In this document: in pieces, positions 1 through 35,064 of the stretch
How positions within the stretch are numbered: position 1 is the first letter of the stretch
How the letters are laid out: each line of letters opens with the position of its first letter
Assembly: GCA_024763185.1 (NCBI GenBank)
Contig: JANTFY010000003.1
Coordinates: 1-35,064 of the forward strand
Direction of reading: 5' to 3'
Length of the DNA stretch: 35,064 bases
Source of the DNA: Gammaproteobacteria bacterium
GTDB taxonomy: Bacteria; Pseudomonadota; Gammaproteobacteria; GCA-001735895
Made by a program: the position numbers and the translations under genes
The notes under the pieces: generated by a model
What the model was told of the DNA's origin: nothing
Databases searched by the model: none
The model's input: the letters and a program-made list of their open reading frames with translations, nothing else

Positions 1-252
1 TGGATTATAAACGATCGCAATCCGGCTACGCGCCCCCGCTTCAACACTTTGCAATTCACACAAACGCTCCACTGACACCACTGGCACCATAACGCCTCGC
101 CAGGATATCAGTCCATGAAACCAGTCTTCTTGCGTGTCTTCGGTTTGTGGCTGGGTATAACCGATAATTTCAGCTACGGCCGAATTGGGCAACAACAGCT
201 GAAACTCGTTCAGGGGTAATTGCATACAACGAATTGAATCTGTTTCAGCCAT
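1..252 (-). CDS. chpC: CheW-like chemotaxis adaptor, ChpC-like (3' end outside the window)
   Basis: Open minus-strand frame from ATG at 252: MAETDSIRCMQLPLNEFQLLLPNSAVAEIIGYTQ...WFHGLISWRGVMVPVVSVERLCE, a CheW-like fold pattern; directly downstream of chpA. Not in the supplied ORF track because it runs off the window edge. Confidence 0.75.
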   Translation of the reverse strand, partial: MAETDSIRCMQLPLNEFQLLLPNSAVAEIIGYTQPQTEDTQEDWFHGLISWRGVMVPVVSVERLCELQSVEAGARSRIAIVYNP

Positions 253-279
253 GATAGTGTTCCGCTTTAAACGTCATTT

Positions 280-3200
280 TCAACCCACCAGATCGGCAAT
301 ATTTTCTATCAACTCCGACTCCTGATAGGGTTTTCCCATATATCGGTTAACCCCGATTTGCATGGCATGCTCACGGTGTTTGGAACCGGTTCGAGAGGTA
401 ATCATGATAATGGGAATATCACGAAACCTGGATTCGTTCTGCATGTGCGACGCCAGTTCAAAACCATCCATTCGCGGCATTTCTATGTCCAGCAACATGA
501 CATCGGGATGATTCTCTTCCAACTGTGCCAGTGCATCCACACCGTCCTTGGCGGTAACCACATCGTACTGATTACGTGTCAATAACTTGGTGGCGACCCG
601 GCGCATGGTTATCGAATCATCCACCACCATCACCAGCTTTTTCGCTGTAGCAGTCGTCGGGACTTCTTCTTTTGCTTCAGCTTCGGCAATTACCTGGGTT
701 GTCACACCGTGTCGTATCAGGCCGTTGATATCCAGAATCAACACCACCAGGCCATCGGCAAGGATACTCGCACCGGACAGGCCTTTAACCTGGCTCAATT
801 GCTTGCCCAGGGGTTTTACCACGATCTCGCGGTTCCCGATTATTTCATCAATATGCAGAGCCACTCTCAAATCACCGGAGCGCAGCAAGATCACCGGCAC
901 CTTGGCCGTGGGATCAGAGACATGAAATCCATTGCTAATGTCGAGCAGAGTGGTCAGGTAAAACAAACCATAGGATTGTCCTGCATAATCCAGCGTCGGT
1001 TTTTCCTGCTGGTAAAACTCCATCATCTGGTCGGACTCGATGCGTGTAATGCCTTCAATATTGATCAAGGGCAAGGCATAGGATTCTTCGCCCGCGCGCA
1101 CCAGGATAGCTTGATTGATGGACAGCGTGAAAGGCAGGCGCGCGGTGAACACAGTCCCTTCCGGACTGGTCGATATCTGCAATGTACCACCCAGTTGTTT
1201 GATGCCGCTATCCACCACATCCATACCGACACCACGCCCCGCAACCTGCGTTACCTGGTCTGCGGTACTGAACCCAGGCTCCAGGATAAACTGGATAATA
1301 TCGTTTTCGGCCAGCGTTTCATTTTCACCCAGCAGCCCCAGTTGCAGTGCTCTTCCGCGCACCTTATCGACATCCACGCCGGCACCATCGTCAGAAATTG
1401 TGACCACCACGTCGGAACCATCACGTGACACGTCGATGGAAATCGTTCCGGTTTCCGGCTTGCCCTTGTTGATCCGCTCTATCGGGGTTTCTATACCGTG
1501 TGAAATGGCATTACGAATAATATGTTCCAGCGGTGCCACCATGCGGTCTAACACCTTGATATCCACTTCGTTGTGCTCACCACTGATTTCGAGTTCGGCT
1601 TTTTTACCCAGCTCAGAGCTGGTCTGGCGCACCAGGCGACGCATGCGCGAGGTCAGACCCGAGAAGCGAACCATGCGACTGCGGATCAAACCATCCTGCA
1701 GATCGGTATTTATCCTTGATTGCTGCAGTAACAGGGTTTCGGAATCCTTAACCTGATCACCGAGTATGTGCTGCAGGCTCGACAAATCATCAACCGATTC
1801 GCTCAGGGCCTTGGATAACTCCTGGATCTGGGTATAACGATCCATCTCCAACGGATCAAAACTCTGTGTCAGCTCGGCATCCTGACGGTGACTGAAATGG
1901 ATTTGCGCATCGGTTTCGGCCTCCAATGCGCGTAATTGATTTTTCAGGCGTAAGATCGTTTGCCCCAACTCGCCCAGATTGGAACCGAAGGAGGACACCT
2001 GTTGCTCCATTCGGGCGCGATAGATACTGACCTCGCCCGCAGAATTCACCAGATTATCCAGCAGATCGGAACGCACCTTGACAACATCCTGGTCGCTACT
2101 GCGTCGATCCTGTGCAGGGGCATCAGTGACACGACGATGATGCTGATCGGGGTGTCGCTTTTCCTCAAACTCGATCTGGTCCGGCTCAAGGGCCTTAGCA
2201 CCTGCTTCAGCGCCCTCTGTTACCTGCTCTGTCTCCCTGCGATCATTGACAGGCTGACCGTTGCGTAATTGTTGCAGCAAGCCGATCTGTTGTTGCGAAG
2301 AATCCAGCGGCTGGTGATTTTTTGCCTGCTCCACTTGCTTCTGTAATAGATCAAAACTGTCGTGCAGGGACGCTATCAGGTCTTCGGACTTATCAACCCG
2401 GTTATCAATCAAGGCAATAAACAGGGATTCAAGCTCATGGCTCAGGTCACTGATCGCCTCAAAGCCTGCCATCTTGGCTCCACCCTTAAGCGTATGCAGG
2501 TAGCGCTGCAGCTCCATGACCAGGCCAAAACTGGGCGCATCATCATTTTCCACATCCTGCTCTGCCCATGCGTGCAGGGTATGGTCACTCATCTCCAGCA
2601 GGTCCGTCGCCTCTTCGATGAAAATCTCGACCAGCTCATCATCATACTCGGTTTCATGTGACGTGCTGGCCTCATTCATCATCGTCAAGGTATCAATGAA
2701 CTGGCTGGAGGGTTGATCATCCTGATCGGGCAATTCAACGGTGTGGTTGTCCAGTGACTCCATCAGGTTTTCAAGATCCTGTTTCAGGGAGTCATCTAGC
2801 TCTGGCATGGTATGGGTTTCAACCAGCTCCCGGGTCATCTGGGAAATGGCCTCACTACCCTGTTGGTAAAGCTGTAAAACTTCATCATCAAAGGCTGAAC
2901 CCTGTTCGAGGATGACCTTTAAGGGTTTTTCCAGCAAGCTTGCCAGCTGCCCTATAGGGCCTATATCCGCAGTACGTGAGGCGCCATTGATGGTGTGCAG
3001 TGCGCGGTAAAGATCTTCTGTGGGAACTAATTCCGACTCTTTTTCTGACTGCTCAAGGACGGAATTTACGGTGTTTAGGTGCGACTCGACCTCTTGTTGG
3101 TAGATTATCAGCAGTTCCGGGTCGAGCTGTAACCCGTTTGTTTCTGTCGTCAACGGCAGATCTGTTTCGGGTAGCCGGGTTTCGGACAGGACTTCCTCTA

Positions 3201-6200
3201 CCTCTCCGCCAGGCATGGCCTCCATTTCGTTTAATACGAAAGGGTCCGGGGGGGTCTCCTCTTGTGATATTTCAGCTTCAGCTAAAGTTACTTCCGCTGC
3301 ATAAGTTTGCTGCATGTCATCGCTGGTTTGCTGTTCAGCGCCAACGGGCTCTTCTGGTTCAGCTATCTGCGCATGCTCCGGCTCTTCGGTGGCTTCCTCC
3401 CCCTCCTGTTCCGTTTTTAAGGGCTCCGAAATCTGCTCGGCAGCCTGGTGCTTGGTCTGTCTGATCTCCAGCACCTGATCCGCTTTAAATTCAGCCAGGG
3501 CTCTTGCCAGTCCACGCAGATAGGGAATATCGGCAACCGGGGGTTTCTCTGTTTTTAATTCTTCCACCAATTGCGGCAAAGCTTCTGCAGACAGACCGAT
3601 TGCATCGATAACCTGCTCCGAGGGCATGACACTTTTATCAATTATCCGGTTTAGCAGATTTTCATAGTCCCAGGCAAATTCGCCAATTTTCATGGCGCCA
3701 ACCAAACGTCCCGATCCCTTGATGGTGTGAAATGAACGACGGATATTTTTCAATGCATTTTCATCTTCCGGATGCAGCTTCCAGTCCTGTTGCTGCTGGC
3801 GGATATTCTCTGACTCCTCTTCGGCTTCTTCCAGATAGATTTCCAGGATTTCTTCATCGCTACCGGGTTTTAATACCGGCATATCATCCATAACCGGAAT
3901 GACTTTTACTGTGCCTGTTTCGGACTCTGGCTCGCTCTCAGGCTCAGCCTCCTGCAGCTCTTCAGCCACCATTTCCGGCAATGGCTCTGCTTCAAATTCC
4001 TGCTCTACTTCTGCCTCAGCCATTTGCTCTGGTACCGATTCAGGTTCCTGCTCCAGTTCTATTTCAAGTTCTGGTGTCGGCTCGGATTCCTGTACCACCT
4101 CAGGCTCAGGTTCAAATACCGGTTCTGGCTGTGGTGTTTTCAGTGCTTCCACAATCGGTTCAGGTTGTTCAACATCTGCACTTTGCCAACCTTCAACACC
4201 GGGGTCTTCGCTATAATCCGGCTCAGGCGCAACATCAACCTCTGCAATCGGCAGCTGGGGTGGCTCCATATCCACAAGGGGCTCAAGCACCTCTGTTCCC
4301 TCGAACACAATCTCCTGATCCGCTTGTTCTGCCTGCACTTCTTCCTGTTTATTCTCGGCCTCCGCTGGCGCTTCCTGCTCAAGTGGTTGCGGAACACCCA
4401 TCACCACCGTTTGTTCAATCGACTCCCGGTCGTTGTCACTGATTGGCGCGTCCTGTTGTCCGATATTTTCTTCGTTAAAAGACTCTGACGGCTCCGAGTG
4501 AATAACTTCAGATTCTGGTGTTGCTCCGTTTAGCGGTTCTCTCACAACCTCCTGCAGTGCCTCAGCAGGGATCTGGACCGTTGGCTCACCGGCCTCTTGT
4601 TGCACTAATGGCGAGATGACTTGAGTGGATTGCTGGTCTGTATCAGATGTTTGCGCGGGTTGTGTATCAAGAACACCCTCAAGTTGTTCGAGGTCTGTAT
4701 GGATAGCGCTGACCACACTGTCCACCGATGGTTTCTCGTCAACTTCTGTCTTTGCTGCCTCGTGCTTGGCCTCTGCCGCCTCGGCATCAACTGCTAAGCC
4801 AGCTTCCCGGTTATCCCGGTCCACCTCCAGTAACACGGTTGCTTCGATATTCTCCTCGACTTCTTCATCCACTTCATCAATCAGTAGATTTTCCTGGTCT
4901 TCTAGCGGCGGCTCAGATTCTCCAGAGCCTTTTGATTTACCTTCGAGCAGCAACCGCAGTTGGTTGTCAGCGAAATCAAGGATAGATTCGGCATCACTGC
5001 GCTGTTCTCCCAGTGCCTCCAGAAAATATTCAATACTGACCACGACCTGAGACAACTGGTCAAGCCGATGAGTATCCATGAATTCGGCGATATCCTGCTC
5101 TTTAAGATAGCGCACCAGGCCATCGACAACCGAAACAGCACGCTCCTGATTGAGCAAATCCAACGCCCCCCGGGTTTCCATCAACAGCGTTTTACATAAC
5201 TCCAGATTCTGTGACTTCGTTGAATCCTTGATAAAGTCCAGAATGGCATCCTTAACCTTTTGAATATCATCGAGCGCAGCCGTTACCACGCCGGACAACA
5301 TATTGTCCATTTCGAAATTTTTCGACGCTGTCGTACCCGTAACCTCTTGATCATCCTGTTGAACAAGCTGGCCCTTGTGCATCAGTTCGAGTGCCTGATC
5401 CACTTGTAACAACTCGGCTGCCATGGCAAGGAATTTTTCCTGATCGGGTTGTTCTTTACCTTCAACCACATCCGAGATTAATTTGATCTGCGCCTCGATA
5501 ACCTGACGCTGGGGTCCAAGCCCTATCATCGCCAGGGTATCTGAAATAACGTGTAATTCGCGTGGAATTTCTATTAACTGGTCGGTTTGGGCCATGTCTC
5601 CATTGACATACACCTCCACCGAAGACTTGACCTGCTCAAGATCGGCCTTGACAGCATCGGATACCGTTTTCAACAGCTCCTGATTGGGTCCGGCGATATT
5701 GGCTTCGTTCTTATCATCGTCAGCCGGCAAAAACTGTTCCAGTCGGTAGGCGGTTTTAATCGCCTGACTTTTAGGCCCGTCACACTCCGGTTGCGCAATG
5801 TAATACAGAAAGTTTTTAATCAACTCGATCGGTTGCTGACGTAATAACTCTTTCTCACCTTTTAAAATCATGTTGCGGAAAATCTGGTCGACTTTTCCCA
5901 TCAACATCTTGACCGACATGCCCAGGCTCAGATCGTCACGAGATACCGACTCTATCAGGGCCCCTACTATCCACCAGAAGCGCGCTACCTGCTCGGATGA
6001 GGAACGCTCCTCCATGATCTCGGTAATTTTTTCCAGGCGTTTCAGGTTTTTATCAACATCTTTGTCGCGGATGACGCCTAACAGGGAAAACTGGTAAGCG
6101 GTGCGCACCTTTTTCGCCAGTAAACGGGATGCCTGGTTTTTATCATCATCGATGGCATCGACTTCGCTGTCATCCATATGCATGGACAGGTCAGGCAGGA

Positions 6201-6624
6201 ATAATAATTTCTCGGAAAATAAATCCTCGTTCTTTGCTGCCCTGATATCGTTCAGAATGGGCAGGATGGAAATCGGAATATCTTTATGTCCGGCCTGAAT
6301 ATGTTCCAGATAATCAGGTAACTGCAGTACGGCCCGTAACAGCACCTCGAGAGCCTGCTCATCCTGCTGCTCGTTTTTAGCAATATGCTCACACAGGGAG
6401 CGCATTTCTTCGGTCAGCATGGCCGCACCATACTGCTCGATCATGGTTAATACGCCCTGCGTATCAGCCAGTTTTGATTGCACTGAACTCAGTATCGAAG
6501 CATCCTTCTCTTCGATATAAATATTGAGTTCACTGCGTATCGTGGCAAGATTGTCATCAATGGACTTTTTCACCCATCCCAAGGCACTTTGTTTTATGGA
6601 TGTATGTTTAAAATCCATGCTCAA
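280..6624 (-). CDS. chpA: ChpA-type hybrid CheA histidine kinase (Hpt domains, HATPase, CheW, REC)
   Basis: 2114 aa; Hpt-like motifs RSFHTIKGSGRLVG, RALHTINGASRTAD, RYLHTLKGGAKMAG; HATPase boxes EHIIRNAISHGIE, DDGAGVD, GRGVGMDVV; CheW region; C-terminal receiver VMVVDDSITMRRVATKLL...DVMLLDIEMPRMDG...KPY; pil cluster context. Confidence 0.95.
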   Translation of the reverse strand: MSMDFKHTSIKQSALGWVKKSIDDNLATIRSELNIYIEEKDASILSSVQSKLADTQGVLTMIEQYGAAMLTEEMRSLCEHIAKNEQQDEQALEVLLRAVLQLPDYLEHIQAGHKDIPISILPILNDIRAAKNEDLFSEKLLFLPDLSMHMDDSEVDAIDDDKNQASRLLAKKVRTAYQFSLLGVIRDKDVDKNLKRLEKITEIMEERSSSEQVARFWWIVGALIESVSRDDLSLGMSVKMLMGKVDQIFRNMILKGEKELLRQQPIELIKNFLYYIAQPECDGPKSQAIKTAYRLEQFLPADDDKNEANIAGPNQELLKTVSDAVKADLEQVKSSVEVYVNGDMAQTDQLIEIPRELHVISDTLAMIGLGPQRQVIEAQIKLISDVVEGKEQPDQEKFLAMAAELLQVDQALELMHKGQLVQQDDQEVTGTTASKNFEMDNMLSGVVTAALDDIQKVKDAILDFIKDSTKSQNLELCKTLLMETRGALDLLNQERAVSVVDGLVRYLKEQDIAEFMDTHRLDQLSQVVVSIEYFLEALGEQRSDAESILDFADNQLRLLLEGKSKGSGESEPPLEDQENLLIDEVDEEVEENIEATVLLEVDRDNREAGLAVDAEAAEAKHEAAKTEVDEKPSVDSVVSAIHTDLEQLEGVLDTQPAQTSDTDQQSTQVISPLVQQEAGEPTVQIPAEALQEVVREPLNGATPESEVIHSEPSESFNEENIGQQDAPISDNDRESIEQTVVMGVPQPLEQEAPAEAENKQEEVQAEQADQEIVFEGTEVLEPLVDMEPPQLPIAEVDVAPEPDYSEDPGVEGWQSADVEQPEPIVEALKTPQPEPVFEPEPEVVQESEPTPELEIELEQEPESVPEQMAEAEVEQEFEAEPLPEMVAEELQEAEPESEPESETGTVKVIPVMDDMPVLKPGSDEEILEIYLEEAEEESENIRQQQQDWKLHPEDENALKNIRRSFHTIKGSGRLVGAMKIGEFAWDYENLLNRIIDKSVMPSEQVIDAIGLSAEALPQLVEELKTEKPPVADIPYLRGLARALAEFKADQVLEIRQTKHQAAEQISEPLKTEQEGEEATEEPEHAQIAEPEEPVGAEQQTSDDMQQTYAAEVTLAEAEISQEETPPDPFVLNEMEAMPGGEVEEVLSETRLPETDLPLTTETNGLQLDPELLIIYQQEVESHLNTVNSVLEQSEKESELVPTEDLYRALHTINGASRTADIGPIGQLASLLEKPLKVILEQGSAFDDEVLQLYQQGSEAISQMTRELVETHTMPELDDSLKQDLENLMESLDNHTVELPDQDDQPSSQFIDTLTMMNEASTSHETEYDDELVEIFIEEATDLLEMSDHTLHAWAEQDVENDDAPSFGLVMELQRYLHTLKGGAKMAGFEAISDLSHELESLFIALIDNRVDKSEDLIASLHDSFDLLQKQVEQAKNHQPLDSSQQQIGLLQQLRNGQPVNDRRETEQVTEGAEAGAKALEPDQIEFEEKRHPDQHHRRVTDAPAQDRRSSDQDVVKVRSDLLDNLVNSAGEVSIYRARMEQQVSSFGSNLGELGQTILRLKNQLRALEAETDAQIHFSHRQDAELTQSFDPLEMDRYTQIQELSKALSESVDDLSSLQHILGDQVKDSETLLLQQSRINTDLQDGLIRSRMVRFSGLTSRMRRLVRQTSSELGKKAELEISGEHNEVDIKVLDRMVAPLEHIIRNAISHGIETPIERINKGKPETGTISIDVSRDGSDVVVTISDDGAGVDVDKVRGRALQLGLLGENETLAENDIIQFILEPGFSTADQVTQVAGRGVGMDVVDSGIKQLGGTLQISTSPEGTVFTARLPFTLSINQAILVRAGEESYALPLINIEGITRIESDQMMEFYQQEKPTLDYAGQSYGLFYLTTLLDISNGFHVSDPTAKVPVILLRSGDLRVALHIDEIIGNREIVVKPLGKQLSQVKGLSGASILADGLVVLILDINGLIRHGVTTQVIAEAEAKEEVPTTATAKKLVMVVDDSITMRRVATKLLTRNQYDVVTAKDGVDALAQLEENHPDVMLLDIEMPRMDGFELASHMQNESRFRDIPIIMITSRTGSKHREHAMQIGVNRYMGKPYQESELIENIADLVG

Positions 6625-6630
6625 CCTTTA

Positions 6631-8781
6631 CTAAGCCTGTTTATATTCTTGATCGATATTGGGCAGATCATTCACATCGTGAATAATCGTGCTGTCTACC
6701 ATTTCCACCCCGGGCAGTTTAAAACCGGCCACAGATCGGTGTAGCGCCTTAACCATGTTGGAAAGCTCACCAATCGATTCGGAGGCTTCCGCTGATCCGT
6801 CAGAGGTTTTCAGAGTGATTTTCTGAATTTCATTCATCGATTCGGTAATATCCACACTGTCTTTTGCATGCTTCTGGGTCGCGTTGGAAATCTGCAAAAT
6901 ACGTTGCGCGAGGTTGGTGGATACGGTTTCGATCTTATCCAGCGCGCTACCCGCATCTTCTGCCAGGTTTGCCCCTTCCACCACGTTGGAGGTACTTTGC
7001 TCCATCGAGGAAATGGCTTCGTTGGTATCGGTCTGGATGGTTTTTACCAGTGCCTCGATCTGCTTGGTTGCATCACCGGTTCTTTCCGCCAGTCGCTGAA
7101 CTTCGTCGGCAACCACCGCAAAACCACGGCCGGCTTCACCCGCCATCGACGCCTGTATGGCTGCATTCAATGCCAGAATATTGGTTTGGTCAGAGATCTC
7201 AGTAATCAGGTTTACGATATCGCCGATTTCCTGGGAGCTTTCTCCCAGGCGCTTGATCCGCTTGGAGGTTTCCTGAATCTGTTCTCGAATCGATTCCATA
7301 CCGGATATTGTTTTACGCACTGTCTCTCCACCTTTGTGCGCTATGTTCACTGAGTTTCTGGCTACATCGGCCGAGTCTGAAGCATTCTTCGACACTTTAC
7401 TCATACTTTCCGATATCTCTGTGATCGAAGAGCTGGCTGCAGAAATCTCACGCGCCTGCTGTTCACTGGAACTGGCCAGTTCACGTGTTGTGGACTGGGT
7501 CTTTTTTACAGCCGTGGTTACATGTTCAGCCGTATCATTGATGGTACCCACCAGGTCGCGAAGCGCATCGATGGAGTAGTTCACGGAATCGGCTATAGCA
7601 CCGGTAATATCCTCGGTCACCGTGGTGTGCGTGGATAAATCACCATCAGCGAGGTTGGTCATTTCATCAAGCAAACGCAGGATCGCTCGCTGATTTCGTT
7701 CGTTTTGCTCCTGTGATTCAGTCAGCTGCCTGGCTGAATCCCTTACCAGTTGTACCCCCAGCAATATCAGGAGAATAACCGCAACAATACCAGCCACGTA
7801 TGCCAACAGGTTGAATATCTGCAAGCGGTCGTCGTACTGCGAAATACTGCTTTCAAAATCCCGCGAAGCTTTCAGAAGCTTGGGACTGATCGCCTGAATA
7901 TCACTGGCTGCATCCCTTACCTCAAACAATTGCGGGGAGTTTTGCAGGATCTGGTTTACATTCTTTTTAACCACCGAAAAAAGATCTGCCAGTTGCAGTA
8001 ACTGGCCGACCACTTCATCACCGGTAAACTGGTTAATTCCCAACTCCTTGTTGCCTTCCAGCATGGCAATCAGGATACGTTCAATCAGCGCCGTTTCGCG
8101 ACCAAACTGGTCTGCCGCGGCCATGACCACGTCACCGCCATTCATAATCTGGTTAAGACTGTTTTGCACACTCTGTATCAATGCCAACTGCCTTGAGGCG
8201 GTGGCTATGTCACTTCGGGCCGCCTTGCTTTTTACCAGTATTTTGACCACTTCATCCGAAATAACCAGCAACTCCGGAATCGACTCGTTGATCAGCGTGA
8301 CATACTCGCTTACGGTCTCGATGGATTCACGCGCTTCCAGAATAGTGACGATACCCTGATTGTATTCACTCCAGGCGGATTCGATATTTTCCAGGCCTTC
8401 CTGCAGTTCAAACGGAATGGGTGGCAAATTTTGATCACTGTCACCCGCTTTCAAACGGTTAAGGGTACTGACAAATCGCGCCTGGTATCTTTTCAACTGA
8501 ACAAATGCCGCTGAATTACCGATCGAGGCTTCCAGCGCGAAGGTGGCAATCTGCTGAGAGACAACCTGTTGCTCATTGGCTATGGAGGCATAGGCCTTAC
8601 CATATCGCGCCTGAATCGTTTCGTAATTAAACAGGAACACCATGACCAGAATGGATAAAATGATGCCAAACGAATAAATCAGAATTAATTTATTACCCTT
8701 AGCAGCCGTTCTACCTGACTGCCCACCCGTTTTGCCAGATGAAAACATACCTTTAAATTTATCCAGTAGCGGCATAGACAC
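6631..8781 (-). CDS. pilJ: Methyl-accepting chemotaxis protein PilJ
   Basis: 716 aa; N-terminal TM segments, HAMP-like region, MCP signalling hairpin [41 protein letters not shown]; between pilI and chpA. Confidence 0.95.
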
Positions 8782-8806
8782 CCCCCATTAAAAAATTACT
8801 CATGGT

Positions 8807-9340
8807 TTAAACCACCTTAAGAAATTGCTCATGATTCACCAGTTTTTCGATGCTAAACACGTTCCACTGTGACTGTTCATCATTGAAAACACCATCCAGA
8901 TAAGGCTTAAGCACACCCATCCCGCCAGCATCTGATTGTTGCTTCGACTCCGGCTTAAATCGCCTTAACCCAAACACCTCTTCGACCAGCAACCCGGCCA
9001 CCACGTCATGCCTGTTAATCACCAGGATTCGACGTTGAGATGCTGAATCGATGTAATCCCCATTCAAATACAGGTTCATATCCAGGATCGGCATCAATGT
9101 TCCTCGCACGTTCGCCAGACCTTTAACCCAGGTTTTTACCCCCGGCACCCGGATCGTACCCGGTGGCGGTAATATTTCTGCCACTTCACTCATGGCTGCG
9201 ATCAATTTTTGCCCGTTCAGACGAAAACCGATTCCAACCCAGTCTTCAGCCACCTTGGTGCCACTGGGCAACCCCCTGGCGTTTACACGGCACTGGTGAT
9301 CTATGTCCTGTAGCAGCTCAAATGGCGTGGTAGCGACCAT
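8807..9340 (-). CDS. pilI: CheW-like adaptor PilI
   Basis: 177 aa; CheW pattern (GFRLNGQKLIAAMSEVAEILPPPGTIRVPGVKTWVKGLANVRGTLMPILDM) between pilH and pilJ. Confidence 0.93.
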   Translation of the reverse strand: MVATTPFELLQDIDHQCRVNARGLPSGTKVAEDWVGIGFRLNGQKLIAAMSEVAEILPPPGTIRVPGVKTWVKGLANVRGTLMPILDMNLYLNGDYIDSASQRRILVINRHDVVAGLLVEEVFGLRRFKPESKQQSDAGGMGVLKPYLDGVFNDEQSQWNVFSIEKLVNHEQFLKVV

Positions 9341-9344
9341 TGAG

Positions 9345-9707
9345 CTAATTTAAGACCTTTTTGATACGGCCGATCAGATCCGCCTCATTGGCCGGTTTTA
9401 CGATGTAATCCTTGGCGCCTTGCCGCATACCCCAGATCTTGTCGGTTTCCTGATCCTTGGTGGTAATGATAATGACCGGAATTTTGGCCGTAACCGGATT
9501 TCGACTTAAATCACGCGTCGCCTGAAAACCGTTTTTGCCCGGCATTACCACATCCATCAAAATACAGTCCGGTTGAATTTCGATCGCTTTTTCGATGCCT
9601 TCTTCGCCATTAGTGGCCACAGACACCTGTATCTGGTTTTTTTCAAGAATGGTTTTGAAGACATGAACCTCGGTGGGAGAATCGTCAATAATTAAAATAT
9701 GAGTCAT
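9345..9707 (-). CDS. pilH: Single-domain response regulator PilH
   Basis: 120 aa receiver: ILIIDDSPTEVHVFK...CILMDVVMPGKNGFQ...IIITTKDQETDK...YIVKPA. Confidence 0.94.
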   Translation of the reverse strand: MTHILIIDDSPTEVHVFKTILEKNQIQVSVATNGEEGIEKAIEIQPDCILMDVVMPGKNGFQATRDLSRNPVTAKIPVIIITTKDQETDKIWGMRQGAKDYIVKPANEADLIGRIKKVLN

Positions 9708-9740
9708 AACCTTAATCCTCTTAGTAAACTAACCGATGGG

Positions 9741-10160
9741 TTACGCCCCGTTAACATGGGATGTAATCGCACCAATCAGGTCTTCTTTGGAAAAGGGTTT
9801 GGTTAAATACTCTTCCGACCCGACAATACGCCCTCTTGCACGATCAAAAATACTGTCTTTACTCGACAGCATAATGACCGGCGTGGCTTTAAAGGTCTGG
9901 TTATTTTTAATCAGTGCACAGGTCTGATAGCCATCAAGCCTTGGCATCATGATGTCCACAAAGATAATATCCGGATGATGTTCTGTAATTTTAGACAGGG
10001 CTTCAAAGCCATCGGTCGCGGTTACAACATCACAACCCACCTTCTTGAGTAAAGTTTCTGCACTTCTTCGTATTGTTTTACTGTCATCAATCACCATCAC
10101 CTTAACATTTAACTGCAAGGCTTCAGCTGGATTGCCTGACTGTTGAGACTCGTCGCTCAC
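9741..10160 (-). CDS. pilG: Single-domain response regulator PilG
   Basis: 139 aa receiver: VMVIDDSKTIRRSAETLLKK...IIFVDIMMPRLDGYQ...IMLSSKD...YLTKPF; first gene of the pil-chp cluster. Confidence 0.94.
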   Translation of the reverse strand: MSDESQQSGNPAEALQLNVKVMVIDDSKTIRRSAETLLKKVGCDVVTATDGFEALSKITEHHPDIIFVDIMMPRLDGYQTCALIKNNQTFKATPVIMLSSKDSIFDRARGRIVGSEEYLTKPFSKEDLIGAITSHVNGA

Positions 10161-10365
10161 ATCTCCCCCGATTCGATTAAGGTTGATCTTCTGTCAACTC
10201 GTTAACAGTCGATTATAGACAGTTTTACGAGTTAAACCAGTAATTTAATAAAAAATTATAAAGTAAATTCTACGCTAATATTTAATACCGGCAAGCGCCG
10301 AAACATTTTCCAAAAAACCCTAAAAACAGTAAAATACCGGTATATACATCTATATAGACTTTTCT

Positions 10366-11661
10366 ATGAGTGCACTCAATCTACCTTCAGTACCCCATTT
10401 AATAACCGCCAACGCTCATCCTATTGAAGAAATCGAGCGTCACATCCTGGATCACCAGGACGATATTGAAATCTGGTTAAGACAACAATTTAACAACACT
10501 CCGGCCCCGTTCTATGCCAGCGTGGACCTGAGAAATGCAGGCTTCAAGCTGGCCCCGGTAGACACCAATCTTTTTCCAGCTGGTTTTAATAATTTAAACC
10601 CAGCCTCCAAGCCACTGTGCATCCAGGCCATACAGGTTGCACTCGAACACTTTTGCCCCGAGGCCAAAGGTCTCCTGATCATCCCGGAAAGCCATACGCG
10701 CAACCTTTTTTATCTGGAGAATGTCGCCACCATCCAGGAATACGTCAGCCTGGCCGGTTATCGTTGTTACCTTGGCAGCTTGCGCGATGACATCCAAAGC
10801 GCCAGCACCATTAACCTGCCATCCGGGAGAGAAATCATTCTTCACCCCATCGAAAGGCACGGTGACTACATAAGTATAGGCGACTTTACGCCATGTGCAG
10901 TGTTATTAAACAACGATCTGTCCGGTGGACGTCCGCAAGTTCTTGAAGGCATCAATCAGGCCATCATCCCCCCTCTGGATCTGGGCTGGTCCAATCGTTA
11001 CAAATCCGACCATTTTCAGCTCTATGATGAGGTTGCCAACAGTTTTGCAAACCTTATAGACATAGACCCCTGGTTGATTAATCCGCTGTTCAAAAACTGC
11101 GGCGCGATTGATTTTATGAAACGGGAAGGCGAGGACTGTCTGGCAGAAAATACCGAATCCCTGCTTGCCCGTATCCAGAAAAAATACGATGAATACGGCA
11201 TAGAAGACAAACCTTATATTGTCATCAAGGCCGATCAGGGTACTTATGGCATGGGCGTGATGGTGGCATCCTCGGCCGATGATGTAAGGCAACTGAACCG
11301 CAAACAACGAACCAAAATGTCGGCTTCCAAAGAAGGAGGGGATACTTCAGAGGTGATTCTGCAGGAAGGCGTACCGACCCGTGAGACCTGGGGCGACAAT
11401 AAACTCACGGCGGAACCGGTCGTCTACATGATCGACCATTACGTGGTTGGAGGGTTCTACCGTATGCATTCGAAAAAAAGTGCCACCGACAACCTCAACT
11501 CTCCCGGCATGTCCTTCGAACCCCTGGCGTTTGCCGAAGCCTGTAACACGCCGGACAAACAGCTGGCGGATGATGCCTGCCCCAATCGCTTTTATGCCTA
11601 TGGCGTGATCGGTCGCCTGGCGTTGTTGACAGCAGCGCGGGAAATTAAAGCCGCCAATTAA
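10366..11661 (+). CDS. gshA: Glutamate-cysteine ligase, non-enterobacterial type
   Basis: 431 aa; immediately upstream of gshB; ATP-grasp-like segments (KPYIVIKADQGTYGMGVMVASS; VYMIDHYVVGGFYRMH); resembles the proteobacterial gshA_ferroox-type family. Confidence 0.85.
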   Translation: MSALNLPSVPHLITANAHPIEEIERHILDHQDDIEIWLRQQFNNTPAPFYASVDLRNAGFKLAPVDTNLFPAGFNNLNPASKPLCIQAIQVALEHFCPEAKGLLIIPESHTRNLFYLENVATIQEYVSLAGYRCYLGSLRDDIQSASTINLPSGREIILHPIERHGDYISIGDFTPCAVLLNNDLSGGRPQVLEGINQAIIPPLDLGWSNRYKSDHFQLYDEVANSFANLIDIDPWLINPLFKNCGAIDFMKREGEDCLAENTESLLARIQKKYDEYGIEDKPYIVIKADQGTYGMGVMVASSADDVRQLNRKQRTKMSASKEGGDTSEVILQEGVPTRETWGDNKLTAEPVVYMIDHYVVGGFYRMHSKKSATDNLNSPGMSFEPLAFAEACNTPDKQLADDACPNRFYAYGVIGRLALLTAAREIKAAN

Positions 11662-11674
11662 ACGAGCACAGCAA

Positions 11675-12649
11675 ATGACCCAAGCCAGGCAACCTAAACT
11701 GGGCATCATCATGGATGCCATAGAATCCATCAAACCCTATAAAGACAGCAGTTTTGCCATGCTGCTGGAAGCACAAAATAGGGGGTGGACGATTTATTAC
11801 ATGCTTCAGCACGACTTGTATATGGAGAACTCCATCAGTTATGCCGACTGCCAACTGATTAAGGTGACTGACTCAAACCACGATTACTACCAGTTGACCA
11901 CCACCCAGACCATTGCTCTCAGCGATCTTGACGTTATCCTGATGCGCAAGGATCCGCCATTCGATCTGGAATACATCTACACCACTTACCTGCTCGAACA
12001 GGCGGAAGAACAGGGCACACTGGTCGTTAACAAAGCCCAGAGCCTGCGAGACTGTAATGAAAAACTATTCACGCGCGAATTTCCGCAGTGCTGTAGTCCA
12101 ACACGCGTCTCGCGCAAGCCAGCTCGCCTGCATGAGTTTTTATTGCAACACCAGGATATCATTATAAAACCGCTGGACGGCATGGGAGGGCGCTCCATCT
12201 TCCGTATCAAACAGGGCGATCCCAACACCAATGCCATTATTGAATCCGTTACGGAACACGGTAGCAAACAGGTCATGGTTCAGAAATTCATACCCGAAAT
12301 TGAAGCCGGTGATAAACGCATCCTGTTGATAGACGGAAAACCGGTTCCTTATGCACTGGCACGGATTCCGGCAAAAGGGGAAAACCGAGGCAACCTTGCC
12401 GCTGGCGCCACCTCAAAAGGGCAGCCACTGAGCGAAAGAGATTTGTGGATATGCCAGCAGATTGCCCCCAGTCTGCGCCGCAAGGGGCTGTTATTTGTCG
12501 GCATCGATGTGATCGGTGACTACCTGACCGAAATCAACGTCACCAGTCCAACCTGTATTCGCGAACTGGATAACGAATATAATCTCAACATCAGTGCCGA
12601 ATTATTTGACTGTATCGAAAACAGATTGAACAGCGCTAAAGTCGCCTGA
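11675..12649 (+). CDS. gshB: Glutathione synthase
   Basis: 324 aa; KLGIIMDAIESIKPYKDSSFAMLLEAQ..., VILMRKDPPFDLEYIYTTYLLE, IIKPLDGMGGRSIFRI, ATP-grasp fold. Confidence 0.96.
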   Translation: MTQARQPKLGIIMDAIESIKPYKDSSFAMLLEAQNRGWTIYYMLQHDLYMENSISYADCQLIKVTDSNHDYYQLTTTQTIALSDLDVILMRKDPPFDLEYIYTTYLLEQAEEQGTLVVNKAQSLRDCNEKLFTREFPQCCSPTRVSRKPARLHEFLLQHQDIIIKPLDGMGGRSIFRIKQGDPNTNAIIESVTEHGSKQVMVQKFIPEIEAGDKRILLIDGKPVPYALARIPAKGENRGNLAAGATSKGQPLSERDLWICQQIAPSLRRKGLLFVGIDVIGDYLTEINVTSPTCIRELDNEYNLNISAELFDCIENRLNSAKVA

Positions 12650-12713
12650 TACCCTTATCCACAAAATCTACTATATTTAGATCAAACCGACCTTGAATCC
12701 TTCCGATCAAATC

Positions 12714-13610
12714 ATGACAGATGCAAACCAAGCCGCACCCGCTACCCGAAAAATAGCAGCCAGTGATCGCCTCGGATTCACGCTGTTCCTGGCCTTGTCC
12801 GTGCACGTTATTTTCATTCTCGGGGTAGGATTCACCCAGTCCGATGCTAACCAATCCGATTCCACCCCCAGCCTGGAAATTATCCTTGCTAACAGCGAAA
12901 GCCTGGAAGAACCCGATGATCCGGATTACCTGGCGCAGACCAACCAGAAAGGCGGCGGTAACCAGGAAGAAAAAGCCCGTCCCAGCGCCGCCGTATCCGC
13001 AGCTACCCCGTTAGACCAGCAAGGCTTGTCGGATCGTTCGCAAACCCAGAAAACCGCGAACAGGGTTAAAATCGAAAAGATCTACTATATCAACCAAAGG
13101 TCTGCTCAACGCCAGATCGCCAAGGCCAAAATTAACGACAAGGCCACACCTAAAAACAAAAGCCTCGACGACATCCAACAGCAACAACGGGATATCGCCA
13201 GCCTGCGCGCCGAAATCCGCAAAATGACCTCGGCCTACGCCAAACGTCCGCGCGAAATCGTCTTAACTGCCAACACGCGCGAAGCGGTTGAGGCCGGATA
13301 CCTGGCCAGCTGGGTCAATAAAATTGAACACATCGGTAACCTGAATTACCCGGCCGAGGCCGAAGTCAACAAGATCGAAGGCAGCTTACGCCTCAATGTG
13401 CGCATTAACTCAGCCGGACAGGTGATCGATGTCACCGTCACCCATTCATCAGGAAAAACCATACTCGACCAGGCGGCCCGACGCATTGTCAAACTGGCTG
13501 AACCCTTTTCACCCTTTCCCGCCCGCCTAAAAGAAAAAGCGGACCAGATCGTCATCGTGCGGACCTGGGAATTCAATTCCAGCCAGTTCTCCACTCACGG
13601 CAAATCCTGA
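12714..13610 (+). CDS. TonB-like energy transducer protein
   Basis: N-terminal TM (FTLFLALSVHVIFILGVGF), variable linker, TonB C-terminal domain (YLASWVNKIEHIGNLNYPAEAEVNKIEGSLRLNVRINSAGQVIDVTVTHSSGKTILDQAARRIVKLAEPFSPFP). ORF track starts at TTG 12693; ATG at 12714 preferred. Confidence 0.88.
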   Translation: MTDANQAAPATRKIAASDRLGFTLFLALSVHVIFILGVGFTQSDANQSDSTPSLEIILANSESLEEPDDPDYLAQTNQKGGGNQEEKARPSAAVSAATPLDQQGLSDRSQTQKTANRVKIEKIYYINQRSAQRQIAKAKINDKATPKNKSLDDIQQQQRDIASLRAEIRKMTSAYAKRPREIVLTANTREAVEAGYLASWVNKIEHIGNLNYPAEAEVNKIEGSLRLNVRINSAGQVIDVTVTHSSGKTILDQAARRIVKLAEPFSPFPARLKEKADQIVIVRTWEFNSSQFSTHGKS

Positions 13611-14176
13611 TGCCCAGCAGCCACGATAACCTGGTAGGACAATACCTGCTGGCCACACCCAGCATTCAGGATCCTCTGTTCGCATCCAGCCTCGTGTTCA
13701 TGTGCGAACACAGCAAGGAAGGCAGCATGGGTGTCGTGGTTAACCATCTCTCTGACCAGACACTGGAAAACATCTTCAACCAACTGGACATTGAATGTGA
13801 ACATCAGGACATACTCGATATCCCCGTTTTTATCGGTGGACCGGTAAAATTACAACAGGGGTTCGTACTGCACAGCGCCCCTACGCAATGGGAAAAAACC
13901 ATCAATATCGGTGAAGGCATTTACCTGACCAGTTCGCGCGATATCCTTGAAGCCATTGCACATAATACCGGGCCGCAGAAATTCATCGTGTTACTGGGTT
14001 TCTCTGGCTGGTCCGCAGGACAACTGGAACAGGAACTGCAGGATAACGCCTGGCTCACCGCGCGCTCGAACCCTGACATTACCTTCAGTGCCGATATCGA
14101 CCACAAATGGCAGATGGCATTTGATACGCTCGGTTTTGATCTCGACTCCCTGTCGCCAATCAGCGGAAATGCATGA
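13610..14176 (+). CDS. yqgE: YqgE/AlgH family protein
   Basis: 188 aa; LVGQYLLATPSIQDPLFASSLVFMCEHSKEGSMGVVVNHLSDQTL, VFIGGPVKLQQGFVLHS; upstream of ruvX. Confidence 0.95.
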   Translation: MPSSHDNLVGQYLLATPSIQDPLFASSLVFMCEHSKEGSMGVVVNHLSDQTLENIFNQLDIECEHQDILDIPVFIGGPVKLQQGFVLHSAPTQWEKTINIGEGIYLTSSRDILEAIAHNTGPQKFIVLLGFSGWSAGQLEQELQDNAWLTARSNPDITFSADIDHKWQMAFDTLGFDLDSLSPISGNA

Positions 14177-14603
14177 ATCCCGCCCTGTCACGGTGCTTGG
14201 TTTTGATTACGGCACCCACTGGATAGGCTGCGCGGTCGGCCAGTCACACACCCGAACCGCTTCGCCGCTGCAACCCGTTAAAGTAATCAGGCAACAACCC
14301 GATTGGGACAAGATTGCACAATATATTAAAGACTGGCGGCCGGACCGACTGATTGTCGGCCTGCCCACCACCATGGCCGGTGAAGAACACGCCATGACAC
14401 AAAAAGCCAGGCGATTCAGAAACCAGCTGCAGGGACGTTTCAATATCAAAACCGAGCTGATTGACGAAAGGCTGACCACGCGCGAGGCCTGGCAAATTGT
14501 CGAGCAAAGCGCCCAGAAACAGCAATCAAAACCGCAGCTAGACTGCATTGCCGCAGTCTTAATCACCGAAACCTGGCTGAATGATCAATCGGGCCAAACC
14601 TGA
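14169..14603 (+). CDS. ruvX: Holliday junction resolvase-like protein RuvX/YqgF
   Basis: MHESRPVTVLGFDYGTHWIGCAVGQSHT..., LIVGLPTTMAGEEHAMTQKARRFRNQL, LIDERLTTREA. Start placed at 14169 (overlapping yqgE by 8 bp) rather than the 13947 ORF start. Confidence 0.93.
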   Translation: MHESRPVTVLGFDYGTHWIGCAVGQSHTRTASPLQPVKVIRQQPDWDKIAQYIKDWRPDRLIVGLPTTMAGEEHAMTQKARRFRNQLQGRFNIKTELIDERLTTREAWQIVEQSAQKQQSKPQLDCIAAVLITETWLNDQSGQT

Positions 14604-14673
14604 TAAATGAAACTGTCCTGTGCCGCGCTGTCGACCCAACAGTAAAAAAACTAGGCAAGGTCGTAAAGATCAT

Positions 14674-14701
14674 TTTGCATCAACGACAAGTATGGTATAA
14701 A
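14674..14701 (+). promoter_or_regulatory. Candidate sigma70 promoter with extended -10 upstream of pyrR
   Basis: TTTGCA/TTGCAT at 14674-14680, then TGGTATAAA with the -10-like hexamer at 14696-14701; spacing 15-16 bp; 31 bp upstream of the GTG start of pyrR. Confidence 0.45.
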
Positions 14702-14732
14702 GCGCCTAACTTCCAAGCCTGGCTATACACGA

Positions 14733-15233
14733 GTGACCGATTTATCTGTCGAAACACTGATCAACCAACTCACCGAGGCACTGGCTCCTTTATTTTATAC
14801 TGACGATCAACCCATCATCGTGGGCATAGAAACCGGTGGTTACCGCATCGCCCAGGCCCTGCACGAAAAGCTGAGCCCAGATACCGAGCTGGGCAAACTC
14901 AACATTACCTTTTATCGTGATGATTACACCAAGATCGGCCTGCACCCGACGGTAAAACCCTCCAGCCTACCCGGAACCATCGATGGCAAAACCATTGTGC
15001 TGGTGGATGACGTCCTGTATTCAGGGCGCACGATACGCGCCGCGATGAATGAACTGTTTGATTACGGTCGCCCCGAAAAAATCCTGCTCGTCATACTGGT
15101 AGACCGCGGCGGCCGCGAACTGCCTATCCAGGCCGACTTTATCGGTACCCGCCTGCCACTGGAGAACAACCAGCAAATAAAACTGGAAGGAACTGATGAG
15201 CTCAAACTCAGCATTCTGCACACTGACGATTGA
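14733..15233 (+). CDS. pyrR: PyrR (pyrimidine operon regulator / uracil phosphoribosyltransferase-like)
   Basis: 166 aa, GTG start; PRPP motif [40 protein letters not shown]; upstream of pyrB. Confidence 0.94.
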
Positions 15234-16201
15234 TGAAAAACAACAACCTACAACTCAGCAGCGAAGGAAAACTCAAACACTTCCTCAGCATTGAAGGCCT
15301 TAACCATTCCATCCTGAGCGACATTCTCGATACAGCAGAATCCTTTACCTCCGTCACCGAGCGCAGTATCAAAAAGGTGCCCATATTACGTGGCAAAACG
15401 GTTGCCAACCTGTTTTTTGAAGCCAGCACACGAACCCGCTCAACCTTTGAACTGGCCGCCCAACGCCTGTCTGCGGATATACTCAACCTGAATATAGATA
15501 CCTCAGCCGCGGTCAAGGGCGAATCGCTGCTGGATACCCTGCACAATCTTGAAGCGATGCAGATTGACATGTTTGTCATTCGCCATCAGGACAGTGGCAG
15601 CGCACATTTTTTTGCCCAGCACGTGAACCCAGGGGTTAGCGTGTTAAATGCCGGTGACGGTCAACACGCACACCCCACCCAGGCCATGCTTGACATGTTT
15701 ACCATTCGTCGTCACAAACATCAGTTTGAGAACCTGACGGTGGCCATCGTCGGTGACATTAAACACTCACGCGTGGCCCGCTCTCAAATTCATGCGCTTA
15801 ACCTGCTCAATACCGGGCAGGTCAGGGTGGTAGCCCCACCCACGCTGCTACCGGAACAGGCCGAAACGCTCGGCGTACAGGTTTATCACAAGCTCAACAA
15901 GGGGCTCAAGGATGTCGATGTGGTCATCATGTTGAGACTGCAAAAAGAACGCATGACCGGGGCATTGTTACCCAGTGAAAAGGAATACTTTCGCCAGTAC
16001 GGGCTGACCGCAGAACGCTTAAAACTGGCCAAAGCGGATGCCATCGTGATGCATCCCGGGCCTGCCAACCGCGGCATAGAAATCGAATCCTCGGTCATGG
16101 ACGGCAATCAATCTGTCATTTTGCAACAGGTCACCTATGGCATCGCGGTTCGCATGGCCGTGATGTCGATGATCGTCTCCGGTGCGGTTGAATCTTCATG
16201 A
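15233..16201 (+). CDS. pyrB: Aspartate carbamoyltransferase catalytic chain
   Basis: [69 protein letters not shown]. Track ORF begins at TTG 15230; ATG at 15233 preferred. Confidence 0.97.
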
Positions 16202-17469
16202 AAACACACATAAAAAACGGTCGACTGGTAAACCCTGCCTCACAACGAGATGAAGTCGCTGATATTTTTATCGACAACCAGCTGGTCGTCGCCATTCGCA
16301 CCAAACCCGAAGGCTTTGCAGCCGATCAAACACTCGACGCCACCGACAAACTAATCATTCCCGGCCTGGTGGATGTGCAGTGCCGGGTACGCCAGCCTGG
16401 CTCCACCCAGAAAGCCAATACCAGCACCGAAACCAATGCGGCAGCTCATGGCGGTATCACCAACATTTGCATACCACCCGATGCCAACCCGGTGACCGAT
16501 AATGCGGCGGTGGTGGAATTGATCCATCACAACAACCAAAAAGCCGGCAACCGCTGTCACCTGTATACCATCGGTGCCCTAAGCAAGGGCTTGCAAGGTG
16601 AACAATTAAGCAACATGGGCACCCTTAAGCGCTCGGGCTGTATTGCCCTGAGCAATGCCCTGCACCCTTTTGCCAATAACCTGGTGCAACGCCGCGCCAT
16701 GGAATATGCATCCGGGCAGAACATGCTGGTGGTGATCCAGCCTTATGATCATGCGCTGTATGCCAATGGTTGTGCCCACGAGGGTGCACTCGCCACTCGA
16801 CTGGGACTGCCACCGATCCCGGAGGCTGCAGAAACTGCTGCACTGGCTCGGGACATTGAACTGGTTGCACAAACCGGCGCGAGAACCCATTTCGGACAGT
16901 TATCCTGTGCGCGTTCGGTAGAGAAGATTCGTAAAGCCAAAAAAGACGGCCTGCCGGTCAGTGCGGATGTGGCCATGCATCAGTTATTCCTGACCGAACG
17001 CGATATTAATGACTTTGACACCAATAAACTGACCATACCCCCCCTGCGTAGCGAAACAGATCGTGATGCGCTGCGTGAAGGCATCAGTGACGGCACAATC
17101 GATTGCATCTGTTCAGACCATCAACCGCATGATATTGATGCCAAACTTCAACCTTTTCCATCCGCCGAACCCGGCATCAGCGCGCTGGATGTCTTTTTAC
17201 CGCTGCTGTTTCGACTCATTGATGAAAACATCGTCAGCCTGCAACAGGCTCTGTCTTTAACCACTATAAATCCGGCGAAAATTTTTAAACTGCCCGCTGG
17301 ACAGATCGCTAGCGGAGAGCTGGCTGATCTGGTCATTGTAGACACAATGTGCCATTACCAATGCAATACTGCCGATTTTTATTCTGCCGGCAAAAACAAC
17401 GCGTTCCAGGGTTGGGACTTTTCAGCCCGGGCAGAAACCACCCTGGTTGCAGGCAAACTTATTCAATAA
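16198..17469 (+). CDS. pyrC': Dihydroorotase-like protein, probably the non-catalytic PyrC' (PyrX) type
   Basis: 423 aa DHOase fold ([32 protein letters not shown]) but the HxH metal motif reads Q-C-R; starts inside the pyrB stop (ATGA overlap). Confidence 0.9.
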
Positions 17470-18354
17470 CTATTCAGAGGTTTTCAGCGACAGCAAAATT
17501 CCGCTGGCTATGGCCAGGGCGCCGATGATGTGGTACCAGAATAATTGTTCACCCAGATAAACGATCGCCATCGCTGTTCCAAGCACCGGCATCAAGTGTA
17601 TAAATTGTCCGGCACTCGCGGCACCCACCAGCTTTACACCCTGATTCCACAGTAAAAATGCCCCGACGGAAGCAAATGCGGCGACATAAAATATGGTCAT
17701 CATGTTTGCAGCATTTAGCTGCAAAACCGGCTCATCAAAAACATTAAACCAATGGAACGGACCCAGGAACAACAGCCCGACAATCATATTGAATAACAGG
17801 AATGCCTGGGCGGAAAGTGCAGTGGGTCGCCAGCGCAAACTGATCGAGTAAACAGCCCACACAAAGGCCGCCGTTAATACCCACAAATCACCCTGGTTAA
17901 AAGACAGCGCCAACAGGTTTTCGAGGCTTCCGCGCATTACCAGCAGCAACACGCCGGCGCTGGAAATCACAATGCCGATCAATTTGATGCCGGAAATGGG
18001 TATACCCGGCTTGATTCGCGCCAGCAGGATAATCAACATCGGAATAAAACTATTGATCAACAAAGCGTTGGTCGCAGTAGACTGTTGCAGCCCCAGGTAA
18101 ACAAAAGTATTAAAGCAACTGACGCTTAACACGGACATAAATACCATGCGCACCAGGTTTTGCCGAATGACGCCCCATTCTGATAGCAGCAAGCGGATAC
18201 TGAAAGGTAAAAACAGCAGCAAGGCGACAGACCAGCGCCAGTAAGCCAGGGTGATGGGGGCGATATCGGATGCCATGGCCCGGCCCAGTACAAAGTTACC
18301 AGACCAGAACAAAGCCGAGCCGCTTAACATCAGGTAGGCCCAGTTTTTTGACAT
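17470..18354 (-). CDS. EamA/DMT-superfamily transporter
   Basis: 294 aa; repeated TM helices with EamA signatures (LFWSGNFVLGRAMASDIAPITLAYWRW; HLMPVLGTAMAIVYLGEQLFWYHIIGALAIASGILL). Confidence 0.92.
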   Translation of the reverse strand: MSKNWAYLMLSGSALFWSGNFVLGRAMASDIAPITLAYWRWSVALLLFLPFSIRLLLSEWGVIRQNLVRMVFMSVLSVSCFNTFVYLGLQQSTATNALLINSFIPMLIILLARIKPGIPISGIKLIGIVISSAGVLLLVMRGSLENLLALSFNQGDLWVLTAAFVWAVYSISLRWRPTALSAQAFLLFNMIVGLLFLGPFHWFNVFDEPVLQLNAANMMTIFYVAAFASVGAFLLWNQGVKLVGAASAGQFIHLMPVLGTAMAIVYLGEQLFWYHIIGALAIASGILLSLKTSE

Positions 18355-18363
18355 GACAGGGAG

Positions 18364-19521
18364 CTAGTTATCCCTGGGCAGCGTCAATTCATCCGGAAAG
18401 GGTTGCTCATTCAGATTGTGCCGACTGTCACCCCGATGTTGCTCACCACCAAAGTTAATCTTCCATTCCAGGTTAGTGCTCGAATCCGCGTAGGCCAGCG
18501 CGCTTTTGATTGAAATCTTGTCGGCCTTGTATAAATCATACAGCGACTGATCGAAGGTCTGCATGCCCACGGTATCACCTTTCTCCATGATCTCCTTGAT
18601 TTCGTTGAAGTTACCTTCACGTAATAACTCGGCAATGTACGGCGTATTCATCATGATTTCGACGGCACAGGCGAGCTTGCCATCCATCGCCGGCACCAGG
18701 CGCTGGGAGATAACCGCTTTCAGGTTCAACGATAAGTCCATCAACAGCTGTTCACGCATATCAACCGGGAACATGTTCATCATCCGGTCCATGGCCTGGT
18801 TGGAGTTAACCGCATGCAGGGTCGTCAGGCACAAATGCCCGGTATCCGCGTAATTGATCGCCGCCTGCATGGTTTCACGGTCACGCGCCTCACCGATCAT
18901 GATCACTTCGGGTGCCTCACGCAAGGCTTCGCGCAGCGCATTTTCATAAGACAAGGTATCGATACCCACCTCGCGTTGCGAAATGACCGATTTATTATGC
19001 TTGAACACAAATTCAATCGGGTCTTCGATAGTCAGTATATGACCACCTTCGATGCCGTTTCGATGATTGATCATGGAAGCCAGCGTGGTCGATTTACCCG
19101 AACCGGTTGACCCCACCACCAGCACCAGGCCGGTTTTTTCCATGACAATTTTCTTCAAGATCTGCGGCAGCAACAATTGATCAATGGTCGGAATCTCCCA
19201 CTTGATGTAACGGATGACCATGGAAACTTCGGAACGCTGAATAAAGATATTAACCCGGAAGCGCCCGACGCCCACCAGGGTAAAGCCCAGGTTCAATTCG
19301 CGGTTGATTTCAAAATCGGTGACCTGCTCATCAGTCAACAGGCTGTAGGCCAGTTTTTGTACCTGCCCCGACTTGAGGGCATTTTTTGCCATGGGTCCGG
19401 TGCGCCCGTCCAGCTTCATATTGGGCGGCGCGCCGGTGACAAAAAACAGGTCAGAGGCCTGTTTTTCCGCCATTATTTTTAAATATGGCTCCAGAAGTTT
19501 GGTAGTGGGTTCACGACTCAT
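18364..19521 (-). CDS. PilT/PilU-family type IV pilus ATPase (third paralogue, PilU-like)
   Basis: 385 aa; Walker A GSTGSGKSTT, Walker B-like APEVIMIGEARD, TGHLCLTTLHAVNSNQAMDR. Confidence 0.93.
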   Translation of the reverse strand: MSREPTTKLLEPYLKIMAEKQASDLFFVTGAPPNMKLDGRTGPMAKNALKSGQVQKLAYSLLTDEQVTDFEINRELNLGFTLVGVGRFRVNIFIQRSEVSMVIRYIKWEIPTIDQLLLPQILKKIVMEKTGLVLVVGSTGSGKSTTLASMINHRNGIEGGHILTIEDPIEFVFKHNKSVISQREVGIDTLSYENALREALREAPEVIMIGEARDRETMQAAINYADTGHLCLTTLHAVNSNQAMDRMMNMFPVDMREQLLMDLSLNLKAVISQRLVPAMDGKLACAVEIMMNTPYIAELLREGNFNEIKEIMEKGDTVGMQTFDQSLYDLYKADKISIKSALAYADSSTNLEWKINFGGEQHRGDSRHNLNEQPFPDELTLPRDN

Positions 19522-19523
19522 GC

Positions 19524-20696
19524 TTATATCATTCCACCTGGTCTATCGTCATCAGCTTCTTCCAGTTCAAAATCATCCCGATGGTCTTCCACCAGCCCCG
19601 TTTTTCGTGCCGTATCGCTTTCCAGCTTGATACGCAGACGAATGTCGTTCACCGAGTCGGCGTTACGCAAGGCATCTTCAAAAGTTATCTGGCGCTCTTC
19701 ATAAAGATTGAATAACGCCTGGTCAAAGGTGATCATGCCTTGTTCGTTGGATTTTGCCATCAATCCTTTCATTTCATGCACCTCGCCCTTGAAAATCATA
19801 TCGGCCATCAGTGGCGTATTGAGCATGATCTCGACCGCGGGAATACGACCCACGCCATCGATACGCGGGATCAGGCGTTGCGACACCAGCCCTTTCAGGT
19901 TCAACGACAAATCCATCAATAACTGCTGTCTTCTTTCCTCGGGGAAAAAGTTGATGATTCGATCCAGCGCCTGGTTGGTGCTATTGGCGTGTAACGTGGT
20001 CAGGCAAAGGTGCCCGGTTTCGGCAAAGGCAATGGCGTGTTCCATTGCTTCACGGTCACGCACCTCACCGATCAAAATAACGTCCGGCGCCTGGCGCAGG
20101 GTGTTTTTCAGCGCGATTTCATAGGTATCGGTATCCACCCCCACCTCACGTTGTGTCACCAGGCAGTTTTTATGTTCATGCACAAATTCAACCGGGTCTT
20201 CGATGGTAATAATATGCCCGTAACTGTGACGATTGCGATAATCCACCATCGACGCCAGCGAGGTTGATTTACCGGAGCCGGTGCCACCCACAAAAATAAC
20301 CAGACCGCGTTTGGTCATGGCTATTTCCTGCAGGGTATTGGGAAGATTCAGCTCTTCAAAGCTTGGGATTTCTGAGTTAATGATACGCAGCACCAGGCCG
20401 GTACTGCCACGCTGTACAAAAGCATTGACACGAAAGCGGGCCACACCCGGCAAGGCAATGGAAAAATTACATTCCTGGTTTTCTTCAAACTCAGACACCT
20501 GTTTGTCATTCATGATCGAACGCGCCAACATCTGGGTATGATTGGGCGCCAGGATCTGTTTAGAAACCGTATTGATCTTGCCATCAATCTTCATTGCCGG
20601 TGGAGATCCGGAGGTAATGAACAAATCCGAGCCATCCTTGCTGACCATCATGCGTAACAGGTCATGCATAAACCCGATCGCTTTATTTCTATCCAT
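19524..20696 (-). CDS. pilU: PilT/PilU-family type IV pilus ATPase, PilU-like
   Basis: 390 aa; Walker A GGTGSGKSTS, APDVILIGEVRD, TGHLCLTTLHANSTNQALDR, PilU-like C-terminal extension; next to pilT. Confidence 0.92.
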   Translation of the reverse strand: MDRNKAIGFMHDLLRMMVSKDGSDLFITSGSPPAMKIDGKINTVSKQILAPNHTQMLARSIMNDKQVSEFEENQECNFSIALPGVARFRVNAFVQRGSTGLVLRIINSEIPSFEELNLPNTLQEIAMTKRGLVIFVGGTGSGKSTSLASMVDYRNRHSYGHIITIEDPVEFVHEHKNCLVTQREVGVDTDTYEIALKNTLRQAPDVILIGEVRDREAMEHAIAFAETGHLCLTTLHANSTNQALDRIINFFPEERRQQLLMDLSLNLKGLVSQRLIPRIDGVGRIPAVEIMLNTPLMADMIFKGEVHEMKGLMAKSNEQGMITFDQALFNLYEERQITFEDALRNADSVNDIRLRIKLESDTARKTGLVEDHRDDFELEEADDDRPGGMI

Positions 20697-20737
20697 TTGT
20701 GCTCCTGTTAGTTACGTTCAAGTTTAAATTCAGGTGA

Positions 20738-21772
20738 TTACAGTGAATCCGGATTGGCCGCCTTACGCTGCGCCTCTTCCTTACTGATCAGCCCCTGCGC
20801 CAGAATCTGTTTGAGGTTCTGGTCCAGTGTCTGCATGCCGACCGATTGACCGGTCTGGATAGCCGAGTACATCTGCGCTACCTTGTCTTCTCGAATCAGG
20901 TTTCTGATCGCCGGGGTACCGATCATGATTTCATGCGCCGCAATTCGACCGCCACCGATTTTTTTCATCAGTGTTTGCGAAATAACCGCCTTCAGTGATT
21001 CCGACAACATCGAACGCACCATGGCCTTTTCCGCCGCCGGAAACACATCCACGATACGGTCGATGGTTTTGGCCGCCGAACTGGTGTGCAGGGTACCAAA
21101 AACCAGGTGACCGGTTTCGGCCGCAGACAACGCCAGGCGAATGGTTTCCAGGTCACGCATCTCGCCCACCAGAATGGTATCCGGATCTTCACGCAGTGCC
21201 GAGCGCAGGGCCTCGTTAAATCCCAGCGTATCTCGATGTACCTCGCGCTGGTTGACCAGGCATTTTTTACTTTGATGCACAAATTCGATGGGATCTTCCA
21301 CCGTTAGAATATGGCCATATTCGGAATCGTTTTTATAATCGATCATGCCCGCCAAGGTGGTGGACTTACCCGAACCGGTGGGGCCGGTAACCAGCACGAT
21401 ACCGCGCGGGTACTCTGATATTTCCTTGAATATAGCGGGTGCGCCCAGGTCTTCCAGAGTCAGGATCTTGGATGGAATCGTTCTGAATACGCCGCCGGCT
21501 CCGCGGTTATGGTTGAAGGCATTCACACGAAAACGGGCCAGGCCGGGGATCTCGAAAGAAAAGTCGGTTTCCAGGAACTCTTCAAAATCCTTGCGCTGCT
21601 TGTCACTCATGATGTCATACAGCATGTCATGTACCTGTTTATGGTCCATTTCCGGCACATTGATTCGACGTATATCGCCATCCACCCGGATCATGGGTGG
21701 CAACCCGGCTGATAAATGCAAATCGGAGGCACCCTGTTTCACGCCAAAGGCCAATAGTTGAGCTATATCCAT
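20738..21772 (-). CDS. pilT: Type IV pilus retraction ATPase PilT
   Basis: 344 aa; MDIAQLLAFGVKQGASDLHLSAGLPPMIRVDGD, GPTGSGKSTT, DPDTILVGEMRDLETIRLALSAAETGHLVFGTLHTSSAAKTIDRI, AIRNLIRE motif. Confidence 0.97.
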   Translation of the reverse strand: MDIAQLLAFGVKQGASDLHLSAGLPPMIRVDGDIRRINVPEMDHKQVHDMLYDIMSDKQRKDFEEFLETDFSFEIPGLARFRVNAFNHNRGAGGVFRTIPSKILTLEDLGAPAIFKEISEYPRGIVLVTGPTGSGKSTTLAGMIDYKNDSEYGHILTVEDPIEFVHQSKKCLVNQREVHRDTLGFNEALRSALREDPDTILVGEMRDLETIRLALSAAETGHLVFGTLHTSSAAKTIDRIVDVFPAAEKAMVRSMLSESLKAVISQTLMKKIGGGRIAAHEIMIGTPAIRNLIREDKVAQMYSAIQTGQSVGMQTLDQNLKQILAQGLISKEEAQRKAANPDSL

Positions 21773-21839
21773 GTTTATTCCACTTGGTAAGAATTAGTTA
21801 TAAAGGGAGATTACTATTTTGATACCCTGGCACGCCTAG

Positions 21840-21966
21840 AGATTTTATTCTGAGACAAGGCAAAAATGCACGGCAGAGCCCAGTCTGCATGGAGAAAATG
21901 GGCATTTGAGTCCATTTTAAACGCTGGATAAGAATAAAAGGTCATTCGTGCAAAGGTCTCATTTTA
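21840..21966. repeat. Candidate intergenic dispersed repeat / MITE-like element with inverted ends
   Basis: TGAGAC at 21851-21856 mirrored by GTCTCA at 21956-21961, with nested GCACG...CGTGC; non-coding, between divergent pilT and yggS. Copy number cannot be assessed from one window. Confidence 0.35.
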
Positions 21967-22049
21967 GTTATTATTGTGTATTGTAGTGTTTATTATTCTT
22001 TTTACAGGAAAAAGCACACCCTCTAACAGGCTGGACTATAGCAAATCAC

Positions 22050-22733
22050 ATGAGCAACATCGAAAATAATCTTGCATCAGTTCGCCAGAAAATTATCGAC
22101 CAATGCCTTGCCAGTGGACGACAGCCGGAAAAAGTCACATTACTGGCGGTGAGCAAAACCAAACCCATTAGTGATATCGAACTGGCCTATCAGGCCGGGC
22201 AAAGGGATTTTGGTGAAAACTACCTGCAGGAAGCCGAGAAAAAAATTAACGGTATCAGCCATAAAGACATCATTTGGCATTACATCGGCCCCATACAATC
22301 CAACAAGTCACATAAAATCAGTGAACTGTTTGACTGGGTACACAGTGTAGAACGCTTAAAGGTCGCTAAACACCTGGACAAATTTCGCCCGCCACATAAA
22401 CCGCCCTTAAACATATTATTGCAGGTCAATATTGACCAGGAACCGAGCAAATCAGGTATCGATGTTCAGGACATTCTGCCATTGGCGGATGAAATCGCAT
22501 GTTTACCACAGCTGAAATTGCGCGGGCTGATGGCTATCCCGGCCATTCGAAAAGATTTTGAAGCCCAGCGTGAACCGTTTAAAAAAATGCAACAGGCATT
22601 TCAAACCCTGCAACAACAGCACCCGCAGTGCGACACCCTGTCGATGGGTATGAGTGCCGACATGCAGGCGGCCATTGCAGAAGGCTCCACACTGGTTAGA
22701 ATAGGCACTGCAATTTTTGGCGCACGTGATTAA
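22050..22733 (+). CDS. yggS: YggS family PLP homeostasis protein
   Basis: 227 aa; VTLLAVSKTKPISDIELAYQAGQRDFGENYLQEA, IIWHYIGPIQSNKSH, LSMGMSADMQAAIAEGSTLVRIGTAIFG. Confidence 0.97.
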   Translation: MSNIENNLASVRQKIIDQCLASGRQPEKVTLLAVSKTKPISDIELAYQAGQRDFGENYLQEAEKKINGISHKDIIWHYIGPIQSNKSHKISELFDWVHSVERLKVAKHLDKFRPPHKPPLNILLQVNIDQEPSKSGIDVQDILPLADEIACLPQLKLRGLMAIPAIRKDFEAQREPFKKMQQAFQTLQQQHPQCDTLSMGMSADMQAAIAEGSTLVRIGTAIFGARD

Positions 22734-22745
22734 TCGGGCAACTAA

Positions 22746-23579
22746 ATGACTACTCCTCTCTCAACAACACCCGCTACCATCTGCTTTATTGGGGCCGGCA
22801 ACATGGCAAGCAGCCTGATCGGTGGACTGATTTCCAATCAATATCCGCCCGATCACATCATAGGCAGCGATATCGATACGCAAAAACTGTCCCAGTTACA
22901 GCAGGCCTATAATATCCGCACCGAAACGGATAACCATCGGGCTGTCGAACAGGCAGACATCGTTGTTCTGGCGGTTAAACCCCAGATCCTGCAAGCTGTT
23001 TGCAGGGGCATAAAAAATCTCCATCACCACCCCCTGTTTATCAGTATCGCCGCCGGAGTTCGCGAACCGGATATCAATCGCTGGCTGGGGAATGATCAGG
23101 CCATCGTACGCTGTATGCCCAATACCCCGGCTTTGGTAGGCCTGGGCGCCAGTGGCCTGTATGCCAACAACGCGGTCAGCGCGGAGCAGAAACAAAATGC
23201 CGAGCGCATTCTGCAAAGCATCGGTATCACGGTGTGGGTGGATGAAGAGTCCCGGCTGGATGCAGTGACTGCCATCTCGGGTAGCGGACCGGCTTATTTC
23301 TTTCTGTTTATCGAGGCCCTGCAACAGGCCGCACAGCAACTCGGGCTCGATGAACAAACAGCAAGCCGCCTGGCCAAACAAACCGCTCTTGGCGCGTGCA
23401 CCATGGCCATGGATAATGACGTGACCACCTTACGACAACAGGTCACCTCTAAAGGCGGCACGACCGAACAGGCCATCAAAAGCTTCCAGCAAAACAAACT
23501 GCAGCAACTCGTACTGGACGCCACGCGCGCTGCTGAACTACGCTCCAGGGAACTCGCCCAGGAACTCGGCAAAGATTAA
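22746..23579 (+). CDS. proC: Pyrroline-5-carboxylate reductase
   Basis: 277 aa; ICFIGAGNMASSLIGGLI, VRCMPNTPALVGLGASGLYAN, DAVTAISGSGPAYFFLFIEAL, VTSKGGTTEQAI. Confidence 0.97.
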   Translation: MTTPLSTTPATICFIGAGNMASSLIGGLISNQYPPDHIIGSDIDTQKLSQLQQAYNIRTETDNHRAVEQADIVVLAVKPQILQAVCRGIKNLHHHPLFISIAAGVREPDINRWLGNDQAIVRCMPNTPALVGLGASGLYANNAVSAEQKQNAERILQSIGITVWVDEESRLDAVTAISGSGPAYFFLFIEALQQAAQQLGLDEQTASRLAKQTALGACTMAMDNDVTTLRQQVTSKGGTTEQAIKSFQQNKLQQLVLDATRAAELRSRELAQELGKD

Positions 23580-23601
23580 AACCTATAGAGACATTGATAC
23601 C

Positions 23602-24210
23602 ATGGGATCGAATTACCTCACCTCACCTTTACTACTTGTCATTAATACGCTGTTCGATCTTTACGTATTACTGGTGATGTTGCGCTTCATTTTCCAGATG
23701 TTACGCGCCGACTTTTACAATCCCATCTCCCACTTTGTGGTACGCGCCACCACGCCACCACTTAAGCCCTTACGCAAGATTATTCCCGGTATCGGTGGCC
23801 AGGATATGGCTGCGCTGGTATTGTGCCTGCTGATCCTGATGATCAAGTATTTCATCATTCGCGCAATGGGGGCCGGAGTCATTGATATCGGCAATGTACT
23901 GGCGCCGGTAGCCAAAGCCAGCATTGGCGGGCTCATTATCATCGGGCTGGCCGACATGGTCGCTACCTTTATCAATATTTTCCTGTTTGCGATTATTATC
24001 CAGGTCATTCTGAGCTGGGTGAACCCGGGCGCCTACAATCCCGCCATCAGCCTGATTAATACCGTCAGTCGACCGGTCATGCGCCCGATACAACGATTTA
24101 TTCCACCCCTGGGCGGGCTGGACCTGTCGCCCCTGTTTGCCACCCTGGGCCTGATGGTTATAAAAATGCTGGCGATTCCACCGATCATATTTTTAGCCTC
24201 CAAACTATAA
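23602..24210 (+). CDS. yggT: YggT family integral membrane protein
   Basis: 202 aa; two YggT repeats (LRFIFQMLRADFYNPISHFVVRATTPPLKPLRKIIPGIGGQD; ILSWVNPGAYNPAISLINTVSRPVMRPIQRFIPPLGGLDLSP). Confidence 0.95.
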   Translation: MGSNYLTSPLLLVINTLFDLYVLLVMLRFIFQMLRADFYNPISHFVVRATTPPLKPLRKIIPGIGGQDMAALVLCLLILMIKYFIIRAMGAGVIDIGNVLAPVAKASIGGLIIIGLADMVATFINIFLFAIIIQVILSWVNPGAYNPAISLINTVSRPVMRPIQRFIPPLGGLDLSPLFATLGLMVIKMLAIPPIIFLASKL

Positions 24211-24334
24211 ACCGTTTGCCCAGAACCCTGCAGGCCGAAACTGTCGAAAAATACGATTACACAGCTTGAGCACGCACACGGGTGATTCACCGGCCTGGGG
24301 GAGAATAATCGAATCTTTTTGATTTAATTCGTTC

Positions 24335-24340
24335 TATAAT
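24335..24340 (+). promoter_or_regulatory. Candidate -10 hexamer of the DUF4426 gene promoter
   Basis: Exact TATAAT, 69 bp upstream of the preferred ATG (24409); no convincing -35. Confidence 0.4.
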
Positions 24341-24408
24341 GGGCACAGGGTCAGAAAAGATACTTATAAGAATCCTTTTCTTACTTTATGAATACACTGG
24401 AGGAATCA

Positions 24409-24843
24409 ATGAAAAAATTATTACAACTCATAGGCTTGAGCCTGCTGTTCGCGTTTCATTCCATCGCTTTTGCTGAAAGTTCACAGACCATCGGCGATTA
24501 CATTGTCCACTACAACGCCATTTCTACCGAGTCCCTGCCACCCGCTGTAGCCCGTGCCTATGGCATCACGCGCAGTAAAAACCGTGGCCTGCTGAATATT
24601 TCCGTGCTGAAAAAAGGCGGGAACTTCGAAGGTGTCGAGGCAACTATTGACGTCAGTGCCACTAACCTGACCGGCCAGTTACGTGATATCAAGTTGCGTA
24701 AAATTCAGGAACAGAACGCGGTGTACTACATCAGTGAATTTTCTGTCGCCGACCAGGAAACACTGGACTTTTCCATCAAGGTCACCACCGCCGATAACAA
24801 AACCGGCAACATGAAACTGCGCCAGCAGTTTTTCAGCAACTAG
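24409..24843 (+). CDS. DUF4426-like secreted protein
   Basis: Signal peptide MKKLLQLIGLSLLFAFHSIAFA; QTIGDYIVHYNAISTESLPPAVARAYGITRSKNRGLLNISVLKK; RBS GGAGG before ATG 24409; located near yggS-proC-yggT as in related genomes. Confidence 0.85.
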   Translation: MKKLLQLIGLSLLFAFHSIAFAESSQTIGDYIVHYNAISTESLPPAVARAYGITRSKNRGLLNISVLKKGGNFEGVEATIDVSATNLTGQLRDIKLRKIQEQNAVYYISEFSVADQETLDFSIKVTTADNKTGNMKLRQQFFSN

Positions 24844-24861
24844 ACCTTCACGGGTTCGACA

Positions 24862-25311
24862 TCAGGCGTTCACTTCCGCCTGGTGCCGGGCCCGAATGAA
24901 ATCGCTGTGTGACACGTACAACAGGTCGGCCACCTTGCGCAGCAGATGCTCTTCATAATGGTGTTTTTCACCATCGGCGTAAGCCACTTTCCACATTAGC
25001 TCGATAACCTTCACTTTTCCGCGCTGATCCAGTTGTTCATTCATCAGGCGCGTGATGTGCTGCAAAGACACCAGTTGATCGGCCTTTTCATGAGCGCTTT
25101 GCAGCAAGGTATCCACCTCTTCCTCGCATAAGGAAAGATGCTGTAACAACAAGTTTCGGATACTGGCCAGTTCCGTTTCGTCCTGCTCAAAATCGGCACG
25201 ACTGACCTCGATCAACAGAATGGCCGTGGCCAGGTCTATAGCCATCGCAGGCTCGTCTTTGTTGAAGCGCTCAAAAGTGGGTTTAAAAAATCGGTCGATT
25301 AAAGCTTTCAT
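24862..25311 (-). CDS. TerB-like (tellurite resistance family) protein
   Basis: 149 aa; AIDLATAILLIEVSRADFEQDETELASIRNLL...VIELMWKVAYADGEKHHYEEHLLRKVADLLYVSHSDFIRAR, typical helical TerB pattern. Confidence 0.85.
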   Translation of the reverse strand: MKALIDRFFKPTFERFNKDEPAMAIDLATAILLIEVSRADFEQDETELASIRNLLLQHLSLCEEEVDTLLQSAHEKADQLVSLQHITRLMNEQLDQRGKVKVIELMWKVAYADGEKHHYEEHLLRKVADLLYVSHSDFIRARHQAEVNA

Positions 25312-25433
25312 TTCCTCATTCTAAAAACCCATGGATTTTTATTCAATAGATAAAACCGATTGATAAATATTTATTGATTGATTAAAAAACCTGATAGCGG
25401 CACACTATTAAGACTTCCTTATCCAGTTAAGCC

Positions 25434-26354
25434 ATGACCTTAACCGAACTCAAATACATCGTTGCCGTTGCCCAAAAAAAACATTTCGGACAAGCCGCAC
25501 AAGCCTGTTTTGTCAGCCAGCCTACCTTGAGTATCGCCATCAAAAAACTGGAAGAAGAACTCGATATCAAGCTGTTCGAGCGCAGCTCGAAAAATGAGAT
25601 TCGCATTACCGATATCGGCCAGCAGGTCATTGAACAGGCGCAGAAGGTATTACGTGAAACCCAGGTCATCAACGAGATTTCCCAACAGGGCAAGGACCCT
25701 TTATCGGGCACCTTTCGCCTCGGTGCCATTTACACCATTGGCCCCTACCTGTTGCCCAACCTGATTCCGCGCATCAATGAATCCGCACCCAATCTGACGT
25801 TGATTATCGAAGAGGATTTTACCGCCAACCTGTCAACCAAGTTAAAACAGGGTGAGCTCGATGCCATTATCATCTCCTACCCTTATGATGAAGCGGGAAT
25901 CGAAACGGCACCATTGTATGAAGAACCCTTCGTTGTGGCTTTACACTCAAGGCACGAATGGCTACAAAAAGAACAGATTTCCGTCAACGAACTGGTCGGC
26001 CAGGACCTGATGCTGCTCGGCGCCGGGCACTGTTTCAGGGACCAGGTGATACAGGCTTGCCCACAGTGCATGGAAAGCAATAACGAACTGACCCGCACCC
26101 TCGAAGGCAGCTCACTGGAAACCATCCGTCACATGGTTGCAGCCGGAACCGGCATTACCGTACTACCCTGTACCAGCATGATGCACAGCCAGCAAAATCA
26201 TGATCTGATCAGCATCAAGTCCTTTGCCAACCCCCAACCCAGTCGCACCGTTGCATTGGCCTGGCGCAAGCATTATCCGCGCAAGGAGGCGATCCAACAG
26301 ATTATCGACAATATCCAACAGTGCCAGTTACCGGGTACACAATCCATTCGTTAA
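25434..26354 (+). CDS. oxyR: LysR-family hydrogen peroxide sensor OxyR
   Basis: 306 aa; MTLTELKYIVAVAQKKHFGQAAQACFVSQPTLSIAIKKLEEEL; redox cysteine region LGAGHCFRDQVIQACPQC aligns with the OxyR Cys199/Cys208 region. Confidence 0.93.
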   Translation: MTLTELKYIVAVAQKKHFGQAAQACFVSQPTLSIAIKKLEEELDIKLFERSSKNEIRITDIGQQVIEQAQKVLRETQVINEISQQGKDPLSGTFRLGAIYTIGPYLLPNLIPRINESAPNLTLIIEEDFTANLSTKLKQGELDAIIISYPYDEAGIETAPLYEEPFVVALHSRHEWLQKEQISVNELVGQDLMLLGAGHCFRDQVIQACPQCMESNNELTRTLEGSSLETIRHMVAAGTGITVLPCTSMMHSQQNHDLISIKSFANPQPSRTVALAWRKHYPRKEAIQQIIDNIQQCQLPGTQSIR

Positions 26355-26360
26355 AGGACA

Positions 26361-29012
26361 TCAAACACCGACACAGTCGACATAGATAGTTACACCTGGA
26401 TAATTAATTACCCCACTTCCATCTCCATTGGAGCCACCAGAAACTTCACATATATGTCCCTGTCCGGTATCACTGCCTTCCACAACCTCAACAGCATAAG
26501 AAGAGCCGTTATCCAACTGAGATGAAAAGGTATAGGTACCATTATCATCAATGAAAAGGTCATCACCACCATTATTGGTCAATGTGAAAGTACCGATGGC
26601 GCCACTTACTTCAACGACAATACCAAAGGGACCTAGCGCATGATTCCCGTAACGGGCAATAAAAATATCCTCGCCGGAGGATTCATTCAGATAACGAAGA
26701 CCATGCCCAGCAACAAAGATGTTATCCACTGGGTCAAGAACAATACTTTCAGCCTGGTCTGTTGCAACAGTACCATCTTGTATGGTCCACTGCAGAACTC
26801 CATCATTATCTAGTTTACTTAAGAAATAGTCGTACTCACCCAAGTTACTATTTCCATAGAGTGCGCCAGCAGTTGCTCCAGTTACATAGATATTGGAAGC
26901 CGAGTCCAGGTCAATACCCCTGATCCATTCACGTTCGACCGTGCCCATTTGGGTAATCCACTGCAAATCCCCGTCACTATCCAGCTTAGCGATAAACACA
27001 TCTATTTCACCATTATTGGTTCCATTCCAGTTACCCCAGGTATCACCTCCTATGTAAATATTATTATCACTATCCAGAACGATACTATAGCCATTATCAT
27101 ACGAGTCAGTTCCTAACTGCTCTGTCCAGAGCCTGCTACCCGTTGAAGTATATTTTGTAACAATCACATCGGTGAAGCCAAGGCTGACATTTCCATCCAA
27201 ATCCCCACCTGTATAACCTACCACAACCACATTATCATCTGAGTCCACAGCTATTTCATAACCGTATTCATAATTATTAGTTCCCGGTTGCTGGGTCCAT
27301 TGATGGTCACCATCCGGGTTATATTTGGAGATAAAGATATCCCGCCCAGCATGACTACTGTTTCCATTTAAGCCATTTTCAGTCATGCCTGTCATGTAAA
27401 CGTTGCCTTCACTGTCCAGGGCCACATCATATCCTATGTCGGATTCAATACCGCCGTTTACGACCGTCCATTGATGATCACCATCCAGATTATATTTACT
27501 CAATAGAATATCCCGCCCCCCACTATTAACATACCCATCCAGGTCACCGAAGGTATCCCCGGTTATATATAAATAACCTCTTACATTATCCAAGACCAAA
27601 CCACGAATTTCATCATCCTCTTCACTTCCATTTAAAACGGTCCAGATAAAATCTCCATCTGACGAATATTTACTAATAAAGAGATCCCCCCTTCCATTAT
27701 TGGATTGACCATCAAGATCTCCTGCCGCTTTTCCAACCACAAACAAATCACCTGACGCATCTAGTGCTATATCGTTGGCATAATCATGAAGTACTCCTTC
27801 CATAGTTCCATTCTGGACGAACCAAGCCAAGGTGGGTGGACCTCCGGGATTTGCAGTATTTGCCGTTATGCTGACAGAATCAGGATTACTATCCAGTTCA
27901 CCATCTGTGACGGTTAAATTGACAACATAATTACCCTCTATATCAGCAATAAATGTGGGCGTTTGAGAATTCGCATTTATTAGCGTTGTAGAACTACCAT
28001 CGGGCACAGACTGAAATACCCAGGTAAAACTCAATTCATCATCATTGGGGTCAGAACTTGATTCACCATTTAACAAAACCGTTGACCCTACATCCACACT
28101 TTGATCATTTCCTGCATTTGCAACCGGCCTGCCATTGCTGTTTACTGCAGCAGTAATAATGACCTGGTCCTGGTCGCTATAGGTGCCATCATTCACCTCC
28201 AATTGCAGCAAGTATTCTCCCTCCACATCAGCCATAAATGAAGTCTGTACCTGTGCCATGTTTTCTAACACTGCTGTACTGCCATCTGGCCTGCTGACAA
28301 AACCCCATAGGTATGTCAGCTGATCGCCATTTACATCGATACTTGCCGAACCATCAACCGTCACCAGGCGTGGAGCCAGAACACTCTGATCATCACCAGC
28401 ATTAGCATTGGGTGGTAGATTCATACCATCCGGCAGCCCACCACCATACTCAATAATTGACTCATGAAGTTGATCCCTTGCATCTTCAACACTAACAAGG
28501 ACTCTGTTCAAAGCATTCTGTGTATCCTCACCAAAAGATGCACTGGAAAAATCTGTTTGTGCTGGCAATAAATTAACTAAATTATCATCCAGAGTGATAA
28601 CTCCATTATCTGGGTCACCATCACCATCTACAGTTTGCAATAAACGCGCAACATTAATGGCCGCATCTTCATCACCGGGAAACAAGGTATAGGGGGAAAT
28701 GGGACCTTGCTGTACCCGTACATTACCCAGATTAACCGCCCCCAGAGAAAATCGCACCATATCGCCAACATTACACGTATATTCCCCAAGCTGATTGGTT
28801 ATACCTGTATGACCTGATGAACAGGTATATCTCAATCCCTGAACTGGGTCATCGATAAACTGACCGGTGATAGTCTGGGCACTCGAGCCACCACTGCCTC
28901 CACCACAGGACATCAACAATACAGATAAGACGGTAGCCAAAAAATAACCCGCCACCTTCGGCAACGAAACGCCCCCATGAAGAGGCTTGATACGGTCTGT
29001 TATTTGTTTCAT
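26361..29012 (-). CDS. Putative lipoprotein with PKD/REJ-like domains and seven SBBP-type beta-propeller repeats
   Basis: Lipobox VLLMSCGGGSGG; two PKD-like segments (PNANAGDDQSVLAPRLVTVDGSAS; PVANAGNDQSVDVGSTVLLNGESSSDPN); seven repeats each ending D[ILV][FIL][IVL][SAT][KR][YL]. Track ORF begins at TTG 29039; ATG at 29012 (MKQITDRIKPLHGG...) preferred. Confidence 0.85.
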   Translation of the reverse strand: MKQITDRIKPLHGGVSLPKVAGYFLATVLSVLLMSCGGGSGGSSAQTITGQFIDDPVQGLRYTCSSGHTGITNQLGEYTCNVGDMVRFSLGAVNLGNVRVQQGPISPYTLFPGDEDAAINVARLLQTVDGDGDPDNGVITLDDNLVNLLPAQTDFSSASFGEDTQNALNRVLVSVEDARDQLHESIIEYGGGLPDGMNLPPNANAGDDQSVLAPRLVTVDGSASIDVNGDQLTYLWGFVSRPDGSTAVLENMAQVQTSFMADVEGEYLLQLEVNDGTYSDQDQVIITAAVNSNGRPVANAGNDQSVDVGSTVLLNGESSSDPNDDELSFTWVFQSVPDGSSTTLINANSQTPTFIADIEGNYVVNLTVTDGELDSNPDSVSITANTANPGGPPTLAWFVQNGTMEGVLHDYANDIALDASGDLFVVGKAAGDLDGQSNNGRGDLFISKYSSDGDFIWTVLNGSEEDDEIRGLVLDNVRGYLYITGDTFGDLDGYVNSGGRDILLSKYNLDGDHQWTVVNGGIESDIGYDVALDSEGNVYMTGMTENGLNGNSSHAGRDIFISKYNPDGDHQWTQQPGTNNYEYGYEIAVDSDDNVVVVGYTGGDLDGNVSLGFTDVIVTKYTSTGSRLWTEQLGTDSYDNGYSIVLDSDNNIYIGGDTWGNWNGTNNGEIDVFIAKLDSDGDLQWITQMGTVEREWIRGIDLDSASNIYVTGATAGALYGNSNLGEYDYFLSKLDNDGVLQWTIQDGTVATDQAESIVLDPVDNIFVAGHGLRYLNESSGEDIFIARYGNHALGPFGIVVEVSGAIGTFTLTNNGGDDLFIDDNGTYTFSSQLDNGSSYAVEVVEGSDTGQGHICEVSGGSNGDGSGVINYPGVTIYVDCVGV

Positions 29013-29031
29013 TTCCTTTAAACCCACCCTG

Positions 29032-31512
29032 TTAAACAAATTTTCGGTTAAATAATGATTTTCTCCTCAACCCGAAGACCCACACTAGAAATGCACTCAG
29101 CACTTCAACTGCAAAAGCCCCGCTGGAACCACCGTCTGAATCATTATCCGGATTACCGCCAACATCTACCGTATTGGCCACCACCCCCTCGCCACTCACG
29201 TGAAGGGTAATCGGATTCTCGTCACCATCATTTGATGGAATATCCAGACTGTCGTTAAAATCGGCCACGGATGTAGGTGAGAACCTGATGGTTATTGCAC
29301 AGGTTTCACCCTGGCTTAAGGTTTGAGCTGAGCAGGTATCATTGTCCAGCTGGAAAGGGTCTGCCAGGGGATTTGACACCGCAATCTGCCCAAGAACCAG
29401 GTCAGCGCTTCCGTTATTGGTGATATCGACCTGTTTTGTTGCAGTGCTGTTTTCAGCCACTCTACCAAATGGAAGCTGGAGGTCATCCACCGGGTCAACA
29501 GCATCCGTGACGGCAATATCCGCTACGGGTTGTGCCACGCCTGTGCCGGTTACTGTAACAATCACCGATGGCTCATCGGCATCATTCGATGGAATATCCA
29601 GGTTGTCATTAAAAATACCTGCGGATGTGGGTTCAAATTGAACTTCAAAGGTACAGCTGGAAGCTGGTATTACAGTCTGCCCACTGCAATGATCATTGAT
29701 CAGGCTAAACGGCAGAGCAACCACATCCACACTGCCGATATTGCCAATAACCAGGTCGGCATCTCCAACATTTGAAATGGTTACGGTTTGTACGCCACTG
29801 GTGGCCAGGGTTCTGGCCCCAAAAGCAATCTGCAAATCATCTGGCGGAGCGATTGAGTCCACTACCGTGATATCCGGAACAGGAACACCAATACCATGAC
29901 CTTGTGCACTGACGGTCACCACCGATTCATCCGCATCATTGGAAGGAATTTCAAAACCATCCGTGAAAGCACCGGTTGAAGGCGGCGTAAAGCGGATGGT
30001 TAAGGCACAGTTAGAGAGTGGTGCCAGGGTTTGACCAGAACAACTATCCGCTTGAATGACAAAGTCATTGTTAAGCAGATTCTGATCTACCACCAAGCCG
30101 AGAATAAGATCCGCATCACCGCTGTTGGTCACGGTTATGCTGTGATCTGCAAAAGATAACTCGGTAACGTCACCAAATAGAAGTTGAAGATCATCAATGG
30201 GTGCAACAGAATCTGTTACAACAATTTCAGGCGAAGTTACCCCTGCACCCTGAGCGTAAATATAAGCAGCACCCAGGTCGGTAATAAAACCCGTTTGAGC
30301 GTCATAATAATCTTCTCGCCAGGCTCCAATAATGGCATGTTCATCACCCAGGGCAACCGAGCCCCCATAGATATCCATTCCTGAACCATCTGACGCCGTC
30401 AGATGCTGGATTTCAGACCAATCTCCTGCCAAGTCAATCTGGTAGAGATAGGCTGAACCGGCCAATGACCCATTATCGTCGTAGGTGCTATACGAACCGA
30501 TCAGGACCTGATCTCCCTGTATGGAAATCGACTCACCAAAACCATCGTAGGGGAAATTGACCGTACCATCAAAATCGGACGCATTTAATATCTGTTCTTC
30601 TGTCCAGGTGGCGCCATTCCTATTAAACACATAAACCGAGCTGGCAACATAATTGCTCAATGCCACATGAACATAGCTGTTGTTGGATACCATGGCCGTA
30701 TCACCGCTGACCGCAACGGCATGACCAAACCAGTCGTCCACGGCATTATCGGATGCCAACAACTTCTGCTGTTGAGCCCAGCTATCTTGTGAGCGAACGA
30801 AAATATAGGCACTGCCTCGTCGGGCATGCTTATCTTTCGCACCTACCACGACAGTGTCCCCATCAATGGCGACGGCATTGCCAAAGTTGTCGCCGTAGTC
30901 AGAGTCATCGGGGCGAATTTTCTGTTGTTCACTCCAGGTTGTACCACTACGTACAAAGACATAAGCTGCACCGGGCGGATTAGTTTCATGAACACCGTCG
31001 CCCAGTTCCTGAGCGTATTCAGCCCCGATCACCACCGTATCGCCATCTATAGCCACGGCATGTCCAAACTTGTCATCATCCGAGCCATCGGAAGCGATCA
31101 GTTTTGCCTGTTCCGTCCACACAGTCCCGCTGCGAACAAACACATAGGCTGCGCCTGTATTACTTCCAGATACAGAAGCACCTTCAGCCCCGACAACAAT
31201 CGTGTCACCATCCATAGCGACTGCACGCCCAAAAAAATCATTCGATGCACCATCTGATGCCGTCAGTTTTTGTTGCTCCGCCCAATCACCCGATACAGCG
31301 TCACGTACCAAGACATAGACCGCACCCGTTGAACCAGAATTGGAACCGATAGCAGCCGTATCTCCACTTATCGAAACTGCACGTCCAAACTGATCATAAT
31401 CGGCTCCATCCGAAGCAAAAATTTTAACTTCGCCCGTCAGGTCAGCCGATACTGTGAATGGAATTAAAAGAACTAAGAAAGAAAAAAACCGAATAACCTG
31501 ACCAAAGACCAT
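29032..31512 (-). CDS. Exported FG-GAP repeat protein with three choice-of-anchor-D-like domains and a C-terminal sorting-like tail
   Basis: Signal peptide MVFGQVIRFFSFLVLLIPFTVSA; seven repeats like LTASDGASNDFFGRAVAMDGDTIVVGA; three ~110-aa repeats with CSGQT...C; tail DGGSSGAFAVEVLSAFLVWVFGLRRK. RBS GGAG 8 nt before ATG 31512; ORF-track start is 31542. Confidence 0.87.
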   Translation of the reverse strand: MVFGQVIRFFSFLVLLIPFTVSADLTGEVKIFASDGADYDQFGRAVSISGDTAAIGSNSGSTGAVYVLVRDAVSGDWAEQQKLTASDGASNDFFGRAVAMDGDTIVVGAEGASVSGSNTGAAYVFVRSGTVWTEQAKLIASDGSDDDKFGHAVAIDGDTVVIGAEYAQELGDGVHETNPPGAAYVFVRSGTTWSEQQKIRPDDSDYGDNFGNAVAIDGDTVVVGAKDKHARRGSAYIFVRSQDSWAQQQKLLASDNAVDDWFGHAVAVSGDTAMVSNNSYVHVALSNYVASSVYVFNRNGATWTEEQILNASDFDGTVNFPYDGFGESISIQGDQVLIGSYSTYDDNGSLAGSAYLYQIDLAGDWSEIQHLTASDGSGMDIYGGSVALGDEHAIIGAWREDYYDAQTGFITDLGAAYIYAQGAGVTSPEIVVTDSVAPIDDLQLLFGDVTELSFADHSITVTNSGDADLILGLVVDQNLLNNDFVIQADSCSGQTLAPLSNCALTIRFTPPSTGAFTDGFEIPSNDADESVVTVSAQGHGIGVPVPDITVVDSIAPPDDLQIAFGARTLATSGVQTVTISNVGDADLVIGNIGSVDVVALPFSLINDHCSGQTVIPASSCTFEVQFEPTSAGIFNDNLDIPSNDADEPSVIVTVTGTGVAQPVADIAVTDAVDPVDDLQLPFGRVAENSTATKQVDITNNGSADLVLGQIAVSNPLADPFQLDNDTCSAQTLSQGETCAITIRFSPTSVADFNDSLDIPSNDGDENPITLHVSGEGVVANTVDVGGNPDNDSDGGSSGAFAVEVLSAFLVWVFGLRRKSLFNRKFV
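29180..30230 (-). repeat. Three tandem ~110-aa choice-of-anchor-D-like coding repeats
   Basis: Repeated blocks: PxIxVxDSVAPxDDLQLxFG...TNSGDADLxxG...DxCSGQTL...C...RFxPxSxGxFxDxxxIPSNDADExxVTVxxxGxG. Confidence 0.8.
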
Positions 31513-31515
31513 GAC

Positions 31516-31554
31516 AACTTCTCCATTTGCGGCGAGGGACACTACGGAGAAGTT
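31516..31554 (-). promoter_or_regulatory. 9-bp perfect inverted repeat; potential RNA hairpin enclosing the Shine-Dalgarno
   Basis: AACTTCTCC 31516-31524 and GGAGAAGTT 31546-31554 on the plus strand; on the minus-strand transcript AACUUCUCC-N21-GGAGAAGUU-GUC-AUG. Confidence 0.55.
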
Positions 31555-31555
31555 A

Positions 31556-31583
31556 AGTCACATAAAGTCACAAAATAGTCACA
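31556..31583 (-). promoter_or_regulatory. Three direct heptamers TGTGACT, 11 and 10 bp apart; candidate SARP operator
   Basis: Plus strand AGTCACA at 31556-31562, 31566-31572 and 31577-31583, all identical; between the SARP-like gene and the FG-GAP gene. Confidence 0.6.
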
Positions 31584-31644
31584 GTTGCAAAATACAACTC
31601 TTGGTTATGACTTAAATCAAAAGTTGTGATTAAAATCGGAAAAA

Positions 31645-32490
31645 CTATTTGGGAGCCTGGGCACACAGTTCGCAGAATCCTCCGCAAACTTCGGGTTCTG
31701 CCTTAATGGTTTCATAAAGATGGAGGGTTTTTTGCGATGGCTTGATGCCAAAAGTCTGCTTTAGCATTTGATGACAACGTTCAAACAGGGCCAGCGCTTC
31801 AGAACGGTTGCCCTGGGCACTGTGACAACGCATCAGACCCCGACAATACTCTTCAGACAGCGGGTCGAATTCGCGTGCTTTTTCATACAGCGTGATCACT
31901 TTTCTACAGTCACTGCCGTGATGACGATAATATGCGATCAGCAGCTTGATAATACGCATAAAACGCGAGCGTAAACGTTCTCTGAGCGGTAACATCCAGC
32001 CAACAGCGTTTTCCTTTTCCAGGAACAAACCCCGATTAAGGGCAAACAGCTCTTCAATCAGTTGCTGTAATTTGACTTTTTCATCCTGGCTGTCGTTTTC
32101 CAAATATCGACCCAACTTGTTTAACAGCGCTTCCAACACCCAGGTGTCCACCCAGCAATACTGATCATTCAGGCTTAAGTGACCTTGTTGCACATGGAGT
32201 GCATCCGGTCCAATCATTTTCCTTAGACGTGACAGGGTGGTTGTGTATGCACTATGAGCCTGGTCACCTTCAGAATCTGGCCACAAGGATTCGGTGATCA
32301 GGAACTCGCTAACATTTTTGCCACCGAAGGCGATTAATACCTGAAGCAATTGAACCGGTTTATTTTGGGCTTTGCCCCTGAAGTGAATTTTTGCCCCATT
32401 CAGGCGTACGGAAAAATGCCCCAAAGTAGAAGTTTGCAGAGGATAAGATCCATAAGATTGATCGTAACGAGTTGTTCTTTCGGGACCCAT
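31645..32490 (-). CDS. SARP-type transcriptional regulator (OmpR-like winged helix plus BTAD)
   Basis: 281 aa; LGHFSVRLNGAKIHFRGKAQNKPVQLLQVLIAFGGKNVSEFLITESLWPDSEGDQAHSAYTTTLSRLRKMIG then BTAD-like TPR helices (YCWVDTWVLEALL...REFDPLSEEYCRGLMRCHSAQGNRSEALALFERCHQMLKQTFGIKPSQKT). Confidence 0.88.
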   Translation of the reverse strand: MGPERTTRYDQSYGSYPLQTSTLGHFSVRLNGAKIHFRGKAQNKPVQLLQVLIAFGGKNVSEFLITESLWPDSEGDQAHSAYTTTLSRLRKMIGPDALHVQQGHLSLNDQYCWVDTWVLEALLNKLGRYLENDSQDEKVKLQQLIEELFALNRGLFLEKENAVGWMLPLRERLRSRFMRIIKLLIAYYRHHGSDCRKVITLYEKAREFDPLSEEYCRGLMRCHSAQGNRSEALALFERCHQMLKQTFGIKPSQKTLHLYETIKAEPEVCGGFCELCAQAPK

Positions 32491-32642
32491 TTTCTAAAAC
32501 CTTGCCTTAATACCGGCACTTACCACTTTTGTTATTTTGAACGGGAATATAACTATTTTTCAATTCCAATGTATTGATGGAAGTCACCCTTGGCACCATT
32601 TAGCTTTATAATTCAGCCTTGTTAAAACAACCGATAAAGCCA

Positions 32643-32954
32643 ATGGTAAAACATGATATCACCCGGCAAGAGTTGGAACGCGGGAAAATAAACAGCGAGA
32701 CCGCGCGCATCGCCTGGAAGGAACTGCAACGCTATTTTGCCGGGGGTTACACCCTGCTGGTCAGCGACGAACTCGACTTGATCGAGGTGGCCTACCAGAT
32801 GCAGCAGGACAATGCGTCACAGATCGAACAGTGGATGCAAAACACACAGATTCAGCAGGTCAGCAATGAACAGGCACGTGAGTGGTTTAACAACGATGCC
32901 GAACTATGGGCCTGTGTGATCAAGCCCTGGGTGTTGATTCAAGCGGTGGATTAA
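32643..32954 (+). CDS. DUF2288 family protein
   Basis: MVKHDITRQELERGKINSETARIAWKELQRYFAGGYTLLVSDELDLIEVAYQMQQDNASQIEQWM...EQAREWFNNDAELWACVIKPWVLIQ. Confidence 0.85.
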   Translation: MVKHDITRQELERGKINSETARIAWKELQRYFAGGYTLLVSDELDLIEVAYQMQQDNASQIEQWMQNTQIQQVSNEQAREWFNNDAELWACVIKPWVLIQAVD

Positions 32955-33787
32955 TCGTCCAGTTGCTCCAGAATATTCACCAGCGCGTAGCCATCCAGCA
33001 CATTCAACCAGTGGGTAAAGCCCTGAATCAGGCGTGTTGATTTTTTACCGATGGCCGGGACATTGCCCATGTCCTGACTGTAGCCCGACACGATCGGGTC
33101 ACCCAGCGCCCCGGTTACCGTTGAACGCACAACGGAGAAGTATTCGATATCCGGATGCTGACGCGTATTCAGCCAATGCAACAGGCGCCCGGGTATGGCC
33201 GGCACGATATCGTTCAACAGCCCCTGCGAACGACGCAGCATGTCGTAGGTTTCACCACCCAGCATTTCTTTCAGAATACGTACCGGTAAGGGGTCATCCA
33301 ATTCATCCAGGCCTCGATAGGCCAGTGCTGTACCCAGGTGTGGACTGGCAATTGTCACCAGCGCCTGGACATTGGGAGGGCAGCCGTTGCGCACCAGGGC
33401 CATGCGTGCTACCACGCCGCCGAGGGAGTGCCCGGCAATAATCACTTTTTCAGAAGGGTAATGATCCACAATCCAGCGTATGGCAGCGGTCACCACGTTG
33501 GCCTGAATAATCAGGGGGGCCTCAGAATTTACCTGTAAATTGATCACCTTGTTTTCTTCCTGGTAACCCGGTAACGGTATCGGAATCAGCCCGGCCGGTG
33601 CTCCCAACAGGATACCGGCCCGCTTCCAGCCAAACTGTTGCAAAACGGGCACCACACCGGATTGCTCCCAGGAAAAAATGTTACCCTGATAGCCATGCAC
33701 CAACAGCAGTACATCGGCCCTGGCCGTGCCTGTCAGCATCAGCCACGAAAATAGCGCGGCAGCAATCAGTTTGTTAACAGCTTTCAT
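32951..33787 (-). CDS. Alpha/beta hydrolase, lipase/PGAP1-like
   Basis: 278 aa; signal peptide, VLLLVHGYQGNIFSWEQ, nucleophile elbow VIIAGHSLGGVVARMAL, ASPHLGTALAY. Confidence 0.87.
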   Translation of the reverse strand: MKAVNKLIAAALFSWLMLTGTARADVLLLVHGYQGNIFSWEQSGVVPVLQQFGWKRAGILLGAPAGLIPIPLPGYQEENKVINLQVNSEAPLIIQANVVTAAIRWIVDHYPSEKVIIAGHSLGGVVARMALVRNGCPPNVQALVTIASPHLGTALAYRGLDELDDPLPVRILKEMLGGETYDMLRRSQGLLNDIVPAIPGRLLHWLNTRQHPDIEYFSVVRSTVTGALGDPIVSGYSQDMGNVPAIGKKSTRLIQGFTHWLNVLDGYALVNILEQLDD

Positions 33788-33878
33788 CTTTTCATCCGAA
33801 TTTTATGATCACCATGATAGGCAATTTGAATATTATGCATTATTATGCTCGCCAATAATATTAGTATTTGCTTATATA

Positions 33879-34229
33879 ATGCACAAGAAACCTGATTATA
33901 TTTTTGATGTCGATCTGCACGACTTTCAACAACGCGTGATTGAAGCCTCACACCAGAAACCTGTACTGGTGGATTTCTGGGCTGACTGGTGCAGCCCCTG
34001 CATAGCCATCGCCCCGGTATTAACTCGGGTTATTGAATCCTTTGCTGGCCAGGTGCAACTGGCCAAGCTGGAAGTGGACGAAGGCGATAACATGAAACTG
34101 GCCGGGCACTATCGGGTCAGGGGTTTTCCAACCATTATCCTGTTTAAAAACGGAGAAGAGCAGGACCGATTCAGTAGCGCGCGCCCTTCCCATTTTATTA
34201 AAGAGTTTATCGACTCACATATAATTTGA
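33879..34229 (+). CDS. Thioredoxin-family protein
   Basis: MHKKPDYIFDVDLHDFQQRVIEASHQKPVLVDFWADWCSPCIAIAPVL...YRVRGFPTIILFKNGEEQDRF; active site CSPC. Start at ATG 33879, not 33726. Confidence 0.92.
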   Translation: MHKKPDYIFDVDLHDFQQRVIEASHQKPVLVDFWADWCSPCIAIAPVLTRVIESFAGQVQLAKLEVDEGDNMKLAGHYRVRGFPTIILFKNGEEQDRFSSARPSHFIKEFIDSHII

Positions 34230-34313
34230 GCACTGCATAATTCTATTGGATGCCGGCAATTTTATTGTCATCCTTGAACTATACTCACAGGGAAAAATAA
34301 AATAAGGATCGCA

Positions 34314-35064
34314 GTGCCTGCTAATCTCCCCGAAAAAATCGACCGCTTCATCATCAAGGACGTGCTTGGCAAAGGTGCCCAGGGCGTGGTTTACCTGGCC
34401 ACCGACCCCACGTTGAATCGCCAGGTAGCCATCAAGGCCGTTTCCTTACGCGATAATTTCCAGCAACAGCAGACCATCGACAACCTGCTGCAGGAAGCCC
34501 GTACCGTCAGCCAGTTGCAGCATGCCAACATCATCAGCATTTACGATGTCGGTAGCTATCAGCATAAACCTTACCTGGTACTCGAATATGTCGAGGGTGA
34601 AACACTGCAATCAAAACTGCGCCGGCCAATTCCGCAACAACAGGCACTGAAGATTATTCGAGACGTTTTAACAGGCGTCGCCGCTGCACACCACGAAGGC
34701 ATTATTCACTGCGACCTGAAACCGGCCAACATCATGATCACCTCCGAGGGGCAGGCCAAGGTGGCTGATTTCGGGCTGGCATTACTGGCGGACAGTCACT
34801 ATGAGGATAATGAAAACCTGATCGGCACACCCCAATACATGGCGCCGGAATACATCGAAACCCGGCAACACCAGACCGTGTCCGATGTGTTTTCACTGGG
34901 CCTGATTTTTTATGAATTACTGACTGGACAGAAAGCCGTCGACGGCGCCGATATTTATCAATTACTCAATGCCATTGCCAATCACTCGATCCAGGCCCCT
35001 TCGCGACTCAATGAAAGCATCGATGAGCGACTGGATGCATTGATCTTGAAGGCGCTGGAAAAAG
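34314..35064 (+). CDS. Hanks-type Ser/Thr protein kinase (truncated by window end)
   Basis: GTG start with upstream AAGGA; DRFIIKDVLGKGAQGVVYLATDPTLNRQVAIKAV, HCDLKPANIMI, VADFGLALL, GTPQYMAPEYI, SDVFSLGLIFYELLTG. Not in the ORF track because it runs off the edge. Confidence 0.9.
   Translation, partial: MPANLPEKIDRFIIKDVLGKGAQGVVYLATDPTLNRQVAIKAVSLRDNFQQQQTIDNLLQEARTVSQLQHANIISIYDVGSYQHKPYLVLEYVEGETLQSKLRRPIPQQQALKIIRDVLTGVAAAHHEGIIHCDLKPANIMITSEGQAKVADFGLALLADSHYEDNENLIGTPQYMAPEYIETRQHQTVSDVFSLGLIFYELLTGQKAVDGADIYQLLNAIANHSIQAPSRLNESIDERLDALILKALEK

Follow-up and report, generated by a model that had tools for sequence, protein, structure and literature searches.

With high likelihood from the sequence, a three-gene block inserted between two core genes of a gammaproteobacterial genome encodes a small activator of SARP type together with the operon that it targets. 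The block was found in a window of 35,064 nucleotides, which is the whole stretch of DNA that was analysed. The window genome is an incomplete MAG (79%; 2.47 Mb), so targets of the regulator elsewhere in the genome could be missing. Beyond this locus, we find it fairly likely that there is a widespread gammaproteobacterial SARP family, made up of small SARPs, TPR-SARPs and STAND-TPR-SARPs with a domain order opposite to that of AfsR. Its main job would be to switch on a linked exported or surface gene (propeller lipoproteins, PEP/VPLPA-CTERM proteins or two-partner-secretion adhesins) via AfsR-type promoters, and in many cases a small protein not described before would be encoded between the operator and the surface gene.

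Table 1. Features of the locus, with positions in the window.
Feature	Position	Strand	Evidence or remark
oxyR-like core gene	25434..26354	+	left border of insert; OxyR model 1.4e-78, under its curated cut-off
Three-gene block	26361-32490	-	consecutive genes
SBBP lipoprotein, 883 aa (N-terminal domain, two PKD, seven SBBP units)	26361..29012	-	SBBP 6e-32, PKD 4e-21
Exported FG-GAP_2 propeller protein, 826 aa	29032..31512	-	FG-GAP_2 x7, 1.6e-91; choice_anch_D x3
-10-like hexamer TAACTT	31550..31555	-	starts 12 nt past second TGTGAC core
SARP-type operator, three TGTGACT heptamers, spacers 4 + 3 nt	31556..31583	-	exact match
Stand-alone small SARP, 281 aa, winged-helix + BTAD	31645..32490	-	Pfam BTAD 4.3e-17
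DUF2288 gene	32619..32954	+	right border of insert; Pfam DUF2288 4.9e-31

The preliminary description had placed three consecutive genes of one strand as an insert between oxyR and DUF2288. Both points were borne out, the former by the gene positions on the minus strand and the Pfam domains. The 6.1-kb block is an insertion in the window genome, since oxyR and DUF2288 lie directly side by side in five congeners (G002, G003, G004, G006 and G007), where TerB and a lipase-like gene flank the pair in the same order. In G004 and G007 the homologues of the regulator are found on contigs other than the one with oxyR and DUF2288. The annotated remainder of the window is ordinary core chromosome.

By the domain and operator tests, the window regulator is classified as a SARP. 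Besides the BTAD domain, Pfam gave a weak Trans_reg_C match (0.002) for an OmpR-type winged helix (wHTH). A family profile built from 16 relatives of the regulator matches the SARP domain of AfsR (8hvr) across both the wHTH and the BTAD domain (profile positions 30-246 of 247, E=2e-13), and the same profile matches EmbR (2fez) with E=2e-7. The window protein stops after the BTAD domain and has no NOD/STAND and TPR sensor part. An AfsR-type large SARP, in which the SARP module is followed by NOD and TPR, was therefore ruled out, and in the relatives the STAND-TPR part is N-terminal.

The gene of the FG-GAP protein likely starts at the ATG at 31512, which follows GGAGAA, and not at the GTG at 31542. 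Its product combines a run of seven FG-GAP_2 repeats with three Ig-like domains of the choice-of-anchor-D type, a Gly/Ser linker (DGGSSG), a C-terminal membrane segment and a tail of basic residues. AlphaFold2 predicted a seven-bladed propeller region of 28 strands, most blocks of which have a pLDDT of about 75-97, and this model supports a seven-bladed fold. The nearest PDB folds to the model are integrin alpha chains, with a global TM-score of only about 0.35. In integrin alpha, too, Ig-like domains come after a seven-bladed FG-GAP propeller and the chain ends in a membrane segment with a basic tail, but the window protein differs from it in being bacterial and of the FG-GAP_2 sequence family. 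Two sorting routes were considered for the C-terminus and rejected. For a GlyGly-CTERM/rhombosortase substrate there was no match at the gene and no TIGR03902 in the 79% complete genome, and for a PEP-CTERM/exosortase substrate there was no PF09721 match in the window genome or in seven congeners (G001-G007).

The start of the SBBP lipoprotein gene is likely the ATG at 29012, 19 bp past the FG-GAP stop, and the two genes are probably on one transcript. The lipoprotein has the lipobox LMSC-GGG, and seven SBBP units were counted with the pattern D-[IVYL]-[FIL]-[VIL]-x-[KR]-[YL]. It is similar to CylK (1.7e-69), with no other CylK domain detected. The C-terminal half of CylK is a seven-bladed propeller. 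The earlier claim of exactly seven repeats in each surface protein thus held, with seven FG-GAP_2 stretches in one and seven SBBP units in the other. The further claim of two seven-bladed propellers is supported by AlphaFold2 for the FG-GAP protein, while for the SBBP lipoprotein, whose own model has a pLDDT of 38 from too shallow an alignment, a propeller is suggested by the repeat count and the similarity to CylK. LipL53-type lipoproteins also carry SBBP repeats on a lipoprotein, to which the window protein adds two PKD domains; the LipL53-type model NF047494 scored 184.7 bits, under its curated cut-off of 400 bits.

In the SARP operators described so far, direct repeats with an 11-bp pitch lie near the -10 element (PMC10936776). 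The 132-bp gap after the regulator contains the sequence TGTGACT ATTT TGTGACT TTA TGTGACT, followed by TAACTT. The SARP-like operator of the preliminary description is hence present as a sequence, namely as three exact heptamers at 31583-31556, and 100 shuffles gave 0 matches to the triple-heptamer pattern with up to 2 mismatches allowed. Among viral contigs, there was one match to this pattern. From the second heptamer to the -10 there are 10 bp in the register used here, and the 8 bp reported for SARPs depend on the heptamer register (PMC10936776); the exact register is uncertain, as the third heptamer reaches into the spacer before the -10.

The window genome (2.47 Mb) as a whole has a single copy of the two-repeat pattern TGTGACYNNNNYGTRACY; G007, with a genome of 6 Mb, and G409 also have one each, and G104 has three, two of these at the regulator locus. 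Eight other genomes of the family have 0-1 occurrences each. In the window genome, G007 and G409 the single site always lies between the regulator and the surface gene. The remaining matches, in G001, G003 and on contig C219 of G104, have no obvious surface gene after them. A reversed-pattern control in the same genomes gave zero occurrences.

The regulator forms a clade (support 99/96) with proteins from four other genomes, so that two families are represented: G004 and G007 are of the same genus, and G409 and G104 are of another family of the class. Every member whose contig reaches that far has an FG-GAP or PKD/SBBP-type gene downstream of the regulator, and the same operator is found wherever sequence exists, in G007, in G409 and twice in G104. 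In G409 the operator is followed by a small ORF and an FG-GAP protein, 47% identical to that of the window over 796 aligned columns; the two regulators are 48% identical. G409 came from a hold-out search made once the pattern had been noticed. Besides the FG-GAP relative in G409, the hold-out genomes contained a TpsB and an adhesin after the regulator (L150) and a CGGG lipoprotein (L155). The G007 locus has the operator, a small ORF and a PKD/SBBP-type lipoprotein, to which the N-terminal and PKD part of the window lipoprotein is 50% identical. The contig ends before SBBP repeats could show. In G104 the order is operator, small ORF, opposite-strand lipoprotein, second operator, FG-GAP lipoprotein and PEP-CTERM-like protein. 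The contig of G004 stops directly after a regulator frame of 749 aa.

Recurrence of the neighbourhood, on which the preliminary description had let its case depend, was thus found in G007, G104 and G409 for regulator, surface gene and operator, but the exact trio of regulator, FG-GAP and SBBP genes is not conserved: it occurs in the window genome only and was not found elsewhere in the genus. The two surface genes are adjacent in the window, 19 bp apart, but in G104 and G409 it is the FG-GAP gene that recurs and in G007 the SBBP-type lipoprotein, on the contig that ends early, so that the two propellers acting as a pair is at most a possibility.

Of the 369 genomes searched within the class, 48 contain relatives of the regulator with E<=1e-30. 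A phylum-wide search of 399 genomes gave relatives with E<=1e-28 in 5, the window genome and three listed only as belonging to the same phylum among them, and close relatives appear to be rare outside the class. When genome contigs were scanned with the regulator as query, no more than four relatives, all distant, turned up. In most relatives the SARP module is C-terminal, either in proteins of about 1070 aa with an N-terminal STAND-type NTPase and MalT-like TPRs or in TPR proteins of about 700 aa.

The relatives are often found upstream of PEP/VPLPA-CTERM proteins, two-partner-secretion adhesins and propeller lipoproteins. Propeller repeats, a CTERM-like tail or a CGGG lipobox, counted as surface-type features, were present in 17 of 74 downstream neighbours, taken as same-strand genes within 3 kb, and in 3 of 216 distal genes at distances over 5 kb (p=1e-8), where the features were picked after part of the loci had been seen and the 81 loci, from 35 families, are related. 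An automatic signal-peptide heuristic was too insensitive, owing to wrong start codons, and was kept out of the statistics. VPLPA-CTERM gave six NCBIfam matches among 73 neighbours. In the supported subclade of L100, L150, L151 and L152, exported two-partner-type proteins follow the regulator, as judged from L150, with a ShlB/FhaC-type TpsB and a filamentous-haemagglutinin-type adhesin, and from L100, with a TPS-domain protein; the unscanned neighbours in L151 and L152 are of similar size. For many relatives the downstream genes examined included no surface-type neighbour. The more general pattern is a regulator family in which the linked gene encodes a varying exported or surface protein.

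The promoter signature is also found across the relatives. When exact hexamer repeats in the 350 bp behind the regulator were tallied by period, period 11 stood out, with 30 of 78 regions against 2-10 for other periods. Period-11 repeats were present after the regulator in 29 of 77 regions, against 23 of 313 controls, which were taken upstream of the other genes at these loci (p=3e-10); shuffles gave 4.7+-2.0. In the core-N5-core alignment, 22 of 24 sites face the downstream gene. In 22 of 27 sites a TANNNT hexamer begins 11 or 12 nt past the second 6-nt core; counts at other offsets are near zero, and the background is 0.9% per offset. Since only the repeats served to select the sites, the -10 signal supports the signature independently, with the reservation that some of the loci are close relatives. 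The repeat core varies (TGTGAC, TGTTAC, TGTAAG, CGTGAG), while the pitch and the -10 distance are constant. Such sites occur in 11 families, and for over half of the relatives the 350-700 bp searched contained no recognisable operator. Reading outward from the operator, the first substantial gene is, by our reading, of exported or surface type in about 14 of some 20 loci, among them three with CTERM-like proteins missed in the gene-first view (L045, L099 and L105).

In AfsR, two protomers side by side recruit RNA polymerase, and the NOD-TPR half inhibits the SARP module until ATP binding relieves the inhibition (PMC10936776). In the window, two or three wHTH-BTAD protomers would bind side by side to the TGTGACT direct repeats, at a pitch of 11 and 10 bp. 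Directly upstream of the -10 of the FG-GAP gene, they would recruit RNA polymerase as AfsR does and switch this gene on, and the SBBP lipoprotein would be made by read-through over the 19 bp. Both products are exported and probably displayed on the cell surface. Since the window regulator has no STAND-TPR sensor half, it would be ungated and its activity probably set by its own amount, while gating by a ligand or ATP is expected for the larger relatives. We infer activation, as opposed to repression, and co-transcription, and from the export signals and domain types we also infer the surface location and an adhesive role. The link between the regulator and the adjacent propeller genes, as put forward in the preliminary description, is well supported by the operator and -10 between them, by the single occurrence of the two-repeat pattern in the genome and by the recurrence in G007, G104 and G409; control of these genes by the SARP-like regulator is very probable.

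Three other explanations were weighed. TGTGA is the CRP half-site and matches the repeats, which might then serve another regulator, for example of CRP/FNR type, with the BTAD gene as a mere neighbour. CRP sites, however, are inverted repeats, whereas the repeats in the window are direct with an 11-bp pitch. Repeats of this kind moreover trail the BTAD gene in many families, with a changing core at constant pitch and -10 distance, and in three genomes they occur once per genome, at the BTAD locus. We regard this explanation as very improbable. The same holds for a passenger island, in which unrelated genes were joined by the insertion and have no functional link. The absence of the block from the oxyR/DUF2288 site in five congeners and its somewhat lower G+C (0.42-0.48 around 26-29 kb) agree with such an island, but G409, of another family, combines a similar regulator and a similar FG-GAP protein with the same operator, and the comparable pairings in G007 and G104 add to a recurrence that counts strongly against it.

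We also think it unlikely that a large STAND-TPR-SARP protein has decayed here and left behind a regulator without function. Most relatives are indeed C-terminal modules of proteins of 700-1100 aa, among them the 749-aa frame of G004 from the same genus. Nevertheless, the 281-aa frame is intact and keeps the invariant residues of the family, free-standing versions of about 300 aa exist in other clades (L150-L152, L037, L040 and L045), and the window operator is intact, with an extra heptamer. A small SARP that activates the adjacent propeller operon remains the reading that we prefer.

The best-known role of SARPs is to activate antibiotic clusters in actinobacteria. Among open-licence PMC papers, we found none linking BTAD regulators with PEP-CTERM proteins and no description of SARPs in Gammaproteobacteria under those words, and the use of the SARP switch for surface genes is apparently widespread and undescribed. 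It attaches SARP promoter logic to the gammaproteobacterial cell surface, in many hosts known only as draft genomes. With the operator and -10 signature, sequence alone suffices to predict targets. The large STAND-TPR-BTAD proteins, annotated only as BTAD-domain regulators, gain a testable role and are linked to surface proteins whose control is otherwise unknown.

A proteobacterial comparison is HilA of Salmonella, an activator with an OmpR-type wHTH and a C-terminal TPR-like part, which uses direct repeats near the -35 and targets a secretion system. AfsR and the small SARPs ActII-ORF4, DnrI and RedD have the same wHTH and BTAD domains and the same 11-bp direct repeats upstream of the -10 (PMC10936776). 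The window system differs from them in being gammaproteobacterial, in having an exported/surface operon instead of an antibiotic gene and in its TGTGAC core. In AfsR the SARP module comes first, whereas in the large gammaproteobacterial relatives the STAND-TPR half precedes it. Operators of the PimR-type SARP-LAL have three heptamers with 4-nt spacers or, in a second operator, two with a 3-nt spacer (PMC5930380), and the spacers in the window measure 4 and 3 nt. Binding of PimR requires a triplet and takes place upstream of the -35, whereas the window repeats lie near the -10 as in AfsR and the window protein has no LAL part.

Another example is GSU1771 of Geobacter sulfurreducens, a non-actinobacterial regulator with a SARP domain that controls extracellular electron transfer, exopolysaccharide and biofilm, as described in passages of PMC10599522. 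According to these passages it differs in its N-terminal receiver domain and in being a global regulator that also acts as a repressor, and neither a linked propeller operon nor an 11-bp repeat operator is described in them. Since GSU1771 controls surface functions, a surface role of a non-actinobacterial SARP has a precedent.

In several relatives of the regulator, a conserved small ORF of 60-75 amino acids lies between the regulator gene with its operator and the surface gene, with the conserved pattern [IV][IV][RH][IL]Y[RQ]...GVVE...F....LW.ILA. The small ORF had no match in Pfam and nothing above the family cut-off in NCBIfam. The 132-bp gap between the regulator and FG-GAP genes of the window contains no small ORF of this conserved type. 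In several genomes of family f65, a conserved 310-aa gene follows the operator (loci L156-L159).

In G007, from the same genus as the window genome, the SARP and TPR parts of the regulator gene occupy two overlapping frames, so this gene is frame-shifted, either genuinely or through assembly error.

Features at loci with relatives of the regulator
Feature	Locus	Coordinates	Strand	Content
Small ORF	L034	1361-1573	-	
Small ORF	L149	2922-3131	-	
Small ORF	L036	1643-1834	+	
Small ORF	L102	8682-8879	-	
Small ORF	L046	8257-8454	-	
Small ORF	L044	1478-1639	-	
Small ORF	L039			
Frame-shifted regulator gene (G007)	L034	1730-3926	-	
Row of four CGGG lipoproteins	L144	7178-13426	+	
Exported protein(s) after free-standing SARP	L150	4316-8744	-	TpsB (ShlB/FhaC-type partner) and filamentous-haemagglutinin-type adhesin downstream
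Exported protein(s) after free-standing SARP	L151	4295-8753	-	
Exported protein(s) after free-standing SARP	L100	10140-13283	+	TPS domain in downstream protein
Exported protein(s) after free-standing SARP	L152			

In another genome from the family of the window genome (L144), a 985-aa regulator is directly followed by a row of four CGGG lipoproteins, with delta-60/DUF5122 propeller repeats in at least the first. The free-standing SARPs of one subclade, about 300 aa long, are found upstream of exported two-partner-secretion-type proteins, as seen from the TpsB and adhesin at L150 and the TPS domain at L100. At L114, L118 and L049 the first gene downstream of the regulator encodes about 2950 aa. 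Within the downstream-gene set, one member has a Pfam match to the TcA C-terminal domain and one member has ankyrin repeats.
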